NCBI RefSeq assembly: GCF_017309955.1
Contig: NZ_CP021247.1
Span: 1,761,001-1,825,000, forward strand
DNA from: Novosphingobium sp. KA1
GTDB taxonomy: Bacteria; Pseudomonadota; Alphaproteobacteria; Sphingomonadales; Sphingomonadaceae
DNA length: 64,000 bases
Reading direction: 5' to 3'
Part shown: piece after piece, positions 1 to 64,000 of the stretch
How positions within the stretch are numbered: the first letter of the stretch is position 1
Layout of the letters: every line of letters starts with the position of its first letter
Program-made: the position numbers and the translations under genes
The notes under the pieces: model-generated
Told to the model about the DNA's origin: nothing
Databases searched by the model: none
Seen by the model: the letters and a program-made list of their open reading frames with translations, nothing else

Positions 1-13
1 GAAGTGACGCCCT

Positions 14-1360
14 ATGCTCAGCCCCGCAGAAGCGCTCGACCGCGCCCAGCAGCTTGTCGAGCGGGCGCGCCGCGCCGGTGCCGACGCCGCCGACGCGGTC
101 TATGGGGCGAGTTCCTCCGAAGCGATCCAGGTGCGGCTCGGCAAGCTGGAGGATGTCGAGCGTTCGGAAAGCGAGCATATCTCGCTGCGCCTGTTCGTGG
201 GGCGCCGCTCGGCCAGCATCGGCTCCAGCGACCTCTCGGAGCAGGCGCTCGACGAACTGGCCCAGCGGGCCTTCGCCATGGCCCGCAGCGCGCCCGAGGA
301 TGCCTATGCCGGACTGGCGCCGCAAGAGCGCCTGTCGCGTGGGCCCTGGCGCGACCTCGACCTGATCGACAGCCATGAGCCCGATCCTGAGGCCCTGCGC
401 GCGCTTGCCGAAGAGGCCGAGGATGCCGCGCGGGCCGTGGCCGGGGTGACCAATTCGGACGGCGCCACCGGCAGTGCGGGGGGCGGCGTGGCGGCGCTGG
501 TGACCAGCCACGGGTTTGCCGGGGCTTACGGCTCGACCAGTCGCTCGGTCAGCGTCTCGGTGGTCGCGGGCGAGGGTTCGGGCAAGCAGCGCGACGGCGA
601 GTGGCGCAGCGCGCACCACCTTGGCGATCTGCCGTCGGCCGCGTCCATCGGCACCCTCGGCGGCGAGCGGGCGGTGGCCCGGCTCGAACCCGGCACCATG
701 CGCAGCGGACCGATGCCGGTGGTGTTCGATCCGCGCGTCGGCGGCTCGCTGGTCGGCCATCTGATGGGCGCGATGTCGGGCGGGGCGATTGCGCGGCGTT
801 CCAGTTTCCTGCTCGACCGGCTGGGCGAGCAGCTGTTCGATTCCGGCATTACCATCGCCGAAGACCCGCTGCGCCTGCGCGGCCTGCGCTCGCGCCCGTT
901 CGACGGCGAGGGGCTGGCGACGCGCCCGCGCAATCTTGTCGAGCAGGGGCGGGTCACCGGCTGGCTGCTCGAAAGCGCCTCGGCCCGCCAGCTCGGGCTG
1001 GAGCCGAGCGGCCATGCCGCGCGTGGCGGCAACGGCGCGCCGGGGATCTCGGTCGGCAATCTCGACCTGCTGCCGGGCACGCTTTCGGTCGACGAGCTGA
1101 TCGCCGACATCGCCGACGGCGTCTACGTCACCGAACTGATCGGGCAGGGCGTCAATGGCGTCACCGGCGACTACAGCCGGGGCGCCTCGGGCCTGCGCAT
1201 CGTCGGCGGCAGGATTGCCGGGCCGGTGGCGGGCTTCACGGTTGCCGGCAACCTGCTGGCGATGTTTGCGGCGCTGACGCCTGCCAGCGATCTCGAGCGC
1301 GACCGCGCGATCAACGTGCCGACGCTGCGGGTCGACGGGATGACTGTCGCGGGGGATTAA
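14..1360 (+). CDS. pmbA: TldD/PmbA family metalloprotease subunit (TldE/PmbA)
   Basis: 448 aa, about the usual length for PmbA/TldE. In the known family, TldD and TldE form a cytoplasmic protease that trims unfolded peptides and, in enterobacteria, microcin and CcdA substrates. TldD carries the metal-site HExxxH motif, and PmbA-type subunits lack it; I see none here, which favours PmbA/TldE. Family-like features are the N-terminal helical region, the central glycine/serine-rich segment and the C-terminal stretch with GASGLRIVGGRIAGPVAGF. The start at 14 is close to the window edge, so an upstream start cannot be excluded. It converges on the mechanosensitive channel gene with 30 bp between stop codons. 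Confidence 0.9.
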   Translation: MLSPAEALDRAQQLVERARRAGADAADAVYGASSSEAIQVRLGKLEDVERSESEHISLRLFVGRRSASIGSSDLSEQALDELAQRAFAMARSAPEDAYAGLAPQERLSRGPWRDLDLIDSHEPDPEALRALAEEAEDAARAVAGVTNSDGATGSAGGGVAALVTSHGFAGAYGSTSRSVSVSVVAGEGSGKQRDGEWRSAHHLGDLPSAASIGTLGGERAVARLEPGTMRSGPMPVVFDPRVGGSLVGHLMGAMSGGAIARRSSFLLDRLGEQLFDSGITIAEDPLRLRGLRSRPFDGEGLATRPRNLVEQGRVTGWLLESASARQLGLEPSGHAARGGNGAPGISVGNLDLLPGTLSVDELIADIADGVYVTELIGQGVNGVTGDYSRGASGLRIVGGRIAGPVAGFTVAGNLLAMFAALTPASDLERDRAINVPTLRVDGMTVAGD

Positions 1361-1390
1361 ACGCGAGGTGGCGGGGATCGGGGCGGCCGT

Positions 1391-3928
1391 TCAGTCCCCC
1401 CCGTTGCCGCCATTGCCGCCCGTGTCGGCATGCAGGCGCACTTCCATTTGCGGGAAGGGGATCTCGATGCCTTCCTCGGCAAAACGGCGGGCGATCTCGA
1501 AGCGGATCTTCGAGGCAACGCCCACGCCGTCGGTCGCGTCGTGGATGAAGACGAGCAGGCGCATGTTCACGGAACTGTCGGCAAAGGCGTCGAGCGTGAC
1601 GTTGGGCTCGGGCCAGGCCAGCACGCCGTCCTGCGCCTTGCCGATCGCGATCAGCACCTCGCGCACGTGTTCGAGGTCGCTGCCGTAGGCAACCCCGACC
1701 GGCACCACCACGCGGGCAAGCCGCTCGCCGAGGCTGAGGTTCTTCACGCTGCCGGTGATCAGCTGCGAGTTCGGGATGATGATCTGGTGGCGGTCGAAGC
1801 TCTCGAGGTGGGTCGAGCGGACCGAGACCTTGCGCACGATGCCCGAGAACGTGCCCACCTCGATCCAGTCCCCCTCGCGGATCGGGCGTTCGACCAGCAG
1901 GATCATGCCGCTGGTGAAGTTCTCGACCGTCGATTGCAGGCCGAAGCCAAGCCCGACCGACAGCGCGGTGGCAATGAAGGCGAGGCTGGTGAGGTCGAGC
2001 CCGGTGCTGGAGACGGCGAAGGCCGCCGAAGCGACGATGCCGACATAACCGATCATCGTCACGATCGAGGCCTGCGAGCCGCGGTCGATCTCGAACTGGG
2101 GCAGGATCGTCAGGTTGATGATCCGCTGGATCCACTTGGTGGCGATGTAGCCGGCCAGGAACACGAAGGCGAACGTCAGCAGGTCGCCCGCCGAGATGTT
2201 GACGTTGCCGAAGCTGACGCCGGTGCGCAGCATGACGATGGCATCGCCGATCTCGCGGCTGTTGTAGCCCCAGGTCACCGCCAGCAGCGGCACCGCGCCC
2301 AGCGTCAGCACGATCCCGGCCAGCATCGGCACGAAGTGGATGCTGGTGCGGTAGTGCTTGAGACCGCCTTGCGCCAGCAGGCCGACGATCAGCGCCACCA
2401 GGCGGTGGAGGAAGATGGCGACGGCGATCACCGCCACCGAGACGACCAGATCGGAAAAGATCTCGCGCGCCAGCGCGATGTAGCCGATCAGTGCGGCGCC
2501 GGTGCTGCCGATGGCGAGCAGCTTGAGGATGCGGCTGAAGGGGGCCGCGAATTCGAGCTGGTCGGGCTTGGCGCGGCCGTGCTGGGGAAGAGACGGCGCG
2601 GTCTTGGCGCCATCGTCCTCGCGCCCCTTGTCGATCAGCGTGGCGAGGCGCCAGACGAACAGGCTGCCGCCGACCAGCAGCACGGCCGAGGCAAGGTCGA
2701 TCGCGCCGATGGTCATGTAGCCGTCGTCCTCGATGCCTTCGAGCACGGCGACAAGTGCAAGGAAGACGCCGATCACGCGCACCGTGGAAACCGCCTTGCC
2801 CACCACCTCGGGACGCAGGCGCACCAGCCGCAGTTCGGGGAACGGCGATTGCAGGGTGCTCTTGGCGAGCAGCTGCGCCATCGCCACCATCAGCGCGGCG
2901 ACCAGCAGCAGCGTGCTGAGCGTGAGCAGCACTTCGGTGCCGAGGAACGGGCGCATCAGCACGGCAAAGGCGGCCACCGAGCAGCCGATCGCGAAGAACA
3001 GCAGCAGCGCCGCGACAAGATCCTCGACGACGATGAGCACCAGCCGCCGCGCCGCCTGGCGGGCGGCGACCCGCCGCTTCACGAAGACCCGGTGGAGCGT
3101 TTGCAGCAGCCGGATCGAGGCGTAGGGGCCCAGCAGGACCAGCCCGGCCACGGCCAGCAACCGCAGCGCGAAACCGCCGGCCCCGTCCTGCGCGATGCCC
3201 GCCGTGCCGCTGCGCGCGGCGATGTCGATGCCGCGGCGGACATCGCCGGCGACCGCGATCCAGGCGCGGGGATCCAGCGCCGAGCGGCTCCGTTCGGAGC
3301 GGCGGCCGCGTTCGATGCCGGCGATCCGCTCGTCCAGTTCGGAGACCAGCGTGGAGGCTCGCGCCTGGGCTTCGCGCGCGTCGAGCACGGGGGCCAGCAC
3401 CACCGAAAGCCGGGCGTCGAGCGCCTTGCGGCGGGCGGTGATCGCTGAGGGTTCGCCCTTGCCTTCGGCGGGAACCTCGCCAAGCGCGGCCATCTGCGCC
3501 TGGATGATGCGGGCTTCCAGGTTGCTGCGGTCGGCAAGCGTGCGGGCAAGGTCACGGTCGGCGGCAAGCCGGTCGCGCAGCCTGTTGAGACTGCGGATGT
3601 GCTCGTAGTCATAGCCGCCCGCGGGCCGGCGCAGGATCTTCTGGGCTTCGGCCGCGTCGGCATTGAAGCGGGCGAGCGTGGCGGGATCGACTTGCGAGGT
3701 GGGGGGCGAAGGGGCGGGGGGCGAAAGGGGGGCGGCCGTGGTAGGGGTGCCTGGGGGTTCTGCCGGAGCGGCCGAGCCGGAAGCCTGCCCGGCGGGTTTT
3801 TCCGGCGCCAGCAGGCCGACGCCGGGCAGCAGCGGCGCGGCGGCCCGCACCGCGCTGCCGCCGGCAAGCAACCAGCAGGCCAGGAAGACGTGGAGCAGGG
3901 CGCCATGGCGGCGGCAGAAGGCGATCAT
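1391..3928 (-). CDS. Large MscS-family mechanosensitive ion channel (DUF3772 type)
   Basis: Predicted inner-membrane channel that releases solutes on hypo-osmotic shock. The start at 3928 is chosen because it opens directly into a signal peptide (MIAFCRRHGALLHVFLACWL...); the frame is open further upstream but that part does not look like protein. About 845 aa: a Pro/Ala-rich periplasmic stretch, a helical DUF3772-like domain (roughly 80-250), about ten hydrophobic segments, then the MscS core with GLGFGLQSTVENFTSGMILL and GDWIEVGTFSGIV near residues 640-690 and a C-terminal alpha/beta domain. This is the large KefA/YbdG/DUF3772 class rather than the 286-aa MscS. The C-terminus ends in a Gly/Asn repeat. 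Confidence 0.9.
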   Translation of the reverse strand: MIAFCRRHGALLHVFLACWLLAGGSAVRAAAPLLPGVGLLAPEKPAGQASGSAAPAEPPGTPTTAAPLSPPAPSPPTSQVDPATLARFNADAAEAQKILRRPAGGYDYEHIRSLNRLRDRLAADRDLARTLADRSNLEARIIQAQMAALGEVPAEGKGEPSAITARRKALDARLSVVLAPVLDAREAQARASTLVSELDERIAGIERGRRSERSRSALDPRAWIAVAGDVRRGIDIAARSGTAGIAQDGAGGFALRLLAVAGLVLLGPYASIRLLQTLHRVFVKRRVAARQAARRLVLIVVEDLVAALLLFFAIGCSVAAFAVLMRPFLGTEVLLTLSTLLLVAALMVAMAQLLAKSTLQSPFPELRLVRLRPEVVGKAVSTVRVIGVFLALVAVLEGIEDDGYMTIGAIDLASAVLLVGGSLFVWRLATLIDKGREDDGAKTAPSLPQHGRAKPDQLEFAAPFSRILKLLAIGSTGAALIGYIALAREIFSDLVVSVAVIAVAIFLHRLVALIVGLLAQGGLKHYRTSIHFVPMLAGIVLTLGAVPLLAVTWGYNSREIGDAIVMLRTGVSFGNVNISAGDLLTFAFVFLAGYIATKWIQRIINLTILPQFEIDRGSQASIVTMIGYVGIVASAAFAVSSTGLDLTSLAFIATALSVGLGFGLQSTVENFTSGMILLVERPIREGDWIEVGTFSGIVRKVSVRSTHLESFDRHQIIIPNSQLITGSVKNLSLGERLARVVVPVGVAYGSDLEHVREVLIAIGKAQDGVLAWPEPNVTLDAFADSSVNMRLLVFIHDATDGVGVASKIRFEIARRFAEEGIEIPFPQMEVRLHADTGGNGGNGGD

Positions 3929-4060
3929 CGCCCTGTCTTGCCGCCGCCGGGCTTGTGGCTCAACCGCAAAATCAATCCGCTGCGCCTTCCCTGTACCCTT
4001 CACGCGCCCACCACGCTCCTGTCGGCCCACGCCGATGCTCCGCCGCGAGGCAGGGCCGGA

Positions 4061-4537
4061 TCAGCGCGGCGCCAGTTCGAAGATGCCGCCGTCCATCTTC
4101 AGGGCCAGGAAAAGGTGGCCGTCCTTCAGGGTATAGCTGGCGACGTCGGAAAGGCGCCTTGCCATCATCGGCCCGATATCGGGCTGCGGGCAGAGCGCGC
4201 GCGTGGTCATGCCGGGGCCGATCGCAAGCTGGCCCGAGCGGCCGTCGGTGCCGGGCACCGCGCTCCAGGTCGCACGGCCGCGATTGCAGTCCAGCTGCAT
4301 CGCGATCGTGCCGTCGCTGCCGAAATCGAGCGTGTAGGCGCGGCCCTCGCCCGGTTTCGTGGCGCCCTGGGCATCGTCCATCGACTGGAAGGCGACAAGC
4401 CGCCAGCTGCTGCCCGCCAGTCCTGCTGATGCCGCTGCTTGGGGCGGGGCTGGGGCGGGTTCGGACGCGGTGGCGGTGCATCCGGCCGATGCGAGGGCGG
4501 CTGCGAGCGGCACTACCAGAGAGGCTATCGGCTTCAT
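4061..4537 (-). CDS. META-domain (HslJ-like) lipoprotein
   Basis: About 158 aa. The start at 4537 is preferred over 4543 and over the longer open frame because AGGAG lies 7 nt upstream of it and it opens into a lipoprotein signal peptide with lipobox ASAGC. The mature part begins after an Ala/Pro linker and holds one META domain (SSWRLVAFQSMDDAQG ... GCNRG-like LDCNRGRATWS ... YTLKDGHLFLALKMDGGIFELAP). META/HslJ proteins are periplasmic or outer-membrane small beta proteins of poorly known function, linked to novobiocin tolerance in E. coli. It is transcribed alone, divergent from the dioxygenase gene at 4759. Confidence 0.8.
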   Translation of the reverse strand: MKPIASLVVPLAAALASAGCTATASEPAPAPPQAAASAGLAGSSWRLVAFQSMDDAQGATKPGEGRAYTLDFGSDGTIAMQLDCNRGRATWSAVPGTDGRSGQLAIGPGMTTRALCPQPDIGPMMARRLSDVASYTLKDGHLFLALKMDGGIFELAPR

Positions 4538-4758
4538 GGACATTCTCCTGATCGATCGTTCCGGTCGGCGGGCAGGCGCAGTCCATCCGGTCCATGCCCC
4601 CCTGGGGACATCCACCATAAGCCCCGGAATCGCGATTTGGCTTGTAGGAACCGCGGTTCGTGCCGCGAAAAGCTTTCGGACATGGTGCGACAAGTCGCCC
4701 GCGCGATCGCGGCCTAGACAGGGGCATCACGCAATGCCGCGCAAAAGGACCCGATAGC

Positions 4759-5865
4759 ATGGCCAGTTCCGCCTCCCCCTCGGCCCCCACGACTGCCGAG
4801 GCATTCCCGCCCGTCACCACTGCCGCCGCCTGGCGCGGGGACCGGCTCGCGGGGAGCGACGAGTGGATCTACATGCTCTCGGACGAACAGGTTGCCGAAC
4901 TGGAGACGCTGGGCACCCGCTTCCTGGCCGAGAACCCGGACCTGCGCACCGTCGCGGCGGAGGAATATCCGCTGGTCGCCTGCGCCGATGCCGTGAAGGA
5001 ATGGGGCGCCGACGTCGATTACGGGCGCGGTTTCGTGCTGGTGCGGGGCCTTCGCACCCAGCTCTATTCGGACGCGCTGTCGAACGCGATCTACTACATC
5101 CTCGGCCTGCACATGGGCGATCCGATCCGCCAGAACGAGATGGGCGACCTGATCGACCACGTCTACGCCACCAGCGACAAGACCATGGACGATCCCACCG
5201 CGCTGTCCTCCAAGGTGCGCGACAAGCTGGTTTACCACTCGGACAGCTCGGACATCGTCGCGCTGATGTGCCTGCGCCCGGCCAAGGAAGGCGGGCTCTC
5301 GTGCCTCGTCTCGGGCGCGGAGATCTACAACGAGATCCTGCGCCGCCGTCCCGATCTGGCGCCGTTGCTGCTGGAGCCGTTCCACTGGGACTGGCGCCGG
5401 CAGGACCACAATGCCCCGGCCGATACCTATACCTCGCCGATCGTCAGCCTCGTGGACGGGGTGTTCTCGATGTACGCGGGCTCGCTCTACATCCTCACCG
5501 CGCAGGAATACGAGGGCGTGCCCAAACTGAGCTCCGAGCAGATCGAGGTGCTCGAACTCTTCGACACGATCACCTACGAGGAGGGCATGGCGATCGAGAT
5601 GGATTTCCGCCCCGGCGACATCCAGTGGCTGTCCAACTACGCCGCGCTGCACGCCCGCACCACCTTCTGGGACTGGCCGGAACCGCAGCGCAAGCGCCAC
5701 CTGCTGCGCCTCTGGCTGAGCCGCGATGCCGGCCGTCCGGTGGTCGACGGCTTCGGCAAGAACGGCGTCGTGCAGGTCCGTCAGGCCCCGCGCGACGGGC
5801 AGGCGGAGCATCCCGATGCGCATTTCGACGTGTTCTCGGTCTCGGTGCCGCGCCTGATGAGCTGA
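4759..5865 (+). CDS. TauD/TfdA-family Fe(II)/2-oxoglutarate dioxygenase
   Basis: 368 aa. The family couples 2-oxoglutarate decarboxylation to hydroxylation of a small substrate. The facial triad is visible: H160-x-D162 in VYHSDSSD and the distal His298 in NYAALHART; the basic stretch RKRHLLRLWL just after it matches the 2-oxoglutarate-binding Arg region. The start at 4759 is the first Met followed by plausible protein; the open frame reaches 4660 but that part is low-complexity translation. It stands at the left end of the catabolic island. Other TauD-like enzymes act on taurine, gamma-butyrobetaine, phenoxyacetates or nucleosides; the substrate cannot be assigned. The C-terminal extension (VDGFGKNGVVQVRQAP) resembles TauD-like proteins of catabolic clusters. 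Confidence 0.85.
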   Translation: MASSASPSAPTTAEAFPPVTTAAAWRGDRLAGSDEWIYMLSDEQVAELETLGTRFLAENPDLRTVAAEEYPLVACADAVKEWGADVDYGRGFVLVRGLRTQLYSDALSNAIYYILGLHMGDPIRQNEMGDLIDHVYATSDKTMDDPTALSSKVRDKLVYHSDSSDIVALMCLRPAKEGGLSCLVSGAEIYNEILRRRPDLAPLLLEPFHWDWRRQDHNAPADTYTSPIVSLVDGVFSMYAGSLYILTAQEYEGVPKLSSEQIEVLELFDTITYEEGMAIEMDFRPGDIQWLSNYAALHARTTFWDWPEPQRKRHLLRLWLSRDAGRPVVDGFGKNGVVQVRQAPRDGQAEHPDAHFDVFSVSVPRLMS

Positions 5866-5898
5866 CCGCAGGGCGGCGGACCGGCCGGGGCGACGGGA

Positions 5899-6582
5899 TC
5901 AGGCCCCCGCCCCCGCCCCCGCCCCCAGCATCGCCAAGACCGCGGCGGAACTTTGCACGTCCGCGAAGTTCAGCCGCAGGTTCATCAGGGCGGCGTTGTG
6001 TTCCTCGTCGGTCACTGCCGCGCAGGCATCGCTGACGACAATGACCTTCCAGCCGCGCATGTTCGCCTCGCGCGCGGTCGATTCCACGCAGACATTGGTG
6101 AGCGTGCCGACCATGACCAGCACCTCAGTGCCCCGTTCGCGCAGCGTCCGTTCCAGCGCCTGCTGCGGGCAGGAAAAGGCGCTGTAGCGGTACTTGTCGA
6201 GCACCAGGTCGCCTGCCGCGCGCGCCATCGCCGGGTCGAGGTCGTGCGAAGGCGTGCCCGCGCGCAGCGCCGCGATCGCGCCTGCCACGAAGGGATCGGA
6301 CCTGTCGTACTGCCAGTGCGGCATGGCGAGCGGCGGCTGCTCGCTGGTGGTCTGGCGCATCCAGATCACCGCGGCCCCCGCCTGCCGCATCGCCGTGGCA
6401 AGGGCGTTGCACGGCGTGATGGCGTCGCGGGCATGGGCATTGCCGAAGACTTCGCCCACGCCCACGAAGGCGGCCTGCATGTCGATCACCACCAGCGCCG
6501 CGCTGCGCGGATCAAACGCGGGGAAGGTGTTGTAGCCCCGCCCCCGCTCGGTCACCCAGTCCGGCAGCACGGTCTTGTGCAT
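5899..6582 (-). CDS. Isochorismatase-fold cysteine hydrolase
   Basis: 227 aa. The isochorismatase superfamily hydrolyses amides, ureido compounds or enol ethers with an Asp-Lys-Cys triad. Visible here are Asp34 in VVIDMQAAF, a Lys in LVLDKYRYSAF, and Cys in TNVCVESTARE. Its start overlaps the stop of the upstream SDR gene by one base (TGATG), so the two are translationally coupled. The C-terminus ends in a short GAGAGAGA run encoded by a G/C-rich simple repeat. A second isochorismatase-fold gene lies at 9772, so the island has two different amidohydrolases of this fold. Substrate unknown; N-carbamoyl or amide hydrolysis is the likely chemistry. Confidence 0.88.
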   Translation of the reverse strand: MHKTVLPDWVTERGRGYNTFPAFDPRSAALVVIDMQAAFVGVGEVFGNAHARDAITPCNALATAMRQAGAAVIWMRQTTSEQPPLAMPHWQYDRSDPFVAGAIAALRAGTPSHDLDPAMARAAGDLVLDKYRYSAFSCPQQALERTLRERGTEVLVMVGTLTNVCVESTAREANMRGWKVIVVSDACAAVTDEEHNAALMNLRLNFADVQSSAAVLAMLGAGAGAGA

Positions 6583-7412
6583 CAGGCCGGTTCGAACGCG
6601 GTGGAGAGCGACAGCGCCTCCCACGCGCGCATCTGTGCGCCCACGAATGCCAGTTGATCGCCCGCGTAATGCAGCGCGTCCTCGCCGAGGAACAAGTGCA
6701 GCGGCGGCTCGGCGGCATCGAGCGCGGTGAGGATCGCGGCGGCGCCGCGTGCGGGATCGCCCTTTTCCTTGCCCGCGCCTTCGGTGAGGCTGCGGCGGGC
6801 GAAGTGGGCGACGTCCTCGTAATCGGCGATGTCGGCTTCGGCGATCTTCAGGCCTGCGGCGGCAAATCCGGTGCGAAAGCCGCCGGGGGCGACATTGGTG
6901 ACACGGATGTTCATCGGCGCCACTTCCTGCGCCAGCGTCTGGCCGATGCACTCCATCGCGTACTTGCTGGCGCCGTAGAGCGCGGTGCCCGCCCAGGGCG
7001 CATGACCGCTGACCGAGGTGATGTTGACGACATGACCGGCCCGGCGCGCGCGCATGTAGGGCAGGAGCGCGCGCAGCATGCGCAGCGGGGCGAAGAGGTT
7101 GACATCGAACAGCGCCCTGGCCTCTTCGATGGAGACTTCCTCGATCGCGCCGATGAGACCGTAGCCGGCATTGTTGACCAGCCGGTCGATGCCGCCGGTG
7201 ATCTCTTCCGCCCGGGCGACGGCGGCCTTGACCGAGGCTTCGTCGGTGAGGTCGACGCAGAGCGCATGGGCGCGGCCGGGGGCGAGCGCCTCGAACTCAG
7301 GGTCGCTCGCCTTGCGGGTGGTGCCGACGACGATGTCCCCGCGCCCGAGCGCGGCTTCGGCCAGGGCGCGGCCAAGGCCTCCGCCGATGCCGGTGATGAG
7401 CCAGGTGGTCAT
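6582..7412 (-). CDS. Short-chain dehydrogenase/reductase
   Basis: 276 aa classical SDR. Cofactor motif TGxxxGxG is seen as TGIGGGLG at residues 7-14, NNAG near 87, catalytic Ser in NITSVSGH and YGASK (Tyr-x-x-x-Lys) near 152. TTRKAS after beta-2 is compatible with NADP(H) preference. It is the first gene of a two-gene minus-strand operon with the isochorismatase-fold gene and is divergent from the kinase operon. The long C-terminal part (DYEDVAHFARRSLTEGAGKEKGDP) is typical of the oxidoreductase subgroup annotated as SDR family oxidoreductase. Substrate unknown. Confidence 0.88.
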   Translation of the reverse strand: MTTWLITGIGGGLGRALAEAALGRGDIVVGTTRKASDPEFEALAPGRAHALCVDLTDEASVKAAVARAEEITGGIDRLVNNAGYGLIGAIEEVSIEEARALFDVNLFAPLRMLRALLPYMRARRAGHVVNITSVSGHAPWAGTALYGASKYAMECIGQTLAQEVAPMNIRVTNVAPGGFRTGFAAAGLKIAEADIADYEDVAHFARRSLTEGAGKEKGDPARGAAAILTALDAAEPPLHLFLGEDALHYAGDQLAFVGAQMRAWEALSLSTAFEPA

Positions 7413-7441
7413 AATTCGCGTGTCTCCCCTGAGGCGAAAGG

Positions 7442-7471
7442 CGTAAAGTGTGCGGCCGTAAAGTGTGCGGC
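7442..7471. repeat. Two tandem perfect 15-mers in a divergent promoter region
   Basis: The unit CGTAAAGTGTGCGGC occurs twice head to tail (7442-7456, 7457-7471) between the divergent SDR and kinase genes. A third partial copy (AAAGTTAGTGCGC) follows. Spacing of 15 bp and position suggest a regulator binding array, but no regulator is identified for it. Confidence 0.6.
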
Positions 7472-7663
7472 AAAGTTAGTGCGCACGCGCGCGAGGCCTC
7501 TTGGCGCTGGCCCCCGCAATTATTGTGCGGGGACGCACGGCGCCAGCCCGGGCTTGACCCCGCAAGGCGCGCCATGCTGCACCCCCGGTTGCACGTGCAG
7601 ATTGTTGCAGTTGCAGAACCCGGCCCCGCAAAGGGGTGGTTCCAGAATAGCGGAGCGGCACAC

Positions 7664-8602
7664 TTGGCAGTTCACATCGTCGGTTCGATCAATCTCGATA
7701 TCATCACCTCGCTCGATCATCTGCCGCTGCCGGGCGAGACGGTCATGGCCAAGGCCACGGCGCGGCTGCCGGGCGGAAAGGGCGCCAACCAGGCGGTTGC
7801 CGCCGCGCGGATGGGCGCGCAGACACGTATGGTCGGCGCCGTGGGCAACGACGATGCCGGGCGCTGGATGCGCGAGAGGCTGGCGCGCGACGGCATCGCG
7901 GTGTCCGGCGTCGCCGCGCTGGAAGGGGTGGAGACCGGCACCGCCTATATCGCCGTCGATGCCGAGGGGGAGAACCAGATCGTCGTCGTCTCCGGCGCCA
8001 ATGCGCGGCTGACCCCGCCGGGGCCGGTGATGGAGGGGGTGCTGCTGGCCCAGCTGGAAGTGCCGGTGGGCGCGCTCTTGCCGGTGTTTCGCAATTCGAA
8101 GTGCATCCGCATCCTCAATGCGGCTCCGGCGGTGCTGGCAGCGGATGTGCTGCTCGATCATGTCGATGTGCTGGTGGTGAACCAGACCGAACTGGCCGCC
8201 TTTGCCTGCTGCGGCCCGGTCGATGCTTTGCCCGCCGTGGTGCGCGAGGCGCGCAGCCTGATCCGGCACGAGGATCAGGCGGTGGTCGTCACGCTCGGCG
8301 CGCGGGGCTCGGTGGCGGTGAAGAAGGACTGGGATATCCACGTCCCCGCCGTGCCGGTAATCCCGGTCGATACCGTCGGCGCGGGAGACAGTTTCTGCGG
8401 TGCGCTGGCCGCGCTGCTTGACGAGGGGCGCAGCCTTGCCGAAGCGCTGCCCTGGGCGAGCGCGGCGGCGGCGCTCTGCACGCTGGGGCAGGGCGCGGCG
8501 CCGTCGATGCCGATGCGCGCGGCGGTCGCCGACCTGCTATCGGGGGCGGCAACAGAACATGCGCCGCCGATCAAGAACCGGGCGGGCGTTGCCCTAGGCT
8601 GA
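7664..8602 (+). CDS. PfkB-family carbohydrate/nucleoside kinase (ribokinase-like)
   Basis: 312 aa from a TTG start at 7664, chosen because GGAG lies 8 nt upstream and the protein then begins directly with the ribokinase signature HIVGSINLDI. An ATG-type start further upstream (7574 or 7448) would add 30-72 residues that do not look like protein. Family motifs: PGGKGANQAVAAARMG (substrate loop), GNDDAGRWMRERLARDGI, and DTVGAGDSFCGAL with the catalytic base Asp near 242. Known members phosphorylate ribose, fructose or nucleosides. First gene of the plus-strand catabolic run; a nucleoside or sugar released from the substrate would be a sensible partner. Substrate not determinable. Confidence 0.83.
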   Translation: MAVHIVGSINLDIITSLDHLPLPGETVMAKATARLPGGKGANQAVAAARMGAQTRMVGAVGNDDAGRWMRERLARDGIAVSGVAALEGVETGTAYIAVDAEGENQIVVVSGANARLTPPGPVMEGVLLAQLEVPVGALLPVFRNSKCIRILNAAPAVLAADVLLDHVDVLVVNQTELAAFACCGPVDALPAVVREARSLIRHEDQAVVVTLGARGSVAVKKDWDIHVPAVPVIPVDTVGAGDSFCGALAALLDEGRSLAEALPWASAAAALCTLGQGAAPSMPMRAAVADLLSGAATEHAPPIKNRAGVALG

Positions 8603-8642
8603 TCCCAGGACAGCACCGAACAAGAATTTGCAGAGGACTGAG

Positions 8643-9767
8643 ATGAACCCGCATCCGCTGACACCCTTTGGCCTTCCCTCCGACAACGGCGGCAAGGACC
8701 TTGGTCTGTTCCTGCCGGTCGCCAACGGCGGCTGGATCCTGTCGAAGAACAAGCCGGAGCTGGACGGTTCCTACGCCTACAACCGCCAGTGCGCGCTGCT
8801 GGCCGAGCAGGCGGGCATGGACTTCATCATGTCGATGTCGAAGTTCCGCGGCTATGGCGGCGAGACCAGGCACTGGGATTCCTCGCTCGATCCGATCGTG
8901 CTGATGGCGGCGCTTTCCGAAGTGACGAAAAAGACCCGCATCGTCACCACCCTGCACACGCTGCTGCAGAACCCGGCGGTGGCGGCCAAGATGCTGGCGA
9001 CGCTGCAGCAGGTGAGCGGCGGCCGCGCGGGCCTGAACGTCGTGACCGGTTCCTACAAGGGCGAGTTCGCGCAGATGGGCGCCTGGCCCGAGAACGTGAA
9101 TCACGACCAGCGCTACGACCTCGCCTACGAATGGGTGCGCGCGGTGAAGGCGCTGTGGAGTGACGAATCCGTGACCATGCACGGCGATTACGTGACGCTG
9201 GATGACTGCGAATCCTGGCCCAAGCCGGAGAGCCGCCCGTTCCTCGTCTGCGCCGGATCCTCGGAGATCGGCATGCGCCTGACCTCCGAGGAAATGGACG
9301 CGATCTTCCTTTCCGGCGGCACCGGGGCCGAACTTGCGAAGAACAGCGACCGCGCCAAGACCATCGCCGCCGAATATGGCCGCAATATCCGCACCTATTC
9401 GATGATGACGCTGGTGATCGGCGAGAGCGACGATGCCGCGAAGGCCACCGCGCAGCACTATGCCGCGGGCCTCGACGAAGGCGCGCTGGCGGGCATGATG
9501 CGCGCTTACGGGTTCCTCGATGCCGAGATCGGCAAGGAGAACGACTTCACCCGCAAGGCGCGCTCCTCGTTCATGTCGGCCCAGATCGTCGGCAGCGCCA
9601 GGAGCGTGGCCGATCAGGTCGGCGACCTGCTGGAAGCCTCGGGCACCGACGGGCTGATGCTGATCTTCGACGATTACATCAAGAGCCTGCCGATCTTCGG
9701 CGCGGAGATCCTGCCGGCCCTGCGCGAACGCTTCCCGGACAAGGTTGCCGCCGCGGTGGAGGGCTGA
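8643..9767 (+). CDS. LLM-class flavin monooxygenase, RutA-like
   Basis: 374 aa. Bacterial-luciferase-like FMN-dependent monooxygenase. The pattern is that of the RutA pyrimidine oxygenase/SsuD group: LGLFLPVANGGWI at the N-terminus, MSMSKFRGYGGETRHWD, VSGGRAGLNVVTG, and a C-terminal LIFDDYIKSLPIFGAEILP. RutA opens the uracil ring between N3 and C4 using flavin-N5-oxide or peroxide chemistry. Start 8643 has GAGGA just upstream; 8628 is an alternative. The next gene, an isochorismatase-fold hydrolase, begins 4 bp after the stop, as rutB follows rutA. However rutC-F homologues are not present, so a related but different heterocycle or amide is possible. Confidence 0.82.
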   Translation: MNPHPLTPFGLPSDNGGKDLGLFLPVANGGWILSKNKPELDGSYAYNRQCALLAEQAGMDFIMSMSKFRGYGGETRHWDSSLDPIVLMAALSEVTKKTRIVTTLHTLLQNPAVAAKMLATLQQVSGGRAGLNVVTGSYKGEFAQMGAWPENVNHDQRYDLAYEWVRAVKALWSDESVTMHGDYVTLDDCESWPKPESRPFLVCAGSSEIGMRLTSEEMDAIFLSGGTGAELAKNSDRAKTIAAEYGRNIRTYSMMTLVIGESDDAAKATAQHYAAGLDEGALAGMMRAYGFLDAEIGKENDFTRKARSSFMSAQIVGSARSVADQVGDLLEASGTDGLMLIFDDYIKSLPIFGAEILPALRERFPDKVAAAVEG

Positions 9768-9771
9768 GCCG

Positions 9772-10440
9772 ATGCCGCTGCGCGCCGAGGATCTGCCGCA
9801 CGTCGATGCCGCCGCGCTGGCAGGCATGATCGATCCCGCGACGACCGCGCTGGTGGTGGTCGACATCCAGGTCGATTTTGCCGCGCCGCAGGGGCTGCTG
9901 GGGCGTTACGGGGTCGATCTCTCGCCCGCCGCAGCGGCGATCGACAAGTGCGAGAAGCTGGTGGCGGCGGCGCGCGGCGCCGGGGCCACGGTGGCGCTGA
10001 TGCGTGTCGTCACCAGCCCCGAAACCGACTCGCGCGCGCTCAAGACCCTGATGGTCCGGCGCGGGCAGCCGGGGGGCGAGGCCATCTGCCGTATCGCGGA
10101 CGGCGGCGCCGACTATTACCGCATCTTCCCCGAGGACGGCGATATCGAGATTGCCAAGCTGCTCTACGACAGCTTCCATGGTACCGATCTCGACGCCCAA
10201 TTGCGCGCGCGCGGGATCCGGACGCTGGTGATCTGCGGCCTCTCCACCGATTGCTGCGTGGACCAGACGGCGCGCTCTGCCTTCCATCACGATTACGACG
10301 TGTTCCTCGTCTCCGATGCCAGCGCTGCCTACGAGCCGGGGCTGCACGAAAGCGCGCTTTCGGCGATGGAGAAGAACTGCGTGCTGCTGACCACGACCGA
10401 TGCGGTCGTGCAGGCCTGGCCCAAGGGCGCAGACGCCTGA
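9772..10440 (+). CDS. Isochorismatase-fold amidohydrolase, RutB-like
   Basis: 222 aa. Triad residues: Asp31 in VVVDIQVDF, a candidate Lys in the DIEIAKLLYDSF segment, and a CC pair in LSTDCCVDQTARSA where one Cys is the nucleophile. RutB hydrolyses ureidoacrylate peracid to carbamate and aminoacrylate; other members are N-carbamoylsarcosine or biuret amidohydrolases. It starts 4 bp after the RutA-like gene and is therefore probably co-transcribed and functionally paired with it. Clearly different in sequence from the isochorismatase-fold gene at 5899. Exact substrate unknown. Confidence 0.85.
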   Translation: MPLRAEDLPHVDAAALAGMIDPATTALVVVDIQVDFAAPQGLLGRYGVDLSPAAAAIDKCEKLVAAARGAGATVALMRVVTSPETDSRALKTLMVRRGQPGGEAICRIADGGADYYRIFPEDGDIEIAKLLYDSFHGTDLDAQLRARGIRTLVICGLSTDCCVDQTARSAFHHDYDVFLVSDASAAYEPGLHESALSAMEKNCVLLTTTDAVVQAWPKGADA

Positions 10441-10473
10441 TCCGATAGTTCCCCCCAACAGGAGTTGCCGCCC

Positions 10474-11724
10474 ATGACCGTGACCACTCCCCCGCGCGGA
10501 TCGAAAGGCGGCGTGCTGTTCGCCTGCACGCTGGGCAATTCGGTGAGCGTGACGCCCGCCGTCCATGCCGTCTTCGGGCTGTTCCTGGTGCCGCTGACCG
10601 AGGCATTCGGCTGGAGCCGCGCCAGCGTTTCGGGGGTGCTGGGCATTCTCGCGCTGGTCGGCGCGGTGACTTATCCGCTGATCGGCCGCTATGTCGACAA
10701 GGCCGGGGCGCGAAAGACGCTGCTGGCCGGCATCTTCGGCCTTGCGCTCTCGATCGCGGCGCTGGCGCTCAACAGCGGCAGTCTGGTGCAGTTCTATGCG
10801 ACCTTCACCGTGCTGGCGGTGTTCGGGGCGATGGCGGGCACGCCGATCTTCCAGAAAGTGATCGCCGACTGGTTCGACGAGAATCGCGGCACGGCGCTGG
10901 GCATCAGTGCCGGGGGCGGCTGCGGCATCGGCTCGGTGGTGCTGCCGGTGCTGGCCGCCGTGCTGGTGCAGACCTGGGGCTGGCGTGCGGGCTATCTGGG
11001 CATCAGCGGCTTCATGCTGGTGATCGCGCTGCCGCTGCTGGTCCTTTTGCTGCGCGACCGTGCCTCCGTTGCGGGCGGGGAAGCGGCGGCCGAGCGCGAG
11101 GGTATGACTTTGGGCGAAGCGGCGCAGACGCCGATGTTCTGGCTGGTCCTGATCGCGCTGGCGGCAGGCGCGGGCGGGACGACGGCGGTGTTCAGCCATG
11201 TCGTGCCGATCCTCTCCGACCGGGGCTTTTCGGTGACGACCGGCACCGCGGTGGTCAGTGTCTTTGCACTTGTCACTTCCGGATGGCAGATCGCCACGGG
11301 CCGTATCATGGACACGATCCAGACCCCGCGCGTGGCGGTGCCGATGTACCTGATGGCAGTGGCCGGCCTCGTGCTGCTGGAAACCGCGCAGGGCACGCCG
11401 CTGCTGCTTGTCGGCGGGGCGCTGCTCGGCATCGGGCTTGGCGGCCAGTTCGGCGCGCTGCCCTATTTCATCGCCCGCTACTTCGGCACGCGGCATTTCG
11501 GATCGGTGATCGGCGCCATGTATTCGGCGGTGATTGCCGCGCAGGGAACGACGCCGATCCTGCTGGACCTGGTGTTCGACGCGCGCCACTCCTATCGCCC
11601 GGCGCTGGTCGGCGTTGGTGCCGCGCTTCTTGCCGGTGCGCTGCTGCTCATGCTGCTGCCACGCTATGGCCGCGAGGCGGAGGGCGCCGATGACAACCGG
11701 CCGCGCTTCGCCGCCGGTCACTGA
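10474..11724 (+). CDS. MFS transporter, OFA-like/monocarboxylate-type
   Basis: 416 aa, about 12 hydrophobic segments. Start 10474 has GGAG 9 nt upstream. The cytoplasmic loop between helices 2 and 3 reads GRYVDKAGARKTLL, the usual MFS signature position, and the central loop RDRASVAGGEAAAEREGMTLGEA separates the two halves. The N-terminal part (FGLFLVPLTEAFGWSRASVSGVLG) resembles OFA/monocarboxylate-type importers found in catabolic operons. The likely role is uptake of the compound degraded by the flanking enzymes. Its 3' end is close to or overlaps the next gene depending on the start of that gene. Confidence 0.85.
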   Translation: MTVTTPPRGSKGGVLFACTLGNSVSVTPAVHAVFGLFLVPLTEAFGWSRASVSGVLGILALVGAVTYPLIGRYVDKAGARKTLLAGIFGLALSIAALALNSGSLVQFYATFTVLAVFGAMAGTPIFQKVIADWFDENRGTALGISAGGGCGIGSVVLPVLAAVLVQTWGWRAGYLGISGFMLVIALPLLVLLLRDRASVAGGEAAAEREGMTLGEAAQTPMFWLVLIALAAGAGGTTAVFSHVVPILSDRGFSVTTGTAVVSVFALVTSGWQIATGRIMDTIQTPRVAVPMYLMAVAGLVLLETAQGTPLLLVGGALLGIGLGGQFGALPYFIARYFGTRHFGSVIGAMYSAVIAAQGTTPILLDLVFDARHSYRPALVGVGAALLAGALLLMLLPRYGREAEGADDNRPRFAAGH

Positions 11725-11746
11725 CGATTTCCCACGGAGCCCGACT

Positions 11747-13141
11747 TTGGCCGATATGCCCGATCCCGTCCCGACTTTCGCCGATCCCGCGAAAGCTCCC
11801 TACGCCGTCAGCGAGGAAGAACGCGCCGCCATCGCCGCGGCCATCGACAGCGACGAACTGGTCGAACTGGCGCTGACGCTGGGCAACATCCCCAGCCGCT
11901 CGCGCGAGGAACTGGCGGCGGCGGAGTTCGTCCACGACTGGATGGACAAGGAAGGCTTCAAGCCGCGCAAGGTCGGCGCCACGCCCGAGCGGCCCAACGT
12001 GATCGGCGAATATGGCGGGACCGGACGCGGTGCGAACCTGCTGTTCACCGCGCATCTCGACACCGAAAGCCCCAGTGGCATGCGCGAGCATGACAGGTTC
12101 CGTTATCGCGAGTCCACGCTGGCCGATCCCGAATGGACCCAGTGCTGGCTGGACGAGGAAGGCCGCCTGCGCGGCTATCCGATCAGCAACGATCGCGGGC
12201 CGATGTCGTGCTTCCTGATCGCCGCCAAGGCGCTGCGCAAGGCGGGCATCGGGCTTTCCGGCAAGTGCTGGCTCACCGCCTGCCCCGGCGAGATCGGCCC
12301 CGAACCGATCGAGGAATTTTCCGGCATCGGCTGGAACGGCAAGGACATCGGCGCGCATTACCTGTTCCACCACGGCGGCGTCGCGCCCGATTACGCGATC
12401 GCGGCCGAGGGCACCGACTTCGGCCTGACCTGGCAGGGCTGCGGTTATGCGCTCTACCGGGTGCGGATCTTCGGGCAGGGGGTGTTCTCGCCCATTCTCG
12501 ATGCTCCCGCCGATCCGCTGCGTCACCCCAATCCGATCTACCGGCTCGGCGCGGTGATCGACGCGCTCCACGCCTGGGGGCAGAAGTTCGAGCGCGATTC
12601 GGTCATGGAGACCGCCAGCGGCGCGATCCATCCCAAGGTCCAGATCGCCTCGGTGCGCGGCGGCATGCCGATCGATTTCGGCGCGGGGACCGAAGTCTGC
12701 GCGCTCTACATCGACGTCTCGCTGAACCCGCGCCAGAAGGCGGCGGACGCGTACCACGGCATCATGGAAGCCATGCGCGGGGTGGATGTGGAAGGCTTCG
12801 ACGTGGAGCCGGTGGTCGTGCGCCACGGTTTCGAGGCGCGGCCTTCCGAAGTCGCCCCGCTGGTCGGCGCGGTCGATGCCGCCACCCGGCTGGCGCGCGG
12901 CGCGGCGGTGGAGCCGGCGCACCCGGTCTATTCCAGCATGTGGCGCGATCACAACGTGTTCAACATGCACCGCGTGCCTGCCATCACCACCGGCATGCCG
13001 CGCTGGCGGCCGACGGGGGCCGACATGGCCTCCAGCGCGCTGGTCTACGCCCTGACGATGCTTGCCGTCTGCGGCCGGGGCGAGGCATCTGCCGAACAGG
13101 TGGGAACCAGTGTCTACGGCAACGAGACGCCTTTTGACTAG
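11747..13141 (+). CDS. M20-family metallo-amidohydrolase
   Basis: About 464 aa. Start is uncertain: TTG at 11747 has GGAG 7 nt upstream; ATG at 11690 would overlap the MFS gene by 35 bp; ATG at 11756 lacks a spaced ribosome site. M20 metal and catalytic residues are visible: His and Asp in LLFTAHLDTES, the bridging Asp in ISNDRGPMS, the Glu in CPGEIGPEP, and AAEGTDFGL. The family includes N-carbamoyl-amino-acid hydrolases, acetylornithine deacetylase and dipeptidases. With the RutA/RutB-like pair and the amidase fusion, an amide or ureido cleaving role is inferred. Its TAG stop is the first three bases of the palindromic element at 13139. Confidence 0.82.
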   Translation: MADMPDPVPTFADPAKAPYAVSEEERAAIAAAIDSDELVELALTLGNIPSRSREELAAAEFVHDWMDKEGFKPRKVGATPERPNVIGEYGGTGRGANLLFTAHLDTESPSGMREHDRFRYRESTLADPEWTQCWLDEEGRLRGYPISNDRGPMSCFLIAAKALRKAGIGLSGKCWLTACPGEIGPEPIEEFSGIGWNGKDIGAHYLFHHGGVAPDYAIAAEGTDFGLTWQGCGYALYRVRIFGQGVFSPILDAPADPLRHPNPIYRLGAVIDALHAWGQKFERDSVMETASGAIHPKVQIASVRGGMPIDFGAGTEVCALYIDVSLNPRQKAADAYHGIMEAMRGVDVEGFDVEPVVVRHGFEARPSEVAPLVGAVDAATRLARGAAVEPAHPVYSSMWRDHNVFNMHRVPAITTGMPRWRPTGADMASSALVYALTMLAVCGRGEASAEQVGTSVYGNETPFD

Positions 13142-13406
13142 GCTCAGGACCCATAAATCCTGCCTGCGAGGTTTGAATCAAAATGCCTCAGGGCGAGGAA
13201 GGAAGGCGTAGGAATATGTCCATATTTCAAGGCTTCCTGACGCTGCGCTGGGGCATTTTGATCAAATCCCTACGGGACACCGGAATGGCTTCCATTTCGA
13301 ACCAAAGCCGCTTTGGACGGGCAACCAGCCCGCCCGGCAGCCGCTTTGGCCCGATATGTTCGCCATTCCGGTGCCTCGCAGGCATGATTTATGGGTCCTG
13401 AGCCTA
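13139..13406 (+). repeat. Palindromic element 1, anchored at a stop codon
   Basis: 268 bp. Outer arms 13139-13171 and 13374-13406 are 33 nt each and complementary with one mismatch; the outer 20 nt (TAGGCTCAGGACCCATAAAT) pair perfectly. Inside is a core of about 100 bp (GGTTTGA, CAAAATG, GGAATATGTC, ATATTTCAAG, GCGCTGGG) shared with element 2. A further segment of about 105 bp, absent from element 2, is itself a hairpin with 12-nt arms (CACCGGAATGGC at 13278-13289, its complement at 13362-13373). The first three bases, TAG, are the stop codon of the M20 gene. It separates that gene from the AraC-amidase gene. Confidence 0.85.
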
Positions 13407-13530
13407 AGATATACGACACCCTTGCCGAGTGGCCGGAGGCTCGATAGACCTCCCGCCCATAAGGTCGCCAACTATCGAACTGGACGCCCATCAGGGAAGG
13501 GTGCCACCGATCTGTCAGGGTGGTTCTCGC

Positions 13531-15873
13531 TTGCGCATAACGACGAATGTCTACCCCAAGGAGCAACGCCGCGACGCCTGGCGCTTCGCGCTCAAGCGCC
13601 TGTCGCTCACGCTCGACGAGGCGGATGAGGCGACGCTCTATGGCGAGCTGATCCATTTCCGCTCCAGCACCCATATCGACTTCATCCGCGTCACCGGCAC
13701 TGCCCAGTCGTGGACCATCGACTTCCGCGACCAGCCGACCACCTACTGGGTGGCGATGATCCTCGACGGCAGCGCCACGATGCGTGATTCCGAGCAGGAA
13801 CTGCGCCTTGCGGACGGCGACATGATCTGCGGGCGCGGCGATTCCCCGGTCCACCTCGCCTTCGCGGGCGACAACCGCAGCCTGATCGTGCAGGTGCCGC
13901 ACAGCGAACTGAGCCAGCGGTTGAAGACCCCGATCAGCGGCGCCCCGCGCAAGATCGCCACCGATACCGGCACCGCGCGTATTTTCGCGGGCATGTTGCG
14001 CTCGCTGGCCGACACGATCACCGACATCACCACCGACCAGGCCCGCCCGGTCGAACTGGCCTTCCCCGAATTCCTCGTCACCAGCCTGCTCGACAATGCC
14101 CCCGCCAAGGCCCTCGGCGGGGCGGCGGGCATGCGCGCGGCGCTGCTGGAGCGCATCTTCCAGACCATCGAGATCCGCCTGTCCGACCCCGACCTCAATT
14201 ACCAGCAGGTCGCCGCCGAGCACGGCATCTCGCCCCGCTATCTCCAGAAGCTGTTCGAATCGATCGACGACAGCTTCGGCCACTATGTGAAAGTGCGCCG
14301 CCTCGAACGCTGCCGGCTCGACCTGCGCAGCCCGCTCCACGTGCAGAAGTCGATTTCCGACATCCTGTTCGAATGGGGCTTCAACGACAGCGCCTCGTTC
14401 AGCCGCGCCTTCCGCGAGCAGTACGGCATTTCTCCGCGCGAATACCGCAAGGCGCCGCCGCAGGAGCAGGCGGCGGTCGAACTGCTGCGCCGGGGGCGCC
14501 CCGCCCGCAAGGAGCGCGCCAGGGCCGAAGAGGCGGCCGAGGTCGAGGAAGTGCTCGACGAGCAGCTGGACGAGCAGGCGGCCGACGATGCGCCGCAAGT
14601 GCCCGCCTACATGGGCGATACCGGCACCTCGCGCCATCACCACCTGCCCGCCACGCCCGAGACGATCCACTGGGGCTATCTCAGCAAGGACCTGAAACCG
14701 GCGCTGCGCGTGCGTTCGGGCGATTTCGTGACGATCGAGGCGCTGACCCACCACGCCAACGACGATCCCGAGCGCATGGTCGAAGGCGATGCCGGGGTGG
14801 AGAGCGTCTACCACTGGGACCACGGCGGCAAGACGGTCGAGCGGCGCGGCGCCGGGCCGATGGACGCCAGCGCCTTCGGGCGCGGGCCGGGCGAGGGGTT
14901 CGGCGTGCACATCTGCACCGGGCCGATCCACATCGAAGGCGCCATGCCGGGCGACCTCGTCGAAGTGCGTATCCTCGACCTCAAGCCCCGCCCCAGCGGC
15001 AACCCCCGTTTTGCCGGCAAGAGCTTCGGTTCCAACGCGGCGACCTACTGGGGCTTCCACTACAACGACCTGCTGACCGAGCCGAAGAACCGCGAGGTCG
15101 TGACGATCTACGAGGTCGAAGCGGCGGGCGGGCGGTTGCCCAAGGCCCACGCGGTCTATTCCTACCGCTGGACGCCGCAGGTCGATCCCTCGGGCGTGAC
15201 CCACGCGCGTTACGACTATCCGGGCGTGCCGGTGAACCCGGAAAGCATCGAGCGCAATTACGACATCCTGCAGAACGTCGAGATCCCGATCCGCCCGCAC
15301 TTCGGGGTGATCGCGGTGGCGCCCAGCCATAACGGGCTGGTCGATTCGGTGCCGCCTGCCAGTTTCGGGGGCAATCTCGACAACTGGCGCACCGGCCCCG
15401 GCGCGCGGGTGTTCCTGCCGGTGCAGGTGCCCGGCGCGCTGCTCTCGCTGGGTGACCCCCATGCCTCGCAGGGCGACAGCGAGCTATGCGGCACCGCCAT
15501 CGAATGTTCGATGACCGGGCTGATCCAGATCGTTCACCACAAGGGGGCGGGCGTGATGGAGCAGTTGAAGGACGTCGATTACCCGCTGATCGAGACCGAG
15601 ACCGAGTGGGTGATCATGGGCTTCTCGCACCCCGATTACCTCAAGGAACTCGGGCCGGACGCGCAGAGCGAGGTCTACAAGCAAAGCTCGATCGACGGCG
15701 CCATGCGCGATGCCTTCCGCAAGGCGCGGCGGTTCCTGATGACCGCCAAGCAACTGACCGAGGACGAGGCGATCTCGCTGCTTTCGGTCGGGGTGGACTT
15801 CGGCGTATCGCAGATCGTCAACGGCAACTACGGTGTCCACGCGGTGATCCGCAAGGCGCTGTTCACCAGCTGA
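13531..15873 (+). CDS. AraC-type regulator fused to acetamidase/formamidase domain
   Basis: About 780 aa in one uninterrupted frame. The N-terminal 1-200 resembles the AraC_binding_2 (cupin-like) sensor; two HTH units follow (YQQVAAEHGISPRYLQKLFES, cut here to key residues, and the AraC signature ending FSRAFREQYGISPREYRK) near 230-310. An acidic/Ala-rich linker of about 70 residues leads to a full FmdA/AmdA domain (about 375-780) with HWGYLSKDLKPALRVRSGD, DPHASQGDSELCGTAIE and a normal C-terminus. Acetamidase/formamidase hydrolyses short amides to ammonia and acid. Start is uncertain: TTG at 13531 has AGGGTGG upstream; GTG at 13429 would add 34 poorly protein-like residues. A regulator that carries its own catabolic enzyme is unusual. 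Confidence 0.85.
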   Translation: MRITTNVYPKEQRRDAWRFALKRLSLTLDEADEATLYGELIHFRSSTHIDFIRVTGTAQSWTIDFRDQPTTYWVAMILDGSATMRDSEQELRLADGDMICGRGDSPVHLAFAGDNRSLIVQVPHSELSQRLKTPISGAPRKIATDTGTARIFAGMLRSLADTITDITTDQARPVELAFPEFLVTSLLDNAPAKALGGAAGMRAALLERIFQTIEIRLSDPDLNYQQVAAEHGISPRYLQKLFESIDDSFGHYVKVRRLERCRLDLRSPLHVQKSISDILFEWGFNDSASFSRAFREQYGISPREYRKAPPQEQAAVELLRRGRPARKERARAEEAAEVEEVLDEQLDEQAADDAPQVPAYMGDTGTSRHHHLPATPETIHWGYLSKDLKPALRVRSGDFVTIEALTHHANDDPERMVEGDAGVESVYHWDHGGKTVERRGAGPMDASAFGRGPGEGFGVHICTGPIHIEGAMPGDLVEVRILDLKPRPSGNPRFAGKSFGSNAATYWGFHYNDLLTEPKNREVVTIYEVEAAGGRLPKAHAVYSYRWTPQVDPSGVTHARYDYPGVPVNPESIERNYDILQNVEIPIRPHFGVIAVAPSHNGLVDSVPPASFGGNLDNWRTGPGARVFLPVQVPGALLSLGDPHASQGDSELCGTAIECSMTGLIQIVHHKGAGVMEQLKDVDYPLIETETEWVIMGFSHPDYLKELGPDAQSEVYKQSSIDGAMRDAFRKARRFLMTAKQLTEDEAISLLSVGVDFGVSQIVNGNYGVHAVIRKALFTS

Positions 15874-15920
15874 ACGGCGCCCGGCGAGGCAAAGGACGAT
15901 CGCGTCACCGGGCGGCGCGA

Positions 15921-16322
15921 TCAGTCGGCGTCGTCTTCCAGCGCGTGCATGGCCTCGTCCGAGAGGCCGAAGTGGTGGCCGACCTCGTGCACCACCACAT
16001 GGGTCACGAGGTCTTCCAGCGTCACGTCGGTCTCGCACCATTCGGCCAGCAGGGGCTGGCGGTAGAGGGTGATGCGCGGGCGGAATTCGCCCGAGGACCA
16101 GACCGATTCCTCGTCCATCGGACGCCCGTGGTAGAGCCCGGTCAGGCCCCAGGCATCGTCGATGCCCAGGGCCTGCAGGGTCTCCTCGTCGGCGAACTCC
16201 TCGACGTGGACGGTGATCCCGTCGAGGTGCTGCGCAAAGGGTTCGGGAATCCGCGCGAAGGCGGCATGGGCGAGGGCCTCGAACACGGCCGGGCCGGGGG
16301 CATTGCCGAAGCGCTGGATCAC
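15921..16322 (-). CDS. Zincin-like metallopeptidase (DUF1025-type)
   Basis: 133 aa from a GTG start at 16322, selected because AGGAG (the end of the upstream gene) lies 7 nt before it; an ATG at 16343 would overlap the upstream gene by 17 bp. Family hallmarks: FGNAPGPAVFEALAH, LTGLYHGRP, RPRITLYRQPLL and the metal-binding helix HVVVHEVGHHFGLSDEAM with an HExxH motif and a downstream Asp. These small cytoplasmic proteins are called metallopeptidase family proteins; substrates are unknown. It is separated by only 4 bp from the M1 peptidase gene and is probably co-transcribed with it. Confidence 0.85.
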   Translation of the reverse strand: MIQRFGNAPGPAVFEALAHAAFARIPEPFAQHLDGITVHVEEFADEETLQALGIDDAWGLTGLYHGRPMDEESVWSSGEFRPRITLYRQPLLAEWCETDVTLEDLVTHVVVHEVGHHFGLSDEAMHALEDDAD

Positions 16323-16326
16323 GCGG

Positions 16327-18216
16327 TCACTCCTGCCCGGCAACGATCCGCTCGATCCCGGCGGCGGTCGAGGGGTGGTAGGTGGGCTTTGCCTCGGCGA
16401 AGAAGTCCCGCGCCTTGGGCTGGCCCCAGTCGCCTTGCTTCATCAGCCCGCGATAGAGCGGATAGACCAGCAGCCCGCGGCCGATGCGCGAGAGATAGCC
16501 GCGCAGGTACGGCACTGCCGGATCGTAGTGGTTGGCGATGGCCAGCTCGAACCAGGCCGACTGGATATAGGCATTGCCCGAAGCCGAGAGCCCCAGCGTC
16601 TCGTCCAGTTCCTTCAGGCGGGCGGGCGTCTGCCGGCGGTCGATGCCGTTGAGGAAACGCAGCCATTCCTGCGTGGTCCAGCCGGTCGGCTGCACGGCGC
16701 TGGCGGGGCCGCCGGCGTTGAAGGCGGCGAGCCTGGTATCGACCTTGGCCAGCGTCGCGCTGTGGACGCGCACGGCGTTGTCCGGCAGCCCCGCGCCGTA
16801 GGCCCAGCGGTCGAGCTGGAGCTTGAGTTCGAGTTCCGGCTGGCCCTTGAGCAGCCGTTCGCGCAAGTCGGCCAGGAAACCGGCGGTGGTCTGCGGCTGG
16901 AAGGCGTGACGGTCGAAGTAGGAGGTGAGATAGGCATCCCACTTGTCGCGGCCGACGGTATATTCGATCATGCGCAGGAAGTTGGACCCCTTGGTGTAGT
17001 CCACCTCACCCGCGCCCGGCTCGCCGTTGAGGCGCGTCGCGGCGCCGGTCTGGCCGCCGGCCGCGGCGATCTCGCGGCGCATCACATCCCAGTCGAGATC
17101 GGCATAGGTCGCGGCCTGCTCCTTGCCGTAGAGCGATTCCATGATGCGGTTCTCGAAGTAGGTGGTGAAACCCTCGTTCAGCCACGAATCCGACCAGGTG
17201 GCATTGGTGACGAGGTTGCCCGACCACGAATGCGCCAGTTCATGCGCGACGACATCGGTGTTCGAGCGGTCGCCCGTGACGATGGTCGGCGTCAGGAAGG
17301 TCAGCATCGGGTTTTCCATGCCGCCGTAAGGGAAGGCGGGCGGCAGCACGAGCATGTCGTAGCGGCCCCAGCGATAGGGGCCGTAGAGCTTGCTGGCGGC
17401 GTCGATCATCTTTTCGACATCGACGAATTCCCTCGCCGCCTTGTCCAGCATCGGTGCCTCGGTCCAGACGCCCGAGCGCGGGCCGAGCGGCTTGAACTTG
17501 AGGTCGCCCACCGCAAACGCGATCAGGTAGGGCGGGACCGGCTTGTCCATGCGGAAGCGGAAGCTCCGGCGGCCGTCGGGCAGGGTCTCACCCTTGTCGC
17601 CCGAAAGCTTCTCGGCGCTCATCACCGCGACCATGTCGCCCGGCACGCGCAGGGTGGCTTCCCAGGTCTGGCGGATGCCGGGGCTGTCCTGCGTGGGCAC
17701 CCACGAACGGTTGAGGATCGCCTGCCCCTGGCTGAACAGGAAGGGCTTCTTCTTGCCGAAGGTCATTTCCGGCGGCAGCCACTGCAGCGCGGTGGCGCCG
17801 GGCTTCGAGCGGTAGGTGATCGTGATCCGGGTCGCGCCCGCAAGCGTGACGGTGAGCGCCGAGCCGATGTCGGCGTTGGCGCTATCCTTGGCGCCGACCG
17901 TCCACTTCAGCGCCTTGCCCGAAGCATCGGTGACGGCCGAGATGTCCATGTCGTTGACGTCGAGCACCACCTGCGTGGCCCCCGGGGCTGCGAGAATGTC
18001 CAGCACCGCAGAGCCGGACAGCGTCTTGCTGGCGAAATCGACGTCGAGGTCGAGCGCCACGTGGGTGACGCGGGCGACTTGCGGCTCGGCGTGGGTCCAG
18101 ACGTCCCGGGCATCGGGCGTGGTCAGGATCGGTGCGGGAATGGTCTGCGCCGTGGCAAGCGAGAGGGTGAGCGAAGCGGAGCCGGCAAGCAGCGCGGCGG
18201 CAAGGATAATGCGCAT
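16327..18216 (-). CDS. M1-family aminopeptidase, leukotriene-A4-hydrolase-like, secreted
   Basis: 629 aa with an N-terminal signal peptide (MRIILAAALLAGSASLTLSL..). Zinc site HELAH at about 325-329 with the third ligand Glu in LNEGFTTYFENRI, 18 residues on; the peptide-binding GGMEN motif is present (PYGGMENPMLTF). A C-terminal alpha-helical domain of the leukotriene A4 hydrolase type (DETLGLSASGNAYIQSAWFELAIANHYDPAVPYLRGYLSRIGR, here shortened in meaning to an armadillo-like helical repeat) completes the usual length. Likely periplasmic aminopeptidase for peptide utilisation. First gene of a two-gene minus-strand operon with the small metallopeptidase gene. Confidence 0.92.
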   Translation of the reverse strand: MRIILAAALLAGSASLTLSLATAQTIPAPILTTPDARDVWTHAEPQVARVTHVALDLDVDFASKTLSGSAVLDILAAPGATQVVLDVNDMDISAVTDASGKALKWTVGAKDSANADIGSALTVTLAGATRITITYRSKPGATALQWLPPEMTFGKKKPFLFSQGQAILNRSWVPTQDSPGIRQTWEATLRVPGDMVAVMSAEKLSGDKGETLPDGRRSFRFRMDKPVPPYLIAFAVGDLKFKPLGPRSGVWTEAPMLDKAAREFVDVEKMIDAASKLYGPYRWGRYDMLVLPPAFPYGGMENPMLTFLTPTIVTGDRSNTDVVAHELAHSWSGNLVTNATWSDSWLNEGFTTYFENRIMESLYGKEQAATYADLDWDVMRREIAAAGGQTGAATRLNGEPGAGEVDYTKGSNFLRMIEYTVGRDKWDAYLTSYFDRHAFQPQTTAGFLADLRERLLKGQPELELKLQLDRWAYGAGLPDNAVRVHSATLAKVDTRLAAFNAGGPASAVQPTGWTTQEWLRFLNGIDRRQTPARLKELDETLGLSASGNAYIQSAWFELAIANHYDPAVPYLRGYLSRIGRGLLVYPLYRGLMKQGDWGQPKARDFFAEAKPTYHPSTAAGIERIVAGQE

Positions 18217-18298
18217 GGGCGCGGTTTATGGCCGCGCCCGTGCCGCCATGCAAGTTGGCATGCGGGCTGGCATATCGGCTGGCATGAGGGGGGCGGAC

Positions 18299-18456
18299 TA
18301 GGTCGTAAACGCATAAACGGCACCATCGAGGCGCTCAAATGGCCCAGCGCTGCGTCGGGAAGTCTTGAAATATCGACATATTCCAGCGCCTTCCCTCCTG
18401 CCGCCGAGCCATTTTGCCTCAAACCTCGATGGTGCCGTTTATGCGTTTACGACCTA
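18299..18456 (-). repeat. Palindromic element 2, anchored at a stop codon
   Basis: 158 bp. Arms 18299-18331 and 18424-18456 are 33 nt and perfectly complementary. Read on the minus strand, it starts with TAGG and holds CGAGG, GGTTTGA, CAAAATG, GGAATATGTC and ATATTTCAAG at the same places as element 1. The arms differ from those of element 1 at about 14 of 33 positions, and each change is matched on the opposite arm. The initial TAG is the stop codon of the TPR gene, so the orientation relative to the upstream gene is the same as in element 1. It lies between that gene and the M1 peptidase gene. Confidence 0.85.
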
Positions 18457-19965
18457 AAGCGTGGCGGGGAGCACGTCGAACTTGCGCGTGCCGCCGGCGC
18501 GCGCGATCGCCGCCTGCACGTCCGCGCGGGCGCGCAGGGCGGTGAGGCCGGGGTCGAACAGGCCGGGGGGAACGCCCGTGGGAAGCGGGCGATACTCGCT
18601 CAGCTGGCCGAGGGCATCGACCTGCCGGTCGGGATCGCCGAGCCGGGCGATCATCGAGGCGGCGGCATCGTCGAACCGGCCCATGCACATCTGCATGTCG
18701 GTAAGCGCCTCGGGGTGATCCTCGGGGTGGGCCTGGGCATAGGCGAGGTCGGTGGCTGCCAGATCGTCGAGCGCCAGCGCCTGCGCGGCGCAGGCATGGG
18801 CGAGGCGCATTTCCATCACCCCGTAAGGACTGGCGCCTGCCCCTGCCTGCTGCGCGAAGGGGGCAAGCAGCGCCAGCGCCTCCCGGGGATGGCCGAAGCG
18901 GACGTGGAGGTAGGCCAGGTTGATCGTCTGGCTGACATTGGGACGGCCTTTCTCGCCGCCGGCGATGGCGGTGCGGTAGGCCTCCACCGCCTCGCCATAG
19001 CGACCGAGCTGCTCGTAGGTCCGCGCAAGCCCGTCCCACCACCAGTTGAGGCGTTCGTCCCGGTCGGAAAACTGCTTGGCAAGCACGCCGTCGGGCCGCG
19101 CCGCCTGCAATGTGGCGAGCGCCTTGTCGGCCTGGCCGAGCACGCGCTGCGTGGCGGCGAGGTCGATCGGCAGGGCAAGGCGGCCGGGGCGGGCGATGCT
19201 GCGCTGTTCGAGGTCGGCGGCCTGCCGCTCGTAGGCGGCGCGCAAGTCGAAGTCGGCGGGCAGGTAGCTGCGCAAGTGCGGATCGAGACTGGCTTGCCGC
19301 AGCAGGTCCGCCTCGCGGATCGCGGCGACTTGGGCCGCTGCGTTTTCCTTGTCGCCTTCCTTGGCGAGCAGCCGGGCCAGCGGCAGGCGCAGCCTGGAGA
19401 AGCCGGCATCGTTGATCGCGGGCGGGAATGCGGGGTCGGTGGCAAGCACCAGCAGGCGGCGATAGGCCGGATCGTCCTGTCGGGCGTCCAGCCGGTTGAC
19501 CAGCGCAAAGATCCAGTCGTCGGGAATCGAGCCGAAGGCGCTGGGGGCCTGCTTCTGGATCATTTCCAGCGTGGCGACGGCATCGCTGTCCCGCTTGCTG
19601 TCGAGTTCGACCGCATAGCGCAGCCGCCAGGCGATGTCGGCGGCGCCGGGCAGCGCGGTGAGCATGCGGGCATGGCCGAGCGCGGCGTCGAGCTTGTTCG
19701 CCTGGCCTTCGCAGATCGTCGCCGAGAGCAGGATCGGGCCTTGCAGCAAGGGTTCCAGCGTGCCGAAATCCTTGCGTGCGACCAGCGGCGAGATGATCTT
19801 GAGGACGCCGTTGCAGTCATTGCCGTTCATCGAGGATTGCAGGCGCGGCATCGCCTTGGCGGCGGCGCGGGAAATGTCCTGGCGGGCCTCGGCCTGGGCC
19901 GGGAGGCCCGCGGATGCGAGGGCGAGCGCAGCAGCGAGTGCCCGGCCGGGCTTGGCATTGATCAT
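18454..19965 (-). CDS. Exported tetratricopeptide-repeat protein of unknown function
   Basis: 503 aa. It starts with a signal peptide (MINAKPGRALAAALALASAGLPAQA) followed by helical repeats rich in Ala and Leu. TPR-like units are visible in the C-terminal half, for example LARTYEQLGRYGEAVEAYRTA and INLAYLHVRFGHPREALALL. No catalytic motif was recognised. TPR proteins act as protein-interaction scaffolds, and this one is expected in the periplasm. It appears to be a single gene whose TAG stop codon is the first three bases of palindromic element 2. It precedes the M1 peptidase operon on the same strand, but a functional link is only positional. Confidence 0.78.
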   Translation of the reverse strand: MINAKPGRALAAALALASAGLPAQAEARQDISRAAAKAMPRLQSSMNGNDCNGVLKIISPLVARKDFGTLEPLLQGPILLSATICEGQANKLDAALGHARMLTALPGAADIAWRLRYAVELDSKRDSDAVATLEMIQKQAPSAFGSIPDDWIFALVNRLDARQDDPAYRRLLVLATDPAFPPAINDAGFSRLRLPLARLLAKEGDKENAAAQVAAIREADLLRQASLDPHLRSYLPADFDLRAAYERQAADLEQRSIARPGRLALPIDLAATQRVLGQADKALATLQAARPDGVLAKQFSDRDERLNWWWDGLARTYEQLGRYGEAVEAYRTAIAGGEKGRPNVSQTINLAYLHVRFGHPREALALLAPFAQQAGAGASPYGVMEMRLAHACAAQALALDDLAATDLAYAQAHPEDHPEALTDMQMCMGRFDDAAASMIARLGDPDRQVDALGQLSEYRPLPTGVPPGLFDPGLTALRARADVQAAIARAGGTRKFDVLPATL

Positions 19966-20218
19966 CGTAATCCCCTTGTCGGGCCGACATGCTAGGGAGG
20001 GATCGGCGGCCTGTCAGCCCACCCCGTCATGAAAAGCGCGGTTATTCCCGCCGTTACGCCACTATAGATGGATCTTTGCGGTTCGGTCCGCAGCGGCCAG
20101 AGCGCAAGCCACCGGCCACCGGCGCGGCGCACGGTTCCAGCGGTAACGGGGGCGGGGCATGCTGGCCTGTGTGCCGGGCGATCGGTGCCGGGCGATCGGC
20201 GTCGGGCGCCAGGCCGTT

Positions 20219-20249
20219 CCCCCTCCTGCACCGGTCCGGCAAGAGGGGG
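20219..20249 (-). terminator. Candidate terminator hairpin after gyrB
   Basis: Seven-base G/C arms (CCCCCTC at 20219-20225 and GAGGGGG at 20243-20249) around an internally paired loop, 10-40 bp downstream of the gyrB stop. There is no clear T tract, so efficiency is doubtful. The rest of the 293-bp gap 19966-20258 holds a direct repeat of GTGCCGGGCGATCG (20171-20184 and 20185-20198) and no gene that I can support. Confidence 0.4.
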
Positions 20250-20258
20250 AGGCTGTGC

Positions 20259-24893
<4,635 letters not shown>

Positions 24894-25008
24894 TTCAGAC
24901 CAATCCGAACGCCGTCGATTTCACGCTATAGCCCTCCATAAAACGTTGAAATATCTAAATAAATTGTCCGACATCTATCGCCGTCTATCGCGGAGCAAGC
25001 CTCGGGAT

Positions 25009-25168
25009 TGACGGTATAGCTGACGGTATGTCGGCTCTTGTTTCATCGTCAGATTGCATATACCGTCACGGCTAAGAGAGCTTGTGACGGTATTTTTTTC
25101 GGCATTACGCCATTGAAATTAAAAGGAAATTTTCCGTTCAGGGAGACTGGTTTTGGCCTGACGGTATA
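25009..25168. promoter_or_regulatory. Cluster of TGACGGTAT sites before the integrase
   Basis: Five copies of TGACGGTAT(A) in 160 bp: direct at 25009, 25021, 25085 and 25159, inverted at 25059-25068. Such clustered short repeats next to an att site and upstream of a tyrosine integrase are expected for integrase arm-type sites or excisionase/autorepressor binding. The gap 24894-25212 contains no gene that I can support. Confidence 0.65.
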
Positions 25169-25212
25169 ATTGGTGGCTCTCTAGCGTTTTTTGAACGATT
25201 TCGGAGGATCAA

Positions 25213-26469
25213 ATGCTGACTGACGCCGCCATCAAAGCACTGAAACCAAAGGACAAATTATACAAGGTCGCCGACCGTGACGGTATGTACGTCGCGGTGC
25301 AGCCCTCCGGGGCGATCGTGTTCCGTTACGACTACCGCATGAACGGTCGCCGGGAGACATTGACGCTTGGTCGATACGGCTCGGCCGACCTGTCTCTGGC
25401 GCGTGCGCGGGAGAAGCTGATCGACGCGCAGCGCGCCATTCTCGAAGGGCGGTCGCCTGCGCAGGAAAAGCAGCGGGAGAAGCGCCGGATCAAGGAGGCC
25501 AAGAGCTTCGGCGAGTTTGGCGAGCGCTGGCTGCAAGAGCACCGGATGGCGGAAAGCACCCGTGCTATGCGCCGCTCTATCTATGAGCGGGACATCCTTC
25601 CGACTTTTCGGAATCGGCTGCTGACGGAAATCAGCTCCGAGGATTTGCGGGCGATGTGTGCGAAGGTGAAAGCCCGAGGCGCGCCCGCAACGGCGGTCCA
25701 TGTCCGGGACATCGTGAAGCTGGTTTACGCCTTCGCGATCCTGCACGGGGAGAAGGTGCCGAATCCCGCCGAGGAAGTCGGGCCGGCCTCGATCGCCACC
25801 TTCGTTCCCAAGGACCGCTCACTATCGCCCGCTGAAATCCGCGTCATGCTCAGCCAACTTGAGCATGTGGCGACCCTGCCGACCATCCGGCTCGGACTGA
25901 AGCTGTTCCTCATCACCATGGTTCGCAAGAGCGAGCTGCAGGACGCGACTTGGGATGAAGTGGATTTCGAGAATGCGGTGTGGTCGATCCCGAAGGAGCG
26001 GATGAAGCGCTCCAAGGCCCACAATGTCTATCTGCCGGAGCAGGCGATCGACATCCTCGTTGCGCTCAAGACCTGCGCCGGCAACTCCAGATACCTGTTG
26101 CCGTCGCGCTATGACGCGGACGCGCCGATGTCGCGGGCGACGTTCAACCGCGTGACCTATGCAGTCGTCGAGCAGGCCAAAAAGGCGGGACTGCCGCTGG
26201 ACCCGTTCACCGTCCACGATCTCCGCCGGACGGGCTCGACGCTGCTCAATGAGCTGGGTTTCAACAGCGACTGGATCGAAAAATGCCTCGCGCATGAGGA
26301 CGGCCGGTCATCGCGCGGCATCTACAACAAGGCGGAATATGAGCACCAGCGCCGCCACATGATGCAGGAATGGGCCAATCTCATCGACGCCTGGGTCGCA
26401 GGCCAGAAATACGCTCCGACGCTCTATCCAGCGTCCATGGACCTTCTGGTTCCCGAGCCTAGCCTTTGA
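25213..26469 (+). CDS. int: P4-type tyrosine integrase of the ICE
   Basis: 418 aa. Strong ribosome site GGAGG 5 nt before the ATG. The N-terminal DUF4102 domain (LTDAAIKALKPKDKLYKVADRDGMYVAV, here only its leading part is quoted as LTDAAIKALKP) is followed by the SAM-like core-binding domain and the catalytic domain. Catalytic residues: Arg in MVRKSELQDATWDEV, HDLRRTGST (His-x-x-Arg) and a Tyr in the GIYNKAEY end segment; the second His in LAHEDG. It integrates and excises the element at guaA. It overlaps the AlpA-like gene tail-to-tail by 11 bp. Confidence 0.93.
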   Translation: MLTDAAIKALKPKDKLYKVADRDGMYVAVQPSGAIVFRYDYRMNGRRETLTLGRYGSADLSLARAREKLIDAQRAILEGRSPAQEKQREKRRIKEAKSFGEFGERWLQEHRMAESTRAMRRSIYERDILPTFRNRLLTEISSEDLRAMCAKVKARGAPATAVHVRDIVKLVYAFAILHGEKVPNPAEEVGPASIATFVPKDRSLSPAEIRVMLSQLEHVATLPTIRLGLKLFLITMVRKSELQDATWDEVDFENAVWSIPKERMKRSKAHNVYLPEQAIDILVALKTCAGNSRYLLPSRYDADAPMSRATFNRVTYAVVEQAKKAGLPLDPFTVHDLRRTGSTLLNELGFNSDWIEKCLAHEDGRSSRGIYNKAEYEHQRRHMMQEWANLIDAWVAGQKYAPTLYPASMDLLVPEPSL

Positions 26470-26728
26470 CGGGCCGGGCTTTCCTCAGATTGACGTCAGG
26501 CGACGGCGCTCGCTTGATGCCTTTTGCTCTGGAGGCTTGGCGGCGCTGCTCAAGCCAAGCCTCCACTTCGCCGAGATCCCACACCACTGTTCGGGCGGTC
26601 AGATAGAAGCGCTGGGGAAACTCGCCGCGCTGCTCCATGTCATAGATGGTCGTGTCGGCAAGTGGGACGATCTCGCGGAGCTGATGCCGGCGAATGGTGC
26701 GTTTGGTCGGTGAAGGCGAATGGCTCAT
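26459..26728 (-). CDS. AlpA-family HTH regulator
   Basis: About 89 aa. The start at 26728 has GAGG 6 nt upstream; an earlier start at 26740 is possible. Winged-helix/MerR-like pattern of AlpA: RRHQLREIVPLADTTIYDMEQRGEFPQRFYL followed by VVWDLGEVEAWLEQR (only these segments are diagnostic). AlpA proteins activate integrase or excision genes in P4-like islands. Being tail-to-tail with the integrase and just upstream of the trb genes, it is a candidate directionality or excision factor. Basic C-terminal tail of Lys/Arg/Pro. Confidence 0.8.
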   Translation of the reverse strand: MSHSPSPTKRTIRRHQLREIVPLADTTIYDMEQRGEFPQRFYLTARTVVWDLGEVEAWLEQRRQASRAKGIKRAPSPDVNLRKARPVKG

Positions 26729-26743
26729 CTTTGACCTCACTTC

Positions 26744-26974
26744 TTATGATTGAGCTTGCCGGGCACGCTGGACTTTTGCGAAACCCCGATCGGTGGCGAT
26801 GAAGCGTTCCAGCATGGGGACGATCAGGCGGACGGGATCGGTCGGCTGTTGCCCCGCCTCGCGGCCGAGGATTTCGGCATAGGCGGTCAGGTCGCGGTGC
26901 AAGCTGGCGGGCAGTTCCAGCGTGACCTTGACGGGTTTTTCGTCGGCGATCGGGCCGAGCTTCAGCTTGGTCAT
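26744..26974 (-). CDS. DUF2274 protein
   Basis: 76 aa. Sequence of the DUF2274 family: KLGPIADEKPVKVTLELP, LHRDLTAYAEILGREAGQ, DPVRLIVPMLERFIATDRGF. These small proteins are almost always encoded directly after trbI in trb-type ICEs. The first strand followed by helices resembles a ribbon-helix-helix DNA-binding fold, so a regulatory or relaxosome-related role is possible. The ATG overlaps the trbI stop codon by 4 bp. Function not established. Confidence 0.85.
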   Translation of the reverse strand: MTKLKLGPIADEKPVKVTLELPASLHRDLTAYAEILGREAGQQPTDPVRLIVPMLERFIATDRGFAKVQRARQAQS

Positions 26975-28227
26975 GGCGTTCCCCCATAGGGTTCGAGCAC
27001 AAGGTCGCGGGTGACGATGACGCGGACCGGGAAACCCGGCCGAATGGTCAGCGTCGGAGCGATCTGCAACTGGCGCTGGACGATTTGCTGGCCGGCCTGA
27101 TTGATGGTGTCGTGCGCCCCGTCGCGGATCGCCCGCACAAGACGGTCATTGTCGTCGGTGGCAAGTTCGGTGCCGATGCCGAGTAGCGTCGAAAGGGCCG
27201 CGGCCTTGGCGAGATCCCACCAGTGATAATCGACGCCATCCTCCAACCCGGCATAGCCTTGGGTATCGGCACCCGGCTGGCGCTCCAGCACGATCGAGCG
27301 ACCGTTCGGGAAGATCAGGCGGTTCCAGACGAGCAGGATGCGGCGCTGGCCGAAGCCGACGCCATTGTCATACTCGCCGATGACGCGCGTGCCTTGCGGG
27401 ATCAGCAGGATGCGCCCGGTCGGGCTGTCGTAGATGTTTTCCGTTACCTGCGCCGTAATCTGGCCGGGAAGATCGGAGCGGATGCCGGTGATGAGCGCGG
27501 CGGAAATCACCGCGCCGGCCTGAAGCACATTCGGCGAAACGGGCGCGGCAACGCGATCGGACGCGACGGTGCGTCGATCGGGTGTCTGGTTGAGGAAGGC
27601 GAGCTGGCGGTCCTGCGCCGAAGGGGTGGCAGGCTGTGGCGCAAGGCCGAGGCTGGCAAGGTTAGGCGCGGCTGCCGTGGTGTCGGCCGTCGCCGTCGCC
27701 GCTGGCGCAGCGGTGCGCGTCTCCGTCGAGGCGAAGAGGCGCGCGGTCCGCGCCGCCTCCAGTTCCTGCAAACGGCGCTGCTCCTCCGCACTGAGGCCGG
27801 GTTGCACGGCCGGATTGGCACCCGTGCCGGCGAGCGCCTGCGTAACGGGCTGTCCCCGGTTTTGCGCGTCAAGGATAGGTCGGCCGAGATCGCCGGGAAG
27901 CGGCGGGCCGAGCACCGGCCCGGTGTAGTCGCGCGGCAGGCTGTTGAGGCCGTCCGGCGTCGCCCGGTTGTCGGTCGAAAGCAGTTCCTCGTTCTGGCGG
28001 CTACCCTGGGAGGTCTGGAGCGCGTAGATCAACGCACCGCCGACACTGAGGCTGGCGACAAGACCAAGACCGGCGAGCACCTTGCGCGACAGGCGGGTGA
28101 CGCGCAGCGGCTCGGGGCGCAGGCGCATGGGTGCGACCGGCTCGCCGGTCAGCGGGCGGGCATCATCGAAAGGTTCCGGCGCCTCGGGCTTGCGCCCTTC
28201 TTCCTTTTCGGGATCGACCTCGCTCAC
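26971..28227 (-). CDS. trbI: Conjugal transfer protein TrbI (VirB10-like)
   Basis: 418 aa. VirB10-type protein spanning the inner membrane and reaching the outer-membrane core of the type IV secretion channel. Layout: acidic/Pro-rich cytoplasmic tail (1-45), one TM helix (VLAGLGLVASLSVGGALIYAL, about 50-70), a Pro/Ala/Gln-rich linker, then the conserved beta-barrel with AGAVISAALITGIRSDLPGQ, GTRVIGEYDNGVGFGQRRILLVW and the ending FPVRVIVTRDLVLEPY. It overlaps the genes on both sides by 4 bp (ATGA), showing one translationally coupled operon from trbB to DUF2274. Confidence 0.95.
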   Translation of the reverse strand: MSEVDPEKEEGRKPEAPEPFDDARPLTGEPVAPMRLRPEPLRVTRLSRKVLAGLGLVASLSVGGALIYALQTSQGSRQNEELLSTDNRATPDGLNSLPRDYTGPVLGPPLPGDLGRPILDAQNRGQPVTQALAGTGANPAVQPGLSAEEQRRLQELEAARTARLFASTETRTAAPAATATADTTAAAPNLASLGLAPQPATPSAQDRQLAFLNQTPDRRTVASDRVAAPVSPNVLQAGAVISAALITGIRSDLPGQITAQVTENIYDSPTGRILLIPQGTRVIGEYDNGVGFGQRRILLVWNRLIFPNGRSIVLERQPGADTQGYAGLEDGVDYHWWDLAKAAALSTLLGIGTELATDDNDRLVRAIRDGAHDTINQAGQQIVQRQLQIAPTLTIRPGFPVRVIVTRDLVLEPYGGTP

Positions 28228-29276
28228 GATGCGGGCCTCCCGTCGGTGCGCGAGATGCGGACCCGCTTCTGGTTGCGGTCGGCTCCGAAGCGCAGTTCGG
28301 CGGCAGCGAACAGCCGGTCCACGATCATGTATTTGCCGCGCACGCGATAGTTGACCAGTTCCGAGGTATTGCCCTCCGGCCCGACGACGAAGAGCGGCGG
28401 CATCTCGCCCTGGCCGATGCCACGCGGGAACTCGATGAAGACCTGCCTTCCGTCATCGAAGGCGCGCAGCGGTCGCCACGGCGCCCGGTCGCCGGAAATC
28501 TCGTAGCGGAAATTGACGTTGGCGAGATCGACGCCGGAGGCGACGGGCTGCGCGGCTTGCGCGTCAGCGTTCTGGCGGCGGAGCGCAATGAGTTGGTCCT
28601 GCGGATACTGCCAGGACACCGACGCCATATAGGTGCGTTCGGTCGAGCGCAGTTCCATGTGGTAGGTGCGCAGGTTGGTGTTGATGACGAGATTGGTCAT
28701 CAAATCGGTGCGTGTCGGCTTGACGAGGATATGGACCTGACGGGTAGCGCCCGTGCCGCTTTCGGTATCCCCGATGATCCAGCGCACCGTGTCGCCAGCG
28801 GCGACCGGGCCGGAACCGACCAGCGTTTCGCCCGGCTGGAGCGCGATGTCGGTGATCTGCCCCACAGCGGTGTAGACCTGATAGAGCGCGCCTTGCGTGA
28901 AGGGATAGACCTGCATCGAATTGATGAAGCCGTCGCGGACGGGTTGCACGCGGGCCTGCGCGTTTGCCTGATTGACCCTGGCCGTGGGGTCGACCGGCTC
29001 CGGCGTGCGGCGCGTGGTCTCGACAGGTTTCATCTGGCCGGGCAACGGCAACGGGCGCGGCAGCTCGACCACCGTGACCGGCGCAGGCGGATCGACCGTC
29101 TGCACGGCGGGCGCGGCATCGTCATAGGCTATCTCGGGCGGCGGGGTCGTCGTGGCGCAGCCGGCGAGCGCCGTCGTGCAAATGAGGAGAACCGGCAAAG
29201 TGGATTTACGGAAAGCCGGAAAGACGGGATTGCGTGCCGCCGGATGTCCGGCGGTCGGATAAGACGGCCGGATCAT
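28224..29276 (-). CDS. trbG: Conjugal transfer protein TrbG (VirB9-like)
   Basis: About 350 aa from the ATG at 29276, which overlaps the trbF stop by 4 bp; a start inside trbF further upstream is unlikely. The N-terminus has a lipoprotein-type signal (STLPVLLICTTALAGC) with Cys after LAG. The Pro-rich segment is followed by the VirB9 domain: QVYPFTQGALYQVYTAVGQITDI, LQPGETL, TRTDLMTNLVINTNLRTYH (key parts only) and a C-terminal region that contacts TrbI and the VirB7-like lipoprotein. It forms part of the outer-membrane core complex. The lipobox means it may anchor itself in the outer membrane. Confidence 0.93.
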   Translation of the reverse strand: MIRPSYPTAGHPAARNPVFPAFRKSTLPVLLICTTALAGCATTTPPPEIAYDDAAPAVQTVDPPAPVTVVELPRPLPLPGQMKPVETTRRTPEPVDPTARVNQANAQARVQPVRDGFINSMQVYPFTQGALYQVYTAVGQITDIALQPGETLVGSGPVAAGDTVRWIIGDTESGTGATRQVHILVKPTRTDLMTNLVINTNLRTYHMELRSTERTYMASVSWQYPQDQLIALRRQNADAQAAQPVASGVDLANVNFRYEISGDRAPWRPLRAFDDGRQVFIEFPRGIGQGEMPPLFVVGPEGNTSELVNYRVRGKYMIVDRLFAAAELRFGADRNQKRVRISRTDGRPAS

Positions 29277-29956
29277 TGTCCAAGCTCCTTCGACCAGTTG
29301 ATGGCGTTGACGTAGATGCCGAGCGGATTGGCTCGGAGTTTTTCGGGGTCGCGCGGGGTCTGCACGACGACGGTGAGGATGGCGGACCAACGCTCGGTCG
29401 AGGCGAGCGAGCCGTCCTGATAGCGGCGCTCCGTCCAGGCCACTCGGAAGCTGTCGGGAGATGCGCGGATGACCGACGACACTTCCACCGCGATCTGCTG
29501 CTTGCCAACCTTGGTGAATGGGTCGTTGGCGCGGGCATAGTCGTTAAGCGCCAGAGCGCCGGCCTGCGTCGTGAACTCATAGGCGCGAAGCCAGTTCTGC
29601 CGCACGATGATGGCGTCCGCCGGGATCGCGCGGACCTGTTCGATGAACCGGGCCAGATGGAAAGCGATCTGTGGATCGGTCGGCCGGTAGTCAGCGACGG
29701 CGGGGGCGACGGCCTGTGCCTGGCCGAGCTTGTCGACCTGCACCACCCACGGCACGATCGATCCGCTGGTGGACTGCCAGACCAGCGCGGCGGACAGCCC
29801 CGCCGACAGGGCGAGCGAGCCGAAGGCCATGAAGCGCCAGTTCCGGGCCTGCACGCGGGCGGAACCGATGCGGTCGTCCCAGACCTGCGCCGCTCGTTGA
29901 TAGGGCGTCTCGGGCTGAGGGGATTTTCCGTAATGGGTGGCGGGTCTTTTGAACAT
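29273..29956 (-). CDS. trbF: Conjugal transfer protein TrbF (VirB8-like)
   Basis: 227 aa. Bitopic inner-membrane protein: an N-terminal cytoplasmic part with TPYQRAAQVWDDRIGS, one TM helix near 45-65 (ALSAGLSAALVWQS) and a periplasmic NTF2-like VirB8 domain (LARFIEQVRAIPADAIIVRQNWLRAYEF, WTERRYQDG). It nucleates assembly of the type IV secretion apparatus. Stop overlaps the trbG start (ATGA); start overlaps the trbL stop by 1 bp. Length is usual for TrbF. Confidence 0.94.
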   Translation of the reverse strand: MFKRPATHYGKSPQPETPYQRAAQVWDDRIGSARVQARNWRFMAFGSLALSAGLSAALVWQSTSGSIVPWVVQVDKLGQAQAVAPAVADYRPTDPQIAFHLARFIEQVRAIPADAIIVRQNWLRAYEFTTQAGALALNDYARANDPFTKVGKQQIAVEVSSVIRASPDSFRVAWTERRYQDGSLASTERWSAILTVVVQTPRDPEKLRANPLGIYVNAINWSKELGQ

Positions 29957-31323
29957 CAGCGGTCACTTTCAGAGAGATTGATGGAGGAGCCGCCGCCGTG
30001 GCTGTCGCCGCTGCGCACGGAATGGGCGGCGGCCTGAATGCCGTGCATGAATTGCTGCGAGCGCTTCATGCGCTTGGCCCATGCGGGCGAGCCATCGGCG
30101 GCGGATGATGACGAGGCGGAGGTGGACCCGGTATCGCCGGCCTCTCCCCCGATGGTTCCGGCAGTCGAAGAGCCGCCCGTGACCTCGAACGCACCGCGAG
30201 CGCCAGCCTGATAGCTTTGCTTCATGCTGTCGGCGGCTCTCGATGCCGCGCGCTTCAGGGGAGACGCGGCCGCCTGCGCGCCGGTCGAGGCGACATTGCC
30301 GAGACCGGAGGCAACGGCGGATGTGCCCGACTGTCCGGCGGCGCCAAGACTGTAGGCAGTCGAAGCGCCACCAGCGAGAGCCGCGCCGCCACGGGCAGCG
30401 GCGGCCGCGCCTCCGGCAAGCGCACCGGTCCCTCCAGCGGCAGCGCCAAGGGCAGCACCTCCGGCCATGACCATACCGCCTGCGGCGAGGCCCGTTCCGA
30501 CCGCTGCGCCCGCGCCAAGCTGTGGGCCGCCGGAGATGAGGCCGTTGGCGATGCCGGGGCCGAAGATGCCGAGGCCGAGCAGCGAGAGCGCCGCGAGCAC
30601 GATCGCCATGGCGTCGTCGATCGACGGCGTGGCGCCGCCGAAGCCAGCGGTGAACTCGGAAAACAGCGTCGAACCGATGCCGATGATGACGGCGAGCACC
30701 AGAACCTTGATGCCCGACGAGATGACGTTGCCGAGCACCCGTTCGGCCATGAAGGCGGATTTGCCGAACAGGCCGAAGGGGATCAGCACGAAGCCCGCGA
30801 GCGTCGTCAGCTTGAACTCGATCAGGGTGACGAAGAGCTGGACGGCAAGGATGAAGAAGGCGAGCAGGATCAGCGCCCAAGCGAACAGCAGGCAGGCGAT
30901 CTGGATGAAGTTCTCGAAAAACGAGACCCAGCCCATCAGGTCGGAAATAGATTCCAGTAGCGGGCGGCCGGCGTCGAGGCCGGTCTGCGCCACCTTGCCG
31001 GGGCGCAGCAGGTCGGCAACGGAAAAGCTGGTCCCGGACGCCTTCAGGCCGAGACCGGCGAAGCTCTCGAAGACGATGCGGGCGAGATTGTTCCAGTTGC
31101 CGATGATGTAGGCGAAGACGCCGACGAACAGCGTCTTCTTGACCAGGCGAGCGATGATGTCGTCATGGGCGCCCCACGACCAGAACAGCGCGGCCAGCAC
31201 CACGTCGATGACGATCAGCGTCGTCGCGATGAACGCGACCTCGCCGGACAGCAGGCCGAAGCCCCCGTCGATATATTTGGTGAAGACTTCGAGGAAATGG
31301 TCGATGACGCCGGTGCCGCCCAT
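29956..31323 (-). CDS. trbL: Conjugal transfer protein TrbL (VirB6-like)
   Basis: 455 aa polytopic membrane protein, VirB6 role in the inner-membrane channel. About six hydrophobic segments in the first 300 residues (for example ATTLIVIDVVLAALFW, LFVGVFAYIIGNW, FILAVQLFVTLIEF, LAGFVLIPFGLFGKSAFMAE). The C-terminal 150 residues are a Gly/Ala/Ser-rich low-complexity tail, common in TrbL. N-terminal FTKYIDGGFGLLSGEV is family-like. Overlaps trbF by 1 bp. Confidence 0.93.
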   Translation of the reverse strand: MGGTGVIDHFLEVFTKYIDGGFGLLSGEVAFIATTLIVIDVVLAALFWSWGAHDDIIARLVKKTLFVGVFAYIIGNWNNLARIVFESFAGLGLKASGTSFSVADLLRPGKVAQTGLDAGRPLLESISDLMGWVSFFENFIQIACLLFAWALILLAFFILAVQLFVTLIEFKLTTLAGFVLIPFGLFGKSAFMAERVLGNVISSGIKVLVLAVIIGIGSTLFSEFTAGFGGATPSIDDAMAIVLAALSLLGLGIFGPGIANGLISGGPQLGAGAAVGTGLAAGGMVMAGGAALGAAAGGTGALAGGAAAAARGGAALAGGASTAYSLGAAGQSGTSAVASGLGNVASTGAQAAASPLKRAASRAADSMKQSYQAGARGAFEVTGGSSTAGTIGGEAGDTGSTSASSSSAADGSPAWAKRMKRSQQFMHGIQAAAHSVRSGDSHGGGSSINLSESDR

Positions 31324-31324
31324 G

Positions 31325-31699
31325 TCAGCGCGCCTCCGGCTTCACCGGCTCGGGCTGGATCACCGGCTCGGCTTTCTTGACGATCGGGTCTTCGGTCGGA
31401 GCCGATGGCCACAATGTCGTCGGAGCGTCCGGTGCATCCGGCGTCTGCGCACCCTGCTTCAGGAAGCGGTCGCGGTTCTCGGCCCATATGCCGAGGCAAG
31501 CAGGATCGCGGGTGGCGGCCTCGCCCATGTCCCGGCAACGGCGAAGGCGTTGGCGCAGGTCGCCAGTGTCGACGCGTTGGCGTGCCTGCGTGCCGACCTC
31601 GGCCGGTTCAGGCTGGCGCGTAAACTCGATCACAGCGGCAGTGATGGCGACGCCGACGAAGACGACGGCGCCGAGCCGGGCAAGCATCTTGCCGTCCAT
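31325..31699 (-). CDS. trbK: TrbK-like small exported protein (possible entry exclusion)
   Basis: About 124 aa from 31699 (an ATG at 31717 is alternative). One N-terminal TM/signal segment (LARLGAVVFVGVAITAAVIEF) followed by Gln/Arg-rich and Pro-rich parts with a Cys pair (RRCRDMGEAATRDPACLGIW). This matches the putative entry-exclusion protein annotated as TrbK-alt between trbJ and trbL in Tn4371-like elements. Entry exclusion would block a second copy of the ICE from entering. Similarity to the IncP TrbK lipoprotein is only by position, so the symbol is tentative. Confidence 0.7.
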   Translation of the reverse strand: MDGKMLARLGAVVFVGVAITAAVIEFTRQPEPAEVGTQARQRVDTGDLRQRLRRCRDMGEAATRDPACLGIWAENRDRFLKQGAQTPDAPDAPTTLWPSAPTEDPIVKKAEPVIQPEPVKPEAR

Positions 31700-31713
31700 G
31701 GGCGTCGCCTCCC

Positions 31714-32481
31714 TCAATTGCCGCTGCTCGGGAACATCCGGGCATTGCCCGGCTGATAGCCGGCACCCGGCGTCAGGAAGCGGCGGCGCTGCTCGCGCCC
31801 CTGTTCCGCGGCGGCTGCCCGTTCAGCGTCGGTCAGAGCCTGCGCCCTGCCATTGGCGGCGACGACGGCGGTGAGATCGGCAAGTTGTTGGGCCTGAAGC
31901 GCGAGAAGCTGGTTGCCCGCCTGTGTCGCCTGAAGCGCGCCGGTCGCGCCCTGGCTCTGGCCGACCAGCGCCGACATCTGGGCGCGGTTGGTGTCGATGT
32001 TGCTGACGACGCCCGCCTGCACACGCATGGCGTCCTGCAACCCGCCCACCGTGTTCTGCCAGCGCGAACGGGCGTCGGCGACAAGCTGCTGATCGGTGGC
32101 CGACAGCGAGACATTGCCGTATTTTTGGCTGAACATCTGATCGATCTGCTGAACGTCGAAGGCGATGTTCTGCGCCTGTGCCAGAAGCTGCTGGGTGCGC
32201 TGGACCGACTGCTGAATCTGTTGCAGCGACGAATGCGGCAGGCTCGCCAGATTGCGGGCCTGATTGATGAGCATCTGCGCTTCGTTCTGAAGCGAGGTGA
32301 TCTGGTTGGTGATCTGCTGGAGTGCGCGGGCGGCCTGAAGCACGTTCTGCGCATAATTGGTCGGATCATAGACGATGATGGCGTGCGCGGGCGTCGCCAG
32401 CATGGGAGCGACGGCGACGGATGCGGCGAGTAGCGCTGCCGCGACGCGGCGGGCGCGCGAACGGGCGGGGATACGGATCAT
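31714..32481 (-). CDS. trbJ: Conjugal transfer protein TrbJ (VirB5-like)
   Basis: 255 aa with a signal peptide ending in ATPAHA (residue about 33). The mature part is helical and Gln-rich (VLQAARALQQITNQITSLQNEAQ, QQIQQSVQRTQQLLAQAQNI in part), consistent with the extended VirB5/TrbJ minor pilus protein. FDVQQIDQMFSQKYG is a family motif. The C-terminus contains GYQPGNARMFPSSGN. The start overlaps the trbE stop by 4 bp. TrbJ is thought to be at the pilus tip for recipient contact. Confidence 0.93.
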   Translation of the reverse strand: MIRIPARSRARRVAAALLAASVAVAPMLATPAHAIIVYDPTNYAQNVLQAARALQQITNQITSLQNEAQMLINQARNLASLPHSSLQQIQQSVQRTQQLLAQAQNIAFDVQQIDQMFSQKYGNVSLSATDQQLVADARSRWQNTVGGLQDAMRVQAGVVSNIDTNRAQMSALVGQSQGATGALQATQAGNQLLALQAQQLADLTAVVAANGRAQALTDAERAAAAEQGREQRRRFLTPGAGYQPGNARMFPSSGN

Positions 32482-34952
32482 GACAGGTTCTCCTTGATTT
32501 CAGGGGACGGGACAGTGGTCGGGGGGACGACATTGGTGAGATCGCCGAGCATGTCGGCGGCCCAGGCGAGGCGGTTCTCGCACAGCCATTCGTAGAGGAA
32601 GCCGTTTGTCCCCGAACGCGCATGAACCTCGGCGATGAGCTGTTGATGCTGACGCGAGGACGCCGCGCAGAGCGTCAGCGCCACTTCGCTGAGGCCCAGG
32701 TCAAACAGGCGATTGCCGCGCCGCGACTGGCAGTAGTAGTCGCGCTTGGGCATCGCCCGTGCGAGGATCTCGATCTGACGATCGTTGAGGCCGAAGCGGC
32801 GATAGATGGCGGTTATCTGTGGTTCGATCGCGCGTTCGTTCGGCAGCAATAGTCGGGTCTGGCAGCTTTCGATGATGGCGGGCGCGATAGCGCTGCCGTC
32901 GATGTCCGACAGGCTTTGGGTGGCGAAGATGACCGACGCGTTCTTCTTGCGCAGCGTTTTCAGCCACTCGCGAAGCTGGCCGGCGAATCCCTCGTCGTCG
33001 AGGGCGAGCCAGCCTTCATCGACGATGATGAGCGTCGGTGAACCGTCGAGCCGATCTTCAATGCGGTGGAACAGATAGGCCAGAACGGCAGGCGCAGCGT
33101 CCGTGCCAATCAGCCCTTCGGTTTCAAACACCTGAACGGTGGCCGTGCCCAGATGCTCGCTTTCGGCATCGAGCAACCGACCGTAGGGTCCGCCGACGCA
33201 ATAGGGCCGGAGTGCCTGCTTCAGATCGTTGGACTGGAGCAGGACGCACAGGCCAGTGATGGTGCGCTCGCCCACCGGCGCGGAGGCCAGCGAAGTCAGC
33301 GCCGTCCAGATATGCTCCTTCACCTCCGGCGTGATGGTGACGCCTTCGCGCAGGAGGATGGCGACGATCCAGTCGCCCGCCCAGGCGCGCTCGCTCGTCT
33401 CCTCAATGCGGGCGAGCGGTTGCAGCGAAACGGACGTGTCCGAGCCGTCCGTCAGCCCGCCGCCGAGATCGTGCCAGTCGCCCCGCATGGCGAGTGCGGC
33501 GGCACGGATCGAGCCGCCGAAGTCGAAGGCGAAGACCTGGGCGCCTCTGTAGCGACGGAACTGAAGCGCCATGAGCGCCAGCAGCACCGACTTGCCGGCG
33601 CCGGTCGGGCCGACGATCAGGGTGTGGCCGACATCGCCGACATGCAGGGAAAACCGGAACGGGGTCGAGCCTTCGGTCTTGCCGAAGAGCAGTGGGGGCG
33701 CTGCAAAATGCTCGTCCCGTTCCGGCCCCGCCCACACCGCCGAAAGCGGGATCATGTGGGCGAGATTGAGCGTGGAGATCGGCGGCTGCCGGACGTTGGC
33801 ATAGACATGCCCCGGCAACGATCCGAGCCAGGCATCCACGGCGTTGATGGTCTCTGCCATCGCCGTGAAGTCGCGGCCCTGAATGACCTTCTCCACGAGG
33901 CGTAGTTTTTCGTCGGCGATGCGCGGATCGGCGTCCCACACCGTCACGGTGGCGGTGACATAGGCGATGCCCGCATAGTCCGCTCCGAGTTCCTGAAGAG
34001 CGAGATCGGCATCCGCCGCCTTGTTCGACGCATCCGTGTCCACCAGCGCGGATTGCTCGTTGGTCATCACCTCCTTGAGGATCGCGGCAATGGACTTGCG
34101 CTTGGCGAACCATTGCCGCCGGATCTTCGTCAGCAGCTTGGTCGCGTCGGTCTTGTCGAGCAGTATTGCGCGGGTGGCCCAACGGTACGGAAAGGCCAGC
34201 CGGTTCAGTTCGTCGAGCAGGCCCGGCGTCGTCGCGGTCGGAAATCCGGTGATGGTCAGGACGCGCAGATGCTGATCGCCCAGGCGCGGCTCCAGCCCGC
34301 CGGTCAGCGGCTGATCGGCAAGCAGCGCATCGAGATAGATCGGGGTTTCGGGCACGCGGACGCGGTGCCGGTGTGTCGAGACGCAGCCGTGCAGGTAAGT
34401 CAGCGTTTCGCCGTCATCGAGCCAGCGGCATTCCGGCATGAAGGCTTCGATCAGGCGGAGCAGCCGGTCGGTTCGGTCGGCGAAGGCGTTGCACACCTCG
34501 TTCGGATCGATGCCGGCCTTCTCGCGTCCCTCGTAGAGCCAGGTTTCCGCACGGGCGGCGTCTTCGGCAGGCGGCAGATAGGTGAAGGTCAGGAAGTAGC
34601 TGGACTCGAAATGCGCGCCCGCTTCCTCGAAATCCGCCTTGCGCTCGGCATCGACCAATGCGGATGCCGCATCGGGAAATGTGCTGGCGGGGTAGATCGC
34701 CGCTGGATGGCGCTGCGCCTCCACGAAGATCGCCCAACCGGAGCCAAGGCGGCGGAAGGCGTTGTTGAGGCGACCGGCGACGGCGACCAGTTCGGCGGGC
34801 ACGGCCGAATCCAGATCGGGACCGCGAAACCGTGCCGTGCGCTGGAAGCTGCCGTCCTTGTTGAGCACGATGCCGGGACCGACAAGGGCTGCCCAGGGCA
34901 GGAAGTCGGCAAGCCGGCTATTGCGATTGCGATATTCGGCGAGGTTCATCAT
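32478..34952 (-). CDS. trbE: Conjugal transfer ATPase TrbE (VirB4-like)
   Basis: About 824 aa from 34952, which has GGGGAG 7 nt upstream. Hexameric cytoplasmic ATPase powering pilus assembly and substrate transfer. The N-terminal CagE/VirB4 domain (MMNLAEYRNRNSRLADFLPWAALV, key part LADFLPWAALV) precedes the P-loop GPTGAGKS near residue 450 and the Walker B LIIVDEGWLAL, then RKKNASVIFATQSLSDI. Length and motif order match TrbE. Overlaps trbJ by 4 bp; the short gap of 13 bp to trbD is the only interruption in this part of the operon. Confidence 0.96.
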   Translation of the reverse strand: MMNLAEYRNRNSRLADFLPWAALVGPGIVLNKDGSFQRTARFRGPDLDSAVPAELVAVAGRLNNAFRRLGSGWAIFVEAQRHPAAIYPASTFPDAASALVDAERKADFEEAGAHFESSYFLTFTYLPPAEDAARAETWLYEGREKAGIDPNEVCNAFADRTDRLLRLIEAFMPECRWLDDGETLTYLHGCVSTHRHRVRVPETPIYLDALLADQPLTGGLEPRLGDQHLRVLTITGFPTATTPGLLDELNRLAFPYRWATRAILLDKTDATKLLTKIRRQWFAKRKSIAAILKEVMTNEQSALVDTDASNKAADADLALQELGADYAGIAYVTATVTVWDADPRIADEKLRLVEKVIQGRDFTAMAETINAVDAWLGSLPGHVYANVRQPPISTLNLAHMIPLSAVWAGPERDEHFAAPPLLFGKTEGSTPFRFSLHVGDVGHTLIVGPTGAGKSVLLALMALQFRRYRGAQVFAFDFGGSIRAAALAMRGDWHDLGGGLTDGSDTSVSLQPLARIEETSERAWAGDWIVAILLREGVTITPEVKEHIWTALTSLASAPVGERTITGLCVLLQSNDLKQALRPYCVGGPYGRLLDAESEHLGTATVQVFETEGLIGTDAAPAVLAYLFHRIEDRLDGSPTLIIVDEGWLALDDEGFAGQLREWLKTLRKKNASVIFATQSLSDIDGSAIAPAIIESCQTRLLLPNERAIEPQITAIYRRFGLNDRQIEILARAMPKRDYYCQSRRGNRLFDLGLSEVALTLCAASSRQHQQLIAEVHARSGTNGFLYEWLCENRLAWAADMLGDLTNVVPPTTVPSPEIKENLS

Positions 34953-34965
34953 CGGTGCGCTCCCC

Positions 34966-35247
34966 TCAAACCGTGAGATGCGCGGGGATGCGCAGATGGC
35001 GGCGGCCGACATCGACGAAGAGCGGATCGCGCTTCGCCGCCCACACCGCCGCGAAATGACCGATCGCCCAGATGGCGAGGCCGACCAGCCAGAGGCGCAG
35101 GCCGAGGCCGACCGCGCCTGCCAGTGTGCCGTTCATAATGGCGATGGCGCGCGGAGCGCCGCCGAGCAGGATCGGCTCGGTCAGTGCCCGGTGGACCGGC
35201 ACGGTGAAGCCAGGAACCTCGCCCCCCTGTTCGACGACGCCCGCCAT
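34966..35247 (-). CDS. trbD: Conjugal transfer protein TrbD (VirB3-like)
   Basis: 93 aa. Start at 35247 overlaps the trbC stop (TGATG), which is why the longer open frame upstream is rejected. The family pattern is VPVHRALTEPILLGGAPRAIAI, followed by two hydrophobic segments (NGTLAGAVGLGLRLWLVGLAIW and HFAAVWAAKRDPLFVD). VirB3-like inner-membrane protein that partners with the TrbE ATPase. Confidence 0.93.
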   Translation of the reverse strand: MAGVVEQGGEVPGFTVPVHRALTEPILLGGAPRAIAIMNGTLAGAVGLGLRLWLVGLAIWAIGHFAAVWAAKRDPLFVDVGRRHLRIPAHLTV

Positions 35248-35609
35248 CAGACCAGCGCTCCGCCGCCGAACGAGAAGAACGACAGGAAGAAGCTCGACGC
35301 GGCGAACGCGATCGAGAGGCCGAAGACGATCTGGATCAGGCGACGGAAGCCGCCCGACGTATCGCCGAAGGCCAGTGCGAGGCCCGTGGTGATGATGACG
35401 ATCACGGCGATGATCTTGGCGACCGGGCCTTCGATCGACTGGAGGATGGATTGCAGCGGCGCTTCCCACGGCATGGATGAGCCGGAGGCATGGGCGGGCG
35501 CGGCCATCATCAGGCTCACGACGGCGACCGAAGCCGTCATGGTGAGGTGATGCGGCAGTTGGGACAGGCGCCTATGGGCGAGCAATATGGGACGCGAACG
35601 CGGGATCAT
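35247..35609 (-). CDS. trbC: Conjugal transfer pilin TrbC (VirB2-like)
   Basis: 120 aa. Pilin precursor: signal region ending AAPAHASG, then hydrophobic helix IIAVIVIITTGLALAFG, a short basic loop (DTSGGFRRLIQ) and a second helix (IVFGLSIAFAASSFFLSFF). This two-helix layout is typical of VirB2/TrbC, which is processed and, in IncP systems, circularised by TraF; a TraF gene is present at 54705. The first 35 residues are long for a signal peptide, so a start at the internal Met (TMTASVAVVSL) is possible. Confidence 0.93.
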   Translation of the reverse strand: MIPRSRPILLAHRRLSQLPHHLTMTASVAVVSLMMAAPAHASGSSMPWEAPLQSILQSIEGPVAKIIAVIVIITTGLALAFGDTSGGFRRLIQIVFGLSIAFAASSFFLSFFSFGGGALV

Positions 35610-36628
35610 CGATGGTCTCCTTCGGGTTTGAGGGCTTGGGCTGAGGAAGCCGCAACGCCGTCGCCCTCGATGACGGCGGGCGCGACGCGGTAATCGCCGT
35701 CTGGGCCAAGGCCCTCGACACGGGCGAATTCAGTGAGCCGGCGCGCGGAGCCGCGTCCAGAGAGGACGGCAACGAGGTCGATGGTCTCGGCGATCAGCGC
35801 GCGCGGAACGGTGACGACAGCTTCCTGGATGAGCTGTTCCATCCGGCGAAGCGCGCCGATGGCGCTGCCGGCGTGGATGGTGCCGACGCCGCCGGGATGG
35901 CCGGTGCCCCATGCCTTTAGGAGATCGAGCGCTTCCGCGCCGCGCACCTCGCCGACCGGGATGCGGTCGGGGCGCAGGCGTAAGGATGAACGAACGAGAT
36001 CCGACAGGGACGCCACGCCATCCTTCGTCCGCATGGCGACGAGGTTGGGCGCGGCGCATTGCAGTTCGCGCGTGTCCTCGATGATGACGACGCGATCAGT
36101 GGTTTTCGCCACCTCAGCGAGGAGCGCGTTGGTCAGCGTCGTCTTGCCGGTAGATGTGCCGCCCGCGACGAGAATGTTGGCACGGGACGCGACACCCTCG
36201 CGCAACGCCTCGGCCTGTCCTGCTGTCATGATCCCGGCCTGGACGTAATCGTCGAGGGTGAACACGGCGACGGCGGGTTTGCGGATGGCGAAGGCGGGCG
36301 CGGCGACGACGGGTGGCAGCAAGCCCTCGAACCGCTCGCCTGTTTCCGGCAACTCGGCCGAGACGCGGGGGCTGCCCGCATGGACCTCGGCGCCGACATG
36401 ATGGGCGACCAGGCGCACGATACGTTCGCCATCGGCGGGCGACAGTCGCTCGCCGGTATCGGACAGTCCCTCGGAGAGCCGGTCGATCCAGATGCGGCCA
36501 TCCGGGTTCAGCATCACCTCGACGACGGAAGCGTCTTCCAGGAACCGGGTGATGGCAGCACCAAGCGCGGTGCGCAGCATCCGCGCCCCGCGTGCCAAGC
36601 CTTCCGAATGGTGATGTGAAGCGGCCAT
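35606..36628 (-). CDS. trbB: Conjugal transfer ATPase TrbB (VirB11-like)
   Basis: 340 aa. VirB11-type traffic ATPase. Walker [10 protein letters not shown] with Lys162, Asp box IIEDTRELQ, Walker B-like [17 protein letters not shown] and the His box [14 protein letters not shown] are all present in the right order. It is the first gene of the trb operon (trbB-C-D-E-J-K-L-F-G-I). The start codon at 36628 is followed by SHHHSEG. The 170 bp upstream (36629-36797) is A/T-richer and likely holds the operon promoter. The C-terminal extension ([17 protein letters not shown]) is variable in the family. Confidence 0.95.
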
Positions 36629-36797
36629 CTGATCCCCGTGTCCGCCGGGGAGACATCAGACGGTCCCCGGACGGGGATGATTAAAAGAGCCGGAAATTAG
36701 GCTGTTTCAACAAGTATCTAACACCCGGCGGCCATAGCGAAGAAACGGCGGCAATCGGCGGGATTGATTATTGGACACAGCACACCAGAGGCGTCCG

Positions 36798-37235
36798 CTA
36801 TTCTGTATCGCCTGCTCCATTTCGTCGCGAGTCGATGTCGCGCGACAGGTCTTTCAGGAACCGATCGCCGGTCGCCAACTTCCGCCCCAGCGTTTGAAGG
36901 AAGCCCTCGAACCGCTCCGTGCCTTTGGCGCGCGCTGATGCCTGGGCACTGTCAGGAAGCGGCGGCGTGACGGTCAGCCAAAAGCGGATGAACAGCGAAA
37001 GCGTTTCTCCGAGGATGGCGAGGTCTTCATCCATTCCCTCGATCTGCCGACCGATCCGGTCCATGCGACGGGCAAACACGGCTTCCAGCCGTTCCGAGGC
37101 GTCGGCAGACAGGAACGACGCGACAGCGGCTTCGATGACAGCGGACTTGGAGATATTGCGGCGGAGCGCCAAAGCCTCGACCTTTTTCAGGAGGTCGGGG
37201 TCGAAATAGACGTTCATGCGGGTCTTGGTCTGCAT
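36798..37235 (-). CDS. CopG/ribbon-helix-helix family protein
   Basis: About 145 aa from 37235 (MQTKTRMNVYFDPDLLKKVE). The first 50 residues are a typical CopG/MetJ fold: MNVYFDPDLLKKVEALALRRNISKSAVIEAAV. The rest is helical with an aromatic patch (LFIRFWLTVTPPLPDSAQ). CopG-like genes between traG and trbB are a constant feature of trb-type ICEs and probably repress tra/trb transcription. The start overlaps the end of traG. Confidence 0.87.
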   Translation of the reverse strand: MQTKTRMNVYFDPDLLKKVEALALRRNISKSAVIEAAVASFLSADASERLEAVFARRMDRIGRQIEGMDEDLAILGETLSLFIRFWLTVTPPLPDSAQASARAKGTERFEGFLQTLGRKLATGDRFLKDLSRDIDSRRNGAGDTE

Positions 37236-37246
37236 GGCCGTCCCTT

Positions 37247-39238
37247 TCACAATTCTATACCATCGGCAGGGTCCATCGACGCCTGCCGGGCAACCGATGT
37301 GACCTGTTGGCGGAGGCTGCGCGCCTTGGCGGCATCCACGTCCGGCTCATCGTCGAGTATGTCAAACTCGCCGACTGGCGCGTGATCCGGCGGCGTGATC
37401 TCCTCATGCTCCGGCAATTCCGGCTCGCGGCGGATGCCTGCATTGGCCGGATCGGTGTTCGTGCTGCCAGTATTTCCCGGTGCAACGTCGGCCGATGCAG
37501 CCGGGATCGCCAGCGCCGACCAATCATCGGCTGGCGGTTTTGCCGTGCCTTTTGCTGCTTCCGGTTTGGGCGGCGGCAACAGGCGCTCGCGGAAGCGTGC
37601 ATCTTCGTAATAGCGAGCCTTCTTGGCTCGGATGGGCGGCACGCCCGCGACCAGCAGCAATTCGTCGGCGGGCGGGAGCTGCATCACCTCGCCAGGGGTG
37701 AGCAACGGCCGCGCCGTCTCCTGCCGCGAAACCATGAGGTGGCCAAGCCAGGGCGACAGCCGGTGGCCGGCATAGTTGGTGGAATCGCGCATCTCAGTCG
37801 CGGTTCCGAGGGCGTCCGACACGCGCTTGGCGGTTCGCTCGTCATTGGTGGCGAAGGCGACACGCACATGGCAATTGTCGAGCACGCTGTTGTTCGCGCC
37901 ATACGCCTTCTCGATCTGGTTGAGACTCTGCGCGATCAGGAAACTCTTGATGCCGTAGCCCGCCATGAAGGCAAGCGCGCTCTCGAAGAAGTCGAGCCGC
38001 CCCAGCGCCGGGAACTCATCCAGCATCAACAGCAGCCGATGGCGGTTGGCGGATGTCTTCAGGTCTTCGGTCAGACGCCGCCCGACCTGATTGAGCAGCA
38101 GGCGGATCAGTGGCTTGGTGCGGTTGATGTCTGAAGGAGGAACCACGAGGTAAAGACTGACCGGCCGTTCCGCCGCCACCAGATCGGCAATGCGCCAGTC
38201 GCACTGGGCCGTCACCTTCGCCACCACGGGATCGCGATAGAGACCGAGGAACGACATGGCGGTCGAGAGCACGCCCGACCGTTCGTTGTCGCTCTTGTTC
38301 AGCAGTTCGCGCGCCGATGACGCGATGACCGGATGAACGCCGGCTTCGCCTAGATGCGGCGTGTTCATCATGGCGCGCAGCGTCGCCTCGACGGGGCGCT
38401 TTGGATCGGAGAGGAAATTGGCAACGCCGGCGAGCGTCTTGTCGGTTTCCGCATAGAGAACGTGGAGGATTGCGCCGACCAGCAGCGAATGACTGGTCTT
38501 TTCCCAATGGTTGCGCTTGTCGAGCGCGCCTTCAGGGTCAACGAGGATGTCGGCGATGTTCTGCACGTCGCGGACTTCCTTATCGCCGCGCCGCACCTCC
38601 AGCAGCGGATTATAGGCCGATGAAGTGGGATCGGTCGGATCGAACAGCAGCACGCGACCGTGCTTCGACCTAAAGCCGGCGGTCAGGCCCCAATTCTCGC
38701 CCTTGATGTCGTGAATGATGGTGCTGCCCGGCCAGGTCAGTAGCGTCGGCACGACGAGGCCGACGCCCTTGCCCGATCGGGTCGGAGCGAAGCACAGCAC
38801 ATGCTCGGGGCCGTCGTGACGGAGATAGTCGCGCTCGAGCCGACCGAGCAGGACGCCATCGGGGTCGAGCAGACCGGCCGCCTTGATCTCGTTAGGCTCC
38901 GCCCAACGCGCCGATCCATAGGTGGCGACATTCTTCGCCTGCCGCGCCCGAAGGACGGACATGCCGATCGCAACGGCGATGGCGATGAAGCCGCCTGAAG
39001 CCGCGATGATCGCCCCCTCGACGAATATCTTCGGCGCATAGGCGTCGTAGAAATACCACCACCAAAAGAAGGCCGGCGGATAGTAGATCGGCCAGCTCGC
39101 CACCATGAACCATGGCTCGCCGAGCTGCGCCTGAAAGCCAAGTTGCCACGCTGTCCACTGCGTCGCCGCCCAGGTCGTGAACAGAATGATGATGGAAACA
39201 AGGGCGATCTGCCCCCAAAGAATCTGACCTCCGCGCAT
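37247..39238 (-). CDS. traG: Conjugal transfer coupling protein TraG (VirD4-like)
   Basis: 663 aa from 39238, which has GGAG 5 nt upstream and opens with MRGGQILWGQIALVS, the usual start of this family; the frame is open a further 52 codons upstream but that part does not match. T4CP that links the relaxosome to the secretion channel. Two N-terminal TM segments, Walker A APTRSGKGVG with Lys157, Walker B LLMLDEFPAL, and SLNQIEKAYGANNSVLDNC. The C-terminal 110 residues are Pro/Asp/Glu-rich and poorly conserved. The C-terminus overlaps the CopG gene. Confidence 0.95.
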   Translation of the reverse strand: MRGGQILWGQIALVSIIILFTTWAATQWTAWQLGFQAQLGEPWFMVASWPIYYPPAFFWWWYFYDAYAPKIFVEGAIIAASGGFIAIAVAIGMSVLRARQAKNVATYGSARWAEPNEIKAAGLLDPDGVLLGRLERDYLRHDGPEHVLCFAPTRSGKGVGLVVPTLLTWPGSTIIHDIKGENWGLTAGFRSKHGRVLLFDPTDPTSSAYNPLLEVRRGDKEVRDVQNIADILVDPEGALDKRNHWEKTSHSLLVGAILHVLYAETDKTLAGVANFLSDPKRPVEATLRAMMNTPHLGEAGVHPVIASSARELLNKSDNERSGVLSTAMSFLGLYRDPVVAKVTAQCDWRIADLVAAERPVSLYLVVPPSDINRTKPLIRLLLNQVGRRLTEDLKTSANRHRLLLMLDEFPALGRLDFFESALAFMAGYGIKSFLIAQSLNQIEKAYGANNSVLDNCHVRVAFATNDERTAKRVSDALGTATEMRDSTNYAGHRLSPWLGHLMVSRQETARPLLTPGEVMQLPPADELLLVAGVPPIRAKKARYYEDARFRERLLPPPKPEAAKGTAKPPADDWSALAIPAASADVAPGNTGSTNTDPANAGIRREPELPEHEEITPPDHAPVGEFDILDDEPDVDAAKARSLRQQVTSVARQASMDPADGIEL

Positions 39239-39390
39239 ACAAGCTCCGATCGGCAAAAGAGACGGAGCCGACCAGAGAATAGCCGTTCCAGCCAGAAGCA
39301 ACAGAAAATCCCGGCGATCGGGCGATCGGATACTATAGCGAAGAAAAGGGATGGTCGGTGGCGGCTCGAATGCGCGGCGAGCGCAAGCGA

Positions 39391-39843
39391 TCACCGTTCG
39401 CTGGTCAGGATATACGAGTCCACGGCATCAAGCAGGCCAGCAAGGGTGTGCAGCGCCGCTTCCATATCGGGAAGCGGCCAGTGGAAATGCTGCGGATAGC
39501 GGAATGCCTGACGGGCATGTGGCGGGCCAAGGCAATCGATGAGTGACGCCACTTTGCTATCCTCAAGTGCGCTCATGCCGCCTCTGGTCGCTCGACGGCG
39601 GCACCATTCCAGTTCATGCCCAATACCGATCAGGTCTTCCTCATCGCGGCCCTGAAAGCTGAGCGCCGCCTTCAACGACAACTCCATTGTGTGGGCGACG
39701 AGTTGGAAAAATGGGAGACGGATGGTATCTGCGACCTCTCCGGTTCGCCCCAGGCTCATAGCCGCCTCCGCATAAGATCTGGCGAGGGTCAGATATTGAA
39801 GGTCTCGACCGGGCTTCGCGCGCTGATGGCGAGAGACCGTCAT
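39391..39843 (-). CDS. HEPN-like protein, function unknown
   Basis: 150 aa. The segment LVAHTMELSLKAALSFQGRDEEDLIGIGHELEW resembles the HEPN four-helix fold (E-x-x-LKA-L ... GHdL); only its key residues are given: Glu54, Lys58, Gly75-His76. I do not see the catalytic R-x4-6-H pair, so an inactive or scaffold form is likely. Its start overlaps the stop of the DUF2285-like gene (TGATG-type), so they are co-transcribed. HEPN proteins act in toxin-antitoxin and anti-phage systems; here a role is not shown. Confidence 0.5.
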   Translation of the reverse strand: MTVSRHQRAKPGRDLQYLTLARSYAEAAMSLGRTGEVADTIRLPFFQLVAHTMELSLKAALSFQGRDEEDLIGIGHELEWCRRRATRGGMSALEDSKVASLIDCLGPPHARQAFRYPQHFHWPLPDMEAALHTLAGLLDAVDSYILTSER

Positions 39844-40148
39844 TGCGGATAATTCCGTTGGCTATCCGCTTCGTCCGCGGCCTGTTCCAGTATCTTGCGA
39901 TAACCGATCTTGGTCATCCAGCGCGCACGGGCGAGATGGCTTTCCCAGCATATCCGGGTGCGATCGGCGTCCAGCACCGGGTCGCGATGCAGCACGATCC
40001 GCGCCACCTCAGTCCAGTCGGCCCCATCCGCCTCGGCGTCGAGCAGGCGCATGTAGGTGACGAAATGCACCTCGTCATAGATCGAAATCTCCATCTCGGT
40101 TGGAGCCAGATCGTCGACATCGGGGTCAAGCTCAGGGCGTACTCGCAT
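39840..40148 (-). CDS. DUF2285-like (RovC-type) small protein
   Basis: About 102 aa from 40148, which has GGAGG 8 nt upstream. Segment YMRLLDAEADGADWTEVARIVLHRDPVLDADRTRICWESHLARARWM is that of the short DUF2285-associated DNA-binding proteins common in alphaproteobacterial ICEs (diagnostic parts: LLDAEADGADW, ARIVLHRDP). Divergent from the XRE gene at 40256. Two small palindromes lie in the shared promoter region. Confidence 0.7.
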   Translation of the reverse strand: MRVRPELDPDVDDLAPTEMEISIYDEVHFVTYMRLLDAEADGADWTEVARIVLHRDPVLDADRTRICWESHLARARWMTKIGYRKILEQAADEADSQRNYPQ

Positions 40149-40183
40149 CGCACGGCCCTCCTTGGGACCTAGCGTCAAGCATC

Positions 40184-40216
40184 ATCCCGAAATGGGATAA
40201 TCCTGAATCAGGATTA
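40184..40216. promoter_or_regulatory. Operator palindromes between divergent genes
   Basis: ATCCC-GAAAT-GGGAT at 40184-40198 and TAATCCTG-AAT-CAGGATTA at 40198-40216, in the 107-bp gap between the DUF2285-like gene and the first XRE gene. Both share the half-site ATCC. They are probable binding sites of the XRE protein. Confidence 0.6.
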
Positions 40217-40255
40217 GCGGAACGGCTCCCCCTTTTCAACGGAGAGCCGTCCCGA

Positions 40256-40519
40256 ATGCAGAAGTCTTTGCGCACGCCCCGACAGATTTTACTGCAATCT
40301 CTTCTCGTCGAGGCGCGCAAGGCCAAGGGACTGACGCAGGCTGAGTTGGCGGCTGCGCTGAACAAGCCGCAATCCTTCGTTGCCAAATATGAGAATGGAG
40401 AGCGACGAATTGATGTCGTCGAGTTCGTGGACATCGCCGCGGTTCTTGGCATCTCCACTACCGATCTCCTCGCGAGGATCGAACCTGTCACGGTCAATCC
40501 GCGACGATCCGGCGAGTGA
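40256..40519 (+). CDS. XRE-family transcriptional repressor 1
   Basis: 87 aa. Cro/CI-type HTH: LLVEARKAKGLTQAELAAALNKPQSFVAKYENGERRID (diagnostic parts GLTQAELA and FVAKYENGERR). GGAGAG lies 9 nt before the ATG. Small HTH proteins of this kind usually control ICE transfer or maintenance genes. Divergently transcribed from the DUF2285-like/HEPN pair, with operator-like palindromes between. Confidence 0.88.
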   Translation: MQKSLRTPRQILLQSLLVEARKAKGLTQAELAAALNKPQSFVAKYENGERRIDVVEFVDIAAVLGISTTDLLARIEPVTVNPRRSGE

Positions 40520-40541
40520 ATACCACGGCCCTGCGCGAATC

Positions 40542-40570
40542 GGAATGATCGTTCCTGGAACGATCATTCC
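40542..40570. promoter_or_regulatory. Perfect 14-bp palindrome before second XRE gene
   Basis: GGAATGATCGTTCC, one T, then the exact complement. Centred about 36 bp upstream of the XRE gene at 40592 and 23 bp after the first XRE stop. Likely an operator of one of the two XRE proteins; without a T tract a terminator role is less likely. Confidence 0.65.
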
Positions 40571-40591
40571 TGCGCTGGTTCCGCTGCCGGC

Positions 40592-40813
40592 ATGGACCTC
40601 AAAGAGGTCATGGCGGTCAACCTGCATCGGATTCGCCATGATCGGGACATGACGCAAGAGGAACTGGCCGATCGCGCCAGCCTGAGTGCGCGCTATGTCG
40701 GCGCGATCGAGCGTGCGGATGTGTCAGCGAGCGTCACAGTGCTGGGACAAATTGCCGATGCGTTGAAAATCGAACCGAGCGAGCTTCTGAAATCATTGGT
40801 CACGCCGCGCTGA
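40592..40813 (+). CDS. XRE-family transcriptional repressor 2
   Basis: 73 aa, a minimal HTH protein: LHRIRHDRDMTQEELADRASLSARYVGAIER, then ALKIEPSELL (diagnostic parts DMTQEELADRA and YVGAIER). Overlaps the LysR gene tail-to-tail by 21 bp. It resembles the XRE regulators with TraR-like roles in Tn4371-type ICEs. A perfect palindrome lies just upstream, so autoregulation is likely. Confidence 0.87.
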   Translation: MDLKEVMAVNLHRIRHDRDMTQEELADRASLSARYVGAIERADVSASVTVLGQIADALKIEPSELLKSLVTPR

Positions 40814-41761
40814 TCGGCTCATCTTTCTAGCAAGGCCAAGCAGATTTTTCAGCGTCGAACTTCGATCATGAGGCGACCAAATTGCAGAAAACGAGGCCGG
40901 TTCTGGCTCATCGATGATTGGCAAAAACACGACGCTGGGCGTTTCCACAAGCGACGCTGCTTCGCCAACTATAGTGATACCGAATCCTTGCCCAACCATC
41001 GACATCAATGTTCCCCGCTCGACATCCTGTTGAACAACCGAAGGGCGAGGCCAATAATCCGATAGTCGCGAAATGATATGGTGGTAGATTTGCGGCCCGG
41101 TTCCTCCAACTCGCACCAAGAAGGTTTGGTCAGCCAAGTCAGACCATGAAACAGCAGTCTTATCCGCGAGAATACTACCCAGCGGCGCAGCAACCATAAG
41201 GCGTTCAGTCCACAGGTTCTGGCTATGTAAATCTGGAACGTTGGGATGGCCGGGGGTAAATACAATGTCCACGTTGCCACTGCGAAGTTGGGTCAACGCA
41301 TGTTGGGTGACGCCTTCGGATATTTCCATCTGAACGCCTGGGTATTTCTTGCGATACAGAGACAATAGATTGTCTAGGAAACCTCCCGGAAGAAGGGCAT
41401 GAACTCCAATTCGAACTTCCCCTTCGGAACCATCCGCCTGCATTCCTACGGATTTTATAGCATGATCGAGCTGGCAGATGCCGGTCCTCACTCGATCAAC
41501 AAATTGCTTTCCCGCTTGGGTCAGCCGCACTCCACGCGCGTGTCGTTCGAAAAGCATCACTCCCAGATCATCTTCCAGTAACTTAACTCTGGTACTGACA
41601 CTGGATTGACTGACACCGAGCACATTTGCCGCATGTCGAAAGCTTAAATGCTCAGAGACCGCCAAGGCTTGGATCAGGGAAACAAGTGGTATGCGCGATC
41701 CAAGCAAGGTCGAAATATTCAAAGAATTCCTATCCGAGGCATCCAAGAGAACACGGCGCAT
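40793..41761 (-). CDS. LysR-family regulator 1
   Basis: 322 aa. The HTH (LSFRHAANVLGVSQSSVSTRVKLLEDDLGVMLFERHARGVRLT, key FRHAANVLGVSQSSVS) sits unusually far from the N-terminus because of a 30-residue extension. The C-terminal effector domain has the periplasmic-binding fold (GVHALLPGGFLDNLLSLY ... DIVFTPGHPNVPD). Start is uncertain (an internal Met/Leu could serve). It is codirectional with the hydrolase gene at 41837 and separated by 75 bp. Its target is unknown. Confidence 0.87.
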   Translation of the reverse strand: MRRVLLDASDRNSLNISTLLGSRIPLVSLIQALAVSEHLSFRHAANVLGVSQSSVSTRVKLLEDDLGVMLFERHARGVRLTQAGKQFVDRVRTGICQLDHAIKSVGMQADGSEGEVRIGVHALLPGGFLDNLLSLYRKKYPGVQMEISEGVTQHALTQLRSGNVDIVFTPGHPNVPDLHSQNLWTERLMVAAPLGSILADKTAVSWSDLADQTFLVRVGGTGPQIYHHIISRLSDYWPRPSVVQQDVERGTLMSMVGQGFGITIVGEAASLVETPSVVFLPIIDEPEPASFSAIWSPHDRSSTLKNLLGLARKMSRSARRDQ

Positions 41762-41836
41762 TTTTCTCTCCGATCCCAGGAAGCCAGAGAAATTACGATA
41801 TCAGCCAACGCGACTTTATAGAGATGGTCTTCATAC

Positions 41837-42610
41837 CTATGATTTGTTGGTCGCCCAATCCAACGCGGCATCAGCGATCTCTTCCCAGCCCGGCATCGCG
41901 ATCAGGAAATGGCTGCGACCGGGGAACTCTCTGATCTCGGTGACGGCGGGCGAGGCAGCATAGTGCCGGAGGTTTTGCCGAACCATGCTCGGCTCTACGG
42001 TGCGATCATCTTCACCGCTTACCAGCAACAATGGGGCACGTTGTTGCTTTTTCCAATCGACGGACGCACCGATGCCAAGCACGGATTGGTAATAGATACG
42101 CCCTGGCGCAGGAACGATGTGCTTGTCGAAGGCGGCTCGCTGGTCGGCTTCGGGAAGCCCGTTCGCAAAATTATTCGCGAATGCCTTGAACGACATCGTC
42201 AAGGCCTTGCTCCAGCCACGCCATGCGAGAAAAACGGGAAGCGCTGATAGAAATGCCTTCGCGCCGGGTTTAATTCCTGCGGCAGGACCGGGATCTATTG
42301 AGACGCCGGCTGCGCCCAGACCACGATCGAGCAACATCTGCACAATCAATCCGCCATAGGAATGCCCGATCAGGATAGGCTGTTCCGGCAGGGTGGAAAT
42401 GACCCCCGCGTAGTGATCCACGATCTTGCTGAGTGTCAGCCTTCCGAGGCCGACATTCGGCGCACGACGAAGTTCCTCTACCGTGCCGTCCATGAACGGC
42501 CAGGCCGGAGCGAGAACCTTGTAGCCCTGTGCTTCGAAACGGGCGATCCAGGGAAGCCAGATTTCGGGCGTCAACCAGGCACCGTGGATAAGGACAATGC
42601 TCTTGGACAT
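41837..42610 (-). CDS. Alpha/beta hydrolase with Ser nucleophile
   Basis: 257 aa from 42610. The oxyanion HGAWL is at residues 8-12, the nucleophile elbow GHSYGG near 98, the acid Asp in GEDDRTV and the base His in GRSHFL near the C-terminus. No signal peptide. This subgroup is annotated as alpha/beta hydrolase, often near oxidative stress or detoxification genes. Four genes (this, the F420-like protein, SDR and SnoaL-like protein) run on the minus strand with gaps of 41-92 bp and may be one operon transcribed from the 44.7 kb regulatory region. Confidence 0.87.
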   Translation of the reverse strand: MSKSIVLIHGAWLTPEIWLPWIARFEAQGYKVLAPAWPFMDGTVEELRRAPNVGLGRLTLSKIVDHYAGVISTLPEQPILIGHSYGGLIVQMLLDRGLGAAGVSIDPGPAAGIKPGAKAFLSALPVFLAWRGWSKALTMSFKAFANNFANGLPEADQRAAFDKHIVPAPGRIYYQSVLGIGASVDWKKQQRAPLLLVSGEDDRTVEPSMVRQNLRHYAASPAVTEIREFPGRSHFLIAMPGWEEIADAALDWATNKS

Positions 42611-42702
42611 GGTTTTTGTTCCTTTTTGAGAGGTGACCATGCCCCGCGAGGTCATGGCCACCGGATGGGAGCGGATGCGTTCATGCGGTGGGCGAGGTCC
42701 GA

Positions 42703-43305
42703 TCAGTCGAACTTCACGAGGTTGAGCGCCGGGAGCGGACCACCTGGGAACTGCACCAGCTTTCCGCCGACCGAGATCGTCCCAAGGTCAATGCCGAAGA
42801 ATCCGAGCCGATCGATCAGCGCGCTAACCTCAGCCTTCGATCCGGCATCATCGCCGGAATAGAACAGCACGCGGCGGCCACCTTCGGCGCGCGGATCGCC
42901 CGAGAGCAGGTGCGGTTGCAGGTGATTGAAGGCTTTAACCAACCGCGCGCCAGGCACGAGACCTGCGAAGACTTCGCTGGAGAGCCGGCCATTCAGTTCG
43001 GCGGGTTTGAACAACGGCGCTTCGATCGGATTGTTGGCGTCGATGACGATGCGTCCGCCGAAATCCGGCAGGCCGGCGAGTGCTTTCGGCAGCTTCGACC
43101 AGTTGACCGCGACAAGGACGATGTCTTTCGACGCTGCATCCTCACGGGTGCCCGCCTCGATCGTCGGGCCGATGGCTGCGACCACATCCTTCAGGCTGTC
43201 CGGCCCACGGCTGTTCGATAGCGTGGCGCGGATATTGTTGTTGGCCAGAGCCGTGGCGAAGGCGCGGCCGATATTGCCGGCGCCGATGATGCCGATGCTG
43301 TTCAT
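42703..43305 (-). CDS. NADPH-dependent F420-reductase-like protein, copy A
   Basis: 200 aa. N-terminal Rossmann motif GIIGAGNIGRAFA (residues 4-16), then AVNWSKLP and VIDANNPIEAP. Homologous to the F420:NADP oxidoreductase/NADP-oxidoreductase-coenzyme F420 family, but this organism type does not use F420 widely, so another NADPH-linked dehydrogenase or isomerase role is likely. A second copy (B) at 49131 has about 77% identical residues by eye. It ends with LPALNLVKF. Confidence 0.85.
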   Translation of the reverse strand: MNSIGIIGAGNIGRAFATALANNNIRATLSNSRGPDSLKDVVAAIGPTIEAGTREDAASKDIVLVAVNWSKLPKALAGLPDFGGRIVIDANNPIEAPLFKPAELNGRLSSEVFAGLVPGARLVKAFNHLQPHLLSGDPRAEGGRRVLFYSGDDAGSKAEVSALIDRLGFFGIDLGTISVGGKLVQFPGGPLPALNLVKFD

Positions 43306-43347
43306 GTCGAAAATCCTTTCACGTATTCGGGTTCGGTTGTCGGGAGA

Positions 43348-44100
43348 TCAGGCGGTCAGGCCGCCATCGGCGACGATGTCCGCGCCGGTGACGAAGGCCG
43401 CATCGGGGCTGGCGAGGAAGGCGACGACGCTGGCGATCTCGCTCGGCTGGCCGTAGCGGCCGATCGCCATGCCGGGACCGACAATGGCGGCCACCGGGCC
43501 GTCCGCCGGGTTCATGTCGGTATCGGTCGGGCCGGGATGGACCGTGTTGACGGTGATGCCCTTGGGGCCGAGATCACGCACGAGGCTGCGGTTGAAGCCA
43601 GTGATCGCGCCTTTGGTCAGCGTATAGACGGAGGCGGTCGGGAACGCCGCATAGCGCGTCATGGACGAGCCGATATGGATGATGCGTCCACCCGGCGTCA
43701 TGTGCCGCACGGCTTCCTGGGTCGCGACGAAAACGCCGGTGACATTGACGGCGACCATCCGCTCGTAGTCCTCGAATTTGTAATCATCGAGAGGCGCATT
43801 GATCGCCACGCCGGCATTGTTGACGAGGATGTCGATGCCGCCGAAGGTCGAGACGGTCTGAGCTACAGCGGCGCGCACTGCCTCCGGGTTGCCGGCGTCA
43901 GCTTCGATGGCGACGGCCTTTCCGCCGGCTGCCTCGATGTCGGCGACGACCTGGGCCGCCCGGTCGGGCGACGCGCTGTAAGTGATGGTAACGGCAGCGC
44001 CGTCGGCGGCGAGCTTCTTGGCGATGGCGGCACCGATCGAGCGCGAACCGCCGGTAACGAGAGCGACCTTGCCGGTCAGCGGATGGGTGAGGTTGGTCAT
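43348..44100 (-). CDS. Short-chain dehydrogenase, copy A
   Basis: 250 aa. Classical SDR: TGGSRSIGAAIA cofactor motif, NNAGVAINAP, Ser in GSSMTRYAAF, YTLTKG (Tyr-x-x-x-Lys), and the C-terminal SPDAAFVTGADIVADGG. Differs from copy B at 48315 by two residues only (Lys/Arg and Thr/Ala in the first 30). Forms the inverted near-identical pair described separately. The longer open frame upstream to 44190 is not protein-like. Confidence 0.92.
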   Translation of the reverse strand: MTNLTHPLTGKVALVTGGSRSIGAAIAKKLAADGAAVTITYSASPDRAAQVVADIEAAGGKAVAIEADAGNPEAVRAAVAQTVSTFGGIDILVNNAGVAINAPLDDYKFEDYERMVAVNVTGVFVATQEAVRHMTPGGRIIHIGSSMTRYAAFPTASVYTLTKGAITGFNRSLVRDLGPKGITVNTVHPGPTDTDMNPADGPVAAIVGPGMAIGRYGQPSEIASVVAFLASPDAAFVTGADIVADGGLTA

Positions 44101-44141
44101 TGTCTTAGTCCTTTCATCGGTTGTGAGAGATGAGATCGAGA

Positions 44142-44663
44142 TCAGTCGCGAAGTTGGGCGAGAAGGCCGGCGCCGTCGGCAACGGTCCAATGGTCCGTGA
44201 TGCGGCCGTCACGAACGCGCATGATGTCCATGACGTTGAAGCGCGTAGCTTTGCCCGTCGGTGCAATGCCGAGAAACGGACCGTGATGCGTGCCGTGATA
44301 TGTCTTGTAGGTACTGACCAGATCGCCTTCAGCGATCTGCAAATGGACTTCGGCATTCCAGTCCGGAAAGGCTGCCCGGAAGCTCCGGTAGATTTCCCGC
44401 GTACCGTTGCGGTCAGGCAGGAAACCGCCAAATGGTGTGTGGTCCACATAATCCGCAGCAAAAAGCCTTTCGAAGAGATCGAAATCGCCATCCCGCTGCA
44501 CGCCTTGAAGGAGTTGTTGGATTACGGCTTTGTTGGCGGAGTGAGCATCCCTCCCGCTAACAGCGTCTGCCGACACGGTAGGAGCGGTGCCGGTCAGGGC
44601 CGTAGGCGACATGCGGTGATCGAGATCGGTGGTGGCGTCTTCAGAGACCATCATGGCGGTCAC
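44142..44663 (-). CDS. SnoaL-like polyketide cyclase/ester cyclase-type protein
   Basis: 173 aa; the first 40 residues are poorly conserved and a later start is possible. The NTF2-like SnoaL fold is recognised from NKAVIQQLLQGVQRDGDFDLFERLFAADYVDHTPF, FPDWNAEVHLQIAEGDLV and GKATRFNVMDIMRVRDGRITDHW (key parts: LFAADYVDHT, FPDWNAEV, DGRITDHW). These domains are used in enzymes, binding proteins or stress proteins; a specific reaction is not shown. Divergent from the LysR gene at 44762. Confidence 0.82.
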   Translation of the reverse strand: MTAMMVSEDATTDLDHRMSPTALTGTAPTVSADAVSGRDAHSANKAVIQQLLQGVQRDGDFDLFERLFAADYVDHTPFGGFLPDRNGTREIYRSFRAAFPDWNAEVHLQIAEGDLVSTYKTYHGTHHGPFLGIAPTGKATRFNVMDIMRVRDGRITDHWTVADGAGLLAQLRD

Positions 44664-44737
44664 TCCGGTTCGGTTTCGATGGAGTGAATATCGCTTGCAA
44701 TTCCCTCTCAGATTAGCCGTAATCTGGTGTCATCCAT

Positions 44738-44754
44738 TTCAATGAATCTTTGAA
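44738..44754. promoter_or_regulatory. TTCAA-N7-TTGAA operator, site 1
   Basis: TTCAA (44738-44742), 7 nt, TTGAA (44750-44754), ending 7 bp before the ATG of the LysR gene and about 75 bp upstream of the SnoaL-like gene. A T-N11-A-type LysR box; likely autoregulatory. Confidence 0.65.
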
Positions 44755-44761
44755 GGTCTAT

Positions 44762-45691
44762 ATGGAAACGCTGGCCAATCTTGAGTCCTTCGTCCGCAGC
44801 GCAGAGCTTGGCAGCTTCTCCGCAGCCGCGCGAAGGCTGGGACTCACACCTGCCGCAGTGAGCCGTAACGTTGCGGCGCTGGAGGGAAATCTCGGGGTCC
44901 GTCTGTTCCAACGTTCGACGCGCTCCTTAACTATGACGGAGCCGGGCGAGCGGTTTCTCATGTCGATCCGTGAAAACTTGGAGAATCTGCAAGGCGCGAT
45001 TGCTGAGGCTTCGGCTGACCAGGAAGAGCCGGCCGGCACACTCAAGGTCAGCATGAGTCCGACTTTCGGAATTGACTATATCCTGCCCCTCTTGCCGGAG
45101 TTTTCCTCGCGGTATCCGAAGGTGCGCCCCGAATGGATGTTCGAAAATCGCCAAATAGACCTGATCGCTGAGGGATATGACGTTGCGATCGGCGGAGGCT
45201 TTGAGCTGACGGCTGGCGTGATCTCACGCACGCTCGCTCCCGCCCATATCATTGCGGTCGCCGCGCCCTCTTATATGGCAGACAAGGTGCCGCCGCATGA
45301 ACCATCGGCACTGCTAGACCTTGATGGCATTGTCATGCGTTCGTTGCGAACCGGCCGTATTCGGCAGTGGTCGATGCGTGATGTGGCAGGAGCGGAAGAG
45401 CCGGCGCGGCTCCGAGAAACTGTGGTGGTCAATGATCCAGCCGCGATGCGCATGGCGGCGCTAGTCGGTATGGGCGTGACAATGATCGCCAAACCCGATG
45501 CGCTGCGCCATCTCGAAAGCGGGGAGCTGGTCCGGGTTCTACCCAACTGGTATGCCGATGCGGGACCGATCTCGATCTACTATGCCAATCGGACGCTCCT
45601 ACCGCTCAAGACTCGCGTTTTCGTCGATTTCGTCGTGGACACGTTTCAGCGTGAAAAGTGGCCGGAACGCTTTGCCGGAAGTTTGGGATAG
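44762..45691 (+). CDS. LysR-family regulator 2
   Basis: 309 aa from 44762 (METLANLESF). HTH LGSFSAAARRLGLTPAAVSRNVAALEG (key FSAAARRLGLTPAAVSR) and an effector domain with the pattern of the DsdC/PcaQ-like subgroup (TLKVSMSPTFGIDYILPLLPEF; VAIGGGFELTAGVISRTLAP). It has the site TTCAA-N7-TTGAA within its own promoter and the same site occurs twice more at the 48.1 kb divergent promoter, so it is the best candidate for the cargo regulator. Its neighbours suggest an epoxide, aldehyde or ketone-like effector. Confidence 0.92.
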   Translation: METLANLESFVRSAELGSFSAAARRLGLTPAAVSRNVAALEGNLGVRLFQRSTRSLTMTEPGERFLMSIRENLENLQGAIAEASADQEEPAGTLKVSMSPTFGIDYILPLLPEFSSRYPKVRPEWMFENRQIDLIAEGYDVAIGGGFELTAGVISRTLAPAHIIAVAAPSYMADKVPPHEPSALLDLDGIVMRSLRTGRIRQWSMRDVAGAEEPARLRETVVVNDPAAMRMAALVGMGVTMIAKPDALRHLESGELVRVLPNWYADAGPISIYYANRTLLPLKTRVFVDFVVDTFQREKWPERFAGSLG

Positions 45692-45697
45692 TGGCCT

Positions 45698-46660
45698 TTA
45701 GAGGAAAACCCGCAACCTACGAAGCAGCTCATCTGGATTTTCTTCCTGAATTACATGCCCAGTTCTGTCGATCTTGCCGCCGGTGACGTTGTCGCCTATC
45801 GCCGCCATCTGCCGATAAAGCACATCGCCGACTAGTTCGCCGCCAAGTGCAAGAACAGGTATTCTGAGCCTCTGCTGTGCTGCTTCGCGCCCCTGTTCGA
45901 TGGTCATTGGAAATGCGCGGTAGTGATCGAACCCGCCCTTCATGCCACCAGGTTGAGAGTATGCGGTAATATGCTGGTTGCGGGCTACGGGGCTGATACC
46001 GACTTTTTCATGGGTAAGGTTGGTGAAGAACCAGTCAAGATAAGGTCCCTCTTTCCCTGCAACCAGCGCTTCAGGCAGCTCCGGCACGTTATGGAATGCA
46101 ACCCACCAGGGCGGGTTGCGCATAAACAAATCCGTATGCGGGGCGCCAAGGACGATGCTCTCGGTCAGGATGAGCTTGCTGACGAGTTCCGAGTGGCGCT
46201 GGGCCAGCATGAAGGCTACGCCGACGCCGAGATCGTGGCCGAGCACGGCCGTTTTCTGGACACCTTCATAGGCAAGCAGGGCAGCGACATCGTCGGCAAG
46301 CGTCTGTACATCATAGCCCGCGTCCGGCTTCGAACTGCCACCGATACCGCGCATGTCGGGAGCGATAACAGTGAAATTTCGTGCAAGTTCCGGGATCAGC
46401 CGATGCCATGTAAACCATGTGAAAGGCCATCCGTGCAGCAGCAGGATCGCCGGTCCTTGTCCAGCGACGGCGTAATTCACTTCGACCCCGTTCACCCGCG
46501 CCTGTCGCAAGCGGAAGCCCGGCGCATCCAGTACAATGTCAGCGGATGACAATACAGCAATAGATGGCTCTGCAAGCGCATTGAGGGCAACTGACATGCC
46601 AGCCGCGCCGATCGCACCCGCAAAGCCAGTTCGGAGTATTGAGCGTCTTGAATATTCCAT
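45698..46660 (-). CDS. Exported alpha/beta hydrolase, epoxide-hydrolase-like
   Basis: 320 aa. Twin-arginine-like signal (SRRSILRTGFAGAIGAAG) then an alpha/beta hydrolase. Oxyanion HGWPFTW, nucleophile Asp in LGHDLGVGVAFM, and a C-terminal base His in DRTGHVIQEENPD. An Asp nucleophile places it with epoxide hydrolases and dehalogenases rather than Ser esterases. It is the second such enzyme in the operon-like pair with the gene at 46756. Location is expected to be periplasmic after Tat export. Confidence 0.88.
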   Translation of the reverse strand: MEYSRRSILRTGFAGAIGAAGMSVALNALAEPSIAVLSSADIVLDAPGFRLRQARVNGVEVNYAVAGQGPAILLLHGWPFTWFTWHRLIPELARNFTVIAPDMRGIGGSSKPDAGYDVQTLADDVAALLAYEGVQKTAVLGHDLGVGVAFMLAQRHSELVSKLILTESIVLGAPHTDLFMRNPPWWVAFHNVPELPEALVAGKEGPYLDWFFTNLTHEKVGISPVARNQHITAYSQPGGMKGGFDHYRAFPMTIEQGREAAQQRLRIPVLALGGELVGDVLYRQMAAIGDNVTGGKIDRTGHVIQEENPDELLRRLRVFL

Positions 46661-46755
46661 GTCGATAATCCTGAAGAAGCGAATGCGGTTAGTGACGACG
46701 GTTCATTCGATGCAAGGGGCGCGGAAGTTTGGGGCCGCCGCCAGTCTTCCATGCG

Positions 46756-47997
46756 TTAATTTGAAAATGGCATGGCACGGAAGGCTGCCCGGACTTCACG
46801 AGTGAAGATCTCGGGCTGTTCAAAAGCCGCGAAGTGGCCACCACGTTCTGTTTCGTTGAAGTAGCGCAAATCGTGGTAAGTCTTTTCGGCCCAACTCTTC
46901 GGCGCTTTATATATCTCCTTCGGGAAGACGCTGACCCCGACCGGGATCGAGATATCGACCGCATAGAAAGCAAGATCAGCGTTCTCCCAATAAAACCGTG
47001 CCGACGAGGTCGCGCTGTTGGTCAGCCAGTAGAACATTATGTCATCGAGCATTTCGTCATAGCTCAGCACGGTTTCGGGCTTGCCGCCGCTGTCAGACCA
47101 CTGGGCGAATTTTTCGTAGATCCAGGCTGCTTGACCCACGGGTGAATCTGCCAGCGCATAGCCGATTGTCTGTGGTCGGGTCCCTTGGATGTGGGCATAG
47201 CCGGAGCCTGCTGTGAAGAAAGTCTTGAGAGCATCAATCGCAGCCTGTTCGTCTGCGGACAGGGTTTTCGGTAGTTCTCGCGGAATCACTGCTGGCATGT
47301 TGATATGGATTCCTTCGAGCCCTTGTGGAGCAAGCTCACCCATCGCCTGCGTGACGACAGCGCCCCAGTCTCCGCCCTGCGCCAGATAACGGTCATAGCC
47401 GAGGCGATGCATCAGCGTGTCCCAGGCGCGTGCGACCCGATGGCGGTCCCAGCCTGTTTGGCGTGGTTTGCCGGAGAAGCCGTAGCCAGGCAGCGAAGGC
47501 AGGACTAGGTGGAAGGCATCATCCTCGCTGCCACCATGCGCCGTTGGATCGGTCAATGGCTCGATTACCTTTAGCATCTCGATGATGGAACCGGGCCAAC
47601 CATGGGTCAACAACAGAGGGCGGGCGGAGGGATGTTTTGAACGGATATGGAGGAAATGAATGTCCACGCCGTCGATTGTCGTCAAAAACTGCGGATAGCC
47701 GTTCAACCGCTCTTCTACGCGCCGCCAGTCGTAGTTCGTTCGCCAGTGTTCTACCAATTTCTTGATATGTTCCAGTCTAACGCCTTGGCTGTCATCCCCG
47801 ACGATTTCGGGATCGGGCCATCTTGTGTGTGCAAGACGGCTTGAAAGATCATCAAGCGCACTTTGCGGAATATCGATACGGAACGGGCGGATCGAAGTGT
47901 CCGCGGCGAATGCGAGGTTTGGCATCGCGGCTGCCGCCATAGCAAATCCCGCTGAGGACAAGAATATTCTGCGTGTGGGATTATGAATATCAAGCAT
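46756..47997 (-). CDS. Exported epoxide hydrolase (EHN-type)
   Basis: 413 aa from 47997 (GAGGAG 6 nt upstream). Tat-like signal TRRIFLSSAGFAMAAAAMPNLAFA, then the EHN N-terminal domain (RPFRIDIPQSALDDLSSRLAHTRWP, key WP at the end) and the alpha/beta core with HGWPGSI, nucleophile Asp in AQGGDWGAVV, acid Asp/Glu in the cap side and His in ERGGHFAAFEQP. Known members hydrate epoxides to diols (plant juvenile hormone type). Divergent from SDR copy B, with two LysR operator sites in between. Confidence 0.9.
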   Translation of the reverse strand: MLDIHNPTRRIFLSSAGFAMAAAAMPNLAFAADTSIRPFRIDIPQSALDDLSSRLAHTRWPDPEIVGDDSQGVRLEHIKKLVEHWRTNYDWRRVEERLNGYPQFLTTIDGVDIHFLHIRSKHPSARPLLLTHGWPGSIIEMLKVIEPLTDPTAHGGSEDDAFHLVLPSLPGYGFSGKPRQTGWDRHRVARAWDTLMHRLGYDRYLAQGGDWGAVVTQAMGELAPQGLEGIHINMPAVIPRELPKTLSADEQAAIDALKTFFTAGSGYAHIQGTRPQTIGYALADSPVGQAAWIYEKFAQWSDSGGKPETVLSYDEMLDDIMFYWLTNSATSSARFYWENADLAFYAVDISIPVGVSVFPKEIYKAPKSWAEKTYHDLRYFNETERGGHFAAFEQPEIFTREVRAAFRAMPFSN

Positions 47998-48314
47998 GTG
48001 AAACTCCTCTGGGTTAAGAGGAGTTTGAACTTTGCTGGGTCGCACGATTAGCCTCAAACGGATCGAATTCATTTCAACACATTGTTGAAGATGGGCCAAT
48101 CTGACGAACCTACCTGTCTTCGAGCACCTTTCATCGCTGCCGACACAAGCACCGCTGGAGCGTGCGCTTAAGTCCATTCGTCGCGCGCGTCACGGGGCGA
48201 CCGTATCAGAAACTTTCAATCAATCATTGAAGCTGAGTAAAGTCATTAGGGGCTAATTTCGGATAAATAAATGGGTCATCTTTGCTCCATCGAAACACAA
48301 ACGGAGTAAAGACA
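47998..48314. promoter_or_regulatory. Divergent promoter region with two TTCAA-N7-TTGAA operators
   Basis: 317 bp between the epoxide hydrolase gene and SDR copy B. Two sites: 48073-48089 (TTCAA-cacattg-TTGAA) and 48215-48231 (TTCAA-tcaatca-TTGAA), 142 bp apart centre to centre. Together with the site at 44738 they are the only three instances I found in the window. No gene in the gap is supported. Confidence 0.65.
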
Positions 48315-49067
48315 ATGACCAACCTCACCCATCCGCTGACCGGCAAGGTCGCTCTCGTTACCGGCGGTTCGCGCTCGATCGGCGCCGCCATCGCCAGGAA
48401 GCTCGCCGCCGACGGCGCTGCCGTTGCCATCACTTACAGCGCGTCGCCTGACCGGGCGGCCCAGGTCGTCGCCGACATCGAGGCAGCCGGCGGAAAGGCT
48501 GTCGCCATCGAAGCTGACGCTGGCAACCCGGAGGCAGTGCGCGCCGCTGTAGCTCAGACCGTCTCGACCTTCGGCGGCATCGACATCCTCGTCAACAATG
48601 CCGGCGTGGCGATCAATGCGCCTCTCGATGATTACAAATTCGAGGACTATGAGCGGATGGTCGCCGTCAATGTCACCGGCGTTTTCGTCGCGACCCAGGA
48701 AGCCGTGCGGCACATGACGCCGGGTGGACGCATCATCCATATCGGCTCGTCCATGACGCGCTATGCTGCGTTCCCGACCGCCTCCGTCTATACGCTGACC
48801 AAAGGCGCGATCACTGGCTTCAACCGCAGCCTCGTGCGTGATCTCGGTCCCAAGGGCATCACCGTCAACACAGTCCATCCCGGCCCGACCGATACCGACA
48901 TGAACCCGGCGGACGGCCCGGTGGCCGCCATTGTCGGTCCCGGCATGGCGATCGGCCGCTACGGCCAGCCGAGCGAGATCGCCAGCGTCGTCGCCTTCCT
49001 CGCCAGCCCCGATGCGGCCTTCGTCACCGGCGCGGACATCGTCGCCGATGGCGGCCTGACCGCCTGA
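48315..49067 (+). CDS. Short-chain dehydrogenase, copy B
   Basis: 250 aa; GGAG lies 8 nt before the ATG. Same motifs as copy A (TGGSRSIGAAIA, NNAGVAINAP, YTLTKG). Two residues differ from copy A. First gene of the plus-strand run with the F420-like copy B and the MFS exporter. Substrate unknown; copies A and B are under different promoters, both next to LysR operator sites. Confidence 0.92.
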   Translation: MTNLTHPLTGKVALVTGGSRSIGAAIARKLAADGAAVAITYSASPDRAAQVVADIEAAGGKAVAIEADAGNPEAVRAAVAQTVSTFGGIDILVNNAGVAINAPLDDYKFEDYERMVAVNVTGVFVATQEAVRHMTPGGRIIHIGSSMTRYAAFPTASVYTLTKGAITGFNRSLVRDLGPKGITVNTVHPGPTDTDMNPADGPVAAIVGPGMAIGRYGQPSEIASVVAFLASPDAAFVTGADIVADGGLTA

Positions 49068-49130
49068 TCCTCTGCGGCGCTCCATTTCGGAGCGCCGCTT
49101 TGGCCCTCGTTTCAAATCAGGAGAAACACC

Positions 49131-49730
49131 ATGTCCATCGGCATCATCGGCGCCGGCAATATTGGGGCTGCCTTTGCTCGGGCGCTCGCCACAGCGCGCA
49201 TTTCCGCCACTATAGCGAATAGCCGCGACCCTGCATCGCTTGCCATGCTCGAAGTGGAACTGGCTCCCTTCATCAAGGCGGGCACGCGCGAGGAAGCAGC
49301 ATCGAAAGACATCGTCCTTGTCGCGGTCAACTGGTCGAAGCTGCCGAAAGCACTCGCCGGCCTGCCGGACTTTGGCGGTCGCATCGTCATCGACGCCAAC
49401 AATCCGATCGAAGCGCCGCTGTTCAAACCCGCCGAACTGAACGGCCGTCTTTCTACAGAGGTTTTCGCGGATCTTGTTCCCGGCGCCCGCGTCGTCAAGG
49501 CATTCAACCATTTGCAGCCGCATCTGATCTCTGGCGATCCCAAAGCCGAGGGGGGATCGCGCATCCTGTTCTATTCCGGTGACGACGCACGGGCAAAAGC
49601 GGAAGTCGGCGCGCTGATCTCCAGGCTCGGCTTCACCGGCATCGATCTCGGCCCCGTCTCGGTCGGCGGCAAGCTCGTGCAGTTTCCCGGCGGCGCACTG
49701 CCAGCCCTCAACCTCGTCAAGTTCGGATGA
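49131..49730 (+). CDS. NADPH-dependent F420-reductase-like protein, copy B
   Basis: 199 aa with GIIGAGNIGAAFARALA Rossmann motif, AVNWSKLPKAL and VIDANNPIEAP as in copy A at 42703. The two proteins share about three quarters of residues by eye, so this pair is older than the SDR pair. Preceded by AGGAG-like sequence. Likely co-transcribed with SDR copy B and the MFS gene; a paired dehydrogenase role is inferred. Confidence 0.85.
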   Translation: MSIGIIGAGNIGAAFARALATARISATIANSRDPASLAMLEVELAPFIKAGTREEAASKDIVLVAVNWSKLPKALAGLPDFGGRIVIDANNPIEAPLFKPAELNGRLSTEVFADLVPGARVVKAFNHLQPHLISGDPKAEGGSRILFYSGDDARAKAEVGALISRLGFTGIDLGPVSVGGKLVQFPGGALPALNLVKFG

Positions 49731-49801
49731 GCCATCGCAGGCAAACCGAAGCGCCGCGCTACCTCGGGTTCACCCTGCTTTCACATTAAAGGACCCCTCC
49801 C

Positions 49802-51004
49802 ATGGACATGCCTGTCTCCCACAGTATTTCCGCAAGCCTCGCAGAGAACAAGCCGCTCGCCTCCTGGGCCGCAGTCGCCAGCGTCGGCATCGGAGCTTTC
49901 GCCCTTGTCACCACCGAATTCCTGCCCGTTGGGCTTCTGCCGCTGATCGCGGCTGACCTCGGCATCAGCGAGGGTACGGCCGGACTGATGGTGACCATAC
50001 CCGGCTTTCTTGCAGCGCTTGCCGCGCCAATGACCCTCGGCTTTGCCGCGCGCTTCGATCGCAAGCGTGTGCTTGTCGCTCTGCTGATGCTGCTCGTCAT
50101 TTCAAACGCCATCGTTGCGGTAGCCCAGGGTTTTCCCGCACTGATGTTCGGACGGGTGCTGCTCGGAGTTGCGGTCGGCGGCTTCTGGACGATCGGCGGC
50201 TCGCTCGGCCCGCGCCTGCGCCCAGGTGCGGAAGGCCCGCGTGCGACGGCTTTGATCTTCTCCGGCGTGTCGCTGGGCACCGTCGCCGGCGTACCAGCAG
50301 GCGCTCTTATCGGCGACCTGTTCGGCTGGCGCACTGCCTTCCTGCTTGTGTCGGGTGTGGCACTGCTTGTCGTGGCGGCGCTCCAGTTTTTGCTACCTTC
50401 GATCCGCGCTCAAAGGGGCTCGGGACTGAAGCAGATTCCGGAGGTGTTGCGATTGCGGCGCGTCCGGGTTGGCCTGACAGCAGCCGTGCTCATCTTCGTG
50501 GGGCAGTTCGCGGCCTATACCTACATTACCCCATTCCTCATCGGGGCAACCGGGATAAACACAGGAACACTCAGCGCGGTGCTGCTCGGCTATGGCGCGG
50601 CGGGATTTGCTGGAAACCTGTTCGGGGGATGGGCCGCCGGTCGGAATTTTGTTCTCGCACTTGCCGGCACGGCTTTTCTGATCGCGTTGTCGATTGTGGG
50701 ACTATTGTTAGCCGGTAGCAGCACGCTTGTCGCCATCGCATGGGTTGCCGTCTGGGGCTTCGGTTTCGGAATGCTGCCGATCGCCATGCAAACTTTTCTA
50801 TTTAGTTCCGCGTCAGATCGGCTGGAAAGTATTGCCGCGCTCTTTGTTTCGATAGCGCAACTGGCAATCGGACTTGGTGCATTGGTCGGCGGCTTCGCAG
50901 TAGATGGTTTCGGCGTGCCGAGCGCGTTGTGGCTGGGTGCTGCGAGCGCAATGCTGACCGCGGGTCTTATTGCCTCGACCAGTAGACAAGGTGACAAGAG
51001 GTAG
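49802..51004 (+). CDS. MFS exporter, DHA1-type
   Basis: 400 aa, 12 hydrophobic segments. Motif A-like loop FAARFDRKRVLVALL and the helix-5 motif C region (VAGVPAGALIGDLFGWRTAFL) mark a drug:H+ antiporter of the DHA1 class (AraJ/NepI-like). FVGLL-type TEFLPVGLLPLIAADLGISEG at the N-terminus is family-like (TEFLPVGLLP). Probably exports a toxic intermediate or the inducing compound. Last gene of the cargo run; the relaxase gene follows on the opposite strand. Confidence 0.88.
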   Translation: MDMPVSHSISASLAENKPLASWAAVASVGIGAFALVTTEFLPVGLLPLIAADLGISEGTAGLMVTIPGFLAALAAPMTLGFAARFDRKRVLVALLMLLVISNAIVAVAQGFPALMFGRVLLGVAVGGFWTIGGSLGPRLRPGAEGPRATALIFSGVSLGTVAGVPAGALIGDLFGWRTAFLLVSGVALLVVAALQFLLPSIRAQRGSGLKQIPEVLRLRRVRVGLTAAVLIFVGQFAAYTYITPFLIGATGINTGTLSAVLLGYGAAGFAGNLFGGWAAGRNFVLALAGTAFLIALSIVGLLLAGSSTLVAIAWVAVWGFGFGMLPIAMQTFLFSSASDRLESIAALFVSIAQLAIGLGALVGGFAVDGFGVPSALWLGAASAMLTAGLIASTSRQGDKR

Positions 51005-51048
51005 CATGCCATAAGCAAACCGCCCACATCGCGCTACCTCATTGGAAA

Positions 51049-53100
51049 CTATATTCCCAATCCCCGCTGTCGCCCCAACTGCCAAGTTACCGAACCACTC
51101 TGGACAACACCCGACACCTCACGTCCAAGCTGACGGTCAATGACCGGCCGCCACGGGACAAGAGTGAACTCGTGGGACTTCTCGACGATGGCGAACTTGC
51201 CGCTCGATAGCTGCACGGTCCCGGTAAAGGTGCCGGTGACGGTTTCGCCATCGGCGGCGGCACGGAACGGCATCGCCTTCTTTTCCGCCATTGCTGCACC
51301 GGTGCGGGCCACCTCCCGTTCCTGAAGCGTGGCGATCAGGTTGCGGCGATAAGCTATGCGGCCGTCCGTCTGGCGGATGGCATCGCCTCGGTCGATCAGA
51401 GTCTCCCGCCGACGCTCCATCGCTTCGCGCACCTGTTCGCCGAAACCTGCCGGCGACAGGTCGGATGCGCTCGCGCCGACCAGCCGCCGGTCGAGCCAGG
51501 TCGCGCCATCCGATCCGATCTGACGTTCGAGGTCGAAGGTCGAAAGGACGCGGATATTGGCACGAGCATTCCTGCAGACATCGTGCGCAGCAGCGCGCCC
51601 CTCGAAATCTTCCGGGATGCGCCATTGATCGGCGTCGATCCGCTCCGCGATCCCGGCCCGCCGCAACGCCTCCAGGCGACGGACATGGGCATCGACGAAA
51701 CCCTCAAAGTCGCCACCCGGCACACGGCCATCGAACCGTGCCTGTTCCAGATGCCGGCTCGGCCGATAGATGCCGTCCTCGGCCATCCCGGCGATGGCGC
51801 GATCGGACGGACGGCCTGCACTGTCGGGCGGCCCGATCTCGATGACGCTGCCGATGCGGACGTCCTCGACGCGGCCCGGATCGATGCCGGAGACATGATG
51901 CGTGCGTCCGTCGATCCCATCGACTACCAGCGTCAGGTTCTCGCCCAGCTCGTCGGAAAGATGCTTGTCGATGACGCGCCCAACGATCGGCGCCGCTGGC
52001 GCGGCATCGTGAATCTCGAAGCTCATCGGATCGCGTTCTGCACCCTCGGCCCTAAGCGCCTTCTGCATGGTGCGGACGATGTCGCCACGCTCGCCCATCT
52101 CGCGCAGGGTCGGCTCTAGCCGTTCGCTCAACGCCCAGACGCCCGGAGCGGGTTCGGTCGCGAGGCCCATGTCGCCGAGCTTGCCGAGACGCCGCAGCCG
52201 CATGGTCCGGTCTGACTGGCCGCGCAGATCGTCCGGTTCATGGCGCAGGTCGATCAAACGATCCTGGCTTTCCGCGATCATCGCCCGGTCGATGCGGGTG
52301 AACCGGTCCTGATCGATCTCTGCCATGAGCTTGCGGCGCTGCTCGATCTCGGTGACGGGACCAAGTTCCAGCGTCGCCAGTTCGCTCGCCCGCTCGCGTA
52401 TGCCGCCCGCGAGATAGTCGCCGTTGATGACGAGATCCTCGCCCAAGGCGTCGCGGCCGTTGACGATGACATGGACATGCGGATGGCCGGTATTGTGATG
52501 GTTGACGGCGACCCAATCGAGCTTGGTACCAAGATCGGCTTCGACCTGCGCCATCAGCTCGCGGGTATAGTCCTTGAGGTCGCCGAGATCGGCAGCGTCT
52601 TCGGGCGAGACGATGAAGCGGAACTGGTGGCGATCGTCCTTGCCGCGATCGAGAAACGCATCGCCATCGGCGCGATCCTCACCCGCTGAATAGAGTTGCC
52701 CACGTTCGCCGTCGCGGGACGTGCCGTCGCGCTGGATATAGCGCAGATGCGCGGCGGCCTTGCCGCTGCGACCGGCGGCGCGCACCGATCGCGATTTGAC
52801 GATGACGCGGCGACTGCCGGGCTGGCGATGGCTCCAACCGTTCGACAGGTTGCGAGCGCGGACGAAGGCCGCGCCTCGCCCGCGCTGGACGCCCCGGCCG
52901 GAGGCGATAGTGTTCTTGCCCTTGGAGGCACGACTGGCGCCGCCGCCCTTCGCCGACCGGCTTCGGCCGGAAGCGGCTTGCTGCTGGCGCGTGATCTTCC
53001 GAACCTTGCTGAGGAAGCTCTTGGCCTGGCCCGCCTTCGGCGTGTCGGAGCGCACGCGGCCGGGCTTCGGCCGGAAGCGGTTGTCGTCGTCGGTGCTCAT
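51049..53100 (-). CDS. Relaxase, DUF3363 type (TraI/VirD2-like)
   Basis: 683 aa from 53100. The first 95 residues are basic and low-complexity. The relaxase core has LRYIQRDG with candidate catalytic Tyr121 and the HxHxH metal site GHPHVHV (His206, 208, 210). A long C-terminal DUF3363 region follows. The protein nicks oriT and pilots the single strand. In this ICE family the gene is upstream of the transglycosylase, TraF and ParA genes. Confidence 0.92.
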   Translation of the reverse strand: MSTDDDNRFRPKPGRVRSDTPKAGQAKSFLSKVRKITRQQQAASGRSRSAKGGGASRASKGKNTIASGRGVQRGRGAAFVRARNLSNGWSHRQPGSRRVIVKSRSVRAAGRSGKAAAHLRYIQRDGTSRDGERGQLYSAGEDRADGDAFLDRGKDDRHQFRFIVSPEDAADLGDLKDYTRELMAQVEADLGTKLDWVAVNHHNTGHPHVHVIVNGRDALGEDLVINGDYLAGGIRERASELATLELGPVTEIEQRRKLMAEIDQDRFTRIDRAMIAESQDRLIDLRHEPDDLRGQSDRTMRLRRLGKLGDMGLATEPAPGVWALSERLEPTLREMGERGDIVRTMQKALRAEGAERDPMSFEIHDAAPAAPIVGRVIDKHLSDELGENLTLVVDGIDGRTHHVSGIDPGRVEDVRIGSVIEIGPPDSAGRPSDRAIAGMAEDGIYRPSRHLEQARFDGRVPGGDFEGFVDAHVRRLEALRRAGIAERIDADQWRIPEDFEGRAAAHDVCRNARANIRVLSTFDLERQIGSDGATWLDRRLVGASASDLSPAGFGEQVREAMERRRETLIDRGDAIRQTDGRIAYRRNLIATLQEREVARTGAAMAEKKAMPFRAAADGETVTGTFTGTVQLSSGKFAIVEKSHEFTLVPWRPVIDRQLGREVSGVVQSGSVTWQLGRQRGLGI

Positions 53101-53389
53101 GGCTGATCCACCCGAAACCGCCAATTTCGAGGAAGAGTGCCGCAAGAAATGCGGGAAATGCTGGCTTTGCCGCACCTCGCGGCACCATGAAGGCCCGGCG
53201 ACGGTGCCGCCTCAAACCGTGTGCAGACAAGGGCTTGGCCCCCGGATCGGACCCATAGGGTGCCGTCCGCTTTAATCTTGCCCTCCCGCCTGCCTTTCCG
53301 TTCTGCCCCTCCTGCCCAGGGATGAAACTGTCGCCAGCCCCATCCCCTGCACACTGAAACCTGCCGCGCGATGCCCCTGACTCCGATGC
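53101..53389. other. 289-bp gap before the relaxase gene; candidate oriT region
   Basis: No gene is supported. The gap contains an imperfect nested palindrome (CGGAC..GTCCG around ACCCATAGGGT) near 53250-53275. The position directly upstream of the relaxase gene fits oriT, but I do not recognise a nic-site consensus. Confidence 0.3.
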
Positions 53390-54319
53390 TCATGGCTGCG
53401 GTCCGGTGCTGGCCCGCGCGACGAAGAGGCCACCGGACTGCGGCACGATGGCGGAAACATCGCGCACGGTGACGGTCGGGCGCATGTCGTTCGAGGTGCG
53501 CTCGGTCTGCACGGGATTGGCAGCGGAATGGCGATCCGGCGGCGCGATGAACAAGGGTGCGCGCGTCCATGCGAGCGGATCGGCCGACGCGACCGCGACA
53601 GGCGTAACGATCGCGCCGCCGTCGATGATCGGCGCGATAGCGGCGACATAGGCGCGGGTCTCAGCGGGCAATGGCCGACCGGAAAGCGACGCCTCATAGC
53701 GACCGGGACCGGCATTGTATGCGGCGAGCATGGCGGTGACACTACCGTAGCGATCGTGCAGCTGGCGCAGATAGGCCGTGCCAGCAAGAATGTTGTCGCG
53801 CGGATCGTAAACGTCGCCGCCGAGACGATGCCGGACGCGCAGTTCCGCCCATGTGGCGGGCATGATCTGCATCAGCCCCATCGCGCCGGCCGAAGAGATG
53901 GCGCGTGGATCGCCCGCGCTTTCGGCGCGCAGCACCGCCCTGATCCATGCCACCGGGACGCCGAAGCGCTGCGAGGCTTCCGCGATATGAGCGGCATGGG
54001 GATCGGAGGTTGCTGCACGCTCCGCCGATTGGGGCTGAGCCACGGCGGCGACGGGTATGGCGGAAGTGAACAATCCCGCCAGCAGCAGGAGCGCGCATCG
54101 GACAGGCGCACCTTCTCCGCTACGACGCCAGCCTGCCAGCGTGCTCGCTGCGGTCAAGGGTCCGCGCAAAGCGCCGGCCAATGGCCGCCCTTGACCTGCG
54201 CTGTGCGCGCCGACCGACCTGCGTTCGAGCGGGACGGAGGGATGAGACGGCTTTCCCGCGAACAAAGGGATGACCGATCTGAAGAGGATCGCGCAGGCAC
54301 GCGGGCTGACGGTTCGCAT
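53390..54319 (-). CDS. Lytic transglycosylase for conjugation (VirB1-like)
   Basis: 309 aa as the longest frame; a later start is possible because the first 70 residues are not conserved. A hydrophobic segment (CALLLLAGLFTSAIPVAAVA) is the signal. The SLT domain is clear: AVLRAESAGDP with the catalytic Glu, SSAGAMGLMQIMPATW and YNAGPGRYE. The enzyme cuts peptidoglycan so that the type IV channel can be assembled. The C-terminal 80 residues are unconserved. It is between the relaxase gene and DUF736 and 4 bp from the latter. Confidence 0.87.
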   Translation of the reverse strand: MRTVSPRACAILFRSVIPLFAGKPSHPSVPLERRSVGAHSAGQGRPLAGALRGPLTAASTLAGWRRSGEGAPVRCALLLLAGLFTSAIPVAAVAQPQSAERAATSDPHAAHIAEASQRFGVPVAWIRAVLRAESAGDPRAISSAGAMGLMQIMPATWAELRVRHRLGGDVYDPRDNILAGTAYLRQLHDRYGSVTAMLAAYNAGPGRYEASLSGRPLPAETRAYVAAIAPIIDGGAIVTPVAVASADPLAWTRAPLFIAPPDRHSAANPVQTERTSNDMRPTVTVRDVSAIVPQSGGLFVARASTGPQP

Positions 54320-54323
54320 GGCG

Positions 54324-54659
54324 TCAGTCCTTCCCCTCGCGCTTTTGCGGGCGGCTCCAGTGCAGCGACCAGGCGCTGCCGGCGTCGTCGTCGCGGAACA
54401 GGTTGGCGCGTATCGGCTGCGGCAAAGCGGGATCGTCGATCAGCAACGCAATATATTCGCCCGCACGCTCGCCGGTGCGTTTCCAGCCCGCGCCGATTTC
54501 CGGGCCTTCGTCATTGCCGTGGTGGATGCGGTAGTCGGGCGCATTCTCGGCGTCGGACGGCTCGGCCGGAACGACGGTGACTTCACGGTAGATGGTGAAG
54601 GTGTGGATGTGGCCAGTGAAGCCGGATTGCTCGCGCGTGAATGTGCCGATCTGCGGCAT
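54324..54659 (-). CDS. DUF736 protein, copy 1
   Basis: 111 aa with strong AAGGAGG ribosome site. DUF736 marks: IGTFTREQSGFTGHIHT at the start, PDYRIHHG and IGAGWKRT, EYIALLIDDPALPQPIRANLF. DUF736 proteins are small, widely linked to conjugative elements and of unknown function. A second family member lies at 60487, with a shared pattern but clear divergence. Confidence 0.88.
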   Translation of the reverse strand: MPQIGTFTREQSGFTGHIHTFTIYREVTVVPAEPSDAENAPDYRIHHGNDEGPEIGAGWKRTGERAGEYIALLIDDPALPQPIRANLFRDDDAGSAWSLHWSRPQKREGKD

Positions 54660-54704
54660 GGAAACCTCCTTGCGATTGCGTTGGTGAGGGAATGGGAGCG
54701 GCTG

Positions 54705-55250
54705 TCAGCGGGTCGCCGCACGCCAGACGAAGCGGCCGTCGCCGTTTTCGTCGGTGTAGAGCGGCGTCGCTTTGCCGATGACGGTGCGCGCCGGGATCGG
54801 GCCGAAATAGCGACCGTCCAGACTGTCGCGCACGTCCGGGTTCATCAGGAAGATGTCGCCGCACTCGATGCGTCGGCAGCCCTGCCAGACGGGCAGTTCG
54901 CGGCCGTGCCGGTCGCGGTCAAGTGCATCGCCGAGCGGCACCGCATCGACGGTCACGGCGTTGCCGGCGCGGCAGACCCGTTGACCGGGAAGCCCCATGA
55001 CGCGCTTCATCAGCGGCACGTCGCGACCGATATAGCCGCGCTCCACCATGAAATCGGCCAGCGGCTTTTCCGGCATCACGGCGACCAGATCGCCGACAGC
55101 CAGGTCGCGTGGCGGATCGAGGTCGTAGAGACCGATCGGCACGCTAGCCGAGGCGTTCCAGACGAGGCGCAGCGGCGTCGGAATGAATGCGGCGATGGCG
55201 ACGCCCATCGTCGCGAAATACGTCACCATGACGTAGCCGAAGCGGGTCAT
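54705..55250 (-). CDS. traF: Conjugation signal peptidase TraF (S26 family)
   Basis: 181 aa. Type I signal-peptidase-like: one N-terminal TM segment, SASVPIGLY with the catalytic Ser, LMKRVMGLPGQ with the catalytic Lys, and GDIFLMNPD. In IncP and related systems TraF matures and cyclises the TrbC pilin, encoded at 35247. The start at 55250 overlaps the DUF2840 gene by 4 bp. Confidence 0.92.
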   Translation of the reverse strand: MTRFGYVMVTYFATMGVAIAAFIPTPLRLVWNASASVPIGLYDLDPPRDLAVGDLVAVMPEKPLADFMVERGYIGRDVPLMKRVMGLPGQRVCRAGNAVTVDAVPLGDALDRDRHGRELPVWQGCRRIECGDIFLMNPDVRDSLDGRYFGPIPARTVIGKATPLYTDENGDGRFVWRAATR

Positions 55251-55768
55251 TGCTCGATCTCCCGCCGCTTGAGCCATGCCTGATGGCGTTCCATTGTGTA
55301 GGGGCGCGGCGAATGGCCGGCGCCGATCCGATTGCCGACATGCCGCCAATGATCGGGTGCGACCTCACAGGCATCGATGCCGGCAGCCTCCACCGCGTCG
55401 ATATGGCGGATCACCCGTTCGACCTTGGGCCAGCCTTCGATCTTGAGCAGAATGTCGCCGCCAGGGCGCACGAAAGGCAGAGTCTGATAGGGTTCGCCGA
55501 CCTCCACCGCTCGCACGATGTCGATGCGCGAGATGATGGTGCCGAAGTCGTTGGCTGCCCACCGGACGAAGGCGAAGATGCTGTCGGCGCGATAAGAGAA
55601 GACACGGCGGCGGCGGTCCAGCACCTGTTCGTGGACCTCTCGGCCGAACCTGATCCAGTTCTCGATCCGCTTCTCGATATGCGTCAGCTCGACATGGGTA
55701 AGGCTGTCGGATGGCAACGCGGACGGCATGGGGCCGCCGCGCGCGCGGGGCACCGCGGCGCTGGTCAT
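55247..55768 (-). CDS. DUF2840 protein
   Basis: 173 aa. DUF2840 is a conserved partner of traF/parA in this ICE group (LTHVELTHIEKRIENWIRFGREV, key IENWIRFGREV; FAFVRWAANDFGTIISRIDI, key AANDFGT). Function unknown. It overlaps the RHH gene and traF by 4 bp each (ATGA), so the run parA-RHH-DUF2840-traF is translationally coupled. Confidence 0.87.
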   Translation of the reverse strand: MTSAAVPRARGGPMPSALPSDSLTHVELTHIEKRIENWIRFGREVHEQVLDRRRRVFSYRADSIFAFVRWAANDFGTIISRIDIVRAVEVGEPYQTLPFVRPGGDILLKIEGWPKVERVIRHIDAVEAAGIDACEVAPDHWRHVGNRIGAGHSPRPYTMERHQAWLKRREIEQ

Positions 55769-56019
55769 GATGGGTCTCCTTCGGGGTTTAGGGGAAATTC
55801 GTTCGCGAGCAGATCGCGCAGCATGTCGGCAACGGTGATGCCGCGCCGGAACGCGGCGATCTTGATCCGACCGCGCAGCTCGGGCGTCACGTCGATGGTG
55901 AGCCGCGCCGTGAAACTGGCTGGATCGGCATCGCGGGGCGGAGCGTCCGCCGCCTTGATCCAGTGTTCGGGATCGGCAGGACGGGCGGCGAAGCCGCGAC
56001 GGGGCGAACGCTGGCTCAC
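55765..56019 (-). CDS. Ribbon-helix-helix protein in the parA operon
   Basis: 84 aa from a GTG start at 56019 (VSQRSPRRG), which overlaps the parA stop (GTGA). Only the end is structured: TARLTIDVTPELRGRIKIAAFRRGITVADMLRDLLANEF, a CopG/ParG-like pattern (key TIDVTPELRGRIK, FRRGITVADMLRDLL). Probable centromere-binding partner or repressor for ParA. A longer ORF upstream in the same frame is antisense to parA and is rejected. Confidence 0.8.
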   Translation of the reverse strand: MSQRSPRRGFAARPADPEHWIKAADAPPRDADPASFTARLTIDVTPELRGRIKIAAFRRGITVADMLRDLLANEFPLNPEGDPS

Positions 56020-56669
56020 GGCGCTACCCTCTTGATACCGAGGGCGTCGATCGACGCTGCCAGCACCGCGATCTCGCGTGCGGCGGGCGTGTCGTCGTCC
56101 AGTTCGGACACCAGCCGTCCTGACTGTGCGGCGGCGGCGAAGGCGATGCGCTGTCCGATGGTGGCGGCAAGCACTGGCGGGTCGTGATCGGCCAGCGTCT
56201 CGGCCGTCTCGCGGGCGAGCACGGTGCGCGCACCGCATCGGTTGAGCACGAAGCGCGCGATCAGTTCGGGCCGGTAGATGCGCGCCTCGGTAATAAGCGC
56301 CAGCATTTCCGCCGAAGCCCAACCGTCGAGCGGCGATGGCTGCACCGGGATCAGCACCAGGTCGGCAGCGAGCAGCGCCGAGCGCATCAGGGCGGCGACG
56401 CGCGGCGGCCCGTCGATGACGACATGATCGGCGTTGCCCGCCAGCGCCGGTGCTTCCCGGTGCAATGTGTCGCGGGCCAGGCCGACGACGCCGAACGTGC
56501 GGGCCAGCCCCTCTCGGGCGCGTTGCTGCGACCAGTCCAGCGCAGAGCCTTGTGGGTCCGCGTCGATCAGCGTGACGCGCTTGCCCTGCCGCGCCCATTC
56601 TCCGGCCAAGTTCAGCGCCAGCGTGGTCTTGCCGACGCCGCCCTTCTGATTGAGGAGCGCGACGATCAT
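56016..56669 (-). CDS. parA: ParA-family partition ATPase
   Basis: 217 aa. Deviant Walker A KGGVGKTT at residues 9-16 with the signature Lys, DADPQGSALDW, and VVIDGPPR. A short, type Ib/ParA-like ATPase that would help retain the excised circular ICE. It is between the RepA-like gene and the RHH protein, a minimal par set. Confidence 0.92.
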   Translation of the reverse strand: MIVALLNQKGGVGKTTLALNLAGEWARQGKRVTLIDADPQGSALDWSQQRAREGLARTFGVVGLARDTLHREAPALAGNADHVVIDGPPRVAALMRSALLAADLVLIPVQPSPLDGWASAEMLALITEARIYRPELIARFVLNRCGARTVLARETAETLADHDPPVLAATIGQRIAFAAAAQSGRLVSELDDDTPAAREIAVLAASIDALGIKRVAP

Positions 56670-57745
56670 GGCGCACCCCTCCGGGTGGCACCGGCACCAT
56701 GCCTCGTGTGCGTGCGCGTCAAAGAAGAAGAGTTAGATTCTTTGTTAGACTCTAAGTTAGCGGTCGGATTCCGCGTTTCAGGCCAGATACTTAACTGCGG
56801 TTCGTGCGCCCGAAATCCCGATAGTCCTGCGCCCGAAGTCCCGATACCGTTTGCGCCCGAAGTCACGAGCGCTTCCACACCGTTATCCACAGGCACTGTG
56901 GACAAACCGGAGGGTCGGATTTGCATCATTTCCCGTCGCCCTTCGCGCCAGATGTCGAGGCGATAGCCGGGCAGCGGCTGGCGGGCGGCAATGCGACGCA
57001 GGTCGAGCGCGAAATCGGAGATGCGTGCGAGGCTGCCCGACTTCTCGTGAAGATGGGCGACCTCGAACAGCCAGCCATGTTGCTGGTGGCCGGCGTGCTT
57101 GCGGGCGACACGATAGAGCCAGCGTTCGATGCCGCCAGTCAGCCGGAAATAGAGCGGGTCGATGGTCAGGACCAGCGAACGGTCGATGACGCCGCGATAG
57201 AACCAGTCGGGCAGGACAAACTCCATGCCCTCGACGCGGCCGTCGCGGGTGGTCAGTTCCTCCCATTCGTTGATCCACGAGAACTGATGCCGTCGCCAAT
57301 GCTCGACGGGGCGGATGGTGGTGCGGATCACGGTCGATTGAAGCCGGGCGAGCGCGCCCTTCAGCAGGCGATATTCGCGCGCGCCAGTGGCGCGACCGAT
57401 CGCCTGCAAGAGCTGGTAGGGCGTGAAGCGCAGGAAGCGCGACGTGCGCAGGCCGTGGTTCTCGGCCTGGACGATCTGGCTGGCTGCCCAGATGAGTACG
57501 TCGGCGTCCCAGATGGTCGCCATGCCGTGTTCCGGCATCCCGAAGACTTCGACGCGCTGCCCGCCGGATTCATAGAGGATCGGGGCGATGCGCTTGGCCT
57601 TGGAGAGCGAGAAGAACGGCCGCTCCATGAGATCGCGCTGATCGCGGGGGCTGGCATCGCCAGTGGCGACCACGAAGGGATCGAGCCGTTCGCGTTCGCT
57701 GCGCTCTCCCAGGCGCCGGTGGGCGTGATGGTCGGCGCCCGGCAT
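56666..57745 (-). CDS. RepA-like replication initiator
   Basis: 359 aa. The RPA/RepA pattern of alphaproteobacterial ICEs and plasmids: RDLMERPFFSLSKAKR, GMATIWDADVLIWAASQI, FTPYQLLQAIGR, LARISDFALDLRRIA. The C-terminal 80 residues (after RPSGLST) are low-complexity. Such genes may support rolling-circle or theta replication of the excised element. The start abuts the stop of the HTH gene with no gap. Confidence 0.85.
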   Translation of the reverse strand: MPGADHHAHRRLGERSERERLDPFVVATGDASPRDQRDLMERPFFSLSKAKRIAPILYESGGQRVEVFGMPEHGMATIWDADVLIWAASQIVQAENHGLRTSRFLRFTPYQLLQAIGRATGAREYRLLKGALARLQSTVIRTTIRPVEHWRRHQFSWINEWEELTTRDGRVEGMEFVLPDWFYRGVIDRSLVLTIDPLYFRLTGGIERWLYRVARKHAGHQQHGWLFEVAHLHEKSGSLARISDFALDLRRIAARQPLPGYRLDIWREGRREMMQIRPSGLSTVPVDNGVEALVTSGANGIGTSGAGLSGFRAHEPQLSIWPETRNPTANLESNKESNSSSLTRTHTRHGAGATRRGAP

Positions 57746-58015
57746 TCAGCGTGACGCCTTTTCGGCAGGCGTTAGCGGACGGGCCGGGAAAACGCGGGTG
57801 GCGGTCTTCTCGGACGCGGATTTGCGGATGCCGTCCTCGGTCCATGCCTGAAGATCATCGACGGAATAGACGATCCGCCCGCCTATTTTGCGGTAGGTGG
57901 GGCCGGTGCCGTAGGTGCGGTGCTTTTCCAGCGTGCGGATGGAAATGCCGAGGAAGCGGGACGCATCGGGCGCGCGCAGGTATCGGGGCGGCAGCCCCGT
58001 CTTCGGGTCTATCAT
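57746..58015 (-). CDS. MerR/excisionase-like HTH protein
   Basis: 89 aa. LRAPDASRFLGISIRTLEKHRTYGTGPTYRKIGGRIVYSVDDLQAW is a winged-helix DNA-binding domain of the AlpA/Xis type (key FLGISIRTLEKHRTYGTGP). First gene of the operon with repA-like and parA. It may control replication or excision. Confidence 0.88.
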   Translation of the reverse strand: MIDPKTGLPPRYLRAPDASRFLGISIRTLEKHRTYGTGPTYRKIGGRIVYSVDDLQAWTEDGIRKSASEKTATRVFPARPLTPAEKASR

Positions 58016-58165
58016 GATTATGTCTCCGGTCGGGTTCGAGCGGGCTACCGAGGACGGCAGCGGGCTATGGCGAACCGTGGCGGAGAACCGGCGGCTTGCA
58101 GCGTGCCGGAATCAGGGGGTCGTGATTCCGGCACCCCGGTCGATCCGATCCGGGCGGAGCGAGGA

Positions 58166-58958
58166 TCAACGTTGTGGAGGCAGGCGAACCGGATAGTGCA
58201 GCAGGTCGCGATAGCCGCCGCGCATGTAATGCAGACCATCCGCGACCAGACGCCGAATCTGGTTCTTGCGCGGGTCGCTTTCCCAATCGGCCTTGCGTCC
58301 GTGGAAGCCGAGAAGCGCTTCGGCAATCTGCCGATAACTGGCGCCATCGAGCTTTCCGTCCAGCGCCCGCAATGTGAGGACATGCCGGCTACGGGTTTGC
58401 GGCGGAAGGTCATGGCGCCAGTCGCCGGGCGGTCGGTGGCGGAGCGCACGCCAAAAGCGTAACAGCGCTGCAATGCGTAGCTCCAGCAGCATGTCGAGCG
58501 GAAGCGCCACGCAGAACGCGCCATGTCCACGCGGCAACGGGTCTGCGAGCCAGAACTGATGTGTCAGATCGCCCGAATGCCAAAGACCATGCGATGCACC
58601 GTCCACGGCGCTGCGGAGATCGAGACCGGGCAACGCAGCCAGATCGACCGGCATCGCGGCAGGATCGGCTTCGTCGCCGGGCGAAGAACGCAGCTCGAAA
58701 GCGTCAGGCAGCAGTGACGGCAGCCAGAACGGCCGTGCGCGATCGGCGGGTTGATCCGGGTCGGTCGCGAAATCGCAACCCCCAGCGCTCGGAAAATGCG
58801 ATCCGAGCATTTGGATTTTCTGACCTGATCGCCTTTGTCCGGCGAAAATCACGACGATAATCTTCGTCGCGTCGAAGATATTCCCAGGCAAAACCGGCAG
58901 CAGAAATATGATCTGCATGTGCATAGGCTGCCGGTGCGCGCCAGTCAGAACTCGGCAT
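58166..58958 (-). pseudogene. DUF6499/DUF2285 gene split by a one-base frameshift
   Basis: The N-terminal DUF6499 half (58958 down to about 58768, MPSSDWRAPAAYAHADHI... SERWGLRF) and the C-terminal DUF2285 half (about 58768 to 58166, ATDPDQPADRARPFWLPSLL ... GASYRQIAEALLG ... GGYRDLLHY) are in two frames. Skipping one base near 58768 joins WGLRF to ATDPDQP, the usual junction of full-length proteins. A true pseudogene, programmed shift or sequencing error are all possible. Confidence 0.78.
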
Positions 58959-59216
58959 GGCGTCACCTCATATCTACGCTCATCTCAAGCGCAAGAGAGG
59001 TGAAGACTGAACAACTCTGGATGGATTTTGCAGATACTGTTTCAAGATACCATGATCTTGAAAACACATCAAAAATGGTAAATGCTTTACTGCCATAACG
59101 GATATAGCTTGGCGAGCCGGGCCAGCCCGGCGAGCCGCATTTTGCGCAGCAAGCCCGCTGATCCGCCAAAGCGGATCGGCGCAAAATCGGAAAACCGATG
59201 TTGCGGAATGGCAGGA

Positions 59217-59248
59217 AGACGTAGAGCCGGATTGGCGGCTCTACGTCT
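59217..59248 (-). terminator. Hairpin after DUF932 gene
   Basis: AGACGTAGAGCC and its complement GGCTCTACGTCT, 12 bp each, with an 8-nt loop, 7 bp past the stop of the DUF932 gene. No U tract. Likely terminator. Confidence 0.6.
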
Positions 59249-59254
59249 CTGCGA

Positions 59255-60097
59255 TCAGGCGGTTTTGAGGCGCTGCATTCCCTCGGCCAGCGTCCAAAGG
59301 GCGCGATTGAGGCCGACATTCTGGTCGATGCCGTTGATGGCGCGGGTCCGGCTGCGGCGGATACGCCCGTCCGAAGTCTGGCGGCGTCCCTCGACCCCGC
59401 CGCGGATAAGGTTTTCCTGAATGACGTTGAAGGTCTGCCACAGGCTTTGCCCGACATCCTCGCGACGGCGCGGGGCAATGATCTGGTCCGGGCGAACCGG
59501 GCTTTCGTCCTCACCATAGCGGGCGACAAGGCTCGCCTCGGCCAACACGCGCTGCTCGTCGGACGAAAGCCGCGTGTCCTTCATGTCTTCCGTAGCGTCG
59601 ATCAGGCGCGGGAAATCCTCCGCCACGGTATAGACGCCCTCGATGATCTGATCCTGTATCCCGCCCTTGTGGGGGACGCGGACTTCCTCGAACCGCTCGC
59701 CCGCAATCATGCTGTTGGTGCAGACGAAACGCAGTACGCCCGCAAACATCTGATAAGCGCTCGTCCCGTCATGCGAATTGACGATGATGACTTCTGCCGC
59801 CTCCTGCTTGCCGATACCGCCATCCCGGCGCAGGCGCAGCATGTGCTTGGCATGGCCCATGCGCTCGCCGTCACGCGGCACCGCCTGCACGGCGAAGAAC
59901 GGGAACCATCCTTCCCGGCGCAGCCCCTCCACGATCTCGATGGTGGGAACGTAAACATAACGCTCCGAGCGGCTGTCATGGGCTTCGCGGGCGAAGATGG
60001 ACGGGACGTGACGGTAAAGGGTTTCGTTGTCGAGGGCTTCACGCCCGCTGATCTGGTGAGAGTTGCGGCCGAACTGGGTAGCGAGACGATAGGTCAT
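59255..60097 (-). CDS. DUF932 (phage/plasmid-like) protein
   Basis: 280 aa from 60097 (MTYRLATQFGRN); an ATG at 60112 is alternative. DUF932 pattern: VPSIFAREAHDSRSERYVYVPT, LRREGWFPFFAVQAVPRDG, HMLRLRR and VRFVCTNSMIAGE-like FVCTNSMIAG. Found in ICEs and phage plasmids; function unknown. A terminator hairpin follows its stop. 389 bp of leader separates it from DUF736 copy 2. Confidence 0.85.
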   Translation of the reverse strand: MTYRLATQFGRNSHQISGREALDNETLYRHVPSIFAREAHDSRSERYVYVPTIEIVEGLRREGWFPFFAVQAVPRDGERMGHAKHMLRLRRDGGIGKQEAAEVIIVNSHDGTSAYQMFAGVLRFVCTNSMIAGERFEEVRVPHKGGIQDQIIEGVYTVAEDFPRLIDATEDMKDTRLSSDEQRVLAEASLVARYGEDESPVRPDQIIAPRRREDVGQSLWQTFNVIQENLIRGGVEGRRQTSDGRIRRSRTRAINGIDQNVGLNRALWTLAEGMQRLKTA

Positions 60098-60486
60098 GGT
60101 CTTGATCCTCATTGGCTTGGCTTGGGTTGGAGCGCAGCGCTGCGCTGCAACCCTGGCCGTCGCCGAGACCGGGGGGTGCAAGGAGCAAGGGCGGCAGGGA
60201 CGGAGGGGGATCGCCCGGCCTGCACGGAACGGAGGAACGACGTGGAGGAAGGCTGGGGATACCGTCCCTGCCGAGCGTCAGCGATCCCTTGCGCCGCGCC
60301 AGGGGGAGACCCCCAAGCAACCCGCCCGGCGTGAGCGGTAGCGGGAGACGGGCATAAAGCTGGATCAGGACGTGCAAAGCTGCAAAACCTGAAAACCGTG
60401 TATCCTGATTGCTGTATTCTCTTGAAGGCGCGGACAAGCATGACGAAGCCCCGCTCAGGTGAGCGGGGCTTCGGAGGTGTCCGGGC
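60098..60486. other. 389-bp leader region without a gene
   Basis: G/C-rich; contains GCAGCGCTGC and several stretches that fold, and the terminator hairpin at 60444-60473. Probably the leader and promoter region of the DUF932 gene. No ORF here is protein-like. Confidence 0.5.
60444..60473. terminator. Strong hairpin after DUF736 copy 2
   Basis: CGAAGCCCCGCTC, a 4-nt loop, and its complement, 13 bp arms, 14 bp past the stop of the DUF736 gene at 60487. Good GC-rich stem; no U tract. Confidence 0.65.
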
Positions 60487-60801
60487 TCAGTCTCCGGAGC
60501 GGCGGGACCAGATGAGGTTGTGGGCCTCGCCGCCTTCGTCTTCGACCAGGCTGGCGTAGATCGGGGCCGGGAAGCTCGGATCGTCCAGCTTGACCGAGAG
60601 ATATTCGCGGCCGGTTTCGCGGGCGGTCTTCTTCCAGGCCGCGCCGAACTCGGTGGCGCCGGCGAAGATCCGATAGTCGGGGCCGCGCTCGCTTTCGCCT
60701 TCGGCCGGGACGAACTTAGCCTTGACGTTGAGGGTCAGGGTCTTGACCGTGCCGGTGATGTCGCCGTTCGCAGTCTTGGTGAAGGTGCCGATGGTTGCCA
60801 T
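60487..60801 (-). CDS. DUF736 protein, copy 2
   Basis: 104 aa from 60801 with GGAG 8 nt upstream; the frame upstream to 60939 is not protein-like. [32 protein letters not shown] (key [14 protein letters not shown]) and [20 protein letters not shown] are the family patterns. Unlike copy 1 it is a stand-alone gene with its own hairpin. Function unknown. Confidence 0.88.
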
Positions 60802-61077
60802 TGTCGTGTCTCCGTTCCTCGGACCGCGCCTATCGCGACCTCGATGGCGGTCGTGAGACCGGAGGCGATCAGCCCGCACCCACAGGGCCGGAACGAAGTG
60901 GAGGACGGCTGACGCCGGCCTTTTTGCTTCGCGATGCAAAGCGCGCTCGCGCGTGGCGGAAAAAAGCCGGTGATGGACGTTGCGGGAGGATGATCGAGGC
61001 GAAGCCGGTCTTCGGTCAGACCCATGCCTTTCGAGGACGCCGTAGGTGCGCCCCTGCAGAACGGCAGAGAAACGATG

Positions 61078-61413
61078 ATGCGATCTCGGCCCCTGTTACG
61101 CGATGAACCTGCGGATGGCATCTCCGTCATGGTCTACGCTGTTCCTGAACAAGGCTGGCTTCTCCTATCGGCGCTGGCGACGGTTGCGGCCATGCGTCAA
61201 GGATTGCGGACGCCAACGAGTTTGGAACTGCTGAATTGGGCACCCCCGTCCGGTCTCACTATCACACGGCAATGCGGGATGGACCGTCGCTCCAAGCGTG
61301 ATTCGCTATTGCGGGCGATGGAAAGGGCGGGGTTCGCAAAAACTGAGTCCGCCGCCCCGGAGACCGCGGCAAGACATCGTTCCCGTTGTTGCGGGGCTTC
61401 ACGCGATCCGTAG
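61078..61413 (+). CDS. Hypothetical protein, weak
   Basis: About 112 aa. Its middle ([29 protein letters not shown] in part) is protein-like and third-base GC is moderate, but I do not recognise the family and no clear ribosome site is present. It is in an otherwise empty 733-bp gap (60802-61534). The rest of that gap shows nothing I can support. Confidence 0.3.
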
Positions 61414-61534
61414 CCGCTTCTTGCGTTAGCGATCGATGCCGAATGGCGGAAACGCGACCCTGGGCGTGGTTCCGGCGCAGCCGAGAGCGCGGCCCGAAGG
61501 GCAACGCCCAAACTGATGCACCAATGCAGAGCAA

Positions 61535-62032
61535 TCACACCTGCTGACTGGGATACAGTTCCCGGATGATGTCTGTGACGATCTCGAATGTCGTCAGAAA
61601 CAAGGGCGGGTTCAGTATGGTATCACTTCCATGCGCGAACATATTTCGCATTTTGCTGAGATATTCGATCTCCGCTGAAATTAGATTTTGCTCTTTAGCC
61701 GATTTCAGCAACTCGTCGAGCATGGCCGGGCGAGGTCGTCCCTTGCTGTTTACTCGGCCAGCAAATTGATGGCCGATCCGTTCGCGTAGAGCCAATTCAA
61801 GGCAGGGAAACGTCTGGCTCGCCGCCAAGGTCAAAAGATCATACGAGAAATAGGCATAGATATAGGCGTGCCGAATGGCGTCATGAGATCGTCGGACGGA
61901 ATCAGGAAGCGAAACGGGAAGCTCGAACGCGCGCATATCCCTATGAAGGTCTTGAAGCGTGCAGCCGATAAATCCGGCGTCCCCTGAAAAATAAGGGTCT
62001 GGCTTGGCAAGGTCGGACACACTCTTCAGCAC
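61535..62032 (-). CDS. HEPN-like protein with R-x4-H motif
   Basis: 165 aa, less GC-rich than its neighbours. Helical, with the HEPN-type R-N-x-x-x-H motif at Arg129-His134 (KMRNMFAHGSD) and the supporting CLELALRERIGHQF helix near 77-90. HEPN RNases are toxins or defence effectors; no antitoxin or partner nucleotidyltransferase gene is visible next to it. A foreign-like gene within the ICE; function inferred from fold only. Confidence 0.6.
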   Translation of the reverse strand: MLKSVSDLAKPDPYFSGDAGFIGCTLQDLHRDMRAFELPVSLPDSVRRSHDAIRHAYIYAYFSYDLLTLAASQTFPCLELALRERIGHQFAGRVNSKGRPRPAMLDELLKSAKEQNLISAEIEYLSKMRNMFAHGSDTILNPPLFLTTFEIVTDIIRELYPSQQV

Positions 62033-62094
62033 AGGATGATTCTTTCATTCGACGTAAGCTCAAGCAATGATGGCACAAATCATAGCGCACTTCG

Positions 62095-62514
62095 TCATCT
62101 ACGATGAATCGGTTCTGCTTTGGCTACCAGCCGCATCAGCGCCGACGCCCCGGTCCCGCCGCCGCCGATCAGGCAGAAGATCGTGCGCCAGACCTCGGAA
62201 GGCACGGCCTCGCGCGTGATGCCGTGAACCAGTGCATAGCCCGCAACTGCGGCAGGCGCTGCGAAAACAAACGCGATGGCAAGACGCAGGATCGGCGGGC
62301 GCACGACCATGAACAGGACGATCAGCAGACCATAGGCGGCAGCCCCCGCCACCAGCCCGACCGAGCCCGCGCCGATCAGGCCGGAGCCGGAGGCATAGGC
62401 GCAACGCGCCACCTCCACGCCGAGCATGAAGGGCAGCGCATAGACGGCGAGTGTATAGGCCAGGACACATAGACCGGCGACCAGCGCGACGGTCATCAAC
62501 ATGAGCACAATCAT
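62095..62514 (-). CDS. Small membrane protein, unknown
   Basis: 139 aa with about four hydrophobic segments (MLMTVALVAGLCVLAYTLAVYALPF, LIGAGSVGLVAGAAAYGLLIVLFMVV, ILRLAIAFVFAAPAAVAGYAL; key parts). No known motif. Such proteins are often encoded near parB-like genes of ICEs. Divergent or upstream context not clear. Confidence 0.65.
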   Translation of the reverse strand: MIVLMLMTVALVAGLCVLAYTLAVYALPFMLGVEVARCAYASGSGLIGAGSVGLVAGAAAYGLLIVLFMVVRPPILRLAIAFVFAAPAAVAGYALVHGITREAVPSEVWRTIFCLIGGGGTGASALMRLVAKAEPIHRR

Positions 62515-62649
62515 CGCACGGTCCTCCTGAACCGATGACGGCCACGGTCATCGGATCGGTCGCGCGGGGTCGATCCTCGCGCGACCGCGATTTTTCTGAG
62601 GGTGGAAAACAGGATGGCCGGGACCACTTGCACGATCCCGGCCCGGTCC

Positions 62650-64000
62650 TCACTCAGCGGCTTGTAGGTAGGCGTCGGCCTCCGGCTCGGCGGCAGGCCG
62701 CGCGGTGCGCAGCACGGTCGGCAGCCAGCCGGTTCCGGCCAGAAGCTGTTCGGCGGCCTGCACCATCTCCGGCTTCTTCAATCCCGCGATCCGCTCGGCG
62801 GCCTCATCGCTGACGGCTTCCCGCACGGCGGCGAGGATATGCGCCTTGGTGACGCGACCAAAATAGGTCTGGCCGGTCGGGGTCCAGTGCGCCGTCATGT
62901 CCAGCATCGTCGCCGTCGCCAGCTTTTCCGCCGTCGCGCGCGCGTTCGGCTTCTGCTCCCACTGAACCCTGACCGCATTGATGGTCAGCGATGCGCAATG
63001 CGCGAGCAAGGCCATGAGGCTCACATGGTCCAGACCGGCGACGAAGGCCCACAGGTCCGCTACGTCGCGGGGCATATCCGATGCCCATTCGGCATGACGA
63101 TCCGCCAACGCCTTCGCGGCGGGCGTGTCCTCGATGCCGTCCGCATGGGAGGCGAGATAGGCGCTGCTCAACCGGATTTCGAGGCAGGACGCTTCCCCGC
63201 CGCGATAGAAGGTCTGCGCCGCCAGCGCGTGAACCACGGCGACAAGCGCCGTATCCGGCTGCTCGCCAAGGGCGAGGCGCAGGCCAAGGGTGCGATGGGC
63301 GGTCAGATCGCGGATGAGAAGGTCCGACAGCGGCTTTCCCGCATCCCCGGCTTCCTCTTCCTCGGTCTCGAGCGCGGAATCTGACCGCTCGTCCTCGTTC
63401 CCCTCGTCCCCGACGATCACCCCATCCTCGTTGACCATCACGCCATCCACTTCATAGGTGGCGCTTTCCGCTTCCTCCGGTTCCGGTGCTTCGTCCTCGG
63501 CGCGGATGAAACCACGCTCGATCCGGGCCGTGCCGTCATGGTTGAGGATGACGAACACGCCGCCGCGCGCGATCTCATCGGCGTCATAGGCGTGGCGCTT
63601 GGCGTCAATCCGCTCGATCTCGGCTTCAAGCTCCGCCAGCCGCTGATCCACCTCGTCGGGAAGGTCCACGTCCGCGTTCTGCCATTCTGCCGACAGGCGC
63701 TCCAATTCCTCCTGCGCGGCGTCATAGGCGGCGGCATCTTCCTCCGACAAATCCACCGGATGCGGATAGCTGCGGCGCAAGCCGTGGGCATGGGGATAGT
63801 CGATGTGAGCGGCGGTCCACTTCCATCCTTCTGCGGCCTGCACCTCGGCGGCGATGTCTTCCAGCTTTCCGATGACAAGCCGGTCGAGCAACGCGGCATC
63901 CTCGAAATAGCCGCCCCGATCCTCGGTGAAGAGGTCGCGGATGATCGTGCCGCCTGCCTCCGCATAGGCGTCCGCCCCGACGAAACGCGCCCGCCGTTCG
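62650..64000 (-). CDS. ParB-like nuclease-domain protein, partial
   Basis: At least 449 residues; the N-terminus is beyond the right edge, and the frame continues upstream of an internal TTG at 63891. The visible part has a helical segment (EELERLSAEWQNADVDLP), a long acidic linker (EDEAPEPEEAESATYEVDG) and a C-terminal region (LSDLLIRDLTAHRTLGLRLALGE, HAILAAVREAVSD) typical of the ParB/RepB-like proteins of alphaproteobacterial ICEs. The nuclease/ParB domain itself is expected in the missing N-terminal part, so the name rests on family resemblance of the C-terminal part. Confidence 0.75.
   Translation of the reverse strand, partial: ERRARFVGADAYAEAGGTIIRDLFTEDRGGYFEDAALLDRLVIGKLEDIAAEVQAAEGWKWTAAHIDYPHAHGLRRSYPHPVDLSEEDAAAYDAAQEELERLSAEWQNADVDLPDEVDQRLAELEAEIERIDAKRHAYDADEIARGGVFVILNHDGTARIERGFIRAEDEAPEPEEAESATYEVDGVMVNEDGVIVGDEGNEDERSDSALETEEEEAGDAGKPLSDLLIRDLTAHRTLGLRLALGEQPDTALVAVVHALAAQTFYRGGEASCLEIRLSSAYLASHADGIEDTPAAKALADRHAEWASDMPRDVADLWAFVAGLDHVSLMALLAHCASLTINAVRVQWEQKPNARATAEKLATATMLDMTAHWTPTGQTYFGRVTKAHILAAVREAVSDEAAERIAGLKKPEMVQAAEQLLAGTGWLPTVLRTARPAAEPEADAYLQAAE

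Follow-up and report, generated by a model that had tools for sequence, protein, structure and literature searches.

MITEs that insert at TA are already known from RUP, ERIC and NEMIS, and one of them carries the ends of a resident insertion sequence (IS), according to the parts of the literature drawn on here (PMC2229807, PMC10969869). RUP of Streptococcus pneumoniae is a MITE with ends that match a resident IS and with insertion at TA, but it is 107 bp long and has an IS630-type partner, and the sections consulted of its description mention neither covariation over the whole length nor an excess at stop codons (PMC2229807). ERIC and Correia/NEMIS are TA-flanked MITEs with long stem structures, and some ERICs located at 3′ ends affect mRNA decay (PMC2229807, PMC10969869); going by the excerpts of these descriptions, they are set apart from the elements reported here by their hosts and their sizes (127 bp, and about 107/155 bp, respectively). 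CIR, found in the alphaproteobacteria Caulobacter and Brucella, is a repeat that has two hairpin arms and carries TA at its ends (PMC2229807). In the part of its description used here CIR has a conserved GANTC in a loop, whereas any GANTC at all was found in 13 of 50 elements of the present family, including E1, and in the present elements the hairpins lie within a 33-bp outer stem. GTAG REPs share with these elements that their ends often give the flanking ORF its TAG stop (PMC3733652), but they are 20–40 bp long. As for autonomous elements, a survey in Paracoccus lists, in the portion available, IS427-group ISs of 832–865 bp, some with two overlapping ORFs, and 2-bp repeats in all of those listed but one (4 bp) (PMC3281130).

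The stretch of DNA analysed here (the window) comprises 64,000 nt of Novosphingobium sp. KA1, in which a sequence-only reading had pointed out two palindromes, E1 and E2, anchored at stop codons. With high confidence, they are regarded as non-autonomous MITEs of one sphingomonad family with IS5/IS427-type ends, whose ends would covary through matching to a transposase and whose excess at stop codons would arise by selection. The earlier statement that no described family fits holds for the family itself, which was not described among the matches listed in literature searches for sphingomonad MITE, but not for its kind, which is known (a MITE with IS5/IS427-type ends). What is unusual is the covariation over the whole length with interchangeable transposon ends across many genera, plus the strong stop-codon excess. 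It is thus a new family of MITEs, unusual in these two respects, and no new class.

Structure of E1 and E2 and distribution of the family

E1 (13139–13406, + strand) is a full-length element of 268 nt with arms of class A, inserted into the stop codon (TAA) of the gene upstream. This length includes one TA of the target-site duplication at each end (left copy 13139–13140, which pairs with the right copy at 13405–13406), as deduced from empty-site comparison. The left arm (13139–13171, +), whose outer 16 nt coincide exactly with one of the ends of an IS5-type insertion sequence resident in the genome, and the right arm (13374–13406, +) are 33 nt long and 97% complementary, with one mismatch. 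According to the consensus structure of 50 elements, they enclose internal hairpin A (13172–13266, +), a small junction hairpin (TCCC..GGGA, 13267–13277, +) and internal hairpin B (13278–13373, +), and the usual 268-nt element follows this same arrangement inside a 33-bp outer stem. E1 opens with the TAG of an upstream + strand gene (11756–13141); the start of this gene is a home-made call, its 3′ end can be aligned with relatives that have TAA as their stop, and it gave no Pfam match at E 0.001.

E2 (18299–18456, − strand) is an internally deleted element of 158 nt with arms of class B, located in the TAG stop codon of a TPR-repeat gene (18454–19965, −). The gene-proximal arm (18424–18456, −) begins with the TAG stop of that gene (19965–18454) and is 100% complementary over 33 nt to the distal arm (18299–18331, −). 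Its interior (18332–18423, −) is hairpin A alone, shared with E1, without the second internal hairpin found in 268-nt copies. The core announced as common to E1 and E2 becomes evident in the minus-strand reading of E2, whose interior then aligns to the first internal hairpin of E1. On the + strand of the window the two elements have opposite orientations; relative to the gene they are oriented alike, as had been noted, the gene of E2 being on the minus strand. The palindromic 33-nt arms, with one and no mismatch, and the initial TAG acting as the stop codon of the upstream gene were found as described for both elements, so the observation of two palindromes is confirmed, and it was even understated. 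RNA folding compared with shuffled sequences gave z values of −14.5 for E1 and −12.6 for E2, with none of 200 shuffles as good in either case.

The surroundings of both elements were scanned for intrinsic terminators. Around E1, two weak minus-strand sites were detected, one inside the element (13198–13186) and one just beyond it (13427–13414), with 0.4 expected, and the scan around E2 gave no site. A general terminator role of the element thus finds no support in the scan of these surroundings. As a side observation, one long ORF (13531–15873, +) combines an acetamidase/formamidase domain with an AraC-type regulator (AraC_binding_2, HTH_18); it could be an unusual but real fusion, or two genes read as one.

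A whole-genome search, as proposed in the sequence-only reading, in which at most 40 candidates were scored, showed no fewer than 30 copies with both arms in the genome of the window (G000), plus some partial ones. Relatives were found in at least 42 of 397 sampled genomes of the family Sphingomonadaceae, from at least 21 of 96 genera (E 1e-6); only two candidates per genome were scored, so these figures are lower bounds and carry no copy numbers. From this search, 60 of the 62 places outside the own genome were retrieved as loci. The element measured 265–271 nt in 53 of these 60 loci and had terminal inverted repeats with 0–4 arm mismatches in 50. Five loci without convincing arms (L138, L140, L143, L145, L147) were left out of later counts, as was the single-arm match L057 of genome G045, while a few distant elements whose ends were placed about one base off by the script (e.g., L097, L113, L129) were retained.

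Within G000, class A arms (TAGGCTCAGGACCCAT..) are present on two copies, E1 and C1:330338, and the other copies carry class B arms (TAGGYCGTAAAC.CATAAA.. or a variant of it), their cores being 81–86% identical to that of E1. Length variants were also observed: copy L002 is short in G000 (158 nt) but of the usual length (268 nt) at the equivalent place in the same-species genome G454, and four loci (L017, L050, L053, L055) are 289–290 nt long, with 21–22 extra nt within the element. At L040, two copies that match E1/E2 equally well (G000:C1:3456589 and 3457178) start 589 bp apart, the first without most of its right arm; this pair is possibly a local duplication. At L035 (G000:C2:1232834–1234276), the two pieces of a family copy are separated by about 1.2 kb, in which a DDE transposase match (L072) is located, so the family elements are probably insertion targets themselves. 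Finally, seven contigs of the draft genome G027 (C1, C3, C5, C13, C23, C24, C35) start or end no more than about 170 bases from a class B arm. The palindromes seem to break draft assemblies, so that the copies of G027 would be under-counted.

Mobility and relation to IS5/IS427 insertion sequences

The 3′ ends of orthologous genes with and without the element were compared, as the earlier reading had advised, and the native stop turned out to be TAA at E1 and TAG at E2. Clean empty sites of E1 exist in the same-species genome G454 and in two relatives, G464 and G006. In all three the gene terminates in GAC TAA G, while the filled site reads GAC TAG..CTA AG; the TA is duplicated and the native TAA is converted to TAG. 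E1 is also absent in G473, with a poorer alignment and TAG as the stop. E2 is absent in G464 (gene ending CTT TAG TCC) and present in G454. The empty sites of both elements therefore support a 2-bp TA duplication, as in the IS5/IS427 group. The empty sites of three C2 copies were sought on plasmids, with no clean pair found. When the 15 best-scoring loci of each genome were compared with G000, both flanks were common to a G000 copy at 11 of 15 loci in G454 and at 0 of 15 in G464, where one locus (L182) had a single flank in common. Site turnover is fast.

The target followed YTAR in 46 of the 47 elements of the first set and was less uniform in further loci (38 of 55), a lower share partly due to the ends being placed by script. 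Overall, YTAR was found at 73% of the non-stop sites and 94% of the stop sites. The family is thus a MITE, with no transposase, many copies, TA duplication and polymorphism among strains.

G000 contains two identical resident ISs of 840 bp (L065/L066), detected in the case of L065 with DDE_Tnp_1, whose ends are TAGGCTCAGGACCCAT and TAGGCTCAGGACTC. E1 shares its 16 outer bases with the first of these ends (16/16) and 12 with the other, and also matches L218 and L222 in 16 of 16 outer bases, whereas E2 matches L085 in 18 of 19. End-to-end comparison with 14 ISs separated the two classes: E1 matched (E up to 1) all nine class A ISs and none of the five of class B, and E2 matched four of the five class B ISs (not L237) and none of the nine of class A. 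The ISs with class B ends are from Sphingobium (L085) and from the genus of the window (L235, L237–L239) and measure 851–852 bp; a pattern search of G000 gave none. The arms were also compared by eye with resident ISs, over 30 IS loci in 22 genomes. In G372, the arm of the element is unlike the ends of its ISs, so the matching of arms to resident ISs is not general.

Most ISs found here measure about 825–855 bp. The transposase ORFs of L080, L083, L085 and L087 match DUF4096 and/or DDE_Tnp_1, and those of L083, L085 and L087 also match the NCBIfam IS5 model NF033580. Short-query searches located the outer 18–24 nt of both arm classes on alphaproteobacterial plasmids, and the places opened there included ends of IS5-family ISs (L080, L082, L083, L085, L087), together with places without an annotated transposase (L079, L081). 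Plasmid BLAST matches to query bases 13–33 alone, chiefly in Escherichia and Klebsiella, were taken as chance. At L081 (a Pseudosulfitobacter plasmid, 2501–2852), a different 352-bp stretch without annotated transposase is bordered by class A-type ends (TAGGGTCAGGACCCATTAAT on both sides), perhaps another MITE with such ends outside the sphingomonads.

The size of the ISs, their two ORFs and the 2-bp repeats agree with the IS427 group as far as it is covered by the source used (PMC3281130), and the family is therefore called a MITE with IS5/IS427-type ends. The elements resemble this group of the IS5 family in the outer 16–20 nt of the arms, the TA duplication and the YTAR target, and differ from it in having no transposase and in their core: apart from short chance pieces, no similarity was detected between this core and the 14 ISs, and an interior derived by deletion from a parent IS was not found among them. 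Such a derivation is not shown by every MITE and is not strictly defining. On this view, the 33-nt arms would be terminal inverted repeats such as IS5/IS427-type transposases recognise; these enzymes insert at YTAR, with duplication of TA. Judging from the sequences, the elements are probably mobilised in trans by the transposase of another transposon, an IS, and the copies amplified would be those whose ends match an active IS.

Insertion at stop codons

The position relative to genes was evaluated by replacing each element by TA, calling genes with a codon-usage model and asking whether this TA belonged to a stop codon; the calls are home-made, without curated annotation, and the stop counts depend on them. 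In G000, 17 of 29 elements were at stops, 10 were intergenic and 2 coding, which becomes 18 of 30 with E2, entered as a stop site from its empty-site comparison. Background non-coding YTAR sites in the same stretches were 18 stop to 197 other (Fisher test on non-coding sites, p 7e-11). In other genera, 25 of 55 were at stops, 24 intergenic and 6 coding, with a background of 11 to 67 (p 1e-5); the ratio of stop to other sites was 13 to 1 between convergent genes (background 7 to 15) and 12 to 12 between co-directional genes (background 4 to 22). In an additional set, from other genomes, 7 of 17 elements were at stops. Taking all sets, 50 of 101 usable sites lay on a native stop, against 29 of 249 background non-coding YTAR sites (about 12%). 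The location at stop codons anticipated from E1 and E2 therefore does not extend to all copies, half of which lie elsewhere, but it stands as a strong enrichment. Among singly anchored copies, the end touching the stop was the left one in 27 and the right one in 12 (p 0.02).

An in-frame YTAR with its TA at codon positions 1–2 can only be a stop codon, so the YTAR-anchored copies (94% of the 50) lie on native stops. Insertion there restores an in-frame TAG, which leaves the gene intact and makes the insertion harmless. Harmlessness does not explain the excess over other harmless sites.

The excess could be an insertion bias during transposition, with no part for selection, which we consider possible although clearly the less probable cause. 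The fast turnover of sites speaks for it, as does E1, a recent insertion at a stop, although this single case does not suffice for a judgement on new insertions. On the other hand, no extended target motif separating stop sites from other YTAR sites was found, so a longer target motif as the cause of the preference is not supported. Moreover, the autonomous ISs compared, which are only putative mobilisers, were at YTAR in 25 of 25 cases and at stops in only 2 (with 550-nt flanks) or 3 (with 1000-nt flanks), compared with 50 of 101 elements; for those with class A or B ends, the figure was 1 or 2 of 19. The autonomous ISs are thus found at stops like the background, and selection after insertion is therefore favoured. 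It is our best guess and most likely the origin of the excess; a hairpin at the 3′ end is perhaps useful, or its imprecise loss there costly. As the excess is absent from the autonomous ISs compared, the selection of mobile palindromes as 3′-end parts becomes testable.

Covariation of arms and internal stems

For the analysis of covariation, 91 elements (265–271 nt, with no more than 8 arm mismatches) were reduced to 64 by dropping those more than 95% identical, and the 50 of exactly 268 nt were compared without gaps. The two arms agreed at 95.3% of positions, whereas 2000 permutations of the right arms gave 66.5% on average and 71.8% at most; the mismatch filter favours pairing, although almost every retrieved locus passed it. 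The compensatory change between arms had been proposed from two copies, a thin basis, and it holds across these 50 non-redundant elements, so further copies lacking it, which would have spoken against the proposal, were not what was found. In the 24 class B copies of 268 nt in G000, the arms agreed at 96.7% of positions, compared with 92.9% after permutation.

When the arm changes were mapped on a core tree, 242 were paired on the same branch and 110 affected one arm only. These figures are counts from simple parsimony on a fast tree and not tests with a phylogenetic null, and a whole-arm switch adds several positions to them (as many as 12 on one branch). Paired and single changes were 193 to 27 at positions 5–21 and 46 to 66 at positions 22–29, a drop inward of the outer 21 nt that is compatible with ends being recognised by a transposase. 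The arms may covary because both ends must suit the same transposase. The internal stems also covary, which end-matching alone does not explain: their 75 pairs were Watson–Crick in 91.5% of cases, compared with 75.9% when permuted and at most 35% when slid, and the 25 most variable ones were paired in 86%, compared with 51% when permuted.

Double changes may arise over the long term by hairpin-templated (template-switch) repair, which would also account for the pairing of the internal stems. That such repair maintains the palindrome mainly by mutation, with no selection on the ends, is rather doubtful. Template switching is a described source of compensatory changes, according to the part of the source used (PMC8794818), and the mismatches without strand preference for G.U, the covariation of the interior as well as the arms, and the several paired changes on many branches would all agree with it. 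However, in the 10 orthologous copies of G000 and G454 that the script could align, all 8 arm differences were on one arm only and none was paired, conserved mispairs and internal loops persist (e.g., pairs 50–113 and 74–89), and the sharp fall of paired to single changes inside the outer 21 nt is not predicted by a process blind to position. The arm homogenisation suggested in the sequence-only reading is therefore possible over long times, while a rapid one was not seen in these 10 pairs.

A further reading, which we hold unlikely, would make the element a mobile 3′-end cassette that brings its own in-frame stop and, next to it, a cruciform or hairpin, its four-way structure being selected across Sphingomonadaceae. 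Stops would be favoured for improving or insulating the 3′ ends of genes, often convergent ones, and the ends would track the active IS5-type transposase.

Selection on RNA, as a structured 3′-UTR module or a small RNA with mobility as incidental, is quite improbable as the reason for the stem pairing, in spite of the strong covariation of arms and core and of the junction and loop sequences conserved among elements of many genera. Half of the copies start at a stop codon, so transcription is probable, and the stop is touched more often by the left end (27 to 12), which likewise speaks for an RNA. A selected RNA would tolerate G.U above A.C. On the E1-sense strand, leaving out two mostly wobble pairs (50–113, 74–89), the pair-breaking events from Watson–Crick were 64 to G.U, 92 to A.C and 104 to other mismatches, which runs opposite to the expectation for a gene-sense RNA; in the arms of the 64 elements, G.T and A.C were 31 and 44. 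The A.C excess is weak (p 0.03) and, if anything, favours the opposite strand, from which an RNA would fit. With the two wobble pairs included, the core cells were 124 G.T and 83 A.C; these two pairs account for 78 of the 124 and point toward a gene-sense RNA. The turnover of sites among close relatives also speaks against selection on RNA. The Rfam search of window positions 12000–19500 gave one sub-threshold match, outside E1 and E2, and four further loci (L049, L075, L141, L135) gave none at the gathering score; with no relevant Rfam match and no gene-sense G.U excess, an RNA gene was discarded. The selected RNA structure offered by the first reading is thus not borne out for the gene-sense strand, and the covariation reads as a DNA-level property (matching of transposon ends, perhaps with hairpin-templated repair). 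Covariation is commonly taken as proof of RNA structure. A mobile DNA with hundreds of paired changes and no G.U preference is a warning for RNA discovery based on it.

A fully open reading frame was present in 24 of 50 elements (18 of them in one minus-strand frame), compared with 339 of 2000 pair-preserving shuffles. A coding element, as in the Rickettsia palindromes, was rejected despite these open frames, the variability having no 3-base codon periodicity.

To our knowledge, GTAG REPs do not have TA-duplicating ends of DDE type. That the elements are of REP/BIME type and mobilised by a RAYT tyrosine transposase is hardly conceivable, for although they are palindromic, intergenic and supply stops through a terminal TAG as GTAG REPs do in the section cited (PMC3733652), they mostly measure 268 bp instead of 20–40 bp, duplicate TA and have symmetrical ends that match ISs with DDE transposases.
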